This document shows, piece by piece, positions 1 through 64,000 of a stretch of DNA of 64,000 bases. The notes below the pieces were generated by a model. The model had not been told where the DNA came from. It saw nothing but the letters and a program-made list of their open reading frames with translations, and did not search any database. The position numbers and the translations under genes were made by a program. The stretch comes from Prauserella alba (GTDB lineage: Bacteria; Actinomycetota; Actinomycetes; Mycobacteriales; Pseudonocardiaceae): the NCBI RefSeq assembly GCF_024171735.1, contig NZ_JAMTCH010000003.1, positions 1,724,841-1,788,840 on the forward strand. The letters are read 5' to 3'. The first letter of the stretch is position 1; each line of letters opens with the position of its first letter.

Positions 1-833
1 CGGGTCTGATGGACGAGCTCGGTCTCGGCCACGAGGAGCTGCGGGCGGACAACCCGGGGCTGATCTACTGCTCCATCACCGGGTTCGGCGCCGGGGCAGG
101 GGCACAACTGCCCGGATACGATCTGCTGATCCAGGCGCTCGGCGGGCTGATGAGCGTGACGGGACAGCCCGACGGTGAGCCGCAGAAGGTGGGTGTCGCC
201 CTCGTCGACGTCCTGTCAGGGCAGTTCGCCACGGTCGGCGTACTCGCCGCACTCCGGCACCGCGATGCGACCGGCGAGGGCCAGCTCGTCGAGGTGAATC
301 TGCTGTCGTCGTTGCTGGCGGCACTGGTCAACCAGAGTTCGGCCTACACCTCGGGCGACGTCGTGCCGCAGCGGATGGGCAACGCGCATCCCAGCGTCGC
401 GCCGTACGAAGTGCTGCCCTGCGGTGACGGCGAGCTCGTCCTGGCCGTCGGCAACGACCGGCAGTTCCGGGCCCTGTGCGAGCGGCTGGGTGAACCGGAG
501 CTCGGCACCGACGTCCGGTTCGCCACCAACACGGCCAGGGTCGACCACCGGCAGGAGCTGCGTGAACACCTGATCCGGCTGCTGAAGGCCCGCGATGCGC
601 GCACGTGGGCCGACCTGCTCACCGAGGCGCGCGTTCCCGCGGGGGTCGTCAACGACGTGGCGGGCGCGTTCCGCCTCGCCGCGGACCTCGGCCTCGACCC
701 GGTCGTCGGGATCGCCCGCGGGGACGGCAGCGAGGTGCGGCTACCCCGCAACCCGATCGGCCTGTCCAGGACCCCGCCGTCCTACCGGTCAGCTCCCCCG
801 CCGCTCTCGGAACCGCCGCCGGTCAGCGACTGA
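1..833 (+). CDS. CaiB/BaiF family CoA-transferase, C-terminal part
   Basis: The reading frame runs in from the left edge (codons begin at base 3) and stops with TGA at 831-833, leaving about 277 residues of the C-terminal part. Visible features typical of class III CoA-transferases are the NPGLIYCSITGFG segment, the PGYDLLIQALGGLMSVTG segment and the later AGVVNDVAG segment. Such enzymes move CoA between carboxylic acids. The catalytic Asp region would lie upstream and is not in the window. Its last 52 bases overlap, in opposite orientation, the 3' end of the flavin monooxygenase gene at 782-2296. Substrate cannot be judged. Confidence 0.85.
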   Translation, partial: GLMDELGLGHEELRADNPGLIYCSITGFGAGAGAQLPGYDLLIQALGGLMSVTGQPDGEPQKVGVALVDVLSGQFATVGVLAALRHRDATGEGQLVEVNLLSSLLAALVNQSSAYTSGDVVPQRMGNAHPSVAPYEVLPCGDGELVLAVGNDRQFRALCERLGEPELGTDVRFATNTARVDHRQELREHLIRLLKARDARTWADLLTEARVPAGVVNDVAGAFRLAADLGLDPVVGIARGDGSEVRLPRNPIGLSRTPPSYRSAPPPLSEPPPVSD

Positions 834-2296
834 CGCCCGCCGGCCGCGACGCCGAAGTCCATGTCCCGGGTCACGCTGCCGTGGCGCAGCTCCAGCGCGT
901 CGCGGACGTAGTTCTGGTGGAGCCGCCACGGGGCCGCGTGTCCCTGTTTCGGCATCCGGTCGATGCTGCGCAGCACGTATCCGGCCTGCAGGTCGATCAG
1001 TGGCTGCTCGGGGCGGTCGCCCGGTGGCAGCACCGGGGTCGCGCGATCGAGCCGGTGCTCGTCGAGGTGGGTGAGCAGCCGGCACACGTACTCGGCGACG
1101 AGGTCTGCCTTGAGGGTCCACGACGCGTTCGTGTAGCCGATCGTCATCGCGAAGTTCGGCACGCCGTCGAGCATCATGCCCTTGTAGGTCACGGCACGGC
1201 CGACGTCGACCGGTTCGCCGTCGACGTCGAGCGCGATGCCGCCGATCGCGAGCAGGTTCAGTCCCGTGGCCGTCACGACGATGTCCGCGGCCAGCTCGGC
1301 GCCCGAGCCGAGCCGGATGCCGTCGGGCGTGAACGTGTCGATGGTGTCGGTGACGACCGAGGCGGCTCCGCGTCGCAGCGCGCGGAACAGGTCGCCGTCC
1401 GGAACGAAACACAGCCGCTGGTCCCACGGCCGGTACTCGGGTGAGAAGTGCCGGTCGACGTCGAACCCGTCGGGCAGCGCCGATCGCACGCCACGTTCGA
1501 TCAGCCTGCGCACGAGTCCGGGTGCGCGACGGCTGAGCCGGAAGAACAGGCCCATGCTCAGTGCGTTCTTCCAGCGCACCACGGGGAAGGTCACCCGGTC
1601 GGGCAACAGCCGCTTCAGCAACCGGGCGAGCGGATCGACCGAGGGCAGCGCCATGACGTAACTCGGCGAGCGCTGCAGCATCGTCACGTGCGCGGCGTCC
1701 GCCGACATGGCGGGCACCAGGGTCACGGCGGTGGCGCCGCTGCCGATCACCACGACGCGGCGACCGCGGTGCTCCAGATCCTCCGGCCAGTGCTGCGGGT
1801 GGACGAGCGTGCCCCGGTACCGGTCGACGCCGGGCAACTGCGGTGTGTATCCCTCGTCGTAGCGGTAGTAACCCGAGCACACGTGCAGCAGTGAACACGT
1901 CAACGTGACCTGCTCACCGGTGTCTGCCCGAACCGCAGTGACCGTCCACAGTGCCCGATCGCTGGACCAGGACGCTGAGACGACCCGGTGGTGGAACCGG
2001 ATCCGCTCGTCGATCCCGAACTCACGCGCGGTGTCGCGGATGTACTCGCGGATCGACGGCCCGTCGGCGATCGCCTCCGCCCGTCGCCACGGCCGGAACC
2101 CGTAGCCGAGCGTGAACATGTCCGAATCGGACCGCACGCCGGGATAGCGGAACTGGTCCCACGTACCCCCGATCGCGCCGCGTGCCTCGAGCACGGCCAC
2201 GGTGCGATGCGGATGCCGCTGCCGCAGCCGGCAGGCCGCGCCGACCCCGGCCAGGCCTGCGCCCACGATGAGGACGTCGACGTGTTCGGCGGGCAT
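782..2296 (-). CDS. Flavin-containing monooxygenase, Baeyer-Villiger type
   Basis: This 504-residue protein is an FAD/NADPH monooxygenase. The FAD-binding GAGLAG is at residues 12-17 and the NADPH-binding GSGATA at about 185-190. Between them is YRGTLVHPQHWP at 160-171, which fits the type I Baeyer-Villiger fingerprint (F/Y-x-G-x3-H-x3-W-P). It should insert oxygen next to a ketone or oxidise a heteroatom; the substrate is unknown. ATG at 2296 was preferred over upstream starts because GGAGGAGGG precedes it directly on the minus strand and GAGLAG then falls at the usual distance. It is divergent from the MerR gene at 2512 and its glycine-rich C-terminus overlaps the convergent CoA-transferase. 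Confidence 0.88.
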   Translation of the reverse strand: MPAEHVDVLIVGAGLAGVGAACRLRQRHPHRTVAVLEARGAIGGTWDQFRYPGVRSDSDMFTLGYGFRPWRRAEAIADGPSIREYIRDTAREFGIDERIRFHHRVVSASWSSDRALWTVTAVRADTGEQVTLTCSLLHVCSGYYRYDEGYTPQLPGVDRYRGTLVHPQHWPEDLEHRGRRVVVIGSGATAVTLVPAMSADAAHVTMLQRSPSYVMALPSVDPLARLLKRLLPDRVTFPVVRWKNALSMGLFFRLSRRAPGLVRRLIERGVRSALPDGFDVDRHFSPEYRPWDQRLCFVPDGDLFRALRRGAASVVTDTIDTFTPDGIRLGSGAELAADIVVTATGLNLLAIGGIALDVDGEPVDVGRAVTYKGMMLDGVPNFAMTIGYTNASWTLKADLVAEYVCRLLTHLDEHRLDRATPVLPPGDRPEQPLIDLQAGYVLRSIDRMPKQGHAAPWRLHQNYVRDALELRHGSVTRDMDFGVAAGGRQSLTGGGSESGGGADR

Positions 2297-2418
2297 GTCC
2301 CTCCTCCGCACCGGGGGCGACACCGCCGTCACCCGGCTGTGCTCGACGCTACCGATCATGTGATGACGGCGCCACGGCCCCGCTGCGGTCGCGGTGGCAC
2401 AGGGATCACCATCCACCC

Positions 2419-2447
2419 TTGACTGAATCTCCATTCCCGACTAAAAA
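2419..2447 (+). promoter_or_regulatory. Sigma-70-like promoter for the MerR gene
   Basis: TTGACT (2419-2424), a 17-base spacer and TAAAAA (2442-2447) stand in the FMO-MerR divergent region, one of the few AT-rich spots here. They predict a start near 2454 and a leader of about 58 nt. Confidence 0.5.
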
Positions 2448-2511
2448 ATCGTTACAGTGGCTGACTGTGTGAAGCGCAGACAGTGAGATCAGGTTTCCGG
2501 AGCGAGAGCGT

Positions 2512-2844
2512 ATGACCCTGAACGATCTGGACGACGAACACCGGCCGACGTTCACCACGGGCCAGGCAGCCGACATCCTCGGCGTCGAGCAGCCGTTCCT
2601 GCGGAGCCTCGACACGGCGGGCGTCGTCTCCCCCGAACGTTCCGGCGGCGGTCACCGGCGCTACTCCCGTCACCAGCTCGGCCGGGCGAGCCGGATGCGG
2701 GCGCTGTTCGACGAGGGCATGAACCTCAACGCGGCGCAACGCATCCTCGCACTCGAATACGAACTGGACGAAGCCCGCCGGGAGATCACGGCGCTGCGCA
2801 GACAACTCGGGGATCCGCCCGACAGCACCACCCCCGACCCCTGA
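2512..2844 (+). CDS. MerR family regulator, HspR-like
   Basis: This 110-residue protein has an N-terminal winged helix (TTGQAADILGV, then SGGGHRRYSRHQL) and the D-E-G-M-N-L-N-A-A-Q-R-I-L segment that recalls HspR. A short coiled-coil tail (LEYELDEARREITALRRQL) follows. It has no effector domain, so it is the short HspR-like class rather than a metal or drug sensor. It is divergent from the monooxygenase at 782-2296, which makes that gene a likely target. No HAIR/IR repeat or chaperone gene lies nearby, so it is not the DnaK-operon HspR. Confidence 0.8.
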   Translation: MTLNDLDDEHRPTFTTGQAADILGVEQPFLRSLDTAGVVSPERSGGGHRRYSRHQLGRASRMRALFDEGMNLNAAQRILALEYELDEARREITALRRQLGDPPDSTTPDP

Positions 2845-3019
2845 GCACGACGCTGCGAGCGAGCACGTGCCCGCGCAGGCAGCGCACCCCACATCCCGCA
2901 CGGGACTGCGAGACATCGGATTGCGAGACATCGCGCCGGGCGAGCCGCGTGCGACCGCCCCGGAGCGCGAACCGCCGGCGCAGCCGCGCGTCGGCCACGA
3001 CGAATCGAGGTGATCACCA

Positions 3020-3481
3020 GTGGACGTCCACGATTGGCACTCGACGGAACCGGCACTGCACGCCTACTCCTCCGCCGTCGCCGCCGCACTCACACCCCAC
3101 GACGACGGCCCCGCGCAGTACACCTGCGACGCCTCCACCACACCCGCGAGCGCGTACATCGCCGTGGCGGGGCGTCTTCCCGGCTTCCCGGACCGCGACG
3201 TAGCCCTCGTCTGGGACGAGCGGCACGGCTGGGGTGCGGCGATCGAGACCCACTCGGGCGAGGATCTGCTGATGGTGTCCTATCTCGGCGGGAACGACCC
3301 CGTTCCCGAGCCGGACCGCGTCGCACGGTTCGCGGCGAGGGTTCTCGACGGTGCGCCACCACGTCACCTCGACCCACCGGAGTTCGCCACGCTGCCGGAT
3401 CTGCCCCGGCGGCTGACCACGGCCGCCGCCACCGCCGATGCTCCCGGCCAGGAAACCGCCTCAGCAGCGCGCGTGCTCTGA
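3020..3481 (+). CDS. DUF6292 family protein
   Basis: This 153-residue protein of unknown function starts at GTG 3020, preceded by GAGGTGATCACCA. The central block A-Y-I-A-V-A-G-R-L-P-G-F-P-D-R-D-V-A-L-V-W-D, followed by E-R-H-G-W-G-A-A, is what I recognise as the DUF6292 signature of Pseudonocardiaceae and relatives. There is no signal peptide or membrane segment. Function has not been assigned for the family. It is convergent with the pentapeptide-repeat gene and is probably a single-gene unit. Confidence 0.7.
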   Translation: MDVHDWHSTEPALHAYSSAVAAALTPHDDGPAQYTCDASTTPASAYIAVAGRLPGFPDRDVALVWDERHGWGAAIETHSGEDLLMVSYLGGNDPVPEPDRVARFAARVLDGAPPRHLDPPEFATLPDLPRRLTTAAATADAPGQETASAARVL

Positions 3482-3567
3482 CACCGGCTCCGGTACCAGC
3501 GCCTGCCCCCAGCGCCCTGCCACCGGCCGCGCTGCGATCGATGCGCTCCGGTACCGAATCCGCGAGG

Positions 3568-4403
3568 TCAACCCGCCCAGTGCGAGGGGGCGCGTGCCCA
3601 GCCGGGCAGCCGGGTGGCCGCGTCCCCTCGAGCGGCGTCGAGCTGCGCCTGGGTCAGAAACACCGTCTCGGCCAGCGCGGCACCCGACAGATCCGCCCCT
3701 CGCAGATCGGCGCCGGTAACGTCGGCGAGCGTGAGGTCCGCCGCCCGCAGATCGGCCCCGAGCAGCACCGCACCCCGCAGATTCGCGCCCCGCAGATCCG
3801 CTCTCCGGAGACCGGCCGCGACGAGGTCGGCGCCCCGCAGCTCACGCCCCGCAGCTCACGCCCCGCAGCCGGTGCCCTCAGCAGCTCGCTCGCCCGCGTG
3901 AGCACGGCGTTCGCCTCCGCCCAGTGGTCGGCGAGAGACATCTGCGCGAGCTCGTCGAGCCCGCGAGCGGCCAGCCGTTCCGTCGCGTCGATCGTCTCGT
4001 CCAGCTCGCCGTGTACCTCGGCCGCCGCCGCGAAGCCTCGCGCCTCGTGGAGGTAGTACAGCAGCTCGTGCAGGTCCCGGAGCACCGGATAGGCGGTGAA
4101 CATGCGCCGCGCGCGTTCGGCGTCGCCGCGCCAGTCACCGCCCGCCCGTGCAGCCACGTTCTGGCCCGCACCGAAGCAGTCGTAGACGGTGCAGCCGGGG
4201 AACCCGCGGTCGCGCAGCGTGTCGTGGACACCGCACCACGAATCCTCGCGCAGATGCGGGCACGGTGTCTCCGCGGGCTTGGTGATCGCGAAATCGGCCG
4301 ACGCCACGAAACCCGGCGCCACGCAACAGATTCCGTAACACTGCCCGCAGTCCGCGCGCAACCGTTCCCGGAATCCGCGGTCCGGTGTGGACACCTCGGT
4401 CAT
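3568..4403 (-). pseudogene. Pentapeptide-repeat protein, frameshifted by 14-bp duplication
   Basis: The N-terminal part starts at ATG 4403 behind GGAGGAGAGT. It has a cysteine cluster (CGQCYGICC, then CPHL, CGVH and GFPGCTVYDCFGAGQ) like YkgJ-type metal-chelating modules. The C-terminal part, in another frame from about 3840 down to the TGA at 3568-3570, is made of A(D/N)LxxA repeats such as [12 protein letters not shown]. The frames part at two perfect copies of a 14-bp unit (3841-3854 and 3855-3868). Removing one copy gives one 273-residue frame running [12 protein letters not shown]. As written, the protein reads on out of frame to 3654. This is a recent disruption, a switchable locus or an assembly error. 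Confidence 0.85.
3841..3868. repeat. Perfect 14-bp tandem duplication
   Basis: The unit CTCACGCCCCGCAG occurs twice back to back inside the pentapeptide-repeat gene. The length is not a multiple of three, so it breaks the frame. Confidence 0.95.
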
Positions 4404-4412
4404 ACTCTCCTC

Positions 4413-4492
4413 CGAACCAGTGACACCCCGATGCAGTGACACTGCGAACCAGTGACACCGCGATTCAATGGCACCCCGCATCACCGACACCG
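4413..4492. repeat. Five degenerate 16-bp tandem repeats
   Basis: Five exact-period units start at 4413, 4429, 4445, 4461 and 4477; the type unit is CGAACCAGTGACACCC. They end 10 bp upstream of the pentapeptide gene's ATG (minus strand), in its leader or promoter. Most units keep the GTGACAC core. They could be stacked operators or a length-variable tract. Confidence 0.85.
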
Positions 4493-4616
4493 ACCGCCGA
4501 GAACCCCGCACCCGAAGCGCCCGACGGCGACGTCCACCCTAGGTGCTGCGCCGCTACGCTCGAACAGCACGGCACCCGTACCGGACACCGCCGCGCCGAC
4601 GAAAGGACATGCGCCG

Positions 4617-5300
4617 ATGAGCACGCTGCAGACGCTCGACCGGGGCCTGCGCGCGCTCGACGTGATCTCGCAGGCACCGAGCGGCATGTCGGTGGCCGAG
4701 CTCGCGCGCAGGCTCGACGTGCACCGCGCCATCTGCTATCGCATCGTGTCCACGCTCGAGGAACACCAGCTCATCGCCAGGACCGAGGACGGAAAACTGC
4801 GCCTCGCCGTCGGAGTGTCGGTGCTCGCCGCCCGCTTCGAACCCCAGCTCCACCACGACGTGCGGCCCCTGTTGCAGGAACTGGCCAACGACACCCGAGC
4901 GACCGCCTTCCTGTCCGCCGCCGAGGGCGGCGACTGTGTCGCGCTGCAGGTCGCGGAACCGGACGCCCAGCTGCTCACGGTCGGCTACCGGGTGGGCAGC
5001 AGGCACCCGCTGTCCAAGGGCGCCGCAGGCATCGCGATCCTGGCCAGGCGCCCGGCACAGCCCGACGACGCCGCCGCGGTGGTCCGCGCCCGCCAGGACG
5101 GTTACAGCCTCACGCGGGGCGAACTCGAACACGGCGCCGTCGGCGTGGCGGCCGGCATCGGGATTCCCGAGGGCAGACAGGCGGTCGGGCACGCCGAGCG
5201 GTCGGTCGGCGTCGTGGCGATCGAAGGCCTCGACACCGACCGGGCCGCACAGGCCGTGCTCCGCACGGCACGACGACTGGAAGAACTCCTCGCCACCTGA
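4617..5300 (+). CDS. IclR family transcriptional regulator
   Basis: This 227-residue protein has an N-terminal winged helix (GMSVAELARRLDVHRAICYRI, residues about 20-45) and a C-terminal effector domain with KGAAGIAILA and a terminal V-G-V-V-A-I-E-G segment. It is somewhat short for the family (about 250). ATG 4617 follows GAAAGGA and fits the usual IclR N-terminus; the frame stays open to 4452 but that part is low-complexity. It lies 400 bp upstream of the P450-reductase fusion in the same direction, so control of that gene and its transporter is a reasonable guess. The ligand cannot be inferred. Confidence 0.88.
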   Translation: MSTLQTLDRGLRALDVISQAPSGMSVAELARRLDVHRAICYRIVSTLEEHQLIARTEDGKLRLAVGVSVLAARFEPQLHHDVRPLLQELANDTRATAFLSAAEGGDCVALQVAEPDAQLLTVGYRVGSRHPLSKGAAGIAILARRPAQPDDAAAVVRARQDGYSLTRGELEHGAVGVAAGIGIPEGRQAVGHAERSVGVVAIEGLDTDRAAQAVLRTARRLEELLAT

Positions 5301-5465
5301 CACATTCCGACGCTCGGCGCGGCGCAGCGAACCCCTCTCCACTGCGCCCCTCCCCGCAGCACCCCTCCCGACTGCGCCTCTCGCGCCCTCCGCTCCGTCT
5401 CTCCCCCGCCGTCCCGGACGCGGCAGTTTCCCCGGGCCGCGCCGACCGACCGGCACTGTCGCCAC

Positions 5466-5494
5466 TTGACGCCCACGGTGGTCCCGCTTATCTT
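5466..5494 (+). promoter_or_regulatory. Sigma-70-like promoter upstream of the P450 gene
   Basis: TTGACG (5466-5471), a 17-base spacer and TATCTT (5489-5494) give a good actinobacterial housekeeping-type promoter. Transcription from it would have a leader of about 200 nt that includes the repeats at 5583-5636. Confidence 0.5.
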
Positions 5495-5582
5495 CCACGT
5501 GTTCACTATTCGATCTGTGGTGTGCGATATTGGTAACACTGCAGGTTGCGGCACCACGGCCGAAGGTCACGTCACCCACACG

Positions 5583-5636
5583 TCGCGGTCACACCACCGA
5601 TCGCGGTCACACCACGGGTCGCCGTGGCACAGCGCG
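5583..5636. repeat. 18-bp tandem repeats in the P450 leader
   Basis: Two near-identical units (TCGCGGTCACACCAC plus CGA or GGG) at 5583-5600 and 5601-5618 are followed by a degenerate third at 5619. They lie 65-118 bp upstream of the P450 start and could bind the neighbouring IclR regulator. Confidence 0.7.
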
Positions 5637-5700
5637 TCGCAGGAGCGCCGTAGGTCGCAGTAGCGCGTAGATCGCGGCAGAGACGCCGAGGAGGGCGCCG

Positions 5701-8022
5701 ATGAGCACAGAGTCGTGTCCCGCCGACCACGTCGATCGTCCGACCGATCCGGTCTCTGGCTGTCCGGTCAGTGCCGGCGCGGCGGCGTTCGATCCGTTCG
5801 GCGACGCGTACCAGGCCGACCCGCCGGAAGCCGTGCGCTGGTCCCGCGACGACGAGCCGGTGTTCTACAGCCCGTCACTCGGCTACTGGGTCGTGACGCG
5901 CTACGACGACGTGAAAGCGGTCTTCCGCGACAACACGACGTTCTCCCCCTCGATCGCGCTGGAGAAGATCACTCCCGTCTCCGACGAGGCGATCGCGACG
6001 CTCGAACGCTACGACTACGCGATGAACCGCACCCTCGTGAACGAGGACGAGCCCGAGCACATGCCGCGCCGCCGCGTGCTGATGGGCCCGTTCACCCCCG
6101 ACCGGCTCGCCCACCACGAGCCCATCGTCCGCAGGCTCACCCGCGAGTACGTCGACCGGTTCGTCGACGTGGGCAAGGCCGACCTCGTCGACGAGATGCT
6201 GTGGGAGGTCCCGCTCACCGTCGCGCTGCACTTCCTCGGCGTGCCCGAGGAGGACATGGCGACGCTGCGCAAGTACTCGATCGCCCACACCGTCAACACG
6301 TGGGGCAGGCCTTCACCGGAGGAGCAGCTCACGGTCGCCGAGAACGTCGGCAAGTTCTGGCAGTTCGCGGGCACGGTCGTCGAAAAGCTCCGGCGCGACC
6401 CGTCCGGCGACGGCTGGATGCCCTACAGCATCCGCAAGCAGCGGGAGTACCCGGACATCATCACCGACTCCTACCTCCACTCGATGATGATGGCCGGCAT
6501 CGTCGCGGCGCACGAGACGACCGCCAACGCCGCGGCCAACGCACTGAAACTCCTGCTGGAGAACCGCACGGTGTGGGACGAGCTCTGCGCCGATCCAGGA
6601 CTGATCCCCAACGCCGTCGAGGAATGCCTGCGGCACTCCGGGTCGGTGGCCGCATGGCGGCGACTCGTCACCGCCGACACCACCGTCGGCGGCGTGCCCG
6701 TCCCCGCGGGGGCGAAGCTGCTGATCGTCAACTCCTCGGCCAACCGCGACGAACGGCACTTCGAGGACCCGGACACCGTCGACGTCCGCAGGGACAATGC
6801 GACCGAGCACCTGACGTTCGGCTACGGCAGCCACCAGTGCATGGGCAAGAACCTCGCGCGGATGGAGCTGCAGGTGTTCCTCGAAGAGCTCACACGCAGA
6901 CTGCCGCATCTCGACCTGGTGCCCGGCCAGCGGTTCAGCTACGTCCCGAACACGTCGTTCCGCGGCCCGGAGCACCTGTGGGTGCAGTGGGATCCCGCGG
7001 CCAACCCGGAACGCAGCGAGCCGGGCCTGTTGGACACCCGGCAGCCGGTGCGCATCGGCGAGCCCACCACCCGCGGGCTCAGCCGCACCCTCACCGTGGA
7101 GCGGGTCGACCCCACCGCCCGCGACGTCGTCGAGATCACGCTGGCCGAACCGACCGGCGCGGCCCTGCCGTCGTGGTCCCCCGGCGCCCACATCGAGCTG
7201 GAACTCGGGGAGGTGTCCCGGCAGTACTCGCTGTGCGGCGATCCCGAGGACCGGAGCCGCTACCGCATCGCCGTGCTGCGTGATCCCGGCAGCCGTGGCG
7301 GCTCCCGGTACGTGCACGACGAGCTGCGGCCGGGGACGTCCGTCGCCGTCCGTGGCCCGCGGAACCACTTCCGCCTCGACGCCGACACCCGCCACCACGT
7401 GTTCGTCGCGGGTGGCATCGGCATCACCCCGATCCTCGCGATGGCCGATGCCGTATGCGCCGCGGGCGGCAGCTACGAGCTGCACTACTGCGGCCGCTCG
7501 ACCGGCACCATGGCGCTGCTCGACCGGGTGCGCCGCGACCACGGGCCGCGCCTGCACGAACACGTCTCCGAGGCCGGCGACCGGCTCGACGTCACCGCGC
7601 TGCTCGCCGAGCCCACCGACGGCACGCGGATCTACGCGTGCGGTCCGCAGCGGCTCCTGTCGGCACTCGACGGCGCCAGTGCGCACTGGCCCGGGGACGC
7701 CCTCCGCGTCGAACACTTCACCACCGCGGGCCACGAGCTCGACCCGGCCGTCGAGCACGCCTTCGACCTCACCCTCGCCGATTCCGGCCTCACCGTGCGG
7801 GTCGCCCCCGATCAGACCGTTCTCGCGGCGTTGCGCGCCGCCAACATCGACGTGCCCAGCGACTGCGAGGAAGGCCTCTGCGGCACGTGTGAGGCACCGG
7901 TGCTCGGCGGCGAGGTCGACCACCGCGACGTCGTGCTCACCCGCTCCGAACGGTCGGCGGGCACCAGGATGATGACCTGCTGCTCCCGCGCCTGCGGCGC
8001 CTCGCTCACGCTCGGCCTCTGA
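5701..8022 (+). CDS. Self-sufficient cytochrome P450-reductase fusion (CYP116B-like)
   Basis: This 773-residue protein joins a P450 to a phthalate-dioxygenase-type reductase, so NAD(P)H electrons reach the haem in one chain. The P450 part (about 1-450) has the I-helix AGIVAAHETT, an ExxR (ECLR) and haem loop FGYGSHQCMG with Cys380. The reductase part has the flavin motif RQYSL near 507 and the nucleotide motif GGIGITPI. The C-terminal [2Fe-2S] domain has Cys722, 727 and 730 plus Cys760. ATG 5701 follows GAGGAGGG. Length and order match the CYP116B class, which hydroxylates or dealkylates small substrates. A transporter follows 70 bp on and probably imports the substrate. Confidence 0.93.
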   Translation: MSTESCPADHVDRPTDPVSGCPVSAGAAAFDPFGDAYQADPPEAVRWSRDDEPVFYSPSLGYWVVTRYDDVKAVFRDNTTFSPSIALEKITPVSDEAIATLERYDYAMNRTLVNEDEPEHMPRRRVLMGPFTPDRLAHHEPIVRRLTREYVDRFVDVGKADLVDEMLWEVPLTVALHFLGVPEEDMATLRKYSIAHTVNTWGRPSPEEQLTVAENVGKFWQFAGTVVEKLRRDPSGDGWMPYSIRKQREYPDIITDSYLHSMMMAGIVAAHETTANAAANALKLLLENRTVWDELCADPGLIPNAVEECLRHSGSVAAWRRLVTADTTVGGVPVPAGAKLLIVNSSANRDERHFEDPDTVDVRRDNATEHLTFGYGSHQCMGKNLARMELQVFLEELTRRLPHLDLVPGQRFSYVPNTSFRGPEHLWVQWDPAANPERSEPGLLDTRQPVRIGEPTTRGLSRTLTVERVDPTARDVVEITLAEPTGAALPSWSPGAHIELELGEVSRQYSLCGDPEDRSRYRIAVLRDPGSRGGSRYVHDELRPGTSVAVRGPRNHFRLDADTRHHVFVAGGIGITPILAMADAVCAAGGSYELHYCGRSTGTMALLDRVRRDHGPRLHEHVSEAGDRLDVTALLAEPTDGTRIYACGPQRLLSALDGASAHWPGDALRVEHFTTAGHELDPAVEHAFDLTLADSGLTVRVAPDQTVLAALRAANIDVPSDCEEGLCGTCEAPVLGGEVDHRDVVLTRSERSAGTRMMTCCSRACGASLTLGL

Positions 8023-8092
8023 TCCCCCGCTCCCCTCCTCCGGTTCTCCCCACCCTCGGGTTCCCCACCCCTTGCGAAAGGACCGTCCGACA

Positions 8093-9442
8093 ATGACGTC
8101 ATCGGCCTCCCCGCGCGTCGACGACCTGCCCCGCAGGCGCGGCACGAGTTTCCGCCGCGTCCTGACCGGATCGATGGCAGGCGCCGTCCTCGAGTGGTAC
8201 GACTTCGCCATCTACGGCGTGCTCGCCGCGACCGTGCTCGGCCCGCTCTTCTTCCCTGGCGAGAGCGACATCATCAAACTGCTGCTCGCACTCGCCACGC
8301 AGGGAATCGGGTTCATCGCCCGGCCGCTCGGCGGGATCGTGTTCGGCCACCTCGGTGACAAGTTCGGCCGCAAGCCGATGCTCGTCACGACGTTCCTGCT
8401 GCTGGGCACGTCCACTGCGGCGATCGGCCTGCTGCCGACCTACGAGCAGGTCGGGGTGTGGGCGACGCTGCTGCTCGTGCTGCTCCGGCTGACCCAGGGC
8501 TTCGCGCTCGGCGGCGAGTTCGGCGCAGCCGTGCTGATGGTCAGCGAGTACGGCGAGCCGAAACGCCGCGGGTTCTGGGCGTCGTGGCCGCAGGCGGGCG
8601 CGCCGCTCGGCACGGTGCTCGCCACCGTCGTGGTCACCACCATCGCGCTGGTGTTTCCGGGTGACGCGTTCGACCAGTGGGGTTGGCGACTCGCGTTCCT
8701 CGTCGCACTGCCGCTGCTGGTCATCGGCTTCTGGGTGCGCCGCAGCGTCGAGGAGTCGCCGGTGTTCCAGGCCGCGCAGGAACGTGCCGCCGTGCAGCCG
8801 GAGAACGCCCCGGCGGCGACCACGCCGCGCCGGTCCAGCGTGCTGGAGGCACTCCGGAATCCGCGCCCGGTGGTGCACGGCCTCGGCATGCGCCTCGGCG
8901 AGAACATCGCCTTCTACATCTACACCGTGTTCGTCATCGCCTACGCCACGACGTACTTCGGCTACGAACGGGGCGACGTCGTCCTGGCGGTCACCTTCGC
9001 ATCGGCGGCGCAGTTCGCGGGCATGATCGGCGGCGGCGCGTGGTCGGACAGAGTGGGCAGGAAGAAGGCGATGCTCGTCCCGTCGGTGCTGCTCGTCGTC
9101 TGGGCGCCGCTGTTCTTCGTGCTCGTGCAGCAGGAGAGCCTGCCACTGCTGTGGCTGGGCACGTGTGTCGGCGCCTTCCTGCACGGCATGCTCGCCGGGC
9201 CCGAGGCCGCGTGGATCACCGAGCTGTTCCCGACGCGGCGCCGGTACGCCGGATCCTCACTGGTGTTCCAGGGCTCGTCGATCATCGCCGGGGCCCCGGC
9301 CCCGTTCATCGCCGTGTGGCTCATCGACTCGTTCGGCGTCGGCATGGTCGTCGGCTATCTGGTCGTCACGATGCTGATCACCGTGATCGCCGTCGCGACG
9401 AGCAAGGAGACCCGGGGAAGCGACCTCGACCGGGTGGAGTGA
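8093..9442 (+). CDS. MHS-type MFS transporter
   Basis: This 449-residue protein has about 12 membrane segments and belongs to the metabolite:H+ symporter branch of the MFS. The early GAVLEWYDFAIYG segment, the GHLGDKFGRKPML loop and RLTQGFALGGEFG are characteristic. Family members take up organic acids, aromatic acids or betaines by proton symport. ATG 8093 follows GAAAGGA; the upstream in-frame start at 8072 is less well placed. It starts 70 bp after the P450 fusion, so co-transcription is likely, and it ends at a strong hairpin at 9450-9476. Confidence 0.9.
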   Translation: MTSSASPRVDDLPRRRGTSFRRVLTGSMAGAVLEWYDFAIYGVLAATVLGPLFFPGESDIIKLLLALATQGIGFIARPLGGIVFGHLGDKFGRKPMLVTTFLLLGTSTAAIGLLPTYEQVGVWATLLLVLLRLTQGFALGGEFGAAVLMVSEYGEPKRRGFWASWPQAGAPLGTVLATVVVTTIALVFPGDAFDQWGWRLAFLVALPLLVIGFWVRRSVEESPVFQAAQERAAVQPENAPAATTPRRSSVLEALRNPRPVVHGLGMRLGENIAFYIYTVFVIAYATTYFGYERGDVVLAVTFASAAQFAGMIGGGAWSDRVGRKKAMLVPSVLLVVWAPLFFVLVQQESLPLLWLGTCVGAFLHGMLAGPEAAWITELFPTRRRYAGSSLVFQGSSIIAGAPAPFIAVWLIDSFGVGMVVGYLVVTMLITVIAVATSKETRGSDLDRVE

Positions 9443-9449
9443 CGGCCGC

Positions 9450-9476
9450 CGGGTGCCGGCGGCGCGCCGGCACCCG
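9450..9476. terminator. Bidirectional hairpin terminator
   Basis: A 12-bp stem (CGGGTGCCGGCG with its complement) and a 3-nt loop fill the gap between the converging MFS and DUF2277 genes. Confidence 0.8.
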
Positions 9477-9749
9477 TCAGGTCCGTTTCGCTGCCTCCCT
9501 GGCCTGCACTTCGGGACGACGAAGAGGTGGCACGGTCCGCGGTGGCTGCCGCCGTTCGGGCAGCTGCGCCAGCAGCCGCGTCGTCGTGGCGGTCACCTCG
9601 GCGACGGCCTGTTCGAACGGCTCGCGGGTCGCATCGGACACGCTCTGGACGCCGCTGACCTTCCGCACGTACTGCCGCGCGGCCGCCTCGATCTCCTCGG
9701 GTGTGGCCGACGGTTCGAGTCCCCGCAGGGTCGTGATGTTCCGGCACAT
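9477..9749 (-). CDS. DUF2277 family protein
   Basis: This 90-residue protein starts MCRNITTLRGLEP at ATG 9749. With the following A-T-P-E-E-I-E-A-A-A-R-Q-Y-V-R-K-V-S-G block, that is the recognisable start of DUF2277. The family has no established function; many members end in a basic tail, as here. It is divergent from the TetR gene at 9918 and convergent with the transporter. Confidence 0.85.
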   Translation of the reverse strand: MCRNITTLRGLEPSATPEEIEAAARQYVRKVSGVQSVSDATREPFEQAVAEVTATTTRLLAQLPERRQPPRTVPPLRRPEVQAREAAKRT

Positions 9750-9881
9750 GATGGTGACGGTAGTCGCTGCCGGGGTCGCCGGCGACAGTTCGACCCGGCG
9801 CCCGGTTCGGGCGCCGAGCCGCGCTTCCCCATGTCGGCTGCGCCGGGAATGCTCGAATTCCATCACTGATTGAAACGCCAC

Positions 9882-9911
9882 TTGAAGGCGCGCCACCGCT
9901 GCGTGTCTACT
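9882..9911 (+). promoter_or_regulatory. Leaderless promoter of the TetR gene
   Basis: TTGAAG (9882-9887), an 18-base spacer and TCTACT (9906-9911) end six bases before the ATG at 9918. That spacing predicts a transcript starting at or next to the start codon. Confidence 0.5.
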
Positions 9912-9917
9912 GGCCGC

Positions 9918-10550
9918 ATGCCAACGACGGCCGCATCCTCGGCCCTGCCCGCGCCCGCAGTCGACGCCGGCCGGCCGAGTACCCGCGACCGGCTGCTCGA
10001 TGCGGCCGAATCCCTGTTGCTCGCGCGGGACATCGACGAGGTCTCCATCCGCGCCATCAATGCCGCCGCGGGCATGAACCCGGCGGCCGTGCACTACCAC
10101 TTCGGTTCGAAGGAAGCACTCATCGGCGCGCTCCTCGAACGACGCCTGGCACCCCATTGGCACGACGGCCTCACCCGGCTCACCGCCCGCCACCGCGCGG
10201 GTGACCCACCGGCGGTCGGGGAGCTCGTCGACGTCGTGCTGACCCCGCTCGGCGAGCTGACCCGCACCGAGCACGGCCGCCTGCAGCTGCGGCTGCTGGC
10301 CCGGGTCGTGCTGGCGCGACGTGACGTCGGGTTCGCCTCCGGCTGGTTCGGGTTGCGGCCGTGGATCGCGCTCCTGCGCACTGCGGTACCCGGGCTCGGC
10401 GGCACGGAAGCCGCGCGCAGACTGCTGCTGGCCTTCGACCTCATCCTGCACACCCTGTCCGCAGCCGGACCGGCGGAACCGCCGACGCGCGGCAGCTTCC
10501 GCTCACTGCGCGCGTTCACCGTCGCCGGGCTCTCCGCCCCGCCGCGATGA
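9918..10550 (+). CDS. TetR family regulator
   Basis: This 210-residue protein has an N-terminal TetR DNA-binding domain: STRDRLLDAAESLLL, helix-turn-helix around VSIRAINAAAGMNPAAVHYHF and the G-S-K-E-A-L-I end. The variable ligand domain follows. ATG 9918 has no Shine-Dalgarno but sits six bases after a -10-like TCTACT, so it looks leaderless. The old-yellow-enzyme gene starts 44 bp downstream in the same direction. The pair probably forms an operon with the regulator sensing an enone or related compound, which is inference. Confidence 0.88.
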   Translation: MPTTAASSALPAPAVDAGRPSTRDRLLDAAESLLLARDIDEVSIRAINAAAGMNPAAVHYHFGSKEALIGALLERRLAPHWHDGLTRLTARHRAGDPPAVGELVDVVLTPLGELTRTEHGRLQLRLLARVVLARRDVGFASGWFGLRPWIALLRTAVPGLGGTEAARRLLLAFDLILHTLSAAGPAEPPTRGSFRSLRAFTVAGLSAPPR

Positions 10551-10594
10551 CGCGCCCCGAACCGGCACGCACCCGGCCCGTACGTGGAGGCCCC

Positions 10595-11773
10595 GTGACC
10601 ACAGCAGTTCCGGACGTCTTCGACTCCGCCACACTCGGACCGGTCACGTTGCGCAACCGCATCATCAAGGCGGCGACGTTCGAAGGCCGCACTCCGGCGG
10701 GCGCCGTCACCGACGCCCTCGTCGACTTCCACGTCGAGGTCGCCCGCGGCGGCGCGGGCATGACGACCGTCGCCTACTGCGCGGTCGCCCCGGAGGGCCG
10801 GACCGATCGTCACCAGATCCTGATGCGGCCCGAGGCCGTGCCGGACCTGCGCAGGCTCACCGATGCGGTGCATGCGGAAGGGGCCGCCGTCAGCGCTCAG
10901 CTCGGCCACGCGGGACCGGTCGCCAACGGCGCGTCGAATGGCCTTCCCGCCCTCGCTCCCCACGCACTGCCCAGCCCGCTCAGCATGCGCGTGATGCGGC
11001 GCGCGAGCGAGTCCGACCTCGCCGGGGTCGTCGCAGCACACGCCGACGCCGCGCGGGTCGCGGTGGCTGCCGGGTTCGACGCCGTCGAGCTTCATTTCGG
11101 CCACAACTACCTGATCAGCTCGTTCCTCAGCCCCGCCCTGAACCGCAGGTCCGACGGCTACGGCGGCTCGCTCGCGCGCCGGGCGCGACTCGCCAGGGAC
11201 ACCGCCGCCGCGGTGCGCGACGCCGTGGGCAGCCGGGTCGCCGTCACCGCCAAGCTCAACATGGACGACGGCGTACCGGGCGGGCTCTGGCTGGACGAGA
11301 GCCTGCAGGTCGCGCGCCGGCTCGAGGCCGACGGCACCCTCGATGCGCTGGCCCTCACGGCCGGCAGCTCGCTGCTCAACCCGATGTACCTGTTCACCGG
11401 GGACGCCCCCGTGAAGGAGTTCGCGGGAGCGTTCGGCACACCGCTGCGGACCGGGCTGCGCCTCGCGGGTTCGGCGTTCCTGCGCAGCTACCCCTACCGG
11501 GACGCCTACCTGCTCGACCGTGCGCTCCAGTTCCGTGACGCCCTCGACCTGCCGCTCGTGCTGCTGGGCGGCATCACCGGTCGCGACACGATGGACCTGG
11601 CGATGGGCCACGGCTTCGCGTTCGTCGCCATGGCCAGGGCACTGCTGCGCGAACCCGATCTGCCGAACCGGCTGCGGTCCGAACCGCAGCACCGTTCGCT
11701 GTGCGTGCATTGCAACAAGTGCATGCCGACCATCTACCGCCGCACCCGGTGCGTGCTCACCGCGCCCGAGTGA
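10595..11773 (+). CDS. Old yellow enzyme family NADH:flavin oxidoreductase
   Basis: This 392-residue FMN enzyme starts at GTG 10595 behind GTGGAGG; an ATG at 10547 overlapping the TetR stop is possible but lacks a ribosome site. N-terminal FDSATLGPVTLRNRIIKAA and the active-site block HFGHNYLISSFLSP are typical. The LNRRSDGYGGS segment supports the wider family that includes 2,4-dienoyl-CoA reductase. The C-terminal C-V-H-C-N-K-C is a cysteine cluster, but the rest of an Fe-S/FAD module is absent, so it is the single-domain form. It reduces activated C=C bonds; the substrate is unknown. Confidence 0.87.
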   Translation: MTTAVPDVFDSATLGPVTLRNRIIKAATFEGRTPAGAVTDALVDFHVEVARGGAGMTTVAYCAVAPEGRTDRHQILMRPEAVPDLRRLTDAVHAEGAAVSAQLGHAGPVANGASNGLPALAPHALPSPLSMRVMRRASESDLAGVVAAHADAARVAVAAGFDAVELHFGHNYLISSFLSPALNRRSDGYGGSLARRARLARDTAAAVRDAVGSRVAVTAKLNMDDGVPGGLWLDESLQVARRLEADGTLDALALTAGSSLLNPMYLFTGDAPVKEFAGAFGTPLRTGLRLAGSAFLRSYPYRDAYLLDRALQFRDALDLPLVLLGGITGRDTMDLAMGHGFAFVAMARALLREPDLPNRLRSEPQHRSLCVHCNKCMPTIYRRTRCVLTAPE

Positions 11774-11787
11774 GGTCGGCCCGGCCG

Positions 11788-12408
11788 CTACTCGAACCGC
11801 GAGGGGTCTCCGGCACCGACCCGCACGATCTCCGGCTCGTCGCCGCTGAAGTCGACGACGGTCGTCGGCTCGATCCCGCAGTCGCCCGAGTCGATCACCG
11901 CATCCAGCACGTGGTCGAGCGCCTCCTTGATCTCCCAGCCCTGCGTGAGCGGCTCATCCTCCCCCGGCAGCAGCAGGGTGCTCGACACGAGCGGCTCACC
12001 GAGCCCCTCCAGCAGCGCCTGGGTCGTCACGTGGTCCGGAATGCGCACACCGACGGTCTTCTTCTTCGGGTGCAGCAGCCGCCGCGGCACTTCCTTCGTC
12101 GCGGGCAGGATGAACGTGTACTGGCCGGGTGTCGCGGACTTGATCGCCCGGAAGACGCTGTTGTCGACGTGGACGAACTGCCCCAACTGCGAGAAGTCCT
12201 GGCACACGAGGGTGAAGTGGTGCTTGTCGTCCAGCTTGCGGATGCTCCGGATCCGGTCGAGACCCTCACGATTGTCGAGCGAGGTACCGAGCGCGAAACA
12301 CGAATCCGTGGGGTAGGCGATCAGCCCGCCGGAGCGGAGCAGGTCGACGACCTTACCGATCGACCGCGGCTGAGGATTGTCCTGATGTACGTCGTAGTAG
12401 ACCGCCAT
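11788..12408 (-). CDS. YciO/YrdC/Sua5 family protein (threonylcarbamoyl-AMP synthase-like)
   Basis: This 206-residue protein shows the YrdC fold: SGGLIAYPTDSCFALG, RSIRKLDDKHHFTLVC, and SATPGQYTFILPATKEVPRR with VGVRIPDH. These match the KxR and SxN positions that bind ATP in YrdC-type enzymes, which make L-threonylcarbamoyl-AMP for tRNA t6A. The sequence is closest to the YciO subgroup, whose role is less certain, and the essential paralogue is normally elsewhere with prmC. ATG 12408 was chosen; a GTG three codons upstream is possible. It is not in an operon with translation genes. Confidence 0.82.
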   Translation of the reverse strand: MAVYYDVHQDNPQPRSIGKVVDLLRSGGLIAYPTDSCFALGTSLDNREGLDRIRSIRKLDDKHHFTLVCQDFSQLGQFVHVDNSVFRAIKSATPGQYTFILPATKEVPRRLLHPKKKTVGVRIPDHVTTQALLEGLGEPLVSSTLLLPGEDEPLTQGWEIKEALDHVLDAVIDSGDCGIEPTTVVDFSGDEPEIVRVGAGDPSRFE

Positions 12409-12434
12409 GGGCGACACCCTATGCCCCGCGGTCG

Positions 12435-12758
12435 CTATTCGCTCTCACGCAGGTCGAGGAACTTGTCCAGACCGGTCACCTCGAAGCCGCGCAGCACCGC
12501 ACGGTTCCCGACGATGACGCGCAGCGGCGTGCCGGCCTGGTCACAGCGTTCGTGTGCCCTGACGAGGGCGCTGAGTCCGGACGAGGCCAGGAAGGTGACC
12601 CCGCTGAGGTCGGCGACCACGGCCATGGGGGGCGAGACGTCGTCGCACGCCGCGTCGAGAGCCGAGTTGAGCTGAGCCACCGTGCCCAGATCCACTTCGC
12701 CCTTCGCGTGGACGAAGAAGGCATCGTCACTTCGGTCGGCCGTGATCACCAGTTCCAT
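12435..12758 (-). CDS. STAS domain protein (anti-sigma factor antagonist-like)
   Basis: This 107-residue single-domain protein starts at ATG 12758 behind GGAG. The block A-V-V-A-D-L-S-G-V-T-F-L-A-S-S-G-L-S-A-L-V contains the Ser pair at which RsbV/SpoIIAA-type antagonists are phosphorylated. Such proteins release a sigma factor by binding its anti-sigma kinase. No RsbW-like kinase or sigma gene lies nearby, so its partner is encoded elsewhere. The open frame extends to 13067 but that part is arginine-rich noise. Confidence 0.85.
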   Translation of the reverse strand: MELVITADRSDDAFFVHAKGEVDLGTVAQLNSALDAACDDVSPPMAVVADLSGVTFLASSGLSALVRAHERCDQAGTPLRVIVGNRAVLRGFEVTGLDKFLDLRESE

Positions 12759-12924
12759 ATGCTCTCCGTCACCAAGCCGTGTGCACCTCGGGTCTTCTCT
12801 TGTACCACGGCTGAGCCGTTCCGGCGCTTCGTGCGACGGGCTGCGGGTGACCGCCCGCGCACCGTTCGGCCGAGTCGTGCCGGCGTCGTCGTGGTGTCCG
12901 GACGTGCCCGGCATGCCGTCGACG

Positions 12925-13854
12925 TCAGCCCACGACCGCGACCACGGCGAACAGCGTCGGCAGCGAGACGATCGTCGTCGTGAGCGCCGCGTCGCGTGCG
13001 AGCTGCACACCCTGGTCGAACCGGACCGCGTAGCCGAAGACGTTCTGTGCGGTGGGCAGCGCCGCACACACCACGGCCGCGAGCAGTGCGTGCTGCCCTG
13101 CGCCGACCGCCGTGGCGAGTACCCACGCCAGCACCGGATGCACCAGGTTCTTCAGCGCCACGACCGTGATCAGCGAGGAGCGCAGGTCACGGTCACGGCC
13201 CGGCAGGGTCGAGGCGTGCAGCGAGATCCCGAACGCGAGCAGCATCGCGGGCACGGCGAGGTTGCCCAGCAGCTCGATCGGGTCCATCACAGCCTCCGGC
13301 GGGATCACGCCCGTCGCGGAACTGGCGATCCCGGCGGCGCTCGCCAGCGCGAGCGGATTGCGCAGCGGTGCGCTGAACGCCCGTAGCCAGTTCGGGCTGC
13401 CACCGCCGGCACGTTCGGACAGGACGTCGAGCACCGACGTGAACACCGGGGTCAACACCGCCAGCTGGAACAGCAGCACCGGCGCCACGTCCGCGACGCC
13501 GTTCAGCACGTAGGTCGCGATCGGGATGCCGAGGTTGCCCGCGTTGACGTAGCCGCTGGCCATCGAGCCGACGGTGAGCTCGCCCGCCGCCCTGCGCCGT
13601 ATCAGCCCGAACGGCAGGTACAGCGCGCACGCGAGGGTGCTGGTGACGCCGGTGACGAGCAGCGCGGTGGAGAAGACCGAGCCGACGTCGGTGCGCGCGA
13701 GCGTCCCGAACAGCAGTGCCGGGCTGCCGACGAAGAACGCGGTGCGCGACAGCACCTGCATGGCCGATCCGCCGAGTGCACCGGACCGGCCGAGGACGTA
13801 TCCGACCGCGACCACGAATCCGATGACCAGAAAACCTTCGAGCACCCCGTTCAT
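12925..13854 (-). CDS. AEC family transporter (auxin efflux carrier type)
   Basis: This 309-residue protein has about ten membrane segments. The segments GYVNAGNLGIPIATYVL and ALPTAQNVFGYAVRF correspond to the two conserved half-repeats of AEC carriers. Bacterial members carry malate, malonate or other small anions; the substrate is not predictable here. ATG 13854 was chosen over an upstream TTG. A CRP-like palindrome lies about 29 bp upstream and could tie expression to carbon status. Confidence 0.85.
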   Translation of the reverse strand: MNGVLEGFLVIGFVVAVGYVLGRSGALGGSAMQVLSRTAFFVGSPALLFGTLARTDVGSVFSTALLVTGVTSTLACALYLPFGLIRRRAAGELTVGSMASGYVNAGNLGIPIATYVLNGVADVAPVLLFQLAVLTPVFTSVLDVLSERAGGGSPNWLRAFSAPLRNPLALASAAGIASSATGVIPPEAVMDPIELLGNLAVPAMLLAFGISLHASTLPGRDRDLRSSLITVVALKNLVHPVLAWVLATAVGAGQHALLAAVVCAALPTAQNVFGYAVRFDQGVQLARDAALTTTIVSLPTLFAVVAVVG

Positions 13855-13882
13855 GCGGCTGTCACACGACAAACCCTAGATC

Positions 13883-13898
13883 TGTGACTTATGTCACT
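13883..13898. promoter_or_regulatory. CRP/GlxR-like operator
   Basis: TGTGACTTATGTCACT matches the TGTGA-N6-TCACA consensus at 9 of 10 fixed positions and has the central TA common in actinobacterial Crp/GlxR sites. It lies 29 bp upstream of the AEC carrier start. Confidence 0.55.
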
Positions 13899-14223
13899 AA
13901 CCGCCGGGTAAGCGTCACCGGGTCCACTGTGGACTTAGTTGTACCGGCGACGATGCGCAACGCGACCCGCAACTCCGGCCCATACCACCCGCCCTCCCAC
14001 CGCCGTCGACCCGTGTCCGCACCACACCCGCGGGTGTAGCTTGCCGTTCGGGGAAACGTGCACACACCGAGCGCCGCGCACGCCTGAGGCGAGGACGGCC
14101 ACGGCGGGACCGGACCGGACGCAGCAGGGGCGTCCCGGAAGAACCGGACGGCGGCACGTCCGGACGCGCCGCCGGCAGGCACCGGCGCGCTCGGGCACCG
14201 GCAAGCACGCGAAGGGAGTCGCC
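13899..14223. other. Gap between AEC carrier and small hypothetical gene
   Basis: Apart from the CRP-like site at its left edge I see no gene or RNA. Open frames on both strands here are arginine- and proline-rich and have no ribosome site. Confidence 0.5.
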
Positions 14224-14502
14224 ATGATCGAACGTCCGGACGACATCGGCCTCGGAGACCGCGTCACCTATCTGCCGGGCGGCGCGGCGGCCACGCGGCA
14301 CCGCGTCCACGAACACCTCGATGAGAGCGTCGTCCACGGACACGTCGTCGCACCGCCCGTATCCGATCCCTATGCGGCCGTGGTCTGGCTGCCGACCCGT
14401 CCCGACGGCGCCGCCGACGACGCCGAACCGACGTGGGTGCGCCGCGACCGCGTCGTCGACTTCACGCACCCGCCGCTCGGCCCCCGGCCCCGCCCGGCCT
14501 GA
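14224..14502 (+). CDS. Hypothetical protein, 92 aa
   Basis: I do not recognise this protein. It starts at ATG 14224 behind a good AAGGGAG. The N-terminal part (GDRVTYLPGG, then HGHVVAPP and AAVVWLPT) alternates in a way that suggests a small beta-barrel of the SH3 type, followed by a proline-rich tail. It has no signal peptide or membrane segment. It converges on the Usp operon 22 bp away. Confidence 0.6.
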   Translation: MIERPDDIGLGDRVTYLPGGAAATRHRVHEHLDESVVHGHVVAPPVSDPYAAVVWLPTRPDGAADDAEPTWVRRDRVVDFTHPPLGPRPRPA

Positions 14503-14524
14503 CCTGTCGCCCGCGGCCCGCCGG

Positions 14525-15421
14525 TCAGCCTCGCTGCGGGCGGACGATCATGACCGGGCACGAAGCGTGATGGATGAGCGCCTGACTGGTCGAGCCCAGC
14601 AGCATGCCGCGGAAGCCGCCGCGCCCGCGGCTGCCGGCCACCAGCAGTCGTGCACCCTGGGACCGCTCCAACAGGTGCCTGCGCGGTTTACCCGGCACGA
14701 CGATCCGCTCGACGGGCACGTCCGGATACCACTTCGGCATGCCGGCCAGTGCTTCCGACAGCACCACCTGCTCGGACTGCTCCCGTGACGAGCCTTCGAC
14801 CATCTCGGGCAGGCCCCAGTCGTACTCGACATCCGCCCACGCGTGCACCGCGACCAGTGGGGCACCGAGCAGTGACGCGGCCTGGAACGCGGTCGTCACG
14901 GCGTCCGTGCTCACTCCGCTGCCGTCGACGCCGACGACCACCGGCCCCTCCGTGGCGAGCCCGCTGCCACCACCTCGCACGACGACCACGGGGCACCGCG
15001 CGTGCGCGGTCAGCGACACCGACGTCGAGCCGACCATCATGCCCGTGAACCCGCCGCGACCCGAGGTCCCGACCACCACCACGCTCGCCTGCTCCGATTC
15101 GTCCACCAGCAGTGGGACCGCACCTTGCAGCGGCATGTCGGTGTCGACGGCAAGTTCCGGCGCACGGGCCATGACCCTGGCGCGCGCATCGTCGAGGAAC
15201 TTGCGTCCCTCGTCCTCCATCGCCTGATATACCTCGGGACTCGCGGGCAGATCGCCGCCGTAGAAGCCCTGTACGTAGGTGAAGGCGTGCACGATGCGCA
15301 GCGACCGGTTACTCCGGGCGGCCATGTCGGCGGCCCAGTCCAGTGCGCGGGCCGCGCCGTCGGACCCGTCGGTCCCGACCACCACCGGGCCGTCACGCAA
15401 CACTGGCGGTTCGGTCTCCAT
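14525..15421 (-). CDS. Universal stress protein, tandem UspA
   Basis: This 298-residue protein has two UspA domains. Each has the ATP-binding pattern G-x2-G-x9-G-(S/T): GTSGRGGFTGMMVGSTS in the first and GSRGRGGFRGMLLGSTS in the second. Each domain also opens with a VVVG-(T/V)-DGS strand. Such proteins bind ATP and act in stress or dormancy signalling. ATG 15421 follows AAAGGAGCGCGAGG. It is the third gene of a leftward Usp/Acg/Usp unit, 37 bp after the nitroreductase. Confidence 0.92.
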   Translation of the reverse strand: METEPPVLRDGPVVVGTDGSDGAARALDWAADMAARSNRSLRIVHAFTYVQGFYGGDLPASPEVYQAMEDEGRKFLDDARARVMARAPELAVDTDMPLQGAVPLLVDESEQASVVVVGTSGRGGFTGMMVGSTSVSLTAHARCPVVVVRGGGSGLATEGPVVVGVDGSGVSTDAVTTAFQAASLLGAPLVAVHAWADVEYDWGLPEMVEGSSREQSEQVVLSEALAGMPKWYPDVPVERIVVPGKPRRHLLERSQGARLLVAGSRGRGGFRGMLLGSTSQALIHHASCPVMIVRPQRG

Positions 15422-15458
15422 ACCTCGCGCTCCTTTCGACATGGCCGAACGTAAGCCC

Positions 15459-16442
15459 TCACCCGGCGTAACTCGTCACGTCCTCGACCGGCCGCCGCGG
15501 GGTCGTCGCACCGGGATATCCGTAGCCGAGCCGCAACGCCGTCTGCGGGTACCCACGCCCGCCCAGCGCAGTCGTGAGCTCGAACCGAGTGGATTCGACC
15601 TCCACCGGCTGCGGGAGGAACGACGCGCTCAGCCCGCGCGATGTGGCGGCCAGCAACACGTGTTCCAGCGCGATGCCCGCCCCGATCCGGTGCCGCCGCG
15701 TGTCGCCGGTGGTGGTCAACACCGCCACGCACGGGTCACGTTCGAAGGCCCGCTGGGCCGCCGGCCGCTCGTCCGCACCCCGGCGGGCCGCGCCAAAGTC
15801 GCGCATGGCCAGCAACGTGCCCGGTGCCGGGCAGGGCCCGCCGGCCGATGCGGGCACCCCGTCCGGCCGTTCGCCGTCGTGGGTCCATGCGGCCAGCTCG
15901 GCGCGGTACGCCGCGTCTCGCTCCAGCAGATGATCCGCACGGCGCAGCAACGCGGCGAAGGTGTCGAGTTCGGCCGGTGACAACAGCACGAGCCGGGCCC
16001 CGTCGGCCTCGGCCGCACCCGTGAGCCGGCGCCGCAGCGACGTCGGGACCGCCCGGTCGGCGAACGGCCTGCGGTTCGTGACGCGGCGCGCGACGGCCGT
16101 CCCCAGTGCGAGCTCCTCCGGACCCGGGCGCCGCGGACCCGTGAACCACACGATGCCCGCCAGTTCGGTGCGCTGCCCGTCGGGCAGCACCTCGACGGCG
16201 CACGCGTGCCCCGCGGCGGCCAGCGCGGCCCGCATGTTGCACAGCACAGCGCCGCACGCCAGGTCGGCACCGCGGCCGTCGTCGTCCCCGTGTTCGAGCA
16301 CGCGGTCGGTGTCCCGCAGCACCTCGACACCGTCGGCGAGTACCCGGAACCGCCACGGCTGGGTGTTGTGCTGCGACGGGGCGCGGATGCCTGCGCGCAC
16401 GGCGACGCCCGCCGGACCGGACAGCACCTGGCGGACGTTCAT
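15459..16442 (-). CDS. Acg-type nitroreductase-fold protein
   Basis: This 327-residue protein belongs to the FMN-binding nitroreductase fold, Acg branch. The N-terminal R-A-P-S-Q-H-N-T-Q-P-W-R-F and the later RRVTNRRPF and GIALEHVLLAATSRGLSASF segments are typical. In mycobacteria Acg (Rv2032) belongs to the DosR hypoxia regulon and may bind or store flavin rather than reduce nitro groups. It starts 4 bp after the upstream Usp stop, which implies translational coupling. Confidence 0.88.
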   Translation of the reverse strand: MNVRQVLSGPAGVAVRAGIRAPSQHNTQPWRFRVLADGVEVLRDTDRVLEHGDDDGRGADLACGAVLCNMRAALAAAGHACAVEVLPDGQRTELAGIVWFTGPRRPGPEELALGTAVARRVTNRRPFADRAVPTSLRRRLTGAAEADGARLVLLSPAELDTFAALLRRADHLLERDAAYRAELAAWTHDGERPDGVPASAGGPCPAPGTLLAMRDFGAARRGADERPAAQRAFERDPCVAVLTTTGDTRRHRIGAGIALEHVLLAATSRGLSASFLPQPVEVESTRFELTTALGGRGYPQTALRLGYGYPGATTPRRPVEDVTSYAG

Positions 16443-16446
16443 CAGG

Positions 16447-17337
16447 TCAGGCTCCCGATTCCTCCGGCCGAGCCACGACGACCGGGCACGGCGCGTGGAT
16501 CACCAGCGCCTGGCTCGTCGACCCGAGCAGCATGCCTGAGAAACCGCCGCGGCCCCGCGTGCCGACCACCACGAGCTGCGCGCCCTCGGCGTGCCGCAAC
16601 AACGCGCGGACCGGCCGCCCTGCCTCGAGCACCTCGCGCACTTCGACCTCCGGGTAGCGTTCCCGCCACGGCGCCAGCGCTTCGTCGAGGAGCGTGCGCC
16701 CTGCGGCCTCCACCTCCGTCAGGTCCGTCGGGAACGGATATGCGTAAGGTCCTTCGGTCGCGATCACATCGTTCCAGGTATGCGCCGCAACGAGTGGCAC
16801 GCCGCGTAGCTGCGCGGCGTCGAAGGCATACGCCAACGCCCGCCGCGCATGCTCCGACCCGTCCACACCAACGACCACGTGCCCTGTCGTCGGAGGAGGG
16901 TCGTCGTAGCGTTTACCGCGGACCACGATGACGTCGCTGTGGGCATGTCCGGCCAGTGACACCGCCACGGATCCGACGAGCATGCCGGTGAAGCCGCCGA
17001 GCCCACGCGAGCCGATCACCACACATCTCGCACCGCGCGACTCCTTCGCCAGCACGTGGGCCGGCTGGCCCTCGGTCCGTTGCGCCTCCACCTCAACACC
17101 CGGAACTGCCTGCGCGATCTCGGTCCGCGCGGCGTCCAATGCAGTCTGGGCCTGCTGTTCGACACCCGCCCGTACCTTCTCCACCGAGTACACGAACGCC
17201 GGATAGGCACCGCTCGGCACGAAGTAGGCGAAAACCAGCCGCACCGTGTCACCCCGCCGTTCGGCCTCACGGCCCGCCCACACCGCCGCGTGCATCGCCG
17301 ATGCGGACCCGTCGATCCCTGCCACGATCGTTGCCAT
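16447..17337 (-). CDS. Universal stress protein, tandem UspA, first gene of operon
   Basis: This 296-residue protein has two UspA domains with GSRGLGGFTGMLVGSVA and GTRGRGGFSGMLLGSTS as nucleotide-binding loops, both complete. ATG 17337 starts the MATIVAGIDGSASA strand. It is the promoter-proximal gene of the Usp-Acg-Usp operon. No DosR-type 20-bp palindrome is visible upstream, but an inverted repeat lies at 17379-17394. Confidence 0.92.
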   Translation of the reverse strand: MATIVAGIDGSASAMHAAVWAGREAERRGDTVRLVFAYFVPSGAYPAFVYSVEKVRAGVEQQAQTALDAARTEIAQAVPGVEVEAQRTEGQPAHVLAKESRGARCVVIGSRGLGGFTGMLVGSVAVSLAGHAHSDVIVVRGKRYDDPPPTTGHVVVGVDGSEHARRALAYAFDAAQLRGVPLVAAHTWNDVIATEGPYAYPFPTDLTEVEAAGRTLLDEALAPWRERYPEVEVREVLEAGRPVRALLRHAEGAQLVVVGTRGRGGFSGMLLGSTSQALVIHAPCPVVVARPEESGA

Positions 17338-17378
17338 GGACTGCGCTCCCCTCGGATACCTACCGCCGGCCCCGCCGG

Positions 17379-17394
17379 CGTGACCACGGTCACG
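17379..17394. promoter_or_regulatory. Inverted repeat upstream of the Usp operon
   Basis: CGTGACC-AC-GGTCACG has 7-bp arms and a 2-bp spacer, about 42 bp upstream of the Usp start. It is a plausible operator; the regulator is unknown. Confidence 0.45.
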
Positions 17395-17530
17395 TCAGGT
17401 CACAGAATCGGAGATTACTCGCGCGCACCCGGCTCGGCAGTGCAGTCGCCGAGCCGGGTGCGCGCCGATGCCCGTGCCGCGGGCGCGGCCGTGGCCGCCG
17501 TCCGCACCGCGCGCGAGTACCGTCGCCGGT

Positions 17531-19885
17531 GTGAGTGGTGACAGTGCGGCAGGTGGGACGGCCCGCACCCCGACGACCTTCCACTGGGGCCGCTACGACG
17601 TGGTGTCCTCCGGTGACCGGGTCGTCGCGGTGGAACCGCATCCGGGGGATCCGGATCCGTCGCCGATCGGGGCGGGCGCAGGCGAGGTGAACCACGCGCC
17701 GTACCGGATCACCCGCCCGATGGTGCGCGAAGGCTGGCTCCTGGGCGAGGGCGACTCGGTCCGCGGACGGGACCGGTTCGTCACCGTGACCTGGGAACGC
17801 GCGGTCGAACTCGCGGCGGGTGAGCTCGCCCGGGTCCGCGCCGAGCACGGGCCTGCGGCGATCTACGGCGGCTCCTACGGCTGGGGAAGCGCCGGGCGGT
17901 TCCACCATCCACAGAGCCAGATCCACCGGTTCCTCGCCATGGCAGGCGGGTACACCGCGTCGGTCAACACCTACAGCTTCGCCGCCATGGAGGTCGTGCT
18001 GCCGCACGTGATCGGCGGCACGCCGACGAGCCTGCACGAGCGCGGGCCGACATGGCGGGAGATCACCGAGCACGCAGGCCTCGTCGTCTCGTTCGGCGGG
18101 CTGGCCGCGAAGAACACGCAGATGGTGCCGGGCGGTCCGAGCAGGCACACGCAGACGTCGTGGCAACGCGCCGCGGCCGGGGCCGGGGTGCGGTTCGTCA
18201 ACGTCTCCCCCGTCCGCGACGACGCCGCGGACGAGCTCGGCGCGCAGTGGCTGCCGCTGCGGCCGGGGACCGACACGGCGCTGATGCTGGCGCTGACCCA
18301 CGTCCTGCTCGCCGAGGGACTCGCCGACACCGACTTCGCGACCCGCTGCTGCGTCGGTTTCGACCGGTTCGGTGACTACGTGCTCGGCCGGAGCGACGGC
18401 ACGGCGAAGGATCCGGCATGGGCCTCCGGCATCACCGGAGTGCCGGCGGACGCCATCCGCGAGCTCGCTCGCACGATCGCCGCACATCGCACCGTGATCA
18501 ACCTCGCATGGTCGATCCAGCGGCACGACCACGGCGAACAGCCGTACTGGGCGGGCATCGCGCTGGCGGCACTGTCCGGATCGTGCGGCCTGCCGGGCGG
18601 CGGGCCGGCGGGCGGTCTGGGCATCGCCGAGCACGGCACCCGCGGCCATCGGCGGATCGCCGCGCTGCCCCAGCCCGCCGGCGGCGCCGTGGCCCGCATC
18701 CCGGTGGCGCGGATCGCCGACATGCTCCTCGACCCGGGCGGGACGATCGACTACGACGGCGAGCGCATCACCTTCCCGGACACCCGCCTCGTGTACTGGG
18801 CGGGTGGCAACCCGTTCCACCACCACCAGGACCTCGGCAGGTTGGAGCGGGCGTGGCAGCGCCCGGACACGGTGATCGTCCACGAATCGTGGTGGAACGC
18901 GACGGCCAGGCGTGCCGACATCGTCTTCCCGGTGGCCACCACGCTCGAGCGGGACGATTTCGCGCTGGGCGCCGCCGACTCGACCATGACCGCCATGCAC
19001 CGCGCGGTGCCGCCACCCGCGGACGTACGCACCGACCACGCGGTCTTCGCGGCACTCGCCGAGCGGCTCGGCTTCGGTGAACGGTTCACCGAAGGCCGCA
19101 CCGAAGGGCAGTGGGTGCGCGAACTGTACGACCGCACGCGCGAGCGGCTCGGTGCCGAGGGAATCGACCTTCCCGGCTTCGACGAGTTCTGGCGTACGGG
19201 GTCGGCGGCCCTGCCCGAGAAGGACATGACGCCCGACGGCGGTTCGTTCGCCGCACTGCGCGCCGATCCCGCGGGGGCTCCCCTCGCGACCCCGTCCGGC
19301 AGGATCGAACTGGTCAGCGACACGGTCGCCGCGTTCGGCTATCCCGACTGTCCCGGCATGCCCGTCTGGCTCGAACCGTACGAGCGACTCGGCACCGAGG
19401 CCGCCGAGCGCCACGGCCTGCACCTGGTGTCGAACCAGCCGAAGACGCGGCTGCACTCGCAGTACGACGGCGGCCGCATCAGCCGGGATTCGAAGGTCGG
19501 CGGCCGCGAACCCGTCGACCTGCACCCCGACGACGCCCGTGACCGCGGCATCGCCGACGGCGATGCCGTGCGGATCCACAACGATCGCGGGGCCTGCCTC
19601 GCGGGTGCGCGGCTCACGGACGCGGTGCGGCCCGGTGTGGCGGTGCTGGCCACGGGCGCGTGGTTCGACCCGGACGCCGACGGGGTCTGCCGTCACGGCA
19701 ACCCGAACGTCCTGACCCGCGACGTCGGAACGTCCCGGCTCGCCCAGGGGCCGACGTCCGGCACCACGCTCGTCGAGATCGAACCCGCCGGCCCCGACGT
19801 TCCCGCCGTCCGCGCGTTCGACCCGCCCGAGATCGTCGACACCGACGAAGCCGTCACGGCGACGGGGTCCGGGCGTCCCGGATAG
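17531..19885 (+). CDS. Molybdopterin oxidoreductase, DMSO/TMAO/biotin-sulfoxide reductase family
   Basis: This 784-residue protein has the length and lack of an N-terminal Fe-S cluster typical of the DMSO/TMAO/BisC class. GSYGWGSAGRFHHPQSQ and NTYSFAAMEVVLPHVIGG are the signature blocks; Ser149 in the second fits the molybdenum-ligand serine. The C-terminal domain has HPDDARDRGIADGD and the usual cofactor-binding strand. There is no Tat signal, so it is probably a cytoplasmic biotin or methionine sulfoxide reductase rather than respiratory. GTG 17531 was chosen because TACCGT lies 7 bp upstream as a leaderless -10; an ATG at 17468 is possible. Confidence 0.9.
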   Translation: MSGDSAAGGTARTPTTFHWGRYDVVSSGDRVVAVEPHPGDPDPSPIGAGAGEVNHAPYRITRPMVREGWLLGEGDSVRGRDRFVTVTWERAVELAAGELARVRAEHGPAAIYGGSYGWGSAGRFHHPQSQIHRFLAMAGGYTASVNTYSFAAMEVVLPHVIGGTPTSLHERGPTWREITEHAGLVVSFGGLAAKNTQMVPGGPSRHTQTSWQRAAAGAGVRFVNVSPVRDDAADELGAQWLPLRPGTDTALMLALTHVLLAEGLADTDFATRCCVGFDRFGDYVLGRSDGTAKDPAWASGITGVPADAIRELARTIAAHRTVINLAWSIQRHDHGEQPYWAGIALAALSGSCGLPGGGPAGGLGIAEHGTRGHRRIAALPQPAGGAVARIPVARIADMLLDPGGTIDYDGERITFPDTRLVYWAGGNPFHHHQDLGRLERAWQRPDTVIVHESWWNATARRADIVFPVATTLERDDFALGAADSTMTAMHRAVPPPADVRTDHAVFAALAERLGFGERFTEGRTEGQWVRELYDRTRERLGAEGIDLPGFDEFWRTGSAALPEKDMTPDGGSFAALRADPAGAPLATPSGRIELVSDTVAAFGYPDCPGMPVWLEPYERLGTEAAERHGLHLVSNQPKTRLHSQYDGGRISRDSKVGGREPVDLHPDDARDRGIADGDAVRIHNDRGACLAGARLTDAVRPGVAVLATGAWFDPDADGVCRHGNPNVLTRDVGTSRLAQGPTSGTTLVEIEPAGPDVPAVRAFDPPEIVDTDEAVTATGSGRPG

Positions 19886-19970
19886 TGGACGTCGGTCGTG
19901 CGTGCCGCGCCCCGACGTAAAGTGCGAAGCAGGCACCGGCGCCGCACCCGGCTCGCGACCGCCGCATCTC

Positions 19971-20075
19971 GGCCACGGCGTCACCGGCCACGGCGTCACC
20001 GGCCTCGATGTGAACCGCCACAGTGAACCGGCCGCCACTGCCGAGCGCAGTGTGACCGGCCACCGCTGCCGAGCG
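19971..20075. repeat. Short tandem repeats upstream of yeeE-like gene
   Basis: A perfect 15-bp unit (GGCCACGGCGTCACC) occurs twice at 19971-20000. It is followed by two degenerate 27/28-bp units at 20021-20047 and 20048-20075, each ending CTGCCGAGCG. They fill most of the 291-bp gap before the YeeE-type gene; there is no gene in this gap. Confidence 0.8.
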
Positions 20076-20176
20076 TGAGAGCGGCCACGGGCCCGCCACC
20101 CAATCGACCCCGCGGGTCGCGGCGATTCCACTGAGGATCGCCGCGCGCCCGCCGCAGCACCGACGCAGGAGCGACC

Positions 20177-21448
20177 GTGTCCACCGACACCGACCCGACA
20201 CCCGTGCGCAGCTTCCTGACCACGTCGCCGACCTCGCGGCCGGCGCCGCACCGGCAGCCGGAGGGGCCCGTGCGGCCGGTGCCGCTCGTCGTCGCGGGAA
20301 TCGCAGCGCTCGCGCTCGCCTGGTACGTCTGGTCCGTGCACGGAGCCCGCTTCGGCGCGCTGCTGGTCATCGGCCTGCTGCTCGGTGTGGCGCTGTTTCA
20401 TTCGCGGTTCGGCTTCACCTCCGCATGGCGGCAGCTGATCGGTGTCGGCAACGGTGAGGGGCTGCGGGCTCACACACTGCTGCTCGGCACGGCGGCCACG
20501 CTCATCGCGCTGGTCGTCGGCACCGGCACCGGCCTCTTCGGCACCACACCCGAGGCGAGCGCCGGTCCCATCGGCCTCGCGCTGTTCGTCGGCGCCACGC
20601 TGTTCGCGATCGGCATGCAACTGGGCGGTGCGTGCGCGTCGGGCACGCTGTTCGCCGTCGGATCGGGCCAGTCGACGATCGTGTTGACGCTCGGTGGGTT
20701 CGTCGTCGGCTCCGTGCTCTACACGTTCGCGTTCCCCGTGCTCGACGGCTGGCCTGCGGTGCCCGGTCTGCTGCTGTCCGACCACGTCGGATGGTTCGGT
20801 TCCTGGGCGATCACGATCGCCGTGCTGCTGCTCATCGTCGTGGCGACCCGTGTCGTGCAGGCCCGGCGCAACCCGCCGCCGGTCGGCGCTCCACCCACCG
20901 CGCGCGGCTTCGCCCGGGTGCTGCGCGGTTCCTGGCCGATGCTGGTGGGTGCTGTCGTACTGGGCGTGCTGGCCGCCGCGGTGGTGCTCGTCTCCGGTGG
21001 CATCTGGGGCGTGACGACCGCGTTCGCGTTGTGGGGTGCGAAGCTGCTCCAGCTGATCGGCCTGCACCCCGAGACGTGGGACTTCTGGCAGCAGCCGCGG
21101 TTCGCCGAGATGCTCGGCGATTCGGTGTGGACGGAGAAGACGACGCTCACGAACGTGGGCATCATCCTCGGCGCGGCCGTCGCCTCCGCCGCGGCCGGTG
21201 CGTGGAAGATCCGGGCGGAGATCCCGTGGCGCACGGCCGTCGCCGCGGTCCTCGGCGGCATCCTGATGGGAATCGGTGCACGCCTCGCCGGCGGCTGCAA
21301 CATCGGTGCCTACCTCGGCGGCATCTCCACCGGCAGCCTGCACGGCTGGTTGTGGGGCGCGTTCGCGCTGTTCGGCACCTGGGTCGGCATCAAACTCCGT
21401 CCGCTGTTCGGCCTCGGCATCCCCCGGCGGAGCGACGGCGTGTGCTGA
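20177..21448 (+). CDS. YeeE/YedE family sulfur transporter
   Basis: This 423-residue membrane protein has about ten segments and the two half-repeats of the YeeE/YedE (TsuA) family: IGMQLGGACASGTLFAVGSG and GIGARLAGGCNIGAYLGG. Each carries the conserved cysteine through which thiosulfate or another sulfur anion is thought to pass. It is the full-length fused form. GTG 20177 follows CAGGAGCG. No rhodanese or TusA-like gene is adjacent, though many homologues have one. It follows the molybdenum sulfoxide reductase in the same direction, so a sulfur-handling link is possible. Confidence 0.88.
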   Translation: MSTDTDPTPVRSFLTTSPTSRPAPHRQPEGPVRPVPLVVAGIAALALAWYVWSVHGARFGALLVIGLLLGVALFHSRFGFTSAWRQLIGVGNGEGLRAHTLLLGTAATLIALVVGTGTGLFGTTPEASAGPIGLALFVGATLFAIGMQLGGACASGTLFAVGSGQSTIVLTLGGFVVGSVLYTFAFPVLDGWPAVPGLLLSDHVGWFGSWAITIAVLLLIVVATRVVQARRNPPPVGAPPTARGFARVLRGSWPMLVGAVVLGVLAAAVVLVSGGIWGVTTAFALWGAKLLQLIGLHPETWDFWQQPRFAEMLGDSVWTEKTTLTNVGIILGAAVASAAAGAWKIRAEIPWRTAVAAVLGGILMGIGARLAGGCNIGAYLGGISTGSLHGWLWGAFALFGTWVGIKLRPLFGLGIPRRSDGVC

Positions 21449-21532
21449 GCCGGCTCCGGTCGCACGTTCGCCCGACCGCACCTCCCTTCGTCGGTCGGGC
21501 GGCCTCCCGTGCCGCGGGCTCCTCGCAGCAGG

Positions 21533-21585
21533 CGAGCGGGCGTCGTGGGCCGCCGCCGGCGCGGCAGGGCCACGACGCCCGCTCG
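21533..21585. terminator. Strong bidirectional hairpin terminator
   Basis: A perfect 16-bp stem (CGAGCGGGCGTCGTGG at 21533-21548 with its complement at 21570-21585) encloses a GC-rich 21-nt loop. It lies between the converging YeeE-type and MFS genes. Confidence 0.85.
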
Positions 21586-21609
21586 GGTGCGGTCACGCGG
21601 GTCGTGCGC

Positions 21610-23001
21610 TCAGGTGCCTGCGTGGTCGGCCGAGGTCCGGCCGGTCGCTTCGACCCCGAGGTCGGTCCCCTTCGGTTCCTTCACCAGTGACACCGCGCCG
21701 CCGGAGATCACGGCGAGCAGCATGATGTACAGGCCGACCGAACCGCCCCATCCGGTGCCCTGCACCAGCAGTTCCGCGATCGTCGGTGCGAACGCACCGC
21801 CGAGGATCGCACCGAGCGCGTACCCGATCGACACGCCCGAGTAGCGCACGCTCACCGGGAACATCTCGGCGTACAGGGCCGACATCGGGCCGTACGAGAA
21901 GCCGAGTCCCAGGGCCAGGATCACGATGCCCACGGCGAACAGCGTCAGGTCACCGGTGTCGACCAGCAGGAACATGGGCAACATCCACAGGAACATGAAG
22001 GCGTAGCCGAACTGGAACGTGCGCACCCGGCCGATGCGGTCCGACAGCATGCCGCCCCACAGCGTGGACGCCAGCCAGGCCACCGAGGCGATGACGATGA
22101 CCGTGAGGATCGCCGACCGCTCCAGCCCGAGCACGTTCGTGCCGTAGGTCAGGAAGTACGCGATGACCAGGTAGCCGGCCGCGTTGTTGCCCACGAAGAT
22201 CAGCGCGGTCAGCAGGACTTCCCGTTTGTTGCGGCGCATCAGGTCCCGCAACGGTGCCGACGATTCCTTCCGGCGTTCCAGCATCTCCTGGAACACCGGG
22301 CTCTCCTCGACGGCCCGCCGGATCGCGTAGCCCACGACGACCAGCACCACCGAGAACAGGAACGGAATCCGCCAGCCCCACGCCTCGAACTGCGCCGCCG
22401 TGGTGAGCGACGTGACCGCCCACAGCATGCCGGTAGCGAGGATCAGACCGATGGGAACGCCGATCTGCGGGTACGCACCGAACACGCCTCGCCGGTTCAC
22501 CGGCGCGTGCTCCACCGCCATCAGCGCGGCGCCGCCCCATTCGCCGCCGGCGGAGAATCCCTGCAGGATCCGCAGCAGCATCAGCAGGATCGGGGCCGCG
22601 ATGCCGATCTCGCTGTAAGTCGGGAGCAGGCCGATGAGCGACGTCGCCCCGCCCATGGTGACGAGTGTGAGCACCAGCATCTTCTTGCGGCCGAGTCGGT
22701 CGCCGTACCGGCCGGCGATGATGGCGCCGAGTGGCCGGAAGAGGAAGCTGATGCCGATCGTCGCCAGCGACACGACCGCGGCGAGCCCGGGAGATTCCTC
22801 GCTGAGCGGGCCGAAGAACAGCGGCGCGAGCACCAGGCCCGCGGCCTGCGCGTAGATGAAGAAGTCGAACCACTCGATGGACGTTCCGGCGAGAGTGCTG
22901 GCCAGCACCTTCCGTTCACCGGCCGTCAGCTTCCGTCGGTCCACTCGGCGGCGGTCGTCGTCCTGCGGTGAGGACCCGTGCAGTGGGGACTGCGGTTCCA
23001 T
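21610..23001 (-). CDS. MHS-type MFS transporter (proline/betaine or dicarboxylate permease-like)
   Basis: This 463-residue protein has 12 predicted membrane segments. AGTSIEWFDFFIYAQAAG, GRYGDRLGRKKMLV and RILQGFSAGGEWGGAALMAVEHA are signature blocks of the metabolite:H+ symporter group. It resembles the shikimate/ketoglutarate/proline-betaine branch and is a paralogue of the 8093-9442 transporter. ATG 23001 follows ACGGAG; the frame stays open upstream but without a ribosome site. It lies alone between the terminator and the CMD-family gene. Confidence 0.9.
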   Translation of the reverse strand: MEPQSPLHGSSPQDDDRRRVDRRKLTAGERKVLASTLAGTSIEWFDFFIYAQAAGLVLAPLFFGPLSEESPGLAAVVSLATIGISFLFRPLGAIIAGRYGDRLGRKKMLVLTLVTMGGATSLIGLLPTYSEIGIAAPILLMLLRILQGFSAGGEWGGAALMAVEHAPVNRRGVFGAYPQIGVPIGLILATGMLWAVTSLTTAAQFEAWGWRIPFLFSVVLVVVGYAIRRAVEESPVFQEMLERRKESSAPLRDLMRRNKREVLLTALIFVGNNAAGYLVIAYFLTYGTNVLGLERSAILTVIVIASVAWLASTLWGGMLSDRIGRVRTFQFGYAFMFLWMLPMFLLVDTGDLTLFAVGIVILALGLGFSYGPMSALYAEMFPVSVRYSGVSIGYALGAILGGAFAPTIAELLVQGTGWGGSVGLYIMLLAVISGGAVSLVKEPKGTDLGVEATGRTSADHAGT

Positions 23002-23227
23002 GTGAACTCCGTTGTTCGAACCGTGCCGGTGAGGCGGTCGCCTGCCGGCGCACCGCACCTCGCCCGGCAGGCGGAGCGCGGCGGTGATCGAGAATGCGAC
23101 ATCGAACGCCGTGACGCCAGCCCCCTTCGCGACGACCCTGTCGGGGTGGGCCGTCATGAACGTTGCCCTCCGGGCACGGGAAGGGCCGGCAGCCGGCGAG
23201 GCTGCTGGCCCGGTCGAGGGACAGGGC

Positions 23228-23653
23228 TCAGTTGGCGGGAGCGGTGTCGCGCTCGGTGAAGACCTCCCGCGCTGCGAAGGTGGCATGCACGGCGCGGGGG
23301 AATCCGCAGTAGCAGGCGGCGTGCAGGATGACCTCGGTGATTTCTTCCCGGCTGATGCCCACGTTCAGTGCCGCGCCGATGTGCACCTTGAGCTGTGGTT
23401 CGCAGCCGCCGAGCGCGATCAAGGAGCCCAGAGTGACGAGTTGGCGGCTCCGGGGATCCAAGCCCGGACGGTCATGGATGTCGCCGAAGCCGAACGCCGC
23501 GACGTGGTGCCCGAGCGCTGGGTTGAGGTCGGCGAGTGAGTCGATCACTTCCTCGCCGGCCTGTCCGTCGATTCGCGACAGTACTGACCGTCCGTGGCGG
23601 CGGCGAGCGAGCTCACGCAACGCCTCGATCGAGACCCCGCCCGGCGGATCCAC
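23228..23653 (-). CDS. Carboxymuconolactone decarboxylase family protein, with upstream in-frame amber codon
   Basis: The 141-residue frame has DPRSRQLVTLGSLIALGGCEPQLKVHIGAALNVG and EEITEVILHAACYCGFPRA (each quoted in parts below family length), the CMD/AhpD-like blocks. The GTG at 23653 opens the frame after an amber codon at 23669-23671. An ATG at 23695 lies in the same frame, with TAGCGT seven bases upstream as a leaderless -10, and would add MEPDETLR, the stop, then ALRLA. Length suits a stand-alone CMD protein of about 140-150 residues, whose members are gamma-CMD-like or peroxidase-like enzymes. Read-through, re-initiation at GTG, or an inactivated gene are all possible. Confidence 0.8.
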   Translation of the reverse strand: MDPPGGVSIEALRELARRRHGRSVLSRIDGQAGEEVIDSLADLNPALGHHVAAFGFGDIHDRPGLDPRSRQLVTLGSLIALGGCEPQLKVHIGAALNVGISREEITEVILHAACYCGFPRAVHATFAAREVFTERDTAPAN

Positions 23654-23705
23654 CGCCAGCCGAAGCGCCTAGCGCAACGTCTCGTCCGGTTCCATGACGA
23701 GGACG

Positions 23706-25169
23706 CTAGAGATGTGAGCGCACTCGAACGCAAGCGCGCCATCGAGCAATGTCCCCGGTCAGCACTCCTAGAACGGTGGGTTGTCGTCTAGAACGGTGGG
23801 TTGTCGTCGTGCTTCCGTTGCGGCGGGACCGGTTCCCGCTCCGGTTCGATGCGGGACGGTGTCGGGTCGCTGCGGTAGTCGGGATCGCCACGGTGTCGGG
23901 GATCGACGCGGTAGTCGGGGTGGTCGAGGTCGGCGCAATAACCACGGTCGCGGGGGACGGCTCTGGGCCGGGTTGCGCAGCGTGGCCAGGTTGCGCGTTG
24001 TCCCGCCGTCGTCGCGGGTCGAGGACGGGTTCGCGGTGGCCGGTGTAGGTCGCGCCGTGTGGGGTCGTCACCCGGGTGACGCCGTGGCCGGGGTCGTAGC
24101 CGGTGATCCACCCGGGTTGGTCTTTGAGCCGGTGGTGCCGCCGGCACCGCGGACCGCCGTTGGCCACCGACGTGGCTCCGCCCGCTGCGGCCCACGGGCG
24201 TTCGTGGTCGTGGTCGCAATGCCGTGCCGGACGGTGGCACCACGGCATGACACATTCCCGGTCCCGCACCCGCACCAAGTCCCGGATCACCGCGCTCGGC
24301 CGCCGACGCGTCCGCCCCAGGTCGACCGGTTCACCCGTGCCGGGATCGCACAGCACTGCACGCCAAATGCTGCGGGAGTTGGTCATGATCTCCCGCGCGA
24401 CCGGGGCGGGAATGGGTCCGTAACCGTCCAGCTCGCATCCCTCGTCGGAGATCGTCAGGGCCGCATCGACGGGAACGTGCAGGTGCACCATGGCCGCCGC
24501 TTCTGGCACCGTCACGCCAGGGTCACGGCCCAGCAGCAGGTCCGCGGTCACGTCCGCCCGCAGCTGATCCAACGTGCGCACGTCACCGCCGCGGCGCAGT
24601 GACCGGGCCATCCCATCCACGCGCGTATAGCACGCCGCCGCGACCTCCGCAGGCAGGCTCACGTCGAGTGACGACATCACGTGCTCGCCCGGTGTGAGTT
24701 CGACCCGGCGTTCCGAACGCGCCCGCCGCGCACGTTCGGTCTGCCCATCGGGGTCCACCTTCTCCACCAACCGGCGCACCCGCTGGGCCAGATTCACCGG
24801 CTGCCACGCCGTCGCCGGCGCATCCACCAACCGTTCCGCCAGCAGACCATCCACTTGCCGGGCGGCCCCGTCGTCGAGCGGGTCGACCGCGGCCAGTACC
24901 CGCCGCACCCCGTACGACTCGAGTTCACCGGTACGCATCGAGTCGAGCAGCTGCGGCATCCGCCGCACCACCGACACACCGTCATCGATCCGACGTTCCA
25001 CCTCGCGCGTCGAAACCCGCAGCACCGGCGTCAACTCCTCCGCCACGCCACGGTCGTCACCCACGGCAGCAGAGATGCGGGCGAGTAGCGCCAACTCCTC
25101 GGCATCGAGCTGCGCCCGCCGAGCGCGAATCTCCCGTGCCCGTTCGATCATGTCCCCCACGTCATCCAC
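23706..25169 (-). CDS. DUF222 / HNH endonuclease (13E12 type)
   Basis: This protein of about 487 residues has an N-terminal DUF222 domain (REIRARRAQLDAEELALL, VRRVLAAVDPLDDG) and a C-terminal HNH module: R-D-R-E-C-V-M-P-W-C, then C-D-H-D-H-E-R-P-W, NGGPRCRRHHRLK. Cys and His residues of the HNH zinc site are all present. GTG 25169 was chosen because TATAGT lies 7 bp upstream and a LexA-like box overlaps the promoter. The family is multicopy in actinobacteria and part of the mycobacterial damage response. The C-terminal tail looks odd: another frame ends HDDNPPF, a common family terminus, at a 20-bp duplication. Confidence 0.85.
   Translation of the reverse strand: MDDVGDMIERAREIRARRAQLDAEELALLARISAAVGDDRGVAEELTPVLRVSTREVERRIDDGVSVVRRMPQLLDSMRTGELESYGVRRVLAAVDPLDDGAARQVDGLLAERLVDAPATAWQPVNLAQRVRRLVEKVDPDGQTERARRARSERRVELTPGEHVMSSLDVSLPAEVAAACYTRVDGMARSLRRGGDVRTLDQLRADVTADLLLGRDPGVTVPEAAAMVHLHVPVDAALTISDEGCELDGYGPIPAPVAREIMTNSRSIWRAVLCDPGTGEPVDLGRTRRRPSAVIRDLVRVRDRECVMPWCHRPARHCDHDHERPWAAAGGATSVANGGPRCRRHHRLKDQPGWITGYDPGHGVTRVTTPHGATYTGHREPVLDPRRRRDNAQPGHAAQPGPEPSPATVVIAPTSTTPTTASIPDTVAIPTTAATRHRPASNRSGNRSRRNGSTTTTHRSRRQPTVLGVLTGDIARWRACVRVRSHL
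23769..23808. repeat. Perfect 20-bp tandem duplication at the HNH gene 3' end
   Basis: The unit beginning TAGAACGGTGGGTTG recurs without mismatch at 23769-23788 and 23789-23808. It spans the sequence that would encode the DDNPPF-stop terminus in the alternative frame. Confidence 0.93.
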
Positions 25170-25176
25170 GCCATCA

Positions 25177-25198
25177 ACTATACCGAACACTTGGTCGA
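25177..25198 (-). promoter_or_regulatory. LexA-like SOS box and leaderless promoter
   Basis: On the minus strand TCGACC-AAGT-GTTCGG (25183-25198) matches the actinobacterial LexA box TCGAAC-N4-GTTCGA at 10 of 12 positions. It is followed directly by TATAGT (25177-25182), which lies 7 bp before the HNH gene's GTG. LexA bound here would cover the promoter. Confidence 0.6.
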
Positions 25199-25479
25199 AT
25201 AGACGACTGCACAATAGGGTGAACAACTACAGCGAAACGGGCAGAAACCCGACATTCCCTCAACCACGCGAAACAGCTTCACCCCGGCTCAAAGCGCACG
25301 CAGCCAGCAATTCCACCGAATCGAACGTGCCACGCGACTGACCCCGCCGGCCTCCGGACCACGTGGCCACTTGTCCACCACTGAGCCGCAGTAGTGTCGA
25401 TGAATGAGTACTGCCATTTCCGTACTGCAACCGCCGTTCACGTCGTTCGCGCGAAGCCGTCGACCGCGACGTGCTCCCG
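25199..25479. other. Gap between HNH and FAD monooxygenase genes
   Basis: This stretch is visibly richer in A and T than its surroundings. I see no gene, RNA or clear hairpin in it. It separates two leftward units and may mark an old insertion boundary. Confidence 0.45.
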
Positions 25480-27195
25480 TCAACGCACGGCGGTACCGGT
25501 GCGGCCGCAGGCTCGCCGAAGCACCGGGCCGAGGTCCCCCGGATCGGTGACCACCGCGGCCACGTAGGCGTCCGGTCGCAGCACCCACAACTCCCCGCGT
25601 CGCATGCCGAGCTCGGCCACCACGGATCCGGTGGGGTCGACGGCATCGGCCGCCAGCACCCGCAGCGCCCCTGCCCACTCCGCCCCGGCCCACTCCGCCC
25701 CGGCAGAATCAGCCCCCGCAGACTCCCCCGCGGCAGACTCCGCCTCGGCCATCCCGGGCTCCCCGCCAACCATGCCGCCGCCCTCCCCCTCGGCCGTCAG
25801 GACCCTCTCCGCGCCCGCCACATCCGCCTCCGGTGCCGCCAGCACGAGAAAACCGCTGCGGGCGAGTTCGCGCAGCCGGGTGCAGCCGGCCACCGACACG
25901 GGCACGTCGGGAACCAGAATGCCGGGGCCGGGCGACGGCACCGTCGCCCGCGCAGGCCTCCCCGCGAACGGGCGGGTCTCGTCGGCCGTGGTCAGCGGCG
26001 AGGCCACGTACCAGAACGGCTCAGCGAGCCGCCCCGAGTCGACCTGCCCGCGCAACCCCGGGTCGGACGCCGCGCCGGTCAGGACCGCCTCTCGCCTGCG
26101 CCGCCCCTCGTCGTCGTGCGGTACGAGGAAGTCCATGGTCGCCGTCGTCACCGCGAGGTTCTCCTCCGCGGCGGCGTGACGTTCGGCGTGGTAGCTCTCC
26201 AGCAGGTCCTCGCCCGCCCAGCCCCGCACCACCCACGCGAGCTTCCACGCGGCGTTGTCGGCGTCCCCGACGCCCGAGTTCAGCCCGCGGGCGCCGAACG
26301 GGGCGTACAGATGCGCACAGTCGCCCGCCAGCAGCACCCGGCCGACACGCATCCGGTCCACCACGCGGGAATGGAATCGGTACACCGAGGACCACACGAC
26401 TTCGTAGTCGACGTCGCCGACGATCGCGCGGATCCGCTCGTCCAGCGCTCCGGAGCGCTTCTCCGCCTCCAGGTCGTAATCCTCCGGCACCTGCCAGTCG
26501 ATCCGGAACACCCCGCCCGGGCAGGGGTGGATCAGCACCTGCCTGCCCGGATTCCACGCCGGGTCGAAGTAGAACCGGCGCTCGTCGGCCCAGTCCGGCA
26601 GGTCCGCCCGGATGTCGCAGATGAGGAACCGGTCGTCGAACGATCGGCCGCCGAACGTCACGCCTAGCGACCGCCGGACGGTGTCCGCACGCGCACCGGC
26701 GCACGCCACCGCATAGGCCGCACGCACCTGCCCGCCGCCGGAACACCGGATCGTCACCCCGGCGGGGTCCTGCTCGAGCCCCACCACCTCAAGGCCCCAC
26801 CGCAGGTCGATCAGCGGCTGTCGTGCGATCTGCTCGTCGAGGACCTCCTCCACCCGCGCCTGCGAGATGTTCACGAACGGCGGGAACTCCGACATCCCCG
26901 CGTCGGGCAGGTGGTCGGCGAACAGTTCACGGTCTCGGTGGAACGTCCGTGCGGTCCGCCAGGTCAGCCCCTCGGCCGCGATGCGCCGTCCCCCACCGGC
27001 GAACTCCCACACGTCGAGGACGTCACGCTGCTGGCAGATCGCCTTCGAGCCGACCGGATCACGTTCCGGCCTGTCGTCGAGCAGCACCACGGGCACACCG
27101 CGGCGGGCCAGCAGCAAGCCGGTCGTCTGCCCGACCGGGCCCGCGCCGATCACCGCGACACCGCGGGTGGCGACCGCGTCGTCGAGGTCGGCCAC
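25480..27195 (-). CDS. FAD-dependent aromatic monooxygenase (MhpA/PheA-like)
   Basis: This 571-residue flavoprotein hydroxylase has N-terminal GAGPVGQTTG for the ADP part of FAD and the later GDCAHLYAPFGARGLNSGVG for the ribityl part. These define the group A phenol/3-hydroxyphenylpropionate hydroxylases. A C-terminal thioredoxin-like region follows, interrupted by an alanine-rich insert of (E/D)(S/W)AGA repeats coded near 25666-25755. GTG 27195 follows GGAGGAGGAAGC. It begins 19 bp after the MBL hydrolase, so the two are co-transcribed and probably act on the same aromatic compound. Confidence 0.88.
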   Translation of the reverse strand: MADLDDAVATRGVAVIGAGPVGQTTGLLLARRGVPVVLLDDRPERDPVGSKAICQQRDVLDVWEFAGGGRRIAAEGLTWRTARTFHRDRELFADHLPDAGMSEFPPFVNISQARVEEVLDEQIARQPLIDLRWGLEVVGLEQDPAGVTIRCSGGGQVRAAYAVACAGARADTVRRSLGVTFGGRSFDDRFLICDIRADLPDWADERRFYFDPAWNPGRQVLIHPCPGGVFRIDWQVPEDYDLEAEKRSGALDERIRAIVGDVDYEVVWSSVYRFHSRVVDRMRVGRVLLAGDCAHLYAPFGARGLNSGVGDADNAAWKLAWVVRGWAGEDLLESYHAERHAAAEENLAVTTATMDFLVPHDDEGRRRREAVLTGAASDPGLRGQVDSGRLAEPFWYVASPLTTADETRPFAGRPARATVPSPGPGILVPDVPVSVAGCTRLRELARSGFLVLAAPEADVAGAERVLTAEGEGGGMVGGEPGMAEAESAAGESAGADSAGAEWAGAEWAGALRVLAADAVDPTGSVVAELGMRRGELWVLRPDAYVAAVVTDPGDLGPVLRRACGRTGTAVR

Positions 27196-27214
27196 GCTTC
27201 CTCCTCCGCCCGTT

Positions 27215-28177
27215 TCAGTCCTGGAGCCGGTCCCACACCTCGCGGTCACGCTCGGCCGTCCAGATGACCGGACGATCCACTCCGGACAGTTCGTCCCACA
27301 GCCGGGAGACGTCGAACGGCAGGCAGTGCTCGAAGATCGGCCAGTGCCCGTAGCCGGGTTCCAGCGCCGCGTGGGCACGGTCGAATGCGTCCTTGAGGGT
27401 TCCCCCGGCCTCGTGCACCGCGCCGACCTCACGGATCATCACGGTGAGGAACTCCCGCGTCTGGTCGATGGCGGCGCCGACGGCGGAACGGCCCTTGGTG
27501 ACGCCACCGCGGCCGCCGACCAGCTGCTCGGCCCCGTAGGCCGCCACGCGGTCCAAGGTGGACGACGCCCATTCGCGGTGGAACGCGTCACCGGTGTACA
27601 GGGCCGCTTCGGCCTCCACGAGATCACCCGCGAAGAGGATCTTGTGCTGCGGCAGCCAAGCCACGAGGTCCCCCTCGGTGTGCCCGCGGCCGCAGTAGTC
27701 GAGCACCAGATCCCCGCGGTCACCGCCGAGGTCGATCGTGAGCCGGTCGGAGAAGGTCAGCGTCGGCCAGGTCAGTCCCGGCACCGAGTCGGCGCCTTTC
27801 GCGAGCCGCGGCATGCGCCCGAACTCGCTCTCCCAGTCCTCGGCACCGCGCTCGGCGACCAGTGCGCGGGTGTTCTCGTGGGCCACGATGACGTCGGCGT
27901 CGAACGCAGACGCACCCAGCACCCGCACCGCGTGGTAGTGCGACAGCACGAGGTAGCGCACCGGTTTGTCCGTGTGCTGGCGCAGCATGGCCAGCCATTC
28001 ACGGGCGACGACGGGCGTGGCCAGCGCTTCGAAGCAGACGACGAAGTCCTCGCCCTCGACCGCACCCACGTTCGGGTCGCCCTCGGCGGTCAGGGCGTAC
28101 ACGCCGTCGGCGAGCACCTCGAGCGTCCGTTCCTTCTCGTCGAGGTCCGCCGACGAGGCGAATGCCTTCTGGGCCAC
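27215..28177 (-). CDS. MBL-fold metallo-hydrolase with altered metal motif
   Basis: This 320-residue protein has the metallo-beta-lactamase fold but reads L-S-H-Y-H-A-V-R-V-L-G where most members have T-H-x-H-x-D-H-x-G, so the second metal site has lost its Asp and His. YCGRGHTEGDLVAWLP and ILFAGDLVEAEAA supply later ligands. GTG 28177 follows GGAGGGCAGC. It is the first gene of a two-gene operon with the FAD monooxygenase. A lactone or ester hydrolase role after ring hydroxylation is plausible; one-metal or non-hydrolytic function is also possible. Confidence 0.85.
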   Translation of the reverse strand: MAQKAFASSADLDEKERTLEVLADGVYALTAEGDPNVGAVEGEDFVVCFEALATPVVAREWLAMLRQHTDKPVRYLVLSHYHAVRVLGASAFDADVIVAHENTRALVAERGAEDWESEFGRMPRLAKGADSVPGLTWPTLTFSDRLTIDLGGDRGDLVLDYCGRGHTEGDLVAWLPQHKILFAGDLVEAEAALYTGDAFHREWASSTLDRVAAYGAEQLVGGRGGVTKGRSAVGAAIDQTREFLTVMIREVGAVHEAGGTLKDAFDRAHAALEPGYGHWPIFEHCLPFDVSRLWDELSGVDRPVIWTAERDREVWDRLQD

Positions 28178-28260
28178 GCTGCCCTCCAGGTCGTGCCGGT
28201 GCCCGGGCGGGCACACTCGATCCGCAGCGACGGTAGCTCCGTCACGTCCGACGCGACAAG

Positions 28261-28300
28261 CCGTGGCCGGGGCGGCAGAGGTCGGCCGCCCCGGCCACGG
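28261..28300. terminator. Hairpin terminator after the methyltransferase gene
   Basis: A perfect 16-bp stem (CCGTGGCCGGGGCGGC and its complement) with an 8-nt loop lies 9 bp beyond the methyltransferase stop codon and would end the leftward glycan-cluster transcript. Confidence 0.85.
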
Positions 28301-28309
28301 GCCGCTCGC

Positions 28310-29032
28310 TCACCACCGCTCCTGGCCACCGCCGACCGGGCCGCAGGCCGGGTCCTCCGTGGCCTGCCCCGCCGTGCACTCCGTGGCGTCCTCCGTCGTG
28401 CTTGGAGCATCGCCGGGTTTGCGCAGCTCAGCGAACCACCGGCCGCCCCGGCCGACCACCCAGTCCAGCCGCAGCCCCGCGTCGGAGGCGACCTCCGGCG
28501 CGGCGTCGGCCGCGACCCACGCCCAGTCGAACCACGCGCCGGGTGCACTCTCGCCGCCTGTCGAGATCCGCGCCCGGCTCCGCCGCAGCCCACCGCCGGG
28601 CGGGTCGAGCTCCACGAGCGCGCTCCCACCCGGGGCCAGCAGCCGCGCCACCCGGTGCAGCAGGCCCACCGGATCGCCACCGATCCCGATGTTGCCGTCC
28701 GCCAGCAGCGCATGCCGCCATCGGCCTTCGGCCGGCAACCGCTCGAAGACGTTGCGCTGGACGACGGGCACTCCGCGCCGCCGCGCCAGCTCCACCGCGA
28801 CCGGCGACGAATCCACCCCCAGCACCGGCACACCCAGCTCGCCGAGAGCCGCGCCGAGCCGCCCCGGGCCGCACCCGATGTCGACGGTCGGCCCGGTGCA
28901 GGCACCGAGCAGCAGTTCGTCGCCGTCGGCCGGTGCCGCATGCCACCGTTCGGCGGGCAACGCGATACGGGCCCCGCCCGCCACTTCGAGCCACGCCCGG
29001 TCCCCCAGCAGGCCGGTCTCGAACCCGTTCAC
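28310..29032 (-). CDS. Class I SAM-dependent methyltransferase
   Basis: This 240-residue protein has SAM motif I as VDIGCGPGRLGAAL and the acidic ribose-binding end V-L-G-V-D-S. A LLADGNIGIGGD segment and a L-L-A-P-G-G post-motif complete a Rossmann methyltransferase. GTG 29032 follows AAGGGGAGCG; the frame remains open to 29107 through a repetitive stretch. It is the last gene of the leftward set with the TIGR04282-like transferase and the GT2. A small sugar, lipid or polyketide-like acceptor is possible; nothing in the sequence fixes it. Confidence 0.83.
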   Translation of the reverse strand: MNGFETGLLGDRAWLEVAGGARIALPAERWHAAPADGDELLLGACTGPTVDIGCGPGRLGAALGELGVPVLGVDSSPVAVELARRRGVPVVQRNVFERLPAEGRWRHALLADGNIGIGGDPVGLLHRVARLLAPGGSALVELDPPGGGLRRSRARISTGGESAPGAWFDWAWVAADAAPEVASDAGLRLDWVVGRGGRWFAELRKPGDAPSTTEDATECTAGQATEDPACGPVGGGQERW

Positions 29033-29088
29033 CGCTCCCCTTCCCACCGCGACTGTTCCCACTGCTCCCTGCCCCACCGCATCCCGTC

Positions 29089-29784
29089 TCACTGCGCGCC
29101 GTCCCACCGCACGGTGCTACCGGCACCGAGCTCGGCCTCGACGGCGCGTGCGAAGCGGCTGCCCGGCACCGTGCCCGCCACCGCACGTGCGTCCTCCTCG
29201 GTGTCCACGTCGGACATCAGCGGCAGGGACGCCACGTCCAGACCGCGGCCCGCCAGCGCCGCGCGGGTGGCTGCCGCGGTGTCCGACGTGGACATCGGCA
29301 CTCCCGCGAGCACCTCGGCGTGACGCGGATCCCGCAGCGCGAGGGCCCACCATCCGCCGTCCGTGGCCGGACCCAGTGCCGCGTCCGCGGTGTGCAATCG
29401 GGACAGCGCCGACGCGAGCAGTCCCGGCGTCACCTGCGGGCTGTCCATGCCGATCTGCACCACGGGCGCACCCGCGTACCGCTCGGCCACATCCGCGTGC
29501 GCAGCCGCGAGCCGCTCCGCGAACCCCGAACCCCGCTGATCGAAGACCGCACACCTGCCCAGCAGCTCCACCAGCTCCGCCCGCTCCTCGGCGATTGTGA
29601 CGTCACCCGTGAACGCGACCGCGGTCGTCGCAGCCGAGGTGCGCACCGCCGCTTCCAGCGTGTCCAGCAGCGACGCCGCCGCCAGCCGAGCAGCCGCCGC
29701 GGCACCCACCGACGCCGCCAGCCGTGTCTTCGCCTCGCCCGCCACCGGTGCCTTCGCGACGACGAGGACGACCCCGCCGCTCAC
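29089..29784 (-). CDS. DUF2064/TIGR04282-like glycosyltransferase-fold protein
   Basis: This 231-residue GT-A-fold protein has VAKAPVAGEAKTRLA at the N-terminus, QIGMDSPQVTP in the middle and GPATDGGWWALAL. These mark the CofC-like family described as associated with radical-SAM/selenodomain loci. Nucleotidyl or glycosyl transfer is assumed but not proven. Its GTG start overlaps the GT2 stop (GTGA at 29781-29784), so the two are coupled. No radical-SAM gene is nearby, so the partner system differs from those that gave the family its name. Confidence 0.88.
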   Translation of the reverse strand: MSGGVVLVVAKAPVAGEAKTRLAASVGAAAAARLAAASLLDTLEAAVRTSAATTAVAFTGDVTIAEERAELVELLGRCAVFDQRGSGFAERLAAAHADVAERYAGAPVVQIGMDSPQVTPGLLASALSRLHTADAALGPATDGGWWALALRDPRHAEVLAGVPMSTSDTAAATRAALAGRGLDVASLPLMSDVDTEEDARAVAGTVPGSRFARAVEAELGAGSTVRWDGAQ

Positions 29785-30491
29785 AGCACCCTCGCCATGT
29801 CACGGACCGCCCGCCACGTGCCCCGGACCGAACCCGTCACCTTGCTGCGCGTGCCGGCGGCACGTTCGTAGTAGTCGACCGGTCGTTCCACCACCGACCA
29901 GCCCGCTTCCGACGCCCGCAGCAGCACCTCGAGCGGGTAGCCGAACGCACGGTCACGCACGTCGAGCTCCAGCAGCGACGCCCGGTACGCCACCCGCACC
30001 GGGCCGAGATCGGTCACCGCAACGCCGCGCCGCCGGAGCAGCGCGGCAACCACCCGGTTACCGGCCCGGGCGTGCCACGGCCAGGCCGCCGGCGTGACCG
30101 GTCGCCGCGCACCCACGACGAGCCGCGCGGGCCGCACGTCCGCCACCAGCGCAGGCAGCCGGGACGCGTCGAGGGAACCGTCGGCGTCCATCACGCAGAC
30201 GACGTCGGCGGTGGCCGACACCAGTCCCGTGTGGACGGCGGCGCCGTAACCGGGCCGGGACTCCGAGACGACCGTCGCGCCGTGTGCCCGCGCCACGTCC
30301 GCCGAGCCGTCCGTCGAACCGTTGTCCACCACGAGCGCGCGGTACCCGGCGGGCAGGCGCGCCAGCACATCCGGCAGGGCTGCGGCCTCGTCGAGGCAGG
30401 GCAGCACCACGTCCACCGTGGTGTGCGGCTCGCTGCCGCTCGCTGCGCCGCCGCCCGCGTAGCGTTCGATGTCCTCCGTGTCGTCGTCCAC
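29781..30491 (-). CDS. Family 2 glycosyltransferase
   Basis: This 236-residue GT2 enzyme has the DVVLPCLDEAAALPDVL start, VDNGSTDGSAD and the catalytic-metal V-M-D-A-D-G-S. It lacks membrane segments, like dolichyl/polyprenyl-phosphate glycosyltransferases. It likely makes a lipid-linked sugar. GTG 30491 is chosen because TAGCGT lies 7 bp upstream as a leaderless -10. The longer frame to 30560 would run through a candidate regulator site at 30541-30557. It is the first gene of the leftward three-gene set. Confidence 0.88.
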   Translation of the reverse strand: MDDDTEDIERYAGGGAASGSEPHTTVDVVLPCLDEAAALPDVLARLPAGYRALVVDNGSTDGSADVARAHGATVVSESRPGYGAAVHTGLVSATADVVCVMDADGSLDASRLPALVADVRPARLVVGARRPVTPAAWPWHARAGNRVVAALLRRRGVAVTDLGPVRVAYRASLLELDVRDRAFGYPLEVLLRASEAGWSVVERPVDYYERAAGTRSKVTGSVRGTWRAVRDMARVL

Positions 30492-30540
30492 CCCTCCGAC
30501 GCTAGGACCCCGGAGCGCGGCACGGAAACCGAGCGGCGGC

Positions 30541-30632
30541 TTACGAAACCCTGACATCACGGCCGCCCGCGGTCAGGGGCGAGCGCAACTGGATGCCTGA
30601 CAAGGGCCGGACGTCTTACGAAGTCCTGACGT
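30541..30632. promoter_or_regulatory. Paired TTACGAA-N3-CTGAC boxes in the divergent promoter
   Basis: TTACGAAACCCTGACAT (30541-30557) and TTACGAAGTCCTGACGT (30616-30632) match at 14 of 17 positions and are 75 bp apart. Each contains half-sites TTAC and TGAC 11 bp apart, the spacing used by OmpR-family regulators. They sit between the GT2 and membrane-protein genes, close to both start sites. Confidence 0.55.
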
Positions 30633-30683
30633 CCCGCCGCGTCGACTGGGCCGGCGACGGCCGCACCGCTAGGTTCGACGGCG

Positions 30684-32066
30684 ATGACCGCCGACCCGCG
30701 TGACGACCCCGGTGGCGAGCGCCCCGGCCCCGCCACCCGCAGCCGGCCCGTGCCTCCCGCCGACCTCCTCGCCGCCGCCGTGGTCGTGGCCCTGGTCGGC
30801 GCCTCCGTGGCGGGGACCCTCTGGTGGAATCCCGCTCGCCAGCTCGGCCCGAGTTCCTTCAAGGGCGCCCCTGAGGATTTCGGGGAGTGGCCGCTGCTGG
30901 GCACGCCGTTCGCGCACACCGGGCCGGGCACGGTGCCCGCGGTGCTGCTGGCCGTCCTCACGGTCTGCTACGGCCCGTCGCTCGCGGCGCGCCTTCCCTG
31001 GCGCAGGGCACTGTTGCTCGGCTATGTCACGGCACTGGGCTGGATCACCTCGCTCGCGCTCGTGGACGGCTGGCAACGGGGTTTCGCCAACCGGCTCACG
31101 CCCGGCACCGAATATCTCGCCGAGGTACCCGGCATCACCGACATCCCCGCGATGCTCGCCGGTTTCACCGACCGCATCGCCCACGGCCAACCGGACTCGT
31201 GGACCGTCCACGTGGCAGGACACCCGCCCGGTGCGACGCTGGTGTTCGTCTGGCTCGACCGGATCGGGCTCGGTGGCGGGGTCGCCGCGTCGACCGTGTG
31301 CGTGCTGGCCGGCGCGCTCACGGCGGTGGCCGTTCCGGCGACCGTGGCACTGCTCGGTCACCGCGACCGCGCCCGCACCGTGCTACCGCTGCTGGTGTTG
31401 TTCCCCGGCGCGGTGTGGCTCGGTGTCTCCGCCGACGCCCTGTTCGCGGGTGTGACGGCCACCGGGATCGCGCTGCTCGCCCTCGCCGCCGCACGCCGAG
31501 CGGCGTGGGCTCTGCCCGCGGGCGCGATCCTCGGGTTCGGCATCTTCCTCTCGTACGGGCTGATCACACTGGGGGCCGTCGCGTTGGCCGTCGTCGTGGC
31601 CACTCGCGCCTGGCGCGCGTTCGGCCTCGCCGTGGCCGGCGCGCTCGCCGTGGTCGGGCTGTTCGCGCTCGGCGGCTTCTGGTGGCTGGACGGATACCAC
31701 GCCGTGGTCGACCGCTACTACGAGGGCATCGCCGCGGACCGGCCGTACGCCTTCTGGGTGTGGGCCAATCTCGGCTGTCTCGCGCTGGCCACCGGACCGG
31801 CGATCGGGCCCGCGCTCCGCAGGGCCGCATGCGGCCTGCGCGCCGCGCCCCGGATCGTGGCGCTGGTAGCCGGTGCCGCCGTGACCGTGGCCGCAGCCGA
31901 CCTGTCGGGCCTGTCGAAAGCCGAGGTCGAGCGCATCTGGCTGCCGTTCGCCGTGTGGCTCCTCGCAGCCGCGGCGTTCCTGCCAGCCCGCAGTGCACGC
32001 TGGTGGCTGGCACTGCAAGCGGCGACCGCGCTCGCGGTCAACCATCTGTTCCTGACGAACTGGTGA
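30684..32066 (+). CDS. Polytopic membrane protein, GT-C glycosyltransferase-like
   Basis: This 460-residue protein has about 11-12 membrane segments. The loop VHVAGHPPGATLVFVWLDR between membrane segments recalls the His-Pro-Pro-Gly region of GT39/GT87-type GT-C enzymes, which transfer sugar from a lipid-phosphate donor. ATG 30684 lies 8 bp after TAGGTT, suggesting a leaderless transcript. The neighbouring GT2 could supply the lipid-linked donor. Assignment as a transferase is inference; the membrane topology is clear. Confidence 0.75.
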   Translation: MTADPRDDPGGERPGPATRSRPVPPADLLAAAVVVALVGASVAGTLWWNPARQLGPSSFKGAPEDFGEWPLLGTPFAHTGPGTVPAVLLAVLTVCYGPSLAARLPWRRALLLGYVTALGWITSLALVDGWQRGFANRLTPGTEYLAEVPGITDIPAMLAGFTDRIAHGQPDSWTVHVAGHPPGATLVFVWLDRIGLGGGVAASTVCVLAGALTAVAVPATVALLGHRDRARTVLPLLVLFPGAVWLGVSADALFAGVTATGIALLALAAARRAAWALPAGAILGFGIFLSYGLITLGAVALAVVVATRAWRAFGLAVAGALAVVGLFALGGFWWLDGYHAVVDRYYEGIAADRPYAFWVWANLGCLALATGPAIGPALRRAACGLRAAPRIVALVAGAAVTVAAADLSGLSKAEVERIWLPFAVWLLAAAAFLPARSARWWLALQAATALAVNHLFLTNW

Positions 32067-32102
32067 GGCCGGCACCGGCCGCACGAGACGAAGAGGAGTG
32101 TC

Positions 32103-32840
32103 ATGACCACGAACGGCGACCGCCCTGCGGGCGCCGCGGGCACCGTCCTGGTCGTCGACGACGACGTGACGGTCCGCGACGTCGTCCGCCGGTATCTCGA
32201 ACTGGCCGGCTACACGGTGACACTCGCCGGCACGGGACAGGAGGCGCTGCGCGCCCACGAGCACCGGCCCGCCGACCTCGTCGTGCTCGATCTGATGCTC
32301 CCGGATCTCGACGGGCTCGAGGTCTGCCGGCGGATCCGCGGCGCACGTGAGGCCTCGGACGTCCCGGTGGTGATGCTCACCGCCCTGGGCGAGGAGGAGA
32401 ACCGGATCGCGGGGCTGCAGCTCGGCGCGGACGACTACGTGACGAAACCGTTCAGTCCGCGCGAGCTCGCGCTGCGAGTGACGTCGGTGCTGCGGCGCGC
32501 CAGGCCCGGCGCCGACGCCGCGAGCCCGGCCGACGTGGTCACCGACGGGCCGCTGACGCTCAACCCCGGGGCGCGCACCGCGACCCTGCACGGCCGCGAG
32601 CTCGCACTGACCACGCGCGAGTTCGACCTGCTGTGGTTCTTCCTCACCCACCCCGGCACGGCGTTCACGCGGGAACAACTACTCGAACACGTGTGGGGCT
32701 GGAACTTCGGTGACCAGTCCACCGTGACCGTCCACGTGCGACGGCTGCGGGAGAAGATCGAACGAATCCCCGCCGAACCCGCCCGGATCACCACGGTGTG
32801 GGGCGTCGGCTACCGCTACGACGCGGGCCTCGGCTCATGA
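32103..32840 (+). CDS. OmpR family response regulator
   Basis: This 245-residue protein has a receiver domain with the acidic pair in VLVVDDD, phospho-acceptor Asp63 in VVLDLMLPD and the K of DDYVTKPF. A winged-helix DNA-binding domain follows ([34 protein letters not shown]). It overlaps the kinase gene by ATGA at 32837-32840. ATG 32103 follows AGAGGAG. It is downstream of the membrane glycosyltransferase-like gene and probably controls this cluster through the boxes at 30541-30632. Confidence 0.93.
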
Positions 32841-33883
32841 TCACGCCCGACGAGTCCTTCGCGGCGATGCTGGAGCACGCACTCCACATCCTGCCGGTGG
32901 CTCTCGCGTTGGTGATCCCCGTCGTGCTGGCCGGTGCGCTGGTGCTCCGCGCGGTGCGCCGCCGCACCCTGGCGACCACGATGACCGTGCTGGTCCTGGT
33001 CCCGGTGTCGGCCATGTTCGCGGGCGTGCTCGGCATCAGCGGGTTCATGTTCGACGCGACCCTCGCCACGATGTGGCTCGTCTGCCTGTTGGTGGCGCTC
33101 GTGACCGTGCCACTGGCCGTGCTGTTCGGCCGTGTCATCGCCCGCCGCAGTGTGTGGGAACGCGAGGCGCGCCGCAGGGAACGGGCCGCCGAGGAGTCCC
33201 GTCGCGAACTCGTCGCCTGGATCAGCCACGATCTGCGCAGCCCGCTCTCCGGGATTCGCGCGATGGCCGAGGCGCTGGCCGACGGAGTGGTCAGCAGGCC
33301 CGAAGAGGTTGCGGACTACGCGGGCCGGATCGGCACCGAGAGTGCGCGGTTGTCCGGCATGGTCGACGACCTGTTCGAACTCTCCCGCATCACCGCGGGT
33401 GCACTCCACCTCACGTTGGCGGCCGTGCCGTTGCGGGAGGTGGTCGGGGACGCACTGGCCGCGCAGAGCCCGGTCGCCCACCGGAAGCGGGTCCGCGTGC
33501 ACACCGACGCCGCGACCTGGCCGGTCGTGCTGGGCAGCGACACCGAGCTGGGCCGTGTGGTGCGCAACCTGCTGTCCAACGCCATCCGCCACACCCCGCA
33601 GGACGGCACCGTCGAGGTACACGCCGGTGTCGACGAGGGCCAGGGAGTACTCGCGATCGACGACGCGTGCGGCGGCATCGCCGAAACCGACCTGCCGAAA
33701 GTGTTCGACGTGGCCTACCGCGGCACCGCCGCGCGCACTCCGGAGTCCGGAGACCAGCCGGCCGGTGCGGGCCTCGGCCTGGCGATCGCGAAGGGTCTAG
33801 TCGAGGCGCATTCCGGCCGCATCGACGTCCGCAACCACGGGCCGGGCTGCCGGTTCGAGGTCCGCCTGCCCCTGGCCGGCTGA
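32837..33883 (+). CDS. Sensor histidine kinase
   Basis: This 348-residue kinase has three N-terminal membrane segments (residues about 12-100) with almost no extracellular loop, so it may sense within the membrane. The phosphorylated His131 lies in [12 protein letters not shown]. The N box [10 protein letters not shown] and the G box [12 protein letters not shown] are intact. Its start overlaps the regulator stop (ATGA). Its own stop codon falls inside a hairpin shared with the convergent epimerase gene. Confidence 0.92.
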
Positions 33884-33916
33884 GGCGACGGGGCCCGATA
33901 CCGCAGCGCCTCAGCC
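33878..33916. terminator. Hairpin covering both convergent stop codons
   Basis: GGCTGAGGCG (33878-33887) pairs with CGCCTCAGCC (33907-33916) across a 19-nt loop. Both the kinase TGA and the epimerase TGA lie in the stem, so one structure can end both transcripts. Confidence 0.65.
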
Positions 33917-34969
33917 GAGGCCGGCCGAGGATCGCAGCGGATCCGTGGCGAACGCCGTCACACCGTCGGCGAATGACACCGCGGCGTCGAAGCCCAGCAG
34001 CTCGCGCGCCCGCGCCGGGTCCGCCACGACGTGCCGCACGTCCCCCGGCCGGGCCCCACCCGAGATCCGCGGTTGCGGACCCGCCATCGCGCGGGACAGC
34101 TCCGCCGCGAGTTCGCCCACGGTGTGCGGTTCGCCGGAACACACGTTGACCGGCGTCAGGCCGGCCGTCGGGCGTTCCACCGCGAGCGCGTTCGCCAGCG
34201 CCACGTCGCGCACGTGGACGAAGTCGCGCCGCTGCCCGCCGTCCTCGAGCACGACCGGTTCCTCGCCGCGTTCCAGCCGGGAGCGGAACAGTGAGGCCAC
34301 GCCCGCGTACGGGGTGTCGCGCGGCATCCTGGGGCCGTACACGTTGTGGTATCGGAGCGCCCACACGTCGCCGCCGGTCTGCCGCGCCCACGCACTCGCG
34401 AGATGTTCCTGGGCGACCTTCGACGCCGCATACACGCTGCGCGGGTCGAGCGGAGCGTCCTCCGGGACGAGCAGCGATTCCAGGTCGGCACCGCAACGTG
34501 GGCACGGTGGTTCGAACCGCCCTGCGGCGATCGCGTCGGGCGGCCGCGGCGCGGGCGGCGTCACGCCGTGTTCGGGACAGGAGTAACGGCCCTCGCCGTA
34601 CACGACCATCGACGACGCCAGCACGAGCCGCTGCACCCCGGCCCGGTACATCGCAGCGAGCAGGACGGCCGTGCCGTGGTCGTTGTGGCCGGTGTACCGC
34701 GGCGCGTCCGACGGGTCGAGCCCGTGCCCGACGACCGCCGCCTGGTGACAGACGACATCCACATCGGACAGCACCGAGTCGAGGACCTCGTCGGAGCGCA
34801 CGTCGCCGAGCACCGTGTCGTAACCCTGCACCCAGGCCGGCGGCCGGTCACCGCCGTGAGCCGTGTCGATCAGCAGGTCGAGCAGCCGCACCTCGTGGCC
34901 GCGCTCGGTCAGGACATCGGCGATGTGCGATCCGACGAATCCGGCGCCACCGGTGATGAGAACACGCAT
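33911..34969 (-). CDS. NAD-dependent epimerase/dehydratase with Cys-rich insert
   Basis: This 352-residue extended SDR has N-terminal GGAGFVGSH, the catalytic Y-A-A-S-K and R-Y-H-N-V-Y-G-P-R. Between strands it carries an insert with C-P-E-H-G and, about 28 residues later, C-P-R-C-G, a pattern that could bind zinc; most UDP-sugar epimerases lack it. ATG 34969 lies 6 bp after TACGGT (minus strand), consistent with a leaderless start. With the transferases nearby it probably makes the activated sugar of this cluster. Confidence 0.88.
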   Translation of the reverse strand: MRVLITGGAGFVGSHIADVLTERGHEVRLLDLLIDTAHGGDRPPAWVQGYDTVLGDVRSDEVLDSVLSDVDVVCHQAAVVGHGLDPSDAPRYTGHNDHGTAVLLAAMYRAGVQRLVLASSMVVYGEGRYSCPEHGVTPPAPRPPDAIAAGRFEPPCPRCGADLESLLVPEDAPLDPRSVYAASKVAQEHLASAWARQTGGDVWALRYHNVYGPRMPRDTPYAGVASLFRSRLERGEEPVVLEDGGQRRDFVHVRDVALANALAVERPTAGLTPVNVCSGEPHTVGELAAELSRAMAGPQPRISGGARPGDVRHVVADPARARELLGFDAAVSFADGVTAFATDPLRSSAGLG

Positions 34970-35332
34970 GCCGACACCGTAGGAGCGACCGCGCGCCCCC
35001 GCGCCGACGTCGACACGGATGTCACCGAACCGTCAGAACTGTGCGGCCGCGGCGCCACCGGCCGCGCGCTGCGCCCGACGAGGGGAATCACCGTCCCCTC
35101 GTAGGAGTCACCCACCAAGGTGACTTCGCCTGCACTGCAACATTCCAGCCCGTCACCTGACCTGCGTAAACCACAGAAGTCACACCCGTCACACCCGACC
35201 CACATGTTTACACCAGCACCAAGTGAACCGATCCTGAAAGCGCTTGTGCAGACCAGGGCCGCGCGCATGCCGAGTGCGGTCCGAACCGAACGCCGCGCCC
35301 GTCCCCTGCAGGTGCGGCTTGGGAGGAACACC
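34970..35332. other. Divergent gap between epimerase and lysozyme genes
   Basis: No gene is convincing here. TCACCGAACCGTCAG (35022-35036) is a weaker relative of the boxes at 30541-30632. A 9-bp inverted repeat (ACGAGGGGA with its complement) lies at 35078-35102. The right part (35120-35260) is rich in GTCAC and CACC words. I do not recognise a riboswitch. Confidence 0.5.
35078..35102. promoter_or_regulatory. 9-bp inverted repeat
   Basis: ACGAGGGGA and TCCCCTCGT flank a 7-nt loop, 231 bp upstream of the lysozyme start. It lacks a following T tract, so it is more likely an operator or leader hairpin than a terminator. Confidence 0.45.
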
Positions 35333-36688
35333 ATGCCGGCGAACGGCCTGCGCACCGCCTCGCGGATTTCGTTGACCCTGGCCGCACTGGCGGCAATGCT
35401 GCTCGGGTCGCTGACCCTGTTGGGCGGGTCGCGCGCCGCGGCCGCGCCCGAAAGCGTTCCCGGCATCGACGTCTCGGGACATCAGGAGAACGTCGACTGG
35501 CAGCACGCGTGGAACACCGGCGCACGGTTCGCCTACATCAAGGCCACCGAGGGCACCGGCTTCACCAACTCGTACTTCCCCCAGCAGTACAACGGCGCCC
35601 ACGACGTCGGCATGATCCGCGGCGCCTATCACTTCGCGCGCCCGGACGTCGGCCCGGCGGCACCGCAGGCCGACTACTTCGTCGCGAACGGCGGTGGCTG
35701 GTCGGCGGACGGCAAGACGCTGCCCCCGCTGCTCGACATGGAGTACAACCCGTACGGGGCCGACCCGTGTTACGGCCGATCGCACGGCAGCATGGTCCGG
35801 TGGATCAAGAACTTCTCCGAGCGGATCCACTCCAAGACCGGCCGCTGGCCGATGATCTACACGACCACGGACTGGTGGAAGAGCTGCACCGGCAACACCC
35901 CCCGGTTCGGCAGCGACCACCCGCTGTTCATCGCGCGCTACAACGACCGCGTCGGTGAGCTGCCCAACGGCTGGACCCACTACACGCTGTGGCAGTACAA
36001 CGATCACGGCCCGATGCCCGGCGACCAGAACACCTTCAACGGCTCGATGGCACAGCTGAAGCAGCTGGCCCTCGGTGACGAGGGCAAGTCGGAACCGGAG
36101 CCGAAGCCGGAACCGAAACCCGAGCCGAAGCCCGAACCCGACCCGAAGCCCGAACCCGACCCGAAGCCCGAACCCGACCCGGAACCGAAGCCCGAACCTG
36201 AGCCCAGCCCGGAACCGAGTCCGGAGCCGTCCACACCGGAATCGCCGGAGTCCGATGTGCCGGATGCGCCGGCCGACGACGACGCCGCCGACGACCGCGA
36301 CGAGCCGGCCGATCCTCAGGCCGGCGACACCGGCGGTGACCAGGGACAGGACGGTGACAGCACCGGCGCAGGGTCCGACGAGGCAGCGTCTGAGGATGCA
36401 GGGGCCGACGATGCGGGCGAAGCGTCCAACCGGAACGCCGTCGCCGACGGCACCGGTGACGACCAGCTCGTGTTGCAGGAAGCACCGAAGCAGGCGGCCG
36501 AACAGGCTCCGCAGTCGCAGGACAAGACCGGATCGGACGTGTCCACCCAGGAAAGTGGTCCGGACGAACTCGCCGAGACGGGGTCCGCGCAGGATGTGCC
36601 ACGCCTGATCGTGTTCGCCGCGGCGATGATCGTGCTCGGCCTGATCGTCCTGACGCTCACTCGCGCGCCCGCACGCGCCCGCCGCTGA
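35333..36688 (+). CDS. Cell-wall-anchored GH25 lysozyme with LAETG sorting signal
   Basis: This 451-residue exported protein has a signal peptide (about 1-38, ending S-R-A-A-A-A). The GH25 domain is about 42-245, with Asp46 in GIDVSGH and Asp135/Glu137 in LLDMEYN as catalytic acids and TLWQYNDHG near the end. A stalk of EPKPEPDP-type repeats and an acidic region (about 247-410) follow. The C-terminus is LAETG (413-417), a hydrophobic helix and a basic tail, the sorting signal of class E sortases (LAxTG). ATG 35333 follows GGGAGGA. It should cleave the muramic-glucosamine bond while tethered to the wall. Confidence 0.9.
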   Translation: MPANGLRTASRISLTLAALAAMLLGSLTLLGGSRAAAAPESVPGIDVSGHQENVDWQHAWNTGARFAYIKATEGTGFTNSYFPQQYNGAHDVGMIRGAYHFARPDVGPAAPQADYFVANGGGWSADGKTLPPLLDMEYNPYGADPCYGRSHGSMVRWIKNFSERIHSKTGRWPMIYTTTDWWKSCTGNTPRFGSDHPLFIARYNDRVGELPNGWTHYTLWQYNDHGPMPGDQNTFNGSMAQLKQLALGDEGKSEPEPKPEPKPEPKPEPDPKPEPDPKPEPDPEPKPEPEPSPEPSPEPSTPESPESDVPDAPADDDAADDRDEPADPQAGDTGGDQGQDGDSTGAGSDEAASEDAGADDAGEASNRNAVADGTGDDQLVLQEAPKQAAEQAPQSQDKTGSDVSTQESGPDELAETGSAQDVPRLIVFAAAMIVLGLIVLTLTRAPARARR

Positions 36689-36696
36689 CCCGTTCC

Positions 36697-36741
36697 CGGC
36701 GGTGCCCGGCTCGCGCTCGACGCGCGGGCCGGGCACCGCCG
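36697..36741. terminator. Hairpin terminator after the lysozyme gene
   Basis: A 14-bp stem (CGGCGGTGCCCGGC and complement) with a 17-nt loop begins 9 bp after the lysozyme stop. Confidence 0.8.
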
Positions 36742-36950
36742 TCTCGTTCGGGCGTCCGTACCGCACCCGCACCCGACGTCACCACCGCCCCCGCGAACCC
36801 GCAACCTCCCTGCCGAACGCGGGCAACACGGCGGTTACGCTGCCTGATTAACGTTCGCCGCTGCACTAAGTTTCGCCGCTGTGCGCACGTACGCTCCCCG
36901 TCGTTGTGGAGTGGCGCTCCCCTCTCCCGTCCCCTCCCGAGAGATGCTCC

Positions 36951-38267
36951 GTGACGACGTCCCACACCCCACCCGACCCCGGCGCCGCAGCCCAGGCCGC
37001 CGCGTCCGCACCGGCCGACCGCGATCACCCGCTGAACAGGGTTCCCCACCACGCCCGCAAAGGCGTCGCCTCGCTGGCCGTGGTCATCGCGGGCTTCGGG
37101 TTCTTCACCCCGACCATGGCGACCGGCGGACGGGTCGCGGGCGCGTTCCCGTTTCCGACATTCCTCGTGCTCGCGCTGGTCTCGGCGCTCGTGCTCGCGG
37201 GGTACATCGCGACCCTCGGGATCGCCGCGGCCCGCACCGGTCTCACCACCGTGCTGCTCGCGCGGCTCGCGATGGGCAAGGCAGGTGGCAAATGGGCCTC
37301 GCTCCTGCTCGGCGGCACGCAGATCGGCTGGTACGGCATCACGGTCGGGGTGCTCGCCACCCTGCTGGGTGGCGCGTTCGGCCTGTCGGTGACCTGGCCA
37401 CTCGTCCTCGTCGGCGGGATCGCCATGGCCGTGACCGCCTACACCGGCTTCCACGGCATCGAGCTGCTGTCGTGGATCTCGGTGCCGCTCATGACGGCCC
37501 TGTGCCTCTGGATAGCGGTCTCCGCGGTCGACGAGGCAGGCGGCTGGGACGCGGTGACCGCCTACGAGGGCACCGGAGCGATGAGCGCGGGCACGGCGCT
37601 GACGATGATGATCGGCACGTTCGTCAGCGGTGGTTCGCAGATCGGCAACTGGACTCGGTTCGCCCCGGGCAGCGGGCTCGCGTTCGTGATGACGGCGGGA
37701 ACGATGCTGCTCGTCCAGTTCGGGCTCCTCGCTTTCGGTGGTCTGGGAGCGATCGGCTACGGCGAACCCGATTTCGCGAACGTGCTCCTCGGGCTCGGCT
37801 CGACGGGGCTGGCTGTGCTGCTCATCGTCACGAATCTGTGGACCACCAACGACAACACGGCGTACGCGTTCGGCGTCGCGGGAGCCGAACTGTTCGGCAA
37901 ACCCGACAAGCGGCCGTTCATCGTGGGCGGGGTGGCCATCGGCATCGGCATGGCGCTCACCGGGATCGCGGAGGCGATCACGTCGTTCCTCACCCTGCTC
38001 GGCGTGTTCGTTCCCCCGCTCGGCGGCGTTCTGATCGGCACGTTCCTGTTCACGTGGCGGCGCCGCGATCCCGGTACCGAGGTCGGCGAGGCGGCACTCG
38101 TGGTGTGGCCGGGGCTGCTGGCCTATCTCGGCGGCACGGCCGCGGCACTGGTCGGATCACTGCTCGACGTGGGGATTCCCGCGGTGCAGGGCATCGCGGT
38201 CGCGCTCGTCCTCGTCGCGGCGTTCACGGCCGTGCGCGGCGACCGGCCCGGCGCCCGCGCGGGCTGA
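36951..38267 (+). CDS. Purine/cytosine permease family transporter (CodB-like)
   Basis: This 438-residue protein has 12 membrane segments. It belongs to the NCS1 family, CodB branch: GFGFFTPTMATGGRVAGAF near the N-terminus, GTQIGWYGI and LWTTNDNTAYAFG later. Such proteins import cytosine or related bases with H+ or Na+. GTG 36951 was chosen with a weak GAGAG upstream; a GTG at 36906 is also open. No deaminase gene is adjacent, so the link to CodA-type metabolism is not shown. Two 10-bp repeats (TTCGCCGCTG) lie 18 bp apart at 36854 and 36872. Confidence 0.88.
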   Translation: MTTSHTPPDPGAAAQAAASAPADRDHPLNRVPHHARKGVASLAVVIAGFGFFTPTMATGGRVAGAFPFPTFLVLALVSALVLAGYIATLGIAAARTGLTTVLLARLAMGKAGGKWASLLLGGTQIGWYGITVGVLATLLGGAFGLSVTWPLVLVGGIAMAVTAYTGFHGIELLSWISVPLMTALCLWIAVSAVDEAGGWDAVTAYEGTGAMSAGTALTMMIGTFVSGGSQIGNWTRFAPGSGLAFVMTAGTMLLVQFGLLAFGGLGAIGYGEPDFANVLLGLGSTGLAVLLIVTNLWTTNDNTAYAFGVAGAELFGKPDKRPFIVGGVAIGIGMALTGIAEAITSFLTLLGVFVPPLGGVLIGTFLFTWRRRDPGTEVGEAALVVWPGLLAYLGGTAAALVGSLLDVGIPAVQGIAVALVLVAAFTAVRGDRPGARAG

Positions 38268-38299
38268 GCCCACCGCGGGCACCGCGCCGGGCCGCTCCG

Positions 38300-39472
38300 T
38301 CACCGGAACGCCGAGTGGCCCGTCACGGTCTGCCCGATGATCAGCTGGTGCACCTCGGAGGTGCCCTCGTAGGTCAGCACCGATTCGAGGTTGTTGGCGT
38401 GCCGCAGCACGGGGTATTCAAGACTGATGCCGTTCGCACCGAGCACCGTCCGGCATTCCCGCGCGATCGCGATCGCCTCCCGCACGTTGTTCAGTTTGCC
38501 GGCGCTGACCTGCTCGGACGTGAGCGTGCCCGCATCCTTGAGCCTGCCGAGATGCAGCGCCAGCAGCATTCCCTTGCCGAGTTCGAGACTCATGTCGGCG
38601 AGCTTGAGCTGGGTGGCCTGGTAAGAGGCCAACGGCTTGCCGAAGATGTCGCGTTCCTGCGAGTAGGCGATCGCGGTGTCGAGGCAGTCGCGCGCCGCTC
38701 CGAGCGCGCCGAACACGATGCCGTAGCGAGCCTCGTTCAGGCACGACAGCGGCCCGGACAGCCCGCGCGCCTCCGGCAGCACCGCGGACGCGGGCAGCCG
38801 GACGTCCTCCAGCACGAGCTCGCTGGTCACCGAAGCCCGCAGGGACAGCTTCTTGGTGATCTCCGGAGCCGAGAACCCCGGCGTGTCCGTGGGCACGACG
38901 AAGCCGCGGATCTTGTCGTCGGTCTGCGCCCAGACCACGGCGACGTCGGCCACCGAACCATTCGTGATCCACATCTTCGTACCGTTGAGTACCCAGTCCT
39001 CCCCGTCCCGGCGGGCGTGCGTCCGCATGTCGCCCGGATTCGACCCGAAGTCGGGTTCGGTCAGGCCGAAGCACCCGATCGCCTCCCCCGCGGCCATCCG
39101 CGGCAGCCATTCCTGCTTCTGCTCCTCCGAGCCCCAGCGCCAGATCGCGAACATCGCCAGCGACCCCTGCACCGACACGAGACTCCGCAGCCCGGAATCG
39201 GCCGCTTCCAGCTCCAGGCACGCCAGGCCGTAGGCCGTCGCCGTCGTTCCCGCGCAGCCGTACCCGTCGAGATGCATCCCGAGCACGCCGAGTTTGCCGA
39301 GTTCACGCGCCAGTTCCCGGGCGGGTATCGACGCGTCGTCGAACCAGTCGGCCAGGTGCGGCCGGATGCGGTCGGCCGTGAAGGCCCGCACCGTGTCGCG
39401 GATGGCCTTGTCGTCCTCGCCGATCAGGTCCTCGGTGCCGAACAGGCCGAGCGGAGTTCGTGTGCCGGACAT
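38300..39472 (-). CDS. Acyl-CoA dehydrogenase, glutaryl-CoA dehydrogenase-like
   Basis: This 390-residue flavoenzyme has GCFGLTEPDFGSNPGDM and KMWITNGSVADVAVVWA for FAD and substrate binding. The catalytic base is Glu369 in TYEGTSEVHQLIIG, the position and context seen in glutaryl-CoA dehydrogenase. That enzyme oxidises and decarboxylates glutaryl-CoA in lysine or tryptophan breakdown and passes electrons to ETF. ATG 39472 follows GAGAGGATGG. Upstream, in frame, is a lysine-rich stretch from a 15-bp repeat. It is divergent from a TetR gene, its likely regulator. Confidence 0.9.
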   Translation of the reverse strand: MSGTRTPLGLFGTEDLIGEDDKAIRDTVRAFTADRIRPHLADWFDDASIPARELARELGKLGVLGMHLDGYGCAGTTATAYGLACLELEAADSGLRSLVSVQGSLAMFAIWRWGSEEQKQEWLPRMAAGEAIGCFGLTEPDFGSNPGDMRTHARRDGEDWVLNGTKMWITNGSVADVAVVWAQTDDKIRGFVVPTDTPGFSAPEITKKLSLRASVTSELVLEDVRLPASAVLPEARGLSGPLSCLNEARYGIVFGALGAARDCLDTAIAYSQERDIFGKPLASYQATQLKLADMSLELGKGMLLALHLGRLKDAGTLTSEQVSAGKLNNVREAIAIARECRTVLGANGISLEYPVLRHANNLESVLTYEGTSEVHQLIIGQTVTGHSAFR

Positions 39473-39490
39473 GGGCCATCCTCTCGTCGT

Positions 39491-39520
39491 CTTCGCCGCA
39501 GCAGTCTTCGCCGCAGCAGT
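39491..39520. repeat. 15-bp tandem repeat upstream of the dehydrogenase
   Basis: Two perfect copies of CTTCGCCGCAGCAGT plus partial flanking copies. Read on the minus strand in the dehydrogenase frame they encode repeating A-A-A-K-T. Confidence 0.9.
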
Positions 39521-39710
39521 CTTCGCCGCCGTCTTCACTGTCACCGCAGTGTCATCGTGCCGCCGACCGAACGTCGGGGCCAGGTACGAACACCGCACGG
39601 CCGGCCACGGCGACGGGACCGTGGCCGGCGGTCCTCCCCACGACGTCGGGTCACGACGACGTCTGGGCATCACCTCGTCACGTCCTCACGGGCCGCGCAA
39701 CCCGCCGCGC

Positions 39711-39726
39711 AGAATGATCACATTCT
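39711..39726. promoter_or_regulatory. Candidate TetR operator
   Basis: AGAATG-ATCA-CATTCT, an inverted repeat with 6-bp arms, lies between the dehydrogenase and the TetR gene, about 75 bp upstream of the TetR start. Confidence 0.4.
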
Positions 39727-39803
39727 CCGCCGCCGCCCGTGCCACGGTCGGCCGGCCTTCCGGGATGCGCATCGCACCCGGCCCGGTACAGTGCTGGGTC
39801 GGC

Positions 39804-40394
39804 ATGAGTGAGCACAGCGATCCGGCGCGCGCGACCCGCCGCAGTGGTGAGGAGCTGCGGGAGGCGATCCTCGACGCCGTGCTGTGTGAACTGTTCGAAC
39901 GCGGTTACGCGGGCCTGACGTTCGACGGCATCGCCCAGCGCGCGCACACCAGCAAACCGGTGATCTACCGCCGCTACGCGACGCGTGCCCAGCTGGTCCT
40001 CGATGCGCTCGTCCGCCGCGCGCCCGCGGATCTGCCGTCGGCGAGCGCGGGCGATCTGCGCACGGACCTGATGGAGCTGGGCCTCGCGCTCGGCAGCCGG
40101 TTCGAGCAGATCGGCATCACCACCGTGCGGCGGCTCATCGCCGACGTGGACGACGACCTGTTGCCGCAGCTCGCCGAACTCGCCGCCGCCCCGGCGGAGG
40201 CCGCACTGCAACGCGTACTGGACGCCGCGCGGGCCCGTGGCGAACTGGGCCCGGAACCGCTGCCGGACCGCATTGCGAAGCTTCCGCTGGCGCTCTGGCA
40301 CCACGAGATGTTGTTCATCGGGCACGTCGACGAGGCCGCGGTCGCCGACATCGTCGACCGCATCTGCCTGCCCCTCCTGACCCGCCGGGTCTGA
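39804..40394 (+). CDS. TetR family regulator
   Basis: This 196-residue protein has a standard TetR N-terminus: REAILDAVLCELFERGYAG, then TFDGIAQRAHTSKPVIYRRY. The C-terminal domain is variable and fits the TetR_C_16-like group with a WHHEMLF helix. ATG 39804 is 11 bp after TACAGT, so the leader is very short. It is divergent from the dehydrogenase and convergent with the MMPL exporter. Either could be its target; the palindromes at 39711 and 43116 are candidate sites. Confidence 0.87.
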   Translation: MSEHSDPARATRRSGEELREAILDAVLCELFERGYAGLTFDGIAQRAHTSKPVIYRRYATRAQLVLDALVRRAPADLPSASAGDLRTDLMELGLALGSRFEQIGITTVRRLIADVDDDLLPQLAELAAAPAEAALQRVLDAARARGELGPEPLPDRIAKLPLALWHHEMLFIGHVDEAAVADIVDRICLPLLTRRV

Positions 40395-40425
40395 CCCCTC
40401 GGCGCGAGCGCTCCCGGACACGAAA

Positions 40426-40459
40426 GAGCCCCTCGGGCACCGAAGTGCCCGAGGGGCTC
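40426..40459. terminator. Perfect bidirectional hairpin terminator
   Basis: A perfect 15-bp stem (GAGCCCCTCGGGCAC and complement) with a CGAA tetraloop separates the convergent TetR and MMPL genes. Confidence 0.92.
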
Positions 40460-40483
40460 CCGTCCGTCCCGGCTACCGAGGCG

Positions 40484-42829
40484 CTAGACGTTCGCGGGTT
40501 CGCGGTCCGAGTCGGCGTGATCCCGGGCGGTGCCGGGCCGTTCCAGGCTCTCGCCTTCGACGTCGACGTTCGGGATGACCCTGTCCAGCCATTTCGGCAT
40601 GGCCCACGCCTTCTCCTTCATCAGGTACATCAGCGACGGGATGAGCAGCATCCGGATCACGAAGGCGTCGAACACGACCGCGACGGCGAGCGCGAAGCCC
40701 ATCGACTTGATGATCACGTCGTCCATCAGCATGAAGCCGGCGAACACCGAGGTCATGATCAGTGCGGCGGCGGTCACGACGCGGGCCGAGTTGCGGAAGC
40801 CGTCGACGATGGCGTCCCGGTACGACGCGCCGTGCACATGCGCCTCACGAATCCGGGTCACCAGGAACACCTGGTAGTCCATCGCGAGCCCGAACACCAC
40901 GCCGACCAGGATGATCGGCATGAAGCTGATGATCGGCCCGCCTTCGAAGATGCCGAACCAGCCCTCCTGGAACAGCGCCACGGTCACGCCGAGCGTGGCC
41001 AGCACCGAGAGCAGGAAGCCGAGTGTCGCGGTCAACGGCACGAGCAACGAGCGGAACACCAGCACCAGCAGGACGAACGCCAGGCCGACGACCGTGGCCA
41101 GGTACGGCACGAGCGCGTCGTTGAGCTGCTGGGAGATGTCCTCCATGATCGCGACGGTGCCGGTGATGCCGAGGTCGACGCCGGTGCGGTCCTCGAAGCC
41201 GGCCTCACCCGCGCGGAGACTGTCGAGCAGTTGCGCGGTGCGCGGGTCGTCGGGGCCGAACTCGGGCTGCAGCAGCACCATCGTGCCCTTGTCGTTCCCG
41301 GGCGCCGGGACGATGTGGCGGACGCCGTCCTGCTCGGCCGCCCACTGCTGGGCCTCCTGGTAGGCGGCCTGCTGTGCCTGCGGGTCGTCGGAGATCCCCC
41401 TGGCGTCGACGACCAGCATCAGCGGGTCGAGCTTGCCGGGGCCGAACGCGTCGCCGATCATCTCGGCGGCCTGCCTGCGCGAGGAATCGGCAGGCGCCGT
41501 CGAGTCGCTCGGCATGCCGAGGCGCAGGTCCTTGAACGGGATCGCCAGGGCGCCGAGCGCGACGACCACGAGCAGCGTCCAGGTGAGTGGCTTCTTGCCG
41601 ATGAACCGTGACCAGCGCACACCGTTGTTCAGCACCAGACCCGAGTCCTCACGCTTCGGGCTGTACTTGCGGAACTTCAGCCCGAACGTCTTGCCCTTCA
41701 GCATGCCGACCACGGCCGGCAGCAGGGTCAGGGCGACCAGCACGGCGATCGCGACGGTGGCCGCGGCGGCCAGGCCCATCGTGGTCAGGAACGGAATGCC
41801 GACGACGCTCAGCGCGGCGAGCGCGATGATGACCGTGAGACCGGCGAACACGACCGCGGATCCGGCCGTGCCCACGGCGATGCCGAGCGCCGTCGGCCGG
41901 TCGTCGGTGTGCTCGAGTTCACTGCGGTAACGCGCGAGGATGAACAGGGCGTAGTCGATGCCCACGGCCAGGCCGATCATCGTGGCGAGGATCGGCGTGG
42001 TGGACGAGATGTCGGTGAACACGGTCATCGCCGTGATGCCCATCGAGCCCATCGCGACGCCGATCCCGGCGGTCACGACCGGCATCCCCGCGGACACCAA
42101 CGAGCCGAACGTCAGCGCGAGGATGATCAGCGCCATGACGATGCCGATCAGCTCGGCCGTCGCACCGCCGATCTCCATCACCTGCATGCCCGAACCGCGG
42201 ACCTCCATGGCCAGATCCGAGGAGTCGGCGTGCTGTTCGACGACGTCGAGGATCTCCTGCTGCGTCTCCGGTTCGACGTCGGTGACCTTCTCGACGTCCA
42301 GGGCGAAGTCGACGAGGCCGGTACGGCCGTCCTCCGACAGCGGCGACGATGCGGCGAGCTGGGGTTCCACCTGCTCCAGCGCCGCCTCCCGGTCGAACGG
42401 CTGACCATTGGCCTGCGCCTGCTGCCGGGCCTGCTGGAGCGCCTGCTCTTGGAGACCCGCGTCCGCCTGGACGGGGCCGACGACGGCCTGCTCGCCCTGC
42501 GGCACGGTGTCGATGCCGCGCAGGTCGGTGATCAGCTCGTCGATCGCGCGCATGTGCCGGGGCGCGGCGAGCTGTTCACCTTCGGGGGCCTGCACGACGA
42601 CCTGGACGTTCGCCTCGTCCATCGGCGAGGACTGGCCGTCCATGATCTCCGGCAGCTTCTCGGCGGCTTCGACAGACTCGATGCCGGGGATCGTGAACTG
42701 ATCCGACATCGGCTGCGACTGCGTGACGGAGAAGGTGCCCACACCGGCGAGCACGACGAGCCAGGCGATCAGGAAGAACGGCCACCGGCGGTACGCGGTC
42801 CTGCCGAGGCGGAAAAGTAGCTTTGCCAT
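40484..42829 (-). CDS. MMPL/RND family exporter
   Basis: This 781-residue transporter has 12 membrane segments in two halves, each with a large external loop after the first segment. The proton-relay segments are GLAVGIDYALFILARYR in half one and VVFGLAMDYQVFLVTRIRE in half two, with the Asp-Tyr pairs that define MMPL proteins. The first external loop contains a glutamine-rich helix (LQEQALQQARQQAQ). Family members export lipids, siderophores or drugs. ATG 42829 was chosen. A 31-bp palindrome lies about 290 bp upstream. Confidence 0.92.
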   Translation of the reverse strand: MAKLLFRLGRTAYRRWPFFLIAWLVVLAGVGTFSVTQSQPMSDQFTIPGIESVEAAEKLPEIMDGQSSPMDEANVQVVVQAPEGEQLAAPRHMRAIDELITDLRGIDTVPQGEQAVVGPVQADAGLQEQALQQARQQAQANGQPFDREAALEQVEPQLAASSPLSEDGRTGLVDFALDVEKVTDVEPETQQEILDVVEQHADSSDLAMEVRGSGMQVMEIGGATAELIGIVMALIILALTFGSLVSAGMPVVTAGIGVAMGSMGITAMTVFTDISSTTPILATMIGLAVGIDYALFILARYRSELEHTDDRPTALGIAVGTAGSAVVFAGLTVIIALAALSVVGIPFLTTMGLAAAATVAIAVLVALTLLPAVVGMLKGKTFGLKFRKYSPKREDSGLVLNNGVRWSRFIGKKPLTWTLLVVVALGALAIPFKDLRLGMPSDSTAPADSSRRQAAEMIGDAFGPGKLDPLMLVVDARGISDDPQAQQAAYQEAQQWAAEQDGVRHIVPAPGNDKGTMVLLQPEFGPDDPRTAQLLDSLRAGEAGFEDRTGVDLGITGTVAIMEDISQQLNDALVPYLATVVGLAFVLLVLVFRSLLVPLTATLGFLLSVLATLGVTVALFQEGWFGIFEGGPIISFMPIILVGVVFGLAMDYQVFLVTRIREAHVHGASYRDAIVDGFRNSARVVTAAALIMTSVFAGFMLMDDVIIKSMGFALAVAVVFDAFVIRMLLIPSLMYLMKEKAWAMPKWLDRVIPNVDVEGESLERPGTARDHADSDREPANV

Positions 42830-43115
42830 GCGCGGTTTCGGCTCCTGAATACGTGACGGACTGGGGCTCGTGTCACACGATCACCGGCTCCGTTGCCGGA
42901 CTGGTCGGCACGAAATCCGCCCGCTGCTTGCCGCATGCGGTCGGTTCGGGCGCTGACGCCAAGCCCGCGTCGGCGAGGCCGCCCGCCCGGAGCACGGACG
43001 CGTGGTGGCAGGACCCGCCGCAGCAGCGAGCCACATCCTCGTGCGTGGTTCGGGCCACGCATCCGCCACGGTGATCCCCCGGCCGTCGACCTCGGCAGGC
43101 GCCTCGGTCAGCACC
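42830..43115. other. Leader of the MMPL gene with uncertain small ORF
   Basis: A 77-codon minus-strand frame (GTG 43114 to 42881) begins 7 bp after TATCTT in the palindrome, as a leaderless gene would. Its product (MLTEAPAEVDGRG, then WLAAAAG) matches nothing I know and turns basic at the end. It may be a small regulatory ORF or chance. No other gene is visible. Confidence 0.35.
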
Positions 43116-43146
43116 CGCCATAAGATACGGCTCGTATCTTATGGCG
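43116..43146. promoter_or_regulatory. 31-bp palindromic operator (TetR type)
   Basis: CGCCATAAGATACG-GCT-CGTATCTTATGGCG has perfect 14-bp arms around a 3-bp centre. The AAGATACG core is typical of TetR operators. The TATCTT in each arm could itself serve as a -10 element, so a bound repressor would block promoters in both directions. Confidence 0.75.
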
Positions 43147-43200
43147 TGCGGCCTATCGTACATGACCCGATGGTGCGAGCCCCGAAGGCGTGAACTCGAC

Positions 43201-43214
43201 CCGTGACGTCACGG
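43201..43214. promoter_or_regulatory. 14-bp perfect palindrome
   Basis: CCGTGACGTCACGG is self-complementary. It lies between the palindromic operator and the ETF terminator and has no obvious target start codon. Confidence 0.35.
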
Positions 43215-43266
43215 CGTGTGCCGAAACACCACCCGACCGGGCCGAATCCGGTGTCGCACACACGAG

Positions 43267-43301
43267 TGCCGCACCCGGAACCGGACGGCCCGGGTGCGGC
43301 A
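43267..43301 (-). terminator. Terminator of the one-carbon/ETF operon
   Basis: TGCCGCACCCGG (43267-43278) pairs with CCGGGTGCGGCA (43290-43301) across an 11-nt loop, 12 bp beyond the ETF-alpha stop. Confidence 0.8.
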
Positions 43302-43313
43302 GATCACAGGACG

Positions 43314-44414
43314 TCAGCCCGCAGAAGGGGCCGCAGACGAGGCCGCGGACGACGATCCGGCCGGCGCGGCCTCTTCGGTCGCATGCCGGTCGGCCCGGGC
43401 CGCGACAGCGGACTCGCCGCGGCGCCGGATCTCCTCGAGCACGGCGGGCAACACCTCGTGGACGTCGCCTTCCACGGCGTAGGTGGCACGCTGCATCATC
43501 GGCGCCTCCGGGTCGGTGTTGATCGCCAGGATCACCGCCGAATCCATGCACCCCACCCAATGCTGCGTGGCACCGCTGATCCCGCAGGCGATGTAGAGGT
43601 CGGCCGCGATCTTCGTACCCGTCAGCCCGACTTGGTCGCGATGCGGCCGCCAGCCGTTGTTGGTCGCCACCCGCGAACAGCCGACGACACCGCCGAGCCG
43701 CTCAGCCAGCTGCTCCAGGACGGCGAACCCGTCCGCGCCGCCGACACCCCGGCCACCCGACACGACGACCGGCGCGGTCGACAGCGACAGCCCGGTCTCG
43801 CTCGCGACGCGTTCGGCCACGCGCGTACGCCCGAGCTCCGGCGGAACGTCCACAGCGGACTCGACGACCTCGCAGTCGGCCGCCTGGACCGGGACCCCCG
43901 GGATTTCGACGGCCGCGGCCACGGTCACCAACTTGACCGGTGCCGCCAGCTCGGCATCCTCCAGCAGCACGCCCCCGCTGCGGGTCCGCGTCACGCGCCA
44001 CACACCGTCACCGGAGCCACCGTCACCAGAGCCGTCGTCGACGGAGCCGCCGTCACCGGCCAGCCGCACGCAGTTGGTCGCCAGCGGCAGCCCCGCCCTG
44101 GCGGCCGCGTGTGTCAGGACCTCGGTGCCGCGGTGCGTCGCCGGTGCCAGCACACCGGACGGGCCCAGCCGGTCGATCACGGTCGCCAGCGCACTCCCCC
44201 ACGCCTCGGGCGCGTAGTCGCCGAGCAGCTCGTGCCGTACGACGTGGAGCCTGCTCACACCGTGACCGCCCAGTTCGCGAGCCAGGTCGGCTGCAGGGAA
44301 ACCGGCGCCGGCGAAGGTCACCGCCTCCACCGCGTCGTCCCTGCCTGCCACCGACCGCGCCACGGCCGCAAGTTCCGGAGCCGTCGCCGCGTCGGCCACC
44401 ACGATCAGTTGCAT
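43314..44414 (-). CDS. etfA: Electron transfer flavoprotein subunit alpha
   Basis: This 366-residue protein has the ETF-alpha C-terminal FAD domain: VVSGGRGVGG, then GLTGTKIAADLYIACGISG and TQHWVGCMDSAVILAIN. The N-terminal half is less conserved and carries a glycine/serine/aspartate-rich insert near residues 120-140. It pairs with ETF-beta to take electrons from flavin dehydrogenases. ATG 44414 lies 5 bp after the ETF-beta stop. Being the last genes of the operon, this ETF is probably dedicated to the dimethylglycine/sarcosine dehydrogenase two genes upstream, as in betaine-degrading loci. Confidence 0.9.
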   Translation of the reverse strand: MQLIVVADAATAPELAAVARSVAGRDDAVEAVTFAGAGFPAADLARELGGHGVSRLHVVRHELLGDYAPEAWGSALATVIDRLGPSGVLAPATHRGTEVLTHAAARAGLPLATNCVRLAGDGGSVDDGSGDGGSGDGVWRVTRTRSGGVLLEDAELAAPVKLVTVAAAVEIPGVPVQAADCEVVESAVDVPPELGRTRVAERVASETGLSLSTAPVVVSGGRGVGGADGFAVLEQLAERLGGVVGCSRVATNNGWRPHRDQVGLTGTKIAADLYIACGISGATQHWVGCMDSAVILAINTDPEAPMMQRATYAVEGDVHEVLPAVLEEIRRRGESAVAARADRHATEEAAPAGSSSAASSAAPSAG

Positions 44415-44419
44415 CGTCG

Positions 44420-45199
44420 TCACACCTTCCCCAGCTCGGCCAGCACGTCGACGACGGCCGGTGCCGCATCGGCCCCTCGGCCGAGGGCGATCGCGCCGGC
44501 CCGGTCGTCGGCGGGCCTGCGGAGACCGTGGGTGCGCAGGCCTCCTCGCTCGGGAGCACACGCCACCGTCCGCAACGCCGCCTTCTTCGCCTTGAGCCGG
44601 CCCGGCAGCGTCGGGTACCGCGGCAGGTTCAGGCCCTCCTTGACCGCCACGGCCGTGGGCAGCGGCAGCCGGAACACCTCGGTACCGTCCGGCGTGTCGC
44701 GGCTCGCCCGCAGCCACGCTGCTCCGCCGCCCTCCGCCGGGTCCCCGCCATCGGCTTCGAGCCCGGTGATCCCGCCGACGACGGGAAGCCCGCGTGCGAG
44801 TGCCACCCGCACCCCGACCTGTCCGTGACCCGCGTCGGCGGAGGCATCACCGAACAGCAACAGGTCCGGTTCCGGCTCGTCGGTCAGTCCCGCGAGGACG
44901 GCCGTGGCCGTGGCCTCCGGGTCGAGCTCGGTGGTGCCCGTGTCGACGAGCACGCCACGATGAGCTCCCATCGCGAGCGCGTACCGGAGTTGTTCGTCCG
45001 CTTCCTGCGGCCCCACGGTCAGGACCGTGACGCGGCCACCGTGAGCCGTGGTGAGGCGCACGGCCTCCTCGACGGCGCACTCCTCGTGAGGGCCGATGGT
45101 GAAACCGAGGTGCCGCGTGTCGACGGAGCTGCCGTCGTCGGTCAGCGGCACCTGCGCTCCGAACGCGGGCACCCGTTTGATGCAGACCACGATGTCCAC
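44420..45199 (-). CDS. etfB: Electron transfer flavoprotein subunit beta
   Basis: This 259-residue protein starts VDIVVCIKRVPAFGAQVPL at GTG 45199, behind AAGGGGGCGG. GPHEECAVEEAVRL, GDASADAGHGQVGVRVA and LPRYPTLPGRLKAKKA match ETF-beta, the subunit that contacts the partner dehydrogenase and binds AMP. It diverges from housekeeping ETF-beta, which supports a specialised pair. It starts about 50 bp after the dehydrogenase gene and is coupled to etfA. Confidence 0.9.
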   Translation of the reverse strand: MDIVVCIKRVPAFGAQVPLTDDGSSVDTRHLGFTIGPHEECAVEEAVRLTTAHGGRVTVLTVGPQEADEQLRYALAMGAHRGVLVDTGTTELDPEATATAVLAGLTDEPEPDLLLFGDASADAGHGQVGVRVALARGLPVVGGITGLEADGGDPAEGGGAAWLRASRDTPDGTEVFRLPLPTAVAVKEGLNLPRYPTLPGRLKAKKAALRTVACAPERGGLRTHGLRRPADDRAGAIALGRGADAAPAVVDVLAELGKV

Positions 45200-45248
45200 G
45201 ACGTCCGCCCCCTTCCGGCGGTTCGGCTGCGTTGTCACTCCGGTCCGA

Positions 45249-47765
45249 TCACGCCTTCATGCGCAGGTCCTCCGGATCGAACAGCGGTGTCCGGCCCACC
45301 CGCGCCACCGTGACCGGATACCGCTCGGCCATGTACTCGACCTGCAGCCGCGTTCCCTCGACGGCGAATTCGGGCGGCAGGTACGCCATGAGCAGATATC
45401 CGCTCAGCGACGGAGCCGGCCCGGCGCTGGTGACGAACGAGCCACGGCCCTTGCGGTCCACGATCCGTTCCCCGGCCGGCGTCAGGATCGGTTCACCGCC
45501 CTGCGGGTACCGGGCGATGCCGTCCGCGCTGGTGTGGTCGTCGACCGTGAGGGTGCACAGCGTCGCCGCTGGGGTGCCCTCCCTCGCGGCGAGGTAGGCG
45601 TCCTTGCCGATGAAGTCGGCCGCCTTGACCTTCGGCAGTGCGAGGCCGGCCTCCACCGGGTCGTACTCGCCGTCGAGCTCGGCCCCCATGAGCCGGTAGC
45701 CCTTCTCGAGCCGTCCCGTCGTGCCGTAGACGCCGATGCCCGCCGGCACCGTCCCGTGCGGCCTGCCGGCCTCGGCGATCGCGTCCCACAGCGCCTGGCC
45801 GTGCTCGAAGGGTGCGTGCAGCTCCCACCCGAGGTCGCCCACATAGGACACCCGCAGGGCCAGCACCGGGATCCCGTCGACGGCGATCCAGCGTGCCGTA
45901 CCGAACGGCAACGCCTCGCCGGACACGTCGTCCTCGGTCGCCGCGGCGAGGACGTCCCTGGCCCTCGGCCCCCACAGGCCGAGCGTGCACACCGCCGAGG
46001 TCACGTCCACCAGTGACGCCGAACCGTCGGCGGGCAGGTGACTCTCGAACCAGTACCGGTCGCGCGCTCCGTCCGCACCGCCGGTGATGACGCGGAAGTG
46101 GTCCTCGCCGAGCCGCACGACGGTGAGGTCGCTACGGAAACCACCGCCCGGCGTCAGCACCGGCGTGTAACACAGCCTGCCGACGGGCCGGTCGAGTTGC
46201 GCCATCGTCATGCCCTGCAGATAGTCGAGCGCGCCGGGACCGCGGACGTCGAACTGGGCGAACGCCGTCAGGTCGATCATCGCCGCCCGCTCCCGCAACG
46301 CCAGGTGCTCGGCCTCGACGATCGGGGACCACCACCGCGCGTCCCACTCGTGGGGACGTTCGTGGACCCGGTCGCCGAACTCGTCGAGCAGGTCCCGGTT
46401 CGACTCGTACCAGTGCGGCCGCTCCCAGCCGCCGACCTCGAAGAACACCGCTCCGGCCTCGCGCTCGCGGGCGTGGAACGGCGAGAGTTTCCTGCCGCGG
46501 GCCGATTCCCACTGCTCGCGCGGATGCACGATGCCGTAGGTCTTGTTGAAGCCCTCGTTCGCACGGGCGCGCACGTGCTCGCGCGTGCGCTGGTGCGGGT
46601 AGAACCGCGCGATGTCGGCGCCGTGCATGTCGAATTCGCAGTCGCCGTGGGTCAGCCACTCGGCCATCATCCGGCCGACCCCGGGCCCCTCCTTGATCCA
46701 CACGGCGGCCGCGGACCACAGCCCGTCCACCTCGGGGCTCGGCCCCAGCACCGGCGCACCGTCCGGGGTGAGCGACAACAGGCCGTTGATCGCGTGCCGC
46801 ACACCGGCGTCCGGCCGGTCGAGGATGCTGCCGAACAGTTCGAGTGCCTGCTCCAGCTGCGGGTCGAAGTCGTCGGAGGTGAACGGCAGCTGCGTGGGCG
46901 AGAGCGCCGCCGCGTCCAGCGACGGGATGTCGTCGGGCTCGTGCAGGATCGGCCGGTGCGCGTACGACCCGATCTCCAGGTCGGCGCCGCTCTGCCGCTC
47001 GTACATGAGCGCGTCCATGTCCCGCACGATCGGATAGGCGATGGCCGTTCCCGTCGACTCGAACTCGGGGATCGGCCCGACGTCCATCATCTGGTGCACC
47101 GCCGGCGTCAGCGGGATCTGCGCACCCGCCAAGCGCGCGATCCGCGGGCTCCAGACTCCGCACGCGACGACCACGATCGGGGTCTCGACGTCGCCGGCGT
47201 CGGTGCACACGGCCTGCACCCGGCCGCGGTCGGTCCGGATACCGGTCACCGTCGTACCGGCCGACACGGTCAGTGCCCCGTCGGCGATCGCCTGTTCCCG
47301 CATCAGCGCGCCGGCCCGCAACGGGTCGACGACGGCCACCGACGGGGTCCAGAACCCGGCCAGCAGGATGTCCGGATCCACGAAGGGGACGAGCTCAGCG
47401 ACCCGCCGCGGTTCGATCAACTCGGAGTCCACGCCCCAGGCCTGCGCCGAGGCCATCCGCCGCTTCAGCTCCTCGACCCGCTCCGGCTCTCGAGCCACCT
47501 CGACACCGCCGCAGGTGATGAGCGTGCCGAGTTTGTCGTACTGGCGCATGGAATCCGTCGTCAGCGCGGTGATCTCACGGGAGTGGTCGACGGGGAAGAT
47601 GAAGTTCGACGCGTGCCCCGTCGACCCGCCCGGGTCGGGCAACGGCCCCTTGTCGATCAGTACGATGTTCCGCCAGCCCAGTTCGGCGAGGTGGTGGCAC
47701 ACCGAATTGCCCACGATGCCGGCTCCGACGACCACCACGTCGGCGCGTTCGGGAATCTCGGTCAT
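45249..47765 (-). CDS. FAD/THF-dependent dimethylglycine or sarcosine dehydrogenase
   Basis: This 838-residue protein has an N-terminal DAO domain (VVVVGAGIVGNSVCHHL, residues about 10-28; GGSTGHASNFIF) and a C-terminal GcvT-type folate domain (YLQGMTMAQLDRPVG, then VSYVGDLGWELHAP). Length and order match dimethylglycine/sarcosine dehydrogenases. These oxidise an N-methyl group and hand the carbon to THF as methylene-THF. ATG 47765 follows GAGGAG, which overlaps the stop of the formate-THF ligase gene. Electrons should pass to the ETF encoded just downstream. Confidence 0.9.
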   Translation of the reverse strand: MTEIPERADVVVVGAGIVGNSVCHHLAELGWRNIVLIDKGPLPDPGGSTGHASNFIFPVDHSREITALTTDSMRQYDKLGTLITCGGVEVAREPERVEELKRRMASAQAWGVDSELIEPRRVAELVPFVDPDILLAGFWTPSVAVVDPLRAGALMREQAIADGALTVSAGTTVTGIRTDRGRVQAVCTDAGDVETPIVVVACGVWSPRIARLAGAQIPLTPAVHQMMDVGPIPEFESTGTAIAYPIVRDMDALMYERQSGADLEIGSYAHRPILHEPDDIPSLDAAALSPTQLPFTSDDFDPQLEQALELFGSILDRPDAGVRHAINGLLSLTPDGAPVLGPSPEVDGLWSAAAVWIKEGPGVGRMMAEWLTHGDCEFDMHGADIARFYPHQRTREHVRARANEGFNKTYGIVHPREQWESARGRKLSPFHAREREAGAVFFEVGGWERPHWYESNRDLLDEFGDRVHERPHEWDARWWSPIVEAEHLALRERAAMIDLTAFAQFDVRGPGALDYLQGMTMAQLDRPVGRLCYTPVLTPGGGFRSDLTVVRLGEDHFRVITGGADGARDRYWFESHLPADGSASLVDVTSAVCTLGLWGPRARDVLAAATEDDVSGEALPFGTARWIAVDGIPVLALRVSYVGDLGWELHAPFEHGQALWDAIAEAGRPHGTVPAGIGVYGTTGRLEKGYRLMGAELDGEYDPVEAGLALPKVKAADFIGKDAYLAAREGTPAATLCTLTVDDHTSADGIARYPQGGEPILTPAGERIVDRKGRGSFVTSAGPAPSLSGYLLMAYLPPEFAVEGTRLQVEYMAERYPVTVARVGRTPLFDPEDLRMKA

Positions 47766-47777
47766 CTCGATCACTCC

Positions 47778-49478
47778 TCAGGACAGCCCCACGACCTGGC
47801 CCGCCTCGTCGATGTCGATGTTCTCCGCCGCCGGCTGCGACGACAGACCGGGCATGGTGCGCATGTCGCCGCAGATCGGGTAGACGAAACCCGCGCCCGC
47901 GGACAGGCGCACCTCGCGCACCGGCAGCGTCCAGCCGACGGGTGCGCCCTTGCGTGACGGATCGGCCGAGAGCGACAGGTGCGTCTTGGCCACGCACACC
48001 GGCAGGTGGCCGAAGCCGTGCCGTTCGCAGTCGTCCAGCTGCCTGCGGGCGGTGGCACTCAGCTCGATCCCGTCCGCCCCGTACATGCGGCGGGCGATCG
48101 TCTCGATCTTCTCGGTCAGCGACGCGTCGTCCGGATACAGGAAGGAAAAGCCGGCGGGCTCCGCACACGCCTCCGCGACGGCCTCGGCGAGTTCCGCGGC
48201 CCCCTTGCCGCCCTCGGTGGCGTGCGTGGTGATCGCAGCCCGCGCTCCTTCCTCGGCGGCGACGTCCACAATGGCCTGCTTCTCGCTGTCGTAGTCCCCG
48301 GGGAACGCGTTGACGGCCACGACGGGCGTCACGCCGTGCGCGCGCACGTTCGCGATCTGCTTGCGCAGGTTCGTCGCACCGTCGCGCACGTCCTCGGGAT
48401 TCTCGGCGAGCATCTCCTCCGGCAGCGACCTGCCCGCGACCACGCGATAGCGCCCCGTGTGGGCCTTCAGCCCCCGGACCGTCGCGACCACCACGGCCGC
48501 GTCGGGCGTGAGCCCCGAGGCGCGGCACTTGATGTTGAAGAACCGTTCCGCGCCCATGTCGGCACCGAAACCCGCCTCCGTGACGAGGTAGTCGCCGCCG
48601 TGGATGCCGATCAGGTCGGCCACGACCGACGAGTTGCCGTGGGCGATGTTGCCGAACGGCCCACAGTGGACGAGCGCGGGCGTCTGTTCGGTCGTCTGCA
48701 GGAGGTTCGGCTTCAGCGCGTCACGGAGCTGAACGCACATGGCGCCCGCCCCGCGCAGGTCCTCGGCGGTCACCGGCTCACCTCGCCGGTCGTACGCGAC
48801 GACGATACGGCCGAGCCGCGCGCGCAGATCCGACAACGACGGAGCCAGCGCGAGTGCGGCCATGACCTCGCTGGCCGCCGTGATGTCGAATCCCGTCTGC
48901 CGCGGCAGCCCGTCCTGCCGGCCTCCGAGGCCGGTCACGATCTGCCGCAGGTCGCGGTCGTTGACGTCCAGCACCCGGCGCCACGAGACCGCCAGCGGGT
49001 CGATGTCGAGCGCGTTGCCCTTGTGCAGGTGGTTGTCGACCATCGCGGCCAGCAGGTTGTGTGCCGACGTGACGGCGTGGATGTCGCCCGTCAGATGCAG
49101 GTTCACGGCCTCCATCGGCACCACCTGGGAGTAGCCGCCGCCGGCGGCACCACCCTTGATGCCGAACGTCGGCCCCATCGACGCCTGCCGCACGGCGATC
49201 ACACCGCGTTTGCCGATGTGGCCGAACGCCTGGCCGAGGCCGACCGTCGTGGTGGTCTTTCCCTCACCGAGCGGGGTCGGGGTGATCGACGTGACCACGA
49301 CGTACTTGGCCCGCGGCCTCGTGGCCAACTCCTCGATCGCCTCCAACGAGATCTTGCCCGCGGAGTGCCCGTAGGGCTCGAACAGCCGCGGTTCGATCCC
49401 CATGTCCCCGGCCACGTCCGAAAGCGGCTTCCGCAACGTCGCACGGGAGATCTCCAGATCCGACGGCATCGACGGCAT
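47778..49478 (-). CDS. fhs: Formate-tetrahydrofolate ligase
   Basis: This 566-residue enzyme joins formate to THF using ATP, or runs in reverse to make ATP and formate from 10-formyl-THF. The P-loop ITPTPLGEGKTTTTVGLG near residues 66-83 is exact for the family, as are KGGAAGGGYSQV and the LTGDIHAVTSAHNLLAA segment (shown in part). Length is normal. ATG 49478 lies 3 bp after the metF stop. In an oxidative demethylation operon it would dispose of C1 units as formate and conserve ATP. Confidence 0.96.
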   Translation of the reverse strand: MPSMPSDLEISRATLRKPLSDVAGDMGIEPRLFEPYGHSAGKISLEAIEELATRPRAKYVVVTSITPTPLGEGKTTTTVGLGQAFGHIGKRGVIAVRQASMGPTFGIKGGAAGGGYSQVVPMEAVNLHLTGDIHAVTSAHNLLAAMVDNHLHKGNALDIDPLAVSWRRVLDVNDRDLRQIVTGLGGRQDGLPRQTGFDITAASEVMAALALAPSLSDLRARLGRIVVAYDRRGEPVTAEDLRGAGAMCVQLRDALKPNLLQTTEQTPALVHCGPFGNIAHGNSSVVADLIGIHGGDYLVTEAGFGADMGAERFFNIKCRASGLTPDAAVVVATVRGLKAHTGRYRVVAGRSLPEEMLAENPEDVRDGATNLRKQIANVRAHGVTPVVAVNAFPGDYDSEKQAIVDVAAEEGARAAITTHATEGGKGAAELAEAVAEACAEPAGFSFLYPDDASLTEKIETIARRMYGADGIELSATARRQLDDCERHGFGHLPVCVAKTHLSLSADPSRKGAPVGWTLPVREVRLSAGAGFVYPICGDMRTMPGLSSQPAAENIDIDEAGQVVGLS

Positions 49479-49481
49479 GGC

Positions 49482-50384
49482 TCACCCCTCCCCTCCTGGA
49501 CCGGATGCCGGCCCACCCGTGCCGCGGGTCGCGGTGGACAGGTCGGCGATCATGCGGGCGGTCGCCCGCACCTTGTTGAACGTGTAGCAGTGCACTCCCG
49601 CAGGAGTGGGTTCGCCGGGCCGGGCCGCCAGTTCGGCCACGCCGCGCAGCACGGCGTCCCGCCCGCGACGGGGCCGGAGCAACCGCCCGACGATCGACCG
49701 GTGCGACGTGACGAACCGCAACGAGTCGCCGACCCCGATCCTCGTGCCGACCCGCGCCAGCGTGGCGACGTCCACGGCACCCGCCACGCCGACGACGACC
49801 GGCAGGGTGATGCCGTGCTCACCGGCCTGCCGCAGGAAGTCCCGGATCGCGCCCAGGTCGAAGCACAACTGCGTCACCGTGTACGTCGCCAGCTCCTGTT
49901 TGGACTGCAACGACGCCCACAGCGTCGCCTCGTCGATCGAGGGATGCCCCTCCGGGTACGACGGCACCCCGACCTCGGCGGGCAGCCTGCCGAGGTCGGC
50001 CATATCCCGGAGCAGGGAGCCGCCGTCCGGGTACGGCCCTGCGGGTTCGGATGCGTCGCCACCGACGACGAACACGTCGTCCACGCCGGCACCGGCGAGC
50101 CGGTCGAGCACGTCGATCAGCTCGCCACGTCCGGTGAGCTGCCGTGCCGCCAGGTGCGGCACCGGGCGCAGTCGTTGTGCGGCCAGCTTCTCGCACAGTT
50201 CGACCGTCGCACCGGTGCCGCGCCGCGGCGAAGCCGTCACGGTGACGACCGTGTCCTCGGGCAACGTGCCCGTCTCCTCGAGCACCCCGCTCAACGGCAG
50301 CACCTCGAAGCGCGGGCGCGCCAGGAGTCCGCGCGGTGCCGCTGCCGGCACCGGCGCGTTCCCGGACTCCCGCCTGCGCCTCAT
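49482..50384 (-). CDS. metF: Methylenetetrahydrofolate reductase-like protein
   Basis: This 300-residue protein has the MTHFR barrel: VPHLAARQLTGRGEL, DDVFVVGGD, VGVPSYPEGHPS and QLCFDLGAIRDFL. The family interconverts methylene- and methyl-THF. The sequence is shorter and more divergent than housekeeping MetF, and closer to the forms found with methyl-transferring GcvT enzymes. There it would oxidise methyl-THF made by the demethylase. It overlaps the upstream gene by ATGA (50381-50384). Confidence 0.88.
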   Translation of the reverse strand: MRRRRESGNAPVPAAAPRGLLARPRFEVLPLSGVLEETGTLPEDTVVTVTASPRRGTGATVELCEKLAAQRLRPVPHLAARQLTGRGELIDVLDRLAGAGVDDVFVVGGDASEPAGPYPDGGSLLRDMADLGRLPAEVGVPSYPEGHPSIDEATLWASLQSKQELATYTVTQLCFDLGAIRDFLRQAGEHGITLPVVVGVAGAVDVATLARVGTRIGVGDSLRFVTSHRSIVGRLLRPRRGRDAVLRGVAELAARPGEPTPAGVHCYTFNKVRATARMIADLSTATRGTGGPASGPGGEG

Positions 50385-51604
50385 AGCTTCGGGGTCTCCT
50401 TCCGCGGATCGATGAACGGCTTCTCGACGACCGTCCCTTCACGCACGCCGGACGGCGTGTGCACCTGCAGGGTCGTGCCGAGCTCGCTGAGGCCGATCGG
50501 CACCATCGCGAGCCCGATGTTGCGGTCGAGCCGCGGCGACCGGCAGGCACTGGTCACCCGGCCGACCGGGGTGTCCGCCCCGTCGTGGACGTCGAACGGC
50601 TCGATCATCGAGCCGTCGTTGTACGTGCCGAGCGGTTCGCCGGAGATCTCCATCCCCACCATGAGCCGGGAGATGCCCTCCGACCGCGCCCTGGCGAGAG
50701 CGGCCTTGCCGATGAAGTCGGCGTCCTGGTCGAGGTCGACCATCCACCGGTAGTCGTAGCCGACCTCGAGCGGGTTGGTGTCGAGGGTGATGTCGCAGCC
50801 GTAGGCGAGCATGCCCGCTTCGATGCGGCGCATGTGGCACGGCCCGATCGGCCGCATCCCGTAGGGCTGGCCTGCCTGCCACACGGCGTCCCACAGCCGT
50901 TCCGCGTCGCGGGAGGCGTCGCGCAGGTACAGCTCGTAGCCGACCTCGCCCGAGTAGCCCGTGCGGCTGACGACCACGCGCATGCCGTCCACGGTGAACT
51001 CGTGCATGCGGTAGTAGGGCACGTCGAGCACCGCGTCACCGAACAGGTCACGCAGCACTTCCTTGGAACGCGGCCCCTGCACCTGGAGCGGCGCCACGTC
51101 GGCCTCTGCGATGTGGACGTTCCATCCACCCGCGTGTGCCAGGCCCATCGCCCACAGTCCGACGTCCGAATCGGCCAGTGACAACCAGAAACGGTTCTCC
51201 TCGAGCCGCAACAGGACCGGGTCGTTGATGATCCCGCCGTCGGGTGCGGTGATGAACACGTACTTGCACTGCCCGACCTCACACTTGGTCAGATCCCGTG
51301 GCACGAGCATGTTCGTGAAGTCGAACGCGTCCGGGCCCGAGATCTCGAGCTGCCGTTCGACACCGACGTCCCAGATCGTCACGCCGTCGAGCAGCGCCCA
51401 GTACTCACCGACCGGGTCACCGTAGTGGCGCGGGTGGTAGGTGTGGTTGTACACGCTGTAGCTCGCGGCGCCACAGGCCCGGGATTTCCAGAAATACGGC
51501 GACTTTCGCAGCCGCGTGTAGAGCATCACCGCGGGCCGGTCGACGATCGCGTGGGGCTCCCCCGCGATGTCCGGCCGGGCGGCGGTGTTGAGCACATCCG
51601 TCAT
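50381..51604 (-). CDS. GcvT-like THF-dependent demethylase
   Basis: This 407-residue protein is a stand-alone GcvT-fold enzyme. GVTIWDVGVERQLEISGPDA near residue 75 and VSRTGYSGEVGYELYL and IEAGMLAYGCDITLDTNP (quoted in part) are family marks. It is not the glycine cleavage T protein, since no gcvP or gcvH is near. It looks more like DMSP demethylase or O-demethylase forms that give methyl-THF, which fits the metF and fhs genes that follow. ATG 51604 follows GAGGGGCC. Substrate (a sulfonium, betaine or methoxy-aromatic) is open. Confidence 0.85.
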   Translation of the reverse strand: MTDVLNTAARPDIAGEPHAIVDRPAVMLYTRLRKSPYFWKSRACGAASYSVYNHTYHPRHYGDPVGEYWALLDGVTIWDVGVERQLEISGPDAFDFTNMLVPRDLTKCEVGQCKYVFITAPDGGIINDPVLLRLEENRFWLSLADSDVGLWAMGLAHAGGWNVHIAEADVAPLQVQGPRSKEVLRDLFGDAVLDVPYYRMHEFTVDGMRVVVSRTGYSGEVGYELYLRDASRDAERLWDAVWQAGQPYGMRPIGPCHMRRIEAGMLAYGCDITLDTNPLEVGYDYRWMVDLDQDADFIGKAALARARSEGISRLMVGMEISGEPLGTYNDGSMIEPFDVHDGADTPVGRVTSACRSPRLDRNIGLAMVPIGLSELGTTLQVHTPSGVREGTVVEKPFIDPRKETPKL

Positions 51605-52008
51605 GAGGGCCCCCTCGGTTGTCCGGCCCGTTCGATGTGGAGAAGTGGGCGAATGCCCGCCGCCTCGTTGCCTTCACGCAGTTGCCTTCCGGCCACCGAT
51701 GCCGGTTGTGTCATACGCAACGAGTTCTGCATTACTAAACTGCGTGCTGTCAGCATGCGCCGCACCTCACGGCGCGTCAAGGGGTTCACGGGAGCGAAAA
51801 CTGCGCTCCTACCTGCGAAAACTCGAACGTCTCGGCCGCAACGGCGCGACGTGATCCGCGGAGGTCGGCGTCGCCGTCCGCATCCCTCTCGTCACCCGCG
51901 GTTATGGCGCCGCCGCGCCCCGGATCGCGCCGCGTCGTGAAGCGGGTACCCGCGCCGTGAACCGGCCACACGCGGCACGGATCGGCCCGGCGACGGAACG
52001 CGAGGTCG
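51605..52008. other. Upstream region of the one-carbon operon
   Basis: No gene is convincing. The part near 51690-51770 is AT-rich for this genome and probably holds the operon promoter (minus strand). TTGTGTCATACGCAA at 51706-51720 is a near-palindrome. GCGAAAACT occurs at 51794-51802 and 51815-51823, exactly two helical turns apart. The rest shows nothing. Confidence 0.55.
51706..51720. promoter_or_regulatory. Candidate operator of the one-carbon operon
   Basis: TTGTGT-CAT-ACGCAA has 6-bp arms with one mismatch. It lies about 100 bp upstream of the first gene's start, in the AT-rich promoter region. Confidence 0.45.
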
Positions 52009-53154
52009 TCACACCCTCGCGTAGATCCGCTCGGCGACCTCGGTCTTGCGGGCCCGCAGCTCCGCGACCGTGTCCGCCGGGTAGCCACCCTTCTCCGGGA
52101 CGTCGGGTACGCCGGTTCCCGCGGCATCGAGCATGGTCCAGCCACTGCCGAGATCGATCAGACTGCGGTGTTTCGTGTCGTAGTAGTCGGGGGACACGCT
52201 CACCGCGACACCGCGGGCACCGGCGGCCGCGGCGATCAGATGCAGGTGGAAGCGCGTCGAGATCCACAGCTGCCCTTCCAGTGCGGGCACACCGTCACGC
52301 CACAGTTCCGAGAACGGCATGAACGCCGCGCCGGGCAGGTCCGCCGCGAGCAGGTCGTACACGGCACGGTCGATCCGCGGGATGGCTTCGACGAACGTGA
52401 CGTCACCGGGCTCGACCTCCCAGCGCCGCAGAATCCCCTTCACCCTGCCCGCGAGCGCGGGCGGGCCGAGCTCGCCGATGTCCGACTGCACGCACACCAT
52501 GACGGCGCGGCTGTAATCCTGGAACACGGGTTCCGGCACGTCGAGGAACACGTCGTCACACGTGAACCCTGCCGGCGCGCCGTCGGCGAGCAGTTCGGCC
52601 GAGTCACGATCGCGTACGTCCACGACGTCGAACCGCGCGGCGAGCGAGTACAGCAGTTCCGCGATGTCCGCCGCAGCGGGCACGAATCCCTGCCCGGTCA
52701 TGGCCAAGCGCGCGCCCGAACGCACGCGGCCCGCGATCGCGCCGGCGAGCAGCCCCGCGTGCTGCGGCCAGAGTGCGTTGACGTAACCGCCGCCGATCAG
52801 ATGGATCACATCGGCGGTCGCGAGCAGCTCCACCCCGGGCCGGCAGCGCGGCGCCAGGCCGGGATCGTGGACGACCTTGCGGATCCAGGTCGCGACCGCC
52901 CACGGCTCGGGGTCCGGCGCCTCGACCGCCAGCCGCCACAGCGTGTTCGTGCATCGCAGGTTGGGGTGCAACCCGGCGAGCATCACCTGGGCCGTGCCGG
53001 GCGTGTGACAGTCGAGCCACACCTCCGCGTCCGGCTCGGTGCGTGCCAGATACCTGAGCCATGTCGCGGCGACCAGCTCGTCACCGTAGTTGGGCAGCCC
53101 GGTGGGACCGATCAGATAGATCCGACGAGGTGACGACGGGTCAGCGTGGGACAT
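52009..53154 (-). CDS. Polysaccharide pyruvyl transferase family protein
   Basis: This 381-residue protein has the pyruvyltransferase (CsaB/WcaK) pattern: an early PTGLPNYGDELVAATWLRYL (in part), VIHLIGGGYVNALWP in the middle and ISTRFHLHLIAAAAGARGV near the C-terminus. Family members add a pyruvate ketal to sugar residues of exopolysaccharide or wall polymers. ATG 53154 has no ribosome site but lies 8 bp after TAGCGT on the minus strand, consistent with a leaderless start. No glycan operon surrounds it. Confidence 0.85.
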   Translation of the reverse strand: MSHADPSSPRRIYLIGPTGLPNYGDELVAATWLRYLARTEPDAEVWLDCHTPGTAQVMLAGLHPNLRCTNTLWRLAVEAPDPEPWAVATWIRKVVHDPGLAPRCRPGVELLATADVIHLIGGGYVNALWPQHAGLLAGAIAGRVRSGARLAMTGQGFVPAAADIAELLYSLAARFDVVDVRDRDSAELLADGAPAGFTCDDVFLDVPEPVFQDYSRAVMVCVQSDIGELGPPALAGRVKGILRRWEVEPGDVTFVEAIPRIDRAVYDLLAADLPGAAFMPFSELWRDGVPALEGQLWISTRFHLHLIAAAAGARGVAVSVSPDYYDTKHRSLIDLGSGWTMLDAAGTGVPDVPEKGGYPADTVAELRARKTEVAERIYARV

Positions 53155-53226
53155 ACCGATGCACGCTAGCAGCACGGCCGCGCCCTCGGTGGTCCAACGC
53201 CCGCCGGTACGGCGACTGCCGTTCCC

Positions 53227-53805
53227 TCAGTTCTCGCGGATGCCGCGCCAGACCACGTCGGTGAGCTTCGCGACCTCCGCCTTCCAGTCGCCCTGCGGAT
53301 CGAGGTGGAACAGACCGAAGAGGCAACGGATGACGGTTTCGACCTCGGTGTCGGCCCGTACGTTCCCCGCGTCGACGTTCGCACGCAGCAGGTCCGACAG
53401 CGCGCAGCGCATCCGGTCGAACGCGCTGGCGGGTAGCGAACCGGATTCCTCGGCCGTCGCACTGATCCGCCGCAACGCTTCGGCCAGACCGCGTTTGGTC
53501 ATCATGTAGTGCGCGAGGTGGTCCGTGATCCACATCCGGAACGCGACCTCGGGCGGCTGCTCGGCGAGCAATGCCGGCACGGCCTCGACGATGTGGTCCA
53601 CCTCGCGTTCGTACACCGCGAGAATCAGCGACGCGGGCGTCGGGAAGTGCCGGTAGACGGTGCCGACACCCACGCCCGCCTGCTTCGCGATCGCGTTGAA
53701 CGACACCTCGCCGGTTCTGGTCAACGATGCGGCCGCCGCGGCCAGGATCACCTCGTGGTTGCGGCGGGTGTCGGCCCGCCGGCCACTCACCGACCCGGTG
53801 GACAT
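53227..53805 (-). CDS. TetR/AcrR family regulator of the molybdenum hydroxylase locus
   Basis: This 192-residue protein has a TetR DNA-binding domain (NHEVILAAAAASLTRTGEVS, then AIAKQAGVGVGTVYRHFPT) and a SBP/TetR_C-like ligand domain. ATG 53805 follows GGGAGGGGCG. It is divergent from the hydroxylase operon. Two identical-architecture palindromes between them (53865-53878, 53901-53914) are probably its operators, controlling itself and the operon. The inducer is likely an aldehyde or N-heterocycle. Confidence 0.9.
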   Translation of the reverse strand: MSTGSVSGRRADTRRNHEVILAAAAASLTRTGEVSFNAIAKQAGVGVGTVYRHFPTPASLILAVYEREVDHIVEAVPALLAEQPPEVAFRMWITDHLAHYMMTKRGLAEALRRISATAEESGSLPASAFDRMRCALSDLLRANVDAGNVRADTEVETVIRCLFGLFHLDPQGDWKAEVAKLTDVVWRGIREN

Positions 53806-53864
53806 CGCCCCTCCCGCACTCACTCGCCCGATTCATCGACCCGCGTAGCGTACCCGTTGCGAAG

Positions 53865-53914
53865 CGGATAGGTATCCGATAGCGTCGTCGACGTCACTCA
53901 CGGATACTTATCCG
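53865..53914. promoter_or_regulatory. Twin CGGATA-N2-TATCCG operators
   Basis: CGGATAGGTATCCG (53865-53878) and CGGATACTTATCCG (53901-53914) are palindromes 36 bp apart in the 166-bp divergent gap. The pair would let two repressor dimers cover both promoters. Confidence 0.75.
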
Positions 53915-53971
53915 CTTCCGGTCTCTCCATTCCGCCCTCGAAGCGCACCCGAACTGCGCGGAACGGATCCC

Positions 53972-54445
53972 ATGGACATCGCACTCCAGATCAACGGCAC
54001 CACCGAACACCTCGACGTCAGCCCCGGCGTCACGCTCCTGGACGCCTTGCGGGAACGCCTCGGCATCACGGGCCCGAAGAAGGGCTGCGACCGCGGCCAG
54101 TGCGGCGCCTGCACCGTCCATATCGGAGGTCGAACCGCCCTGTCCTGCCTCACCCTGGCAGCCACGGTGAGACAGCCCATCACCACCGTCGAAGGACTGT
54201 CGACTCACGACCAACTTCATCCGGTGCAGCGGGCGTTCGCGGACCAGGACGCCCTGCAGTGCGGCTTCTGCACACCCGGCCAGATCATGTCGGCCGTCGC
54301 CGCGACCGCCCAGGGAATCGACGACCCCGACGAGGTTCGCGAGTTCATGTCGGGCAACCTCTGCCGCTGCTCGGCCTACCCCAACATCGTTGCCGCCGTC
54401 CGCAGCGCGGGCAGCGAGGAAAGGCGAACCGATGCGACCGTTTGA
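53972..54445 (+). CDS. [2Fe-2S] subunit of molybdenum hydroxylase (YagT/PaoA type)
   Basis: This 157-residue subunit carries two [2Fe-2S] clusters: the plant-ferredoxin type in [16 protein letters not shown] with the later SCLTLA, and the helical one in QCGFCTPGQ and [10 protein letters not shown]. It passes electrons from the Mo centre to FAD. No Tat signal is seen, unlike E. coli PaoA, so the enzyme should stay in the cytoplasm. It overlaps the FAD subunit gene by 14 bp. Confidence 0.93.
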
Positions 54446-55394
54446 GCTCACCGTGCCCGCGACGGTCGACGAGGCCGTCGCCGGCGGACACACGTTCCTG
54501 GCGGGCGGCACAACGCTCGTCGACCTCATGAAACTCGACGTCGTCGCACCACAGCGCGTGGCCGACATCACGGCACTCCCGTTCCACGGGATCAGCACCG
54601 AGGACGGCCTCCGCATCGGCGCCCTCGAGCGGATGAGTGACGTCGCGGCGCACCCCGGCGTACCGGCAGCCGTCACCCGCGCACTGCTGCTCAGTGCGTC
54701 GCAGCAGCTGCGCAACATGGCCACCATCGGCGGAAACCTCATGCAGCGCACCCGATGCGGCTACTTCCGCGACATCACGATGCCGTGCAACAAGCGCCGT
54801 CCCGGCAGTGGTTGCGCCGCTCTCGAGGGCAACAACCGCATGCACGCCGTCCTCGGCACGAGCCGGCACTGCGTCGCCACGCACGCCAGCGATCTCGCCG
54901 TCGCCCTCGTCGCGCTGGACGCCGAGCTCCGGATCACCGGACCGGACGGCGGGCGAACCGTCCCGCTGACCGACTTCTACCGCACCCCGGGCGAGCGACC
55001 GGACATCGAGAACGACCTGGGGTCCGGCGACCTGGTCACGGAGATCGTGATCCCGTATCCGGAGCTCGCGGCCAACTCGACCTACGTCAAGATCCGCGAC
55101 CGGCAGTCCTACGAGTTCGCCCTGTGTTCCGTCGCGGCCGCACTCGACGTCCGGGACGGCGTCGTCGCGGAGGCCCGGATCGCCGCGGGCGGCGTCGGCA
55201 CGATCCCCTGGCGCCTCCCCGGCGTCGAGGCCGCGCTGCGCGGCGAGCCTGCCACCGAAGCGGCCTTCACAGCAGCAGCCGAGATCGCCACCCACGGCAC
55301 CACACCGCTGGCACACAACGGATTCAAGGTGCCGCTGCTGAAGCGGACGCTCGTCCGTGCCCTGCTCGAACTGACCGGAGGAGACGAGCGATGA
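54432..55394 (+). CDS. FAD subunit of molybdenum hydroxylase (YagS/PaoB type)
   Basis: This 320-residue subunit has the FAD-binding AGGTTLVDLMKLDV and the MATIGGNLMQRTRC block. It continues C-G-Y-F-R-D with M-P-C-N-K-R and P-G-S-G-C, the extra cysteines that hold a [4Fe-4S] cluster in PaoB. That makes the complex of the YagTSR/PaoABC type rather than a simple xanthine dehydrogenase. The start at 54432 overlaps the first gene; the stop overlaps the third (ATGA at 55391-55394). Confidence 0.93.
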   Translation: MRPFELTVPATVDEAVAGGHTFLAGGTTLVDLMKLDVVAPQRVADITALPFHGISTEDGLRIGALERMSDVAAHPGVPAAVTRALLLSASQQLRNMATIGGNLMQRTRCGYFRDITMPCNKRRPGSGCAALEGNNRMHAVLGTSRHCVATHASDLAVALVALDAELRITGPDGGRTVPLTDFYRTPGERPDIENDLGSGDLVTEIVIPYPELAANSTYVKIRDRQSYEFALCSVAAALDVRDGVVAEARIAAGGVGTIPWRLPGVEAALRGEPATEAAFTAAAEIATHGTTPLAHNGFKVPLLKRTLVRALLELTGGDER

Positions 55395-57574
55395 CCGCGA
55401 GGCCGGATGCCCCGCTCAAAGTCACCGGAAGCGCCACCTACGCGCTGGACAACCTGGTCGACCGCGCCGCCCACGGCTTCCTGCTGCTCAGCACCGTCGC
55501 CCATGGCGAGGTGGCGTCGATGGACGTCGACGCCGTCCGATCGGCACCGGGCGTCCTCGGGGTGTACACGCCGTTCGAGCCACTCGCCCTGCATCCGGTC
55601 ACCTCGCCGTTGCTCGGCCCGATGTGGCTTCCGTTGCAGGACACAAACGTGACGCACCACGGCCAGCCGATCGGCTTCGTCGTCGCGGAGACGTTCGAGC
55701 AGGCGCGCGACGCCGCCGGCCTCGCCGCCGTCACCTACGAGGAGAGGCAGGCGGCCACGTCGTTCGCCGACGGACTCGCCTCGGCGGTCGACGCGCAGCC
55801 CGCCGCCAGCGAGGCTCCGCCCTCGCTCTCCGTGCTGGCCGACGGCGTGGCGTCCATCGAGGACGCACTCGACGCGAGTGACGTGACGATCGACGCGACC
55901 TACGAGACGGCCCCGCAGAACCACGCGGCGATGGAACCTCACTCCGCCGTAGCGGTCTGGGCCGATGGCGAGCTCACCGTGTACACGGGAAACCAGGCCT
56001 CCCACCTCGTGGCCGCCGACCTGGCCGGTGCGCTCGGACTGCCCGCCGATGCCGTGCAGGTCCGCAACCCCGTCGTGGGCGGCGCGTTCGGCGGCAAGGC
56101 CACGTCGATGCCCGCCGTGCTCGCCGCCGCCGCGGCACGGGAACTCGGCAGGCCGGTCAAGGCCGCGCTCACCCGCGAGCAGGTCTTCACCGCCACCGCC
56201 AACCGGCCCGCGACCGTGCAGCGCATCGCCCTCGGCGCACGCCGGGACGGCACCCTTGCCGCCGTGCGGCACGACTCGTGGTCGTCGGCCACACCGGACC
56301 TCGGCTTCATCGAACCGACCTCGCACGGCACGTCGCGGGAGTGGTATCGCACCGAGAACCTGGCCATCAGCCAGAAAGCCGTGCCGCTGAACATCCCGCC
56401 CGCGACCTTCATGCGTGCGCCCGGGGAGGGTCCGGGATCGTTCGCCCTCGAGAGCGCGATCGACGAACTGGCGGTGGCGCTCGCGATGGACCCGATCGCG
56501 CTGCGCACGCGCAACAACTCGACGGCACCTCCCGGCGAGGACCTGCAGTGGTCCAGCAAACACCTCGACGAGTGCTTCGAGGTCGGCGCGGCCCGATTCG
56601 GCTGGGAACGGCGGTCACCGGACGGCCGGGTCGAGGGCGATTGGCTCGTCGGCATGGGGACCGCGACGGCCATGTTCCCCGGCCTGCGATTCCCGGCGAC
56701 GGTCGGGGTGACACTGCACGCCGACGACACCGCCACGGTCGCGGCGTCCGGGGCCGACCCCGGCACCGGTCTGCTGGGTGTGCTGGGGATCGTCGGTGCC
56801 GAGTCGCTCGACCTCGACCGGGACCGCATCACCCCGCTGCTCGGCGATTCGCGACTGCCTCCCGGCGGCCTGTCCGGCGGTTCCACCGCGACCGCGAGTG
56901 CGGGTTCGGCGACGATGGTCGCCGCGGGCACGGTGATCGAGCAGCTGCTCGCGCTCGCGACGGCGCCCGACGGCCCGTTCCACGGCCGGGAGGTCGGCTA
57001 CGCCGACGGCAGCGTGCACGCCCTCGACGACACGGACCGGGCACCGATGACGTTCGGCGAGGTGTTGCGGTCGACCGGCCGCGACTCGCTGGGCGCCACC
57101 GGTACCACCGCACCCGGCGAGGAGATGGCGAAACACTCGTTCGGCTCGTGGGGAGCGCAGTTCTGCGAGGTGCGCGTGCACCGGTTGACGCGGGAGATAC
57201 GGGTGTCGCGGCTGCTCGGCGTGTTCGACGCGGGTCGGATCATCAACCCGCAGGCCGCTCGGAGCCAGCTCATGGGCGGCATGATCTGGGGCGTGTCCGC
57301 GGCGCTCCACGAGGGCATCGAGTTCGGCGCCGACGGCAGAGTCACCAACCGCGACCTCGCCGACTACCTCCTTCCCGTCAATGCGGACATCCCCGACGTC
57401 GACGTCCGGTTCGTCGAGCACCCCGACACCCTGCTCAGCGATCTCGGCGCCCGCGGGCTCGGCGAGATCGGGCTCGTCGGCATGGCGGCGGCCGTGGCCA
57501 ACGCCGTCCACAACGCGACCGGCGTCCGGGTGCGGCGAATCCCCATCCGGCTGGAGGATCTGCTCGAGGACTGA
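55391..57574 (+). CDS. Molybdopterin subunit of molybdenum hydroxylase (YagR/PaoC type)
   Basis: This 727-residue catalytic subunit has GGAFGGKATSMPAVLAA, FMRAPGEGPGSFALESAID (in part) and, near the end, GARGLGEIGLVGMAAAVANA, whose Glu is the catalytic base. Length is close to YagR (about 730). It should oxidise aldehydes or hydroxylate N-heterocycles with water as oxygen source. No PaoD/XdhC-type chaperone gene follows, so cofactor sulfuration must be done from elsewhere. The operon ends at a nested hairpin at 57572-57634. Confidence 0.92.
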   Translation: MTARPDAPLKVTGSATYALDNLVDRAAHGFLLLSTVAHGEVASMDVDAVRSAPGVLGVYTPFEPLALHPVTSPLLGPMWLPLQDTNVTHHGQPIGFVVAETFEQARDAAGLAAVTYEERQAATSFADGLASAVDAQPAASEAPPSLSVLADGVASIEDALDASDVTIDATYETAPQNHAAMEPHSAVAVWADGELTVYTGNQASHLVAADLAGALGLPADAVQVRNPVVGGAFGGKATSMPAVLAAAAARELGRPVKAALTREQVFTATANRPATVQRIALGARRDGTLAAVRHDSWSSATPDLGFIEPTSHGTSREWYRTENLAISQKAVPLNIPPATFMRAPGEGPGSFALESAIDELAVALAMDPIALRTRNNSTAPPGEDLQWSSKHLDECFEVGAARFGWERRSPDGRVEGDWLVGMGTATAMFPGLRFPATVGVTLHADDTATVAASGADPGTGLLGVLGIVGAESLDLDRDRITPLLGDSRLPPGGLSGGSTATASAGSATMVAAGTVIEQLLALATAPDGPFHGREVGYADGSVHALDDTDRAPMTFGEVLRSTGRDSLGATGTTAPGEEMAKHSFGSWGAQFCEVRVHRLTREIRVSRLLGVFDAGRIINPQAARSQLMGGMIWGVSAALHEGIEFGADGRVTNRDLADYLLPVNADIPDVDVRFVEHPDTLLSDLGARGLGEIGLVGMAAAVANAVHNATGVRVRRIPIRLEDLLED

Positions 57575-57634
57575 CACCGCGGCTCGGAGGAGCGGGTCTC
57601 GGGACGGATCCCGCAGGCCCGCTCCCCGGTGTCA
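57572..57634. terminator. Nested hairpin terminator
   Basis: TGACACCG...CGGTGTCA (outer, 8 bp) encloses GGAGCGGG...CCCGCTCC (8 bp). It lies across the hydroxylase stop and the gap to the convergent beta-lactamase gene. Confidence 0.65.
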
Positions 57635-57647
57635 CGGCCGCGGGGCG

Positions 57648-58556
57648 TCACCCGAGCCGCCGGCACGCGGACTCGGCGACCGCGGCCAGCGGTTCGCTGA
57701 GCGTGTCGTCCTCGTAGTCCGCGCCCCGGGTGAACGCCGCGACGACGAGCGGAGCACCGTCGGGCGTCCACGTGACCCCGACGTCGTTGCGCACGCCGTA
57801 CCAGCCCGCCCCGGTTTTGTCGGCCAGTTTCCAGCCCGCCGGTACGCCGGACCCGAACACCGGACCGGCGGTCCGGTTCGCCAGCATCCACGTGGTGAGC
57901 AGCCGCCGGTCCGCCGTGGACAGGGCGCGGCCCAGTACGAGTGTTCCGAACGTCTGCGCGATCGCCCGCGGCGACGTGGTGTCCCGCGGATCGCCGGGCG
58001 TGCCGGTGCTCATCTCCGGTTCCCACCGGTCGATCCGCGTGATCCGGTCGCCGACCGAGCGCGCGAACCGGGTGACCCCGGCGGGGCCGCCGAACTCGCG
58101 CATGAGGACGTTCGTGGCGGTGTTGTCGCTGACCGTCACCGCCGCCTCGGCGAGCTGCGCAACCGTCAGGCCATTTCGGACGGTGACCTCGGTGACGGGC
58201 GAGTTGATCACCAGGTCGTCGGCGGTCCAGCTGAGCCTGCGATCGGCCACGCTCGTCGGGAAGTCGCGCAGGATCCGCGCCGCCAGCAGCACCTTGAACA
58301 CCGAGCAGATCGGAAACCTCTCGTCGGGACGATGTTCCAGCATCGCACCCGTGCGCACATTGATCGCGGCCACGCCGAGGCGCCGCCGGTGCGTGCGTTC
58401 CAGCGCGGCGAACTCCTCGTCCACGCGTCCCTCACCGCCCGCATTCCGCGATGACGGCCGGCCTGCCACCGCCATCCCCGGCAGGCCGACCGTCACCGCC
58501 GTGGCCGCCGCTCCCGCGATCGCGGCACGCCTGCTCAGCCCTTCCCTCGTGTCCAC
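57648..58556 (-). CDS. Class A beta-lactamase, Tat-exported
   Basis: This 302-residue protein has a twin-arginine signal (LSRRAAIAG, then a short hydrophobic run ending M-A-V-A). All class A motifs are present: S70-x-x-K in CSVFKVL, S130-D-N in TVSDNTA, E166 in RWEPEMS and K234-T-G in ADKTGAGWYG. Position 170 is Ser instead of the usual Asn. It should hydrolyse penicillins or cephalosporins outside the membrane. GTG 58556 follows GGAGGAGACGAAG. It is divergent from the frameshifted LysR gene. Confidence 0.93.
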   Translation of the reverse strand: MDTREGLSRRAAIAGAAATAVTVGLPGMAVAGRPSSRNAGGEGRVDEEFAALERTHRRRLGVAAINVRTGAMLEHRPDERFPICSVFKVLLAARILRDFPTSVADRRLSWTADDLVINSPVTEVTVRNGLTVAQLAEAAVTVSDNTATNVLMREFGGPAGVTRFARSVGDRITRIDRWEPEMSTGTPGDPRDTTSPRAIAQTFGTLVLGRALSTADRRLLTTWMLANRTAGPVFGSGVPAGWKLADKTGAGWYGVRNDVGVTWTPDGAPLVVAAFTRGADYEDDTLSEPLAAVAESACRRLG

Positions 58557-58675
58557 CTTCGTCTCCTCCCTGTCCGTTCGGTGCGAACGATGGCACCGGG
58601 ACGGCGTGCCCGTCCAAGGACGCACACGCATGGGTCCATGTCGGCGCGACATACGACGGGGATCCGGCGGTGCGC

Positions 58676-58681
58676 GATACT
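58676..58681 (+). promoter_or_regulatory. Leaderless -10 element of the LysR gene
   Basis: GATACT ends seven bases before GTG 58689, with no Shine-Dalgarno. Confidence 0.45.
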
Positions 58682-58688
58682 GAACACC

Positions 58689-59661
58689 GTGGATCTCCTG
58701 CTGCACCTGCGCGGTTTCGTCGCCGTGGCCGAAGCACTCAGCGTGTCGGAGGCGGCGCTGCGGCTCGGTCTGGACCAGCCGCTGTTGAGCCGCCGGCTGC
58801 GCACGTTGGAGCGCGAACTGGGGGGTCGAGCTCGTCGACCGGACGCGCCGGCAGATCGCCGTGACTCCCGACGGCGCGGCACTGTTGCCGCGGGCCCGCC
58901 ATCTCGTCGAGCAGGCCGATCATCTCGTGCGCACCGTCCGCGACGCCGACCCGACGACGGTCACCCTGGCGACTCCCTCCGAGTCGGATCCCGCCGTGCT
59001 CGCCCGGCTGCTGCGGCTCCTCGACGACGCGCAGCTGGCCGTGAACCTCACGTGCTCCGACGACGGTGAGCCGCGTGCCGACAACTCGTGGACGGTGACC
59101 CGCTGCGAGCCCACCTCGGCGCGGTGGACGGTGCGGCTCGGTGCCGCGCCGGCACCCGGCGGGAGCGACCGCCCCGTCCGGCTGAGTGCGCTCCGGCCGC
59201 GGCGCGGCTCCCCCGCACGCCCTGTTCTGGTGCTGCACCACGACCTGGAACCTCCGCAGGGCGAGCGGCTCCACGCCGCCGCCGATGCCGCGGGTCTGTC
59301 GCCGGCGCTGATACGAGCGAAGCCGCCCCACATCGCGTTCACCGAGGCACTGGCGGGCAGGGCGCAGCTGCTCTGCACCGCGGCCGAGGCGCGACGACAC
59401 GGCCTGTCCTGGGCTCCGCTGGCCGATCCGCCGGTGCGGCGTGGGTACCGGCTCGCCGAGCGGGACCCGCTGCCGGCGGCACTCGCCGACGGCCCACTGC
59501 GAACGCCGGCATTGCAGCTGCTGGGCGCCGCCGTCTCCGCCGAATCGGACTCACCGGCGCCGGACACCGCCGAGTCGCCCGGCGCCGAGTTTCCCGCCTC
59601 CGAATCGCCCGGCGCCGGCTCGCCCGACCGCGTGACACGTCGATCGAAAGAGCAAACGTGA
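58689..59661 (+). pseudogene. LysR family regulator, frameshifted in a G6 run
   Basis: The N-terminal helix-turn-helix (RGFVAVAEALSVSEAALRLG, DQPLLSRRLRTLERELG) is read from GTG 58689. After a run of six G (58820-58825) the frame no longer matches the family. With five G it continues E-L-G-V-E-L-V-D-R-T-R-R-Q-I-A-V-T-P-D-G into the frame that ends at 59661, giving a 323-residue LysR with a divergent effector domain and a repetitive tail. The base count is therefore wrong or the gene is broken. Its stop overlaps the serine hydrolase start (GTGA), so the two are coupled. Confidence 0.88.
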
Positions 59662-60575
59662 CGGCGCCGCCGATGTCGGGCGATTCGGCCGAGCTCCTCG
59701 CGCTGGCCGACGACGTCTGGCACCGCTGGCGTGAGCTCCGGGTCCACGGCGGATTCGTCGCACGCAACATCGACACCGGCCGGCAACTCTGCGTCGACCC
59801 CGACCGCCCGTGGCCGCTCGCCTCCGTGGCCAAGGTGCCGCTGGGTCTCGTCGTCGCCGACCGGATCGCGCGGGGTGAGCTGCCGGGCGACACGATGCTG
59901 ACTCTCGATCCCGCGGACCGCAGCTACGGCCCCACGGGCCTGTCGGCGTTCCGGCACCCCGCGACGTGCGCGGTCGACGACCTGCTGCTCCAGATGATCA
60001 CGGTCAGCGACAACGCCGCCGCGGACGCACTGTTCGCACTCGTCCCACCGGCGGAGGCCACGTCCCGTCTCCGGCAGTGGGACGTGGACACGATCCACGT
60101 CCGCCACCCGATGCGGTTGATGTACGAGGCTGCGACGCGGATCGCCGGACCCGACTTCACGCTCGGGCGCCGCCTGGCCGTGGAAGGCGCCCGCCCGTGG
60201 GGCGGCCATGTGATCGACTCGCTCGACGTCCACCGCGCAACCGTGGGATCCGCCGCAGCCCTCGTCGACCTCCTGTGCCGCATCTGGACCGATGACATCG
60301 CCGAACCGGCGGCCACCGCCGCCGTGCGCGATGCCATGTCCCGCCAGCTGCTCAGTCCGCGTATCGGCGCCGACCTGCAGGCCGACGACATCCGCATCGC
60401 GGGCAAGACCGGCTCGTTCCTGACGCTGCGCCACGAGATCGGCGTCGTGTCCTGGGGTGCGTCCCGCGTGGCGGTCGCCGCACTCACCACCTCGGAACGC
60501 ACCGCCCGAATCCAGCACGACGTCGACCTCGCCGTCGGCGCCGCGGTCCGTGACGCCGTCGAAGCCCTGACCTGA
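59658..60575 (+). CDS. Serine hydrolase of class A beta-lactamase fold, no signal peptide
   Basis: This 305-residue protein has S-x-x-K in LASVAKVPL, S-D-N in TVSDNAAAD and K-T-G in IAGKTGSFLT. The omega-loop stretch before DVHRATVGSAAALVDLL lacks the E166-x-x-x-N170 pattern. It also lacks any export signal, so a classical beta-lactamase role is unlikely. The coupling to a LysR gene resembles ampR/ampC arrangement but in the same direction. It may be an esterase or peptidase on a cytoplasmic substrate. The GTG at 59658 overlaps the LysR stop. Confidence 0.82.
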   Translation: MTAPPMSGDSAELLALADDVWHRWRELRVHGGFVARNIDTGRQLCVDPDRPWPLASVAKVPLGLVVADRIARGELPGDTMLTLDPADRSYGPTGLSAFRHPATCAVDDLLLQMITVSDNAAADALFALVPPAEATSRLRQWDVDTIHVRHPMRLMYEAATRIAGPDFTLGRRLAVEGARPWGGHVIDSLDVHRATVGSAAALVDLLCRIWTDDIAEPAATAAVRDAMSRQLLSPRIGADLQADDIRIAGKTGSFLTLRHEIGVVSWGASRVAVAALTTSERTARIQHDVDLAVGAAVRDAVEALT

Positions 60576-60579
60576 CGCA

Positions 60580-62034
60580 CTACAACGCGATGACGCCGAG
60601 CGGCACGGCCACCACGAGCATCGCGAGGCTGAAACCCCACATCGGCAGGAACGAGTAACGGATGTGCTTGCCCATGTCGACGCCGGCCAACCCGACCCCG
60701 AGCCACACCGAGGCGTTGAACGGGCTGACGTACGTCCCGATCACGTTGCCGATGAGCACCGCGTACACCACCGTCGCGGAGCCGACGCCCAGTTGGGTCG
60801 CCGCGTCGTGCACGAGAGGAAGCAGTGCGAAGTAGTGCGCGTCCGTGCTCAGCGCCAGTTCGAGCGGCATCCCGAGCACGCCGACGATCAGGTGCAGCAG
60901 CGGCACGACCGACTCGGGAAGCAGGGCGATCAGGTCGGTCGCCAGCGACTCCAGCATCCCGGATTCCTCGAGCACACCGAGGAAACAGCCGGCGGCGAGG
61001 ATGATCGCCCCGGTGCCGAGTGCGCCGCCGCCGTGCGCGCGGATCCGTTCCATCTGCTCCGGGACCTTCGGGTAGTTCACGACGAGCGCGGCACTGAGGC
61101 CGAGCATGAAGACCAGGCCCGCGGGCAGCACGTCGGCCACGAGCACGCCCAGCAGTCCCACGACGAGCAGTCCGTTGAACCACGGCCGGTACGGCTTGCC
61201 AGCCACCGCCTGCGCCCGCCCGTCACCGTCGCCGCCGCCGTCGGACCCACCGTCGCTGGCCTCGCCACGGCGGTCCGCCCCGTCAGCGCCGTCCGCCGAG
61301 GGGGTCCTGGCCGCCGGGGAGCCGCCGGACAGGGGATCAGCGCCGCCGATGTCACCGCCGGAGCCGGTCGACGGAGTACCGGCCAGCGCGAGCTCGGGCT
61401 CGGCGACCGGCGTTGCGCGCGCGATCCGCCGGTTCTCCCGCAGCCCCAGCAACGCGGCCGTGCCGAGCAGCATGACGACGCCCACGATCTGCAGCGGGAT
61501 CAGGCCCTGCCACAGCTCGATCGGGTCGTGACCGGTGGAGGCGGCCGCCCGGCCCACCGGGCCGCCCCACGGCAGCATGTTCAGGATCGCCATGCTGGTG
61601 CTGAGCAACAGCATGAGCAGGTACGGGCTCATCCCGAGCCGTTTGTACAGCGGGAGCAGCGCCGGAATCGCGATGAGGTACGACGTGGCGCCGGAACCGT
61701 CGAGGTGGCAGACCACGCCGATGATCACCGTGATCATGGCTACACCCACGACGTTGCCGCGGCTGATCCGCACCATGAGGTTGATCATCGGATTGAACAG
61801 GCGGACGTCGTTCATGATGCCGAAGAACAGGATGGCGAACACCAGCATCACGGCCACGTTCAGCACCGAGGCGAGCCCCGATTCGAAGAACTCGCCGATC
61901 TCCTGGGCGTTGAACCCCGCCAGGAAGGCACCGACGGTCGGGATGACGGTCAGGCCCACGACGGGGGCGATGCGGCCGAGGATCAGCAGCGTCGATATCG
62001 CTGCGATCACCCCGAAGCCGACGATACTGAGCAT
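60580..62034 (-). CDS. CitMHS family citrate-metal transporter
   Basis: This 484-residue protein has 12 membrane segments. Early LGRIAPVVGLTVIPTVGAF, CHLDGSGATSYLIAIPALLP and NMLPWGGPVGRAAAS, plus late VYAVLIGNVIGTYVSPFNAS, are CitMHS signatures. The family imports citrate complexed to Mg2+, Ca2+ or Fe3+. The central loop (about residues 215-280) is an unusually long glycine/aspartate/serine-rich stretch. ATG 62034 follows AGGAG. It is divergent from the CitA-type kinase, its expected regulator. Confidence 0.93.
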   Translation of the reverse strand: MLSIVGFGVIAAISTLLILGRIAPVVGLTVIPTVGAFLAGFNAQEIGEFFESGLASVLNVAVMLVFAILFFGIMNDVRLFNPMINLMVRISRGNVVGVAMITVIIGVVCHLDGSGATSYLIAIPALLPLYKRLGMSPYLLMLLLSTSMAILNMLPWGGPVGRAAASTGHDPIELWQGLIPLQIVGVVMLLGTAALLGLRENRRIARATPVAEPELALAGTPSTGSGGDIGGADPLSGGSPAARTPSADGADGADRRGEASDGGSDGGGDGDGRAQAVAGKPYRPWFNGLLVVGLLGVLVADVLPAGLVFMLGLSAALVVNYPKVPEQMERIRAHGGGALGTGAIILAAGCFLGVLEESGMLESLATDLIALLPESVVPLLHLIVGVLGMPLELALSTDAHYFALLPLVHDAATQLGVGSATVVYAVLIGNVIGTYVSPFNASVWLGVGLAGVDMGKHIRYSFLPMWGFSLAMLVVAVPLGVIAL

Positions 62035-62230
62035 GGGCGCTTCTCCTGCCTCCGTTGGTCATTGAGTTCGCCCGCCGTGACGTTCCGGGGATGTTTCACC
62101 CGGATGTACGGCGATTTGCGACATCATGAACCGGGCGTGGTCGCGCCCACGAGCGTTGTGTGCATTGGATCGGTAATGGTCGTATTGGTCTCAGCCGCCT
62201 CACCGGCGGAGCCGTCGCGGAGCAGGCCCC

Positions 62231-63868
62231 GTGACCGCACGTCGTGACCGGCGAGGGCGGTCCCGGCTGTCGCTCACCGGGTACCTGTTCGTCTCGATCA
62301 CGCTCCTGCTGCTCGGCGCCCTGCTCGCGGCCGGTACACTGTGGACCGTCAACCAGTACCGCGAGGTGCGCGACGAGTACACCCAACGCGCGTTGACGCT
62401 CGCCCAATCCGTCGCCGAACTGCCGACCGTGCGGGACTATCTCGCCGATCCGGGGCATCGCGGTGACATCGCGCCGCTCGCCGAACGCATCCGCCGCGCC
62501 GCCGAGGTCCGGTACGTGGTCATCGTCGACGCCGACGGCATCCGCCACTCCCACCCGGACCCCGACCAGATCGGCGGGCGGCCGCACACCGATCCCGCAC
62601 CGGTGCTCGCGGGCAACACCTGGACGGGCACCGAATGGGGGCCGGCCGGGCTGACACTGCGCACCCGGGTTCCCGTGAAATCCCGCACGGGGGACGTCGT
62701 CGGCTACGTGTCCGTCGGTGTGCTGTCCTCACGCGTGTCGCTCGCGGCGACCAGCACACTGCCCACCATCGGCGCGGGACTGCTGCTCGCGCTCGTCGTC
62801 GGCGCGGGCGGCGCGTGGCTCGTCTCGCGCCGCATCCGGGCGAAGACGCACGGGCTCGAACCGCAGGAGATCACCGAACTTCTCGAAGGCAGGGAAGCAC
62901 TCCTGTACGCCATCTCCGAGGGCGTGCTGGCTGCCGACTCGGACGGTGCGGTGATGCTGGCCAACGACTCGGCCCGCACCATGCTCGAGCTTCCCGACGA
63001 CTGTGTCGGCCGCAGCCCGGCCGAACTCGGCATGCACCCGCGCCTGCGCGCGATGCTGACGGGCACGGAGGACACCGACGGCGAGCTGGTTCTGCCCGCA
63101 GGCAACCGCCTGCTGGTGTGCGAGCACCGTGCCGTGCGGATCGGCGATCAGGGCACGGGCAGGCTCGTCACCCTGCGCGATCACACCGAGTTGGTCCGTC
63201 TCGGCGGTGAGCTCGACGGTGTGCGCACCATGGTGGGCGGGCTGCGGGCGCAGACCCACGAGTTCGCCAACCGGATCCACACGCTGAGCGGGATGCTCGA
63301 CCTGGGTGCCGTACCGCAGGCCAGGCAGTATCTGGCGGAGCTGTCGGCCACGACGACCGAGGCGTCGACCCGCGTTTCGCAACACGTAGCCGACACCGCG
63401 CTGGCTGCGCTGGTGCTGGCGAAATCGGCGCAGGCCGCCGAACAAGGCGTCGACTTCGAACTCGCGGCGCTCAGCGACGTGCCCGCGGAACTGCCGCCGC
63501 ACCTGCGCGACGACGCGCTGCTCGTCGTCGGCAACCTCGTCGACAACGCGCTCGACGCCGTTGGCGGCGCCGGCTGGGTCGAACTACTCGTCCGCCTGCA
63601 CAGCGACCGACCCCACCTCGACGATCACCGGCTGCTCGAAGTGCGGGTGACCGACTCCGGACCCGGTATCGACCCCGCGCTCGGTGACGACCTGTTCACC
63701 GCGGGCGTGAGCACGAAGGACCACGCGCCCGGCGGATACGGCCCGCGGGGGCTCGGGCTGGCGCTCGTGCGCCAGGCCTGCACCCGATGGGGCGGATGGG
63801 TCGACGTCGACTCCACCGAGGAGACCGTGTTCAGCGCGTTCCTGCCGGTGCGGGAAAATGCGCGGTAG
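62231..63868 (+). CDS. CitA/DcuS-type sensor histidine kinase
   Basis: This 545-residue kinase has a first membrane segment (about 16-38), an extracytoplasmic PAS-like domain of about 135 residues, a second segment (about 175-200), a cytoplasmic PAS domain and a SpoOB-type kinase core with His343 in QTHEFANRIHTL. The N box VVGNLVDNALDAVGG and G boxes are intact. Such kinases bind citrate or C4-dicarboxylates outside the cell. GTG 62231 follows GGAGCAGG. It is divergent from the citrate transporter and followed by its regulator. Confidence 0.93.
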   Translation: MTARRDRRGRSRLSLTGYLFVSITLLLLGALLAAGTLWTVNQYREVRDEYTQRALTLAQSVAELPTVRDYLADPGHRGDIAPLAERIRRAAEVRYVVIVDADGIRHSHPDPDQIGGRPHTDPAPVLAGNTWTGTEWGPAGLTLRTRVPVKSRTGDVVGYVSVGVLSSRVSLAATSTLPTIGAGLLLALVVGAGGAWLVSRRIRAKTHGLEPQEITELLEGREALLYAISEGVLAADSDGAVMLANDSARTMLELPDDCVGRSPAELGMHPRLRAMLTGTEDTDGELVLPAGNRLLVCEHRAVRIGDQGTGRLVTLRDHTELVRLGGELDGVRTMVGGLRAQTHEFANRIHTLSGMLDLGAVPQARQYLAELSATTTEASTRVSQHVADTALAALVLAKSAQAAEQGVDFELAALSDVPAELPPHLRDDALLVVGNLVDNALDAVGGAGWVELLVRLHSDRPHLDDHRLLEVRVTDSGPGIDPALGDDLFTAGVSTKDHAPGGYGPRGLGLALVRQACTRWGGWVDVDSTEETVFSAFLPVRENAR

Positions 63869-63928
63869 CGCGTCCGCCCCGGCCGGGCGCGGCGACCGGA
63901 TCCGCCGAGATCCACGAGAGGAGACCTG

Positions 63929-64000
63929 GTGCTGTCGGTGCTCGTTGTCGACGACGACGCGCGCGTGGCTCGCAATCACGCGGACTGTGTCGCGTCGATG
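63929..64000 (+). CDS. CitB/DcuR-type response regulator, N-terminal part
   Basis: The first 24 codons are present. GTG 63929 follows GAGGAG and gives VLSVLVVDDDARVARNHADC, the acidic pocket strand of a receiver domain. The window ends inside the gene. Position directly after the CitA-type kinase makes it the partner regulator, expected to activate the citrate transporter. Confidence 0.85.
   Translation, partial: MLSVLVVDDDARVARNHADCVASM

Follow-up and report, generated by a model that had tools for sequence, protein, structure and literature searches.

A probable recent loss-of-function frameshift by slippage in a conserved two-module gene of a Prauserella genome

A gene on the minus strand of the window (the whole stretch of 64,000 nucleotides analysed here) is interrupted by a perfect tandem repeat with a 14-bp unit. 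In relatives the gene encodes, in a single frame, a Cys-rich module, a helical region and a pentapeptide-repeat C-terminus. The interruption in this Prauserella genome is most probably a recent loss-of-function frameshift that arose by slippage in a conserved two-module gene. From comparison of the sequence with its orthologues we infer slippage as the molecular step, the loss of function and the recency of the event.

Results

Two perfect copies of CTCACGCCCCGCAG are located at 3841-3854 and 3855-3868. The first-pass annotation had proposed that they shift the reading frame, and this is confirmed; the pair at 3841-3868 is contained in a longer tract of period 14 on the minus strand (3831-3869; 39 bp, 2.8 copies, 100% matches). 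The self-match of the tract at this period extends over 25 positions. Tandem-repeat listing and the gaps against five orthologues (L003, L004, L005, L033 and L032) indicate that the orthologues have one unit fewer. As 14 is not a multiple of 3, a change in copy number alters the frame, and the frame is broken here. First-order Markov simulation of 30 windows of 64 kb yielded no self-match run of at least 20 positions at periods 4-60, the largest being 16, while the real window contains six such runs. Five exact arrays with runs of at least 20 are present in the window, two of which have a period that is not a multiple of 3: the 14-bp tract at 3831-3869 and a 20-bp array at 23768-23808. A search of the same genome with a 24-base piece of the tract, allowing up to 3 mismatches, returned only two overlapping places, both inside the tract.

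At 23768-23808, the 3' end of a gene that we take to be DUF222/HNH-like holds a 20-bp sequence duplicated perfectly in tandem, together with one further base. One frame there terminates in DDNPPF within the repeat, and the long ORF at 23706-25226 continues in another frame; this gene end may also be frame-shifted. The family is multicopy, with 25 matches in the genome. A further array, at 36092-36205, has an 18-bp unit in about 3.8 copies (96% matches), a period that is a multiple of 3.

The first frame of the split gene starts with ATG at 4403 and ends at a stop codon at 3656-3654, giving a product of 249 residues. By alignment, its N-terminal part (3846-4403, 186 codons) comprises the Cys-rich module and the helical domain, the helices being taken from a structure model of the orthologue L003, and runs to the motif RELRG. 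Fused to it is a frame-shifted tail of 63 codons (3654-3845). The severed C-terminal part (3568-3855, 95 codons) is a pentapeptide-repeat domain that matches PF00805 (E 4e-20; 71.5 bits against a cut-off of 20.2, and thus above the curated threshold). With stops at 3858 and 3570, its frame is open over 3855-3571 and closes with the normal stop codon, 3570-3568. From 4403 to 3571 there are 833 nt; subtraction of 14 leaves 819 nt, or 273 codons, which is the length of intact L003, the nearest orthologue. The arithmetic therefore agrees with the earlier proposal that deletion of one copy yields an ORF of 273 residues.

Aligned with three congeneric orthologues (L003, L004 and L005), the window's genome carries one clean insertion of 14 bp where the β-helix starts. 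This bears out the claim that the duplication breaks the gene between its two modules. The same 14-bp gap was observed against L033 and L032 when the surrounding syntenic block was compared. This block includes genes for an FMO-like monooxygenase, a MerR protein, a DUF6292 protein, an IclR protein, a fused P450 and an MFS transporter (Pfam), as well as a presumably CaiB-like gene. Over the syntenic 9.5 kb (eight genes), the only other frameshift-sized gaps against L033/L032 are near the upstream end of the FMO-like ORF, where they probably fall before the true start, and in the IclR gene at its stop end. No structured RNA was found at the gathering threshold in positions 1-12000 of the window.

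Near the IclR regulator and the MFS transporter, an ORF of 773 residues (5701-8022) encodes a cytochrome P450 joined to a 2Fe-2S ferredoxin domain through a middle part with weak similarity to DmmA (31.1 bits against a cut-off of 33). The ORF has the appearance of a self-sufficient P450.

Among the named relatives, Prauserella salsuginis, Prauserella isguenensis and Prauserella aidingensis match best, with 88%, 86% and 84% identity in the N-terminal part, respectively; we assign the genome to Prauserella on this basis. Searching seven Prauserella genomes with a 273-residue orthologue as query, we found one continuous gene in four (G002, G003, G004 and G006), whereas in the window's own genome the gene is in two pieces, which cover query residues 1-212 and 175-273. 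In G001 and G005, the only matches were weak and belonged to other pentapeptide ORFs. A distance of 145 bp separates the flanking genes in G005, compared with 1110 bp in the window; we read this as a clean loss of the gene with the flanks adjacent. G001 is 91% complete, and its IclR side could not be located close to the other flank; this genome was therefore left uncounted as a loss. With the same query, the only matches in the window's own genome were the two halves and one weak match to a pentapeptide ORF on contig 3 (E 1.6e-4), with no compensating paralogue. The gene is best read as conserved yet dispensable.

Orthologues were also examined for the same two copies together with a conserved alternative C-terminus, the pattern that the first-pass annotation had set against its own reading. 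Loci were selected on the N-terminus only, as the best 80 of 571 candidates in the named genome collection, and all 80 continue uninterrupted to the normal C-terminus; in four (L078, L098, L104 and L105) the motif pattern failed to match and the end was judged intact by eye. For these loci, a conserved alternative C-terminus is thereby rejected. Among the family-wide matches listed by E-value, a ranking that is biased towards intact genes and is not a count, all but the window's own reach query residue 271-273. Five of the matches listed with a stop inside the gene were checked (L129, L131, L133, L136 and L139), and all five reach the natural end.

All 36 aligned orthologues encode the Cys-rich module, the helical region and the pentapeptide-repeat C-terminus in a single frame. 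Eight cysteines (5, 8, 12, 13, 34, 43, 57 and 62) and His 46 are invariant in this alignment, and the C-terminus ends in a conserved FLTQxQLxAARGD...HW stretch. The structure model of L003 (mean pLDDT 87.1, pTM 0.84) places helices within residues 59-162 and β-helix strands from about residue 168. The Cys-rich module is modelled with less certainty (block means 56-86 over residues 1-60). RELRG corresponds to residues 168-172, so that the duplication falls at the predicted boundary between helices and β-helix. The broken product would thus keep the N-terminal part and lose the β-helix, and the N-terminal product might work on its own.

PF00805 is matched by 36 of the 36 aligned orthologues at E <= 0.1. 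The N-terminal part alone matched no Pfam family at E <= 1. The Cys pattern of this module resembles that of the YkgJ-type CxxCxxCC family (PF03692); this candidate was rejected, being absent among the matches of the 36 orthologues at E <= 0.1, and its profile matched none of 26 genomes (the control was positive in 9 of 14 genomes). A structural search with the L003 model gave 25 matches at E <= 0.001, all of them pentapeptide-repeat proteins or designed solenoids, with none for the N-terminal module. We found no described function for a two-module Cys-rich/pentapeptide protein, and none of the titles retrieved from an open-licence library concerned the two-module family or a 14-bp in-gene switch in an actinomycete.

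The family was found in Actinobacteria, Bacillales and Ktedonobacter. Loci from Ectobacillus, Paenibacillus, Gordonibacillus and Ktedonobacter (L045, L049, L082, L090, L097 and L108) have an N-terminal part with 48-52% identity. This spread suggests either inter-phylum transfer or an old family.

A 14-bp duplication in unrepeated sequence gives 28 bp. The tract has 39 bp, or 28 + 11, implying that a direct repeat of 11 bp, spaced by 14 bp, was already present in the parent sequence; slippage would be expected to use such a substrate. Inspected by eye, the two 11-bp arms share 8 of 11 positions in L003 and all 11 in the window's gene, through three synonymous differences. At one such site the codon is CGA in L003, L004 and L005, CGC in L006 and CGG in the window's gene, so the change at that site is probably derived here.

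Exact repeat pairs (11 bp or more, spacings of 8-45 bp) were then counted in 99 distinct related genes, with the window's gene left out. After the first 170 codons there were 142 in-frame pairs and no frame-breaking pair; shuffling of synonymous codons in this part gave 163 in-frame pairs and 1 frame-breaking pair. Thus, the periodicity of the protein explains the in-frame repeats. Over the whole genes, two frame-breaking pairs were found among the 99 (L044 and L075), neither at spacing 14. The frame-breaking pair in the window's gene looks like an accident of its own lineage.

These comparisons are consistent with the following sequence of events. Where the two modules meet, synonymous changes would have given rise to a direct repeat of 11 bp, spaced by 14 bp. 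One 14-bp unit would then have been added when the arms of this repeat underwent slipped-strand mispairing, and the extra unit would have shifted the frame, removing the β-helix from the protein.

Divergence from L003 was measured for both parts of the split gene. For the N-terminal part we obtained a dS of 0.426, a dN of 0.064 and a dN/dS of 0.149; the corresponding values for the C-terminal part are 0.365, 0.045 and 0.125. When differences were polarised with L004-L006, the C-terminal part had 9 synonymous and 2 nonsynonymous changes on the focal branch and 5 and 4 on the L003 branch, and the N-terminal part had 9 and 8 on the focal branch and 14 and 5 on the L003 branch; these counts are small, ambiguous sites having been dropped (11 of 31 in the C-terminal and 36 of 72 in the N-terminal part). 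For a neutral C-terminal part, about 20 nonsynonymous changes would be expected per 9 synonymous changes, based on site counts from the pairwise comparison. As the severed part is still constrained, the break appears recent relative to the split from L003. It is the retained N-terminal part, not the severed C-terminal part, that looks more relaxed, a pattern not expected from a simple recent break.

The constraint on the C-terminal part fits equally well an artefact of assembly or sequencing or a mutation in a single culture, with a natural gene that is intact and has one copy fewer. The lack of internal stops in the severed part and the draft state of the 5.6-Mb genome (11 contigs) agree with this explanation. 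We nevertheless consider it improbable, because a 39-bp tract is, as is generally known, shorter than ordinary reads, and because no gap of this kind was found within the main body of the seven remaining syntenic genes.

Discussion

The first-pass annotation had suggested that the gene may be switched on and off by expansion and contraction of the repeat, and this suggestion is not supported. A phase-variable switch would mean that the tract changes length often, toggles the full-length protein and is under selection. The unit length, not a multiple of 3, would serve such a switch, contraction is plausible given a perfect self-match of 25 bp, and the severed part has not decayed. Moreover, the copy number of promoter tandem repeats in M. 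tuberculosis, also an actinobacterium, is reported to vary at 10^-2 to 10^-3 per chromosome (PMC12817950). However, the repeats described there are promoter units (57 and 58 bp, for two genes), and their layout differs from the present one (PMC12817950). The tract studied here has fewer than 3 copies and is absent from the three aligned orthologues; a period-14 pair occurs in none of the 99 related genes, only two of which have a frame-breaking pair of at least 11 bp, and one congener is without the gene. The absence of the tract from relatives is not decisive, because sets of phase-variable genes differ strongly between strains, as a review describes (PMC11868660), so that a young, unconserved switch is conceivable. 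Retention of the tract in relatives is, in the same text, usual and not obligatory for core phase-variable genes (PMC11868660), and such retention was not found here. Taken together, we regard a switch as distinctly improbable. Reversal by slippage is possible in principle; nothing here indicates use as a switch.

Recoding by a ribosomal frameshift, or a selected 249-residue product with a useful new C-terminus, is highly improbable. The two frames do share an open stretch of about 200 nt. However, a programmed frameshift is rejected for lack of an X XXY YYZ heptamer in the overlap (the sole one found in the first frame is at 4314); the severed frame has no ATG, GTG or TTG codon within 3560-3900 apart from GTG at 3768 and 3663; the shifted tail has no counterpart in any of the 80 loci; and no Pfam family matched the 249-residue frame at E <= 0.001.

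Recent inactivation by slippage is thus the preferred reading. It makes this a well-resolved case in which synonymous changes appear to have created the slippage substrate that breaks a gene, at a stage when decay of the severed part is not yet visible. The apparent split gene would be a derived state, and annotating two proteins here would therefore mislead. No new system is revealed; the intact family, with an N-terminus that matches no named family, is the more interesting object than the break.

The C-terminal part resembles the MfpA and Qnr pentapeptide-repeat proteins in being a pentapeptide β-helix, and PDB entries 6zt4, 2bm4 and 2xtw are among the matches. Unlike these proteins, the intact protein has a Cys-rich and helical N-terminus. 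Against NCBIfam, all scores of the C-terminal part are below the curated cut-offs (Alr5209, the best, 56.5 of 125 bits; MfpA 27.8 of 360; Qnr 17.7 of 240).

A parallel for the duplication itself is found in ssp1, a gene of fission yeast. Microhomology-mediated tandem duplications (MTDs) in ssp1 are described in a review as in-gene and reversible events in fungi (PMC13207564). Both cases involve a short in-gene duplication, pre-existing microhomology arms and a premature stop; the present case differs in concerning a bacterium, with a mechanism deduced from sequence alone, and reversibility is described for ssp1 (PMC13207564). By extension, tandem duplications at chance microhomologies could be a common and reversible way of inactivating dispensable actinomycete genes, with this allele as one state of a standing population mixture, as in the yeast MTDs. 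We consider this generalization unlikely.

Closer to the genus, a study in Mycobacterium smegmatis describes misalignment of direct repeats that is independent of RecA-type recombination and of end joining (PMC3519483). Repeat misalignment in an actinobacterium is common to both cases, but that study measured deletions, with repeats of 38 bp separated by about 1 kb, whereas here a 14-bp duplication is seen (PMC3519483). The M. tuberculosis promoter repeats likewise provide tandem repeats with copy-number change in an actinobacterium; there, the repeats are reported to alter expression and the variation is seen in reads and strains, whereas the repeat described here is coding and known from one assembly (PMC12817950). 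Although these repeats differ in length and place from the 14-bp tract, the instability reported for M. tuberculosis (PMC12817950) and M. smegmatis (PMC3519483) indicates that reversal is possible in an actinobacterium.
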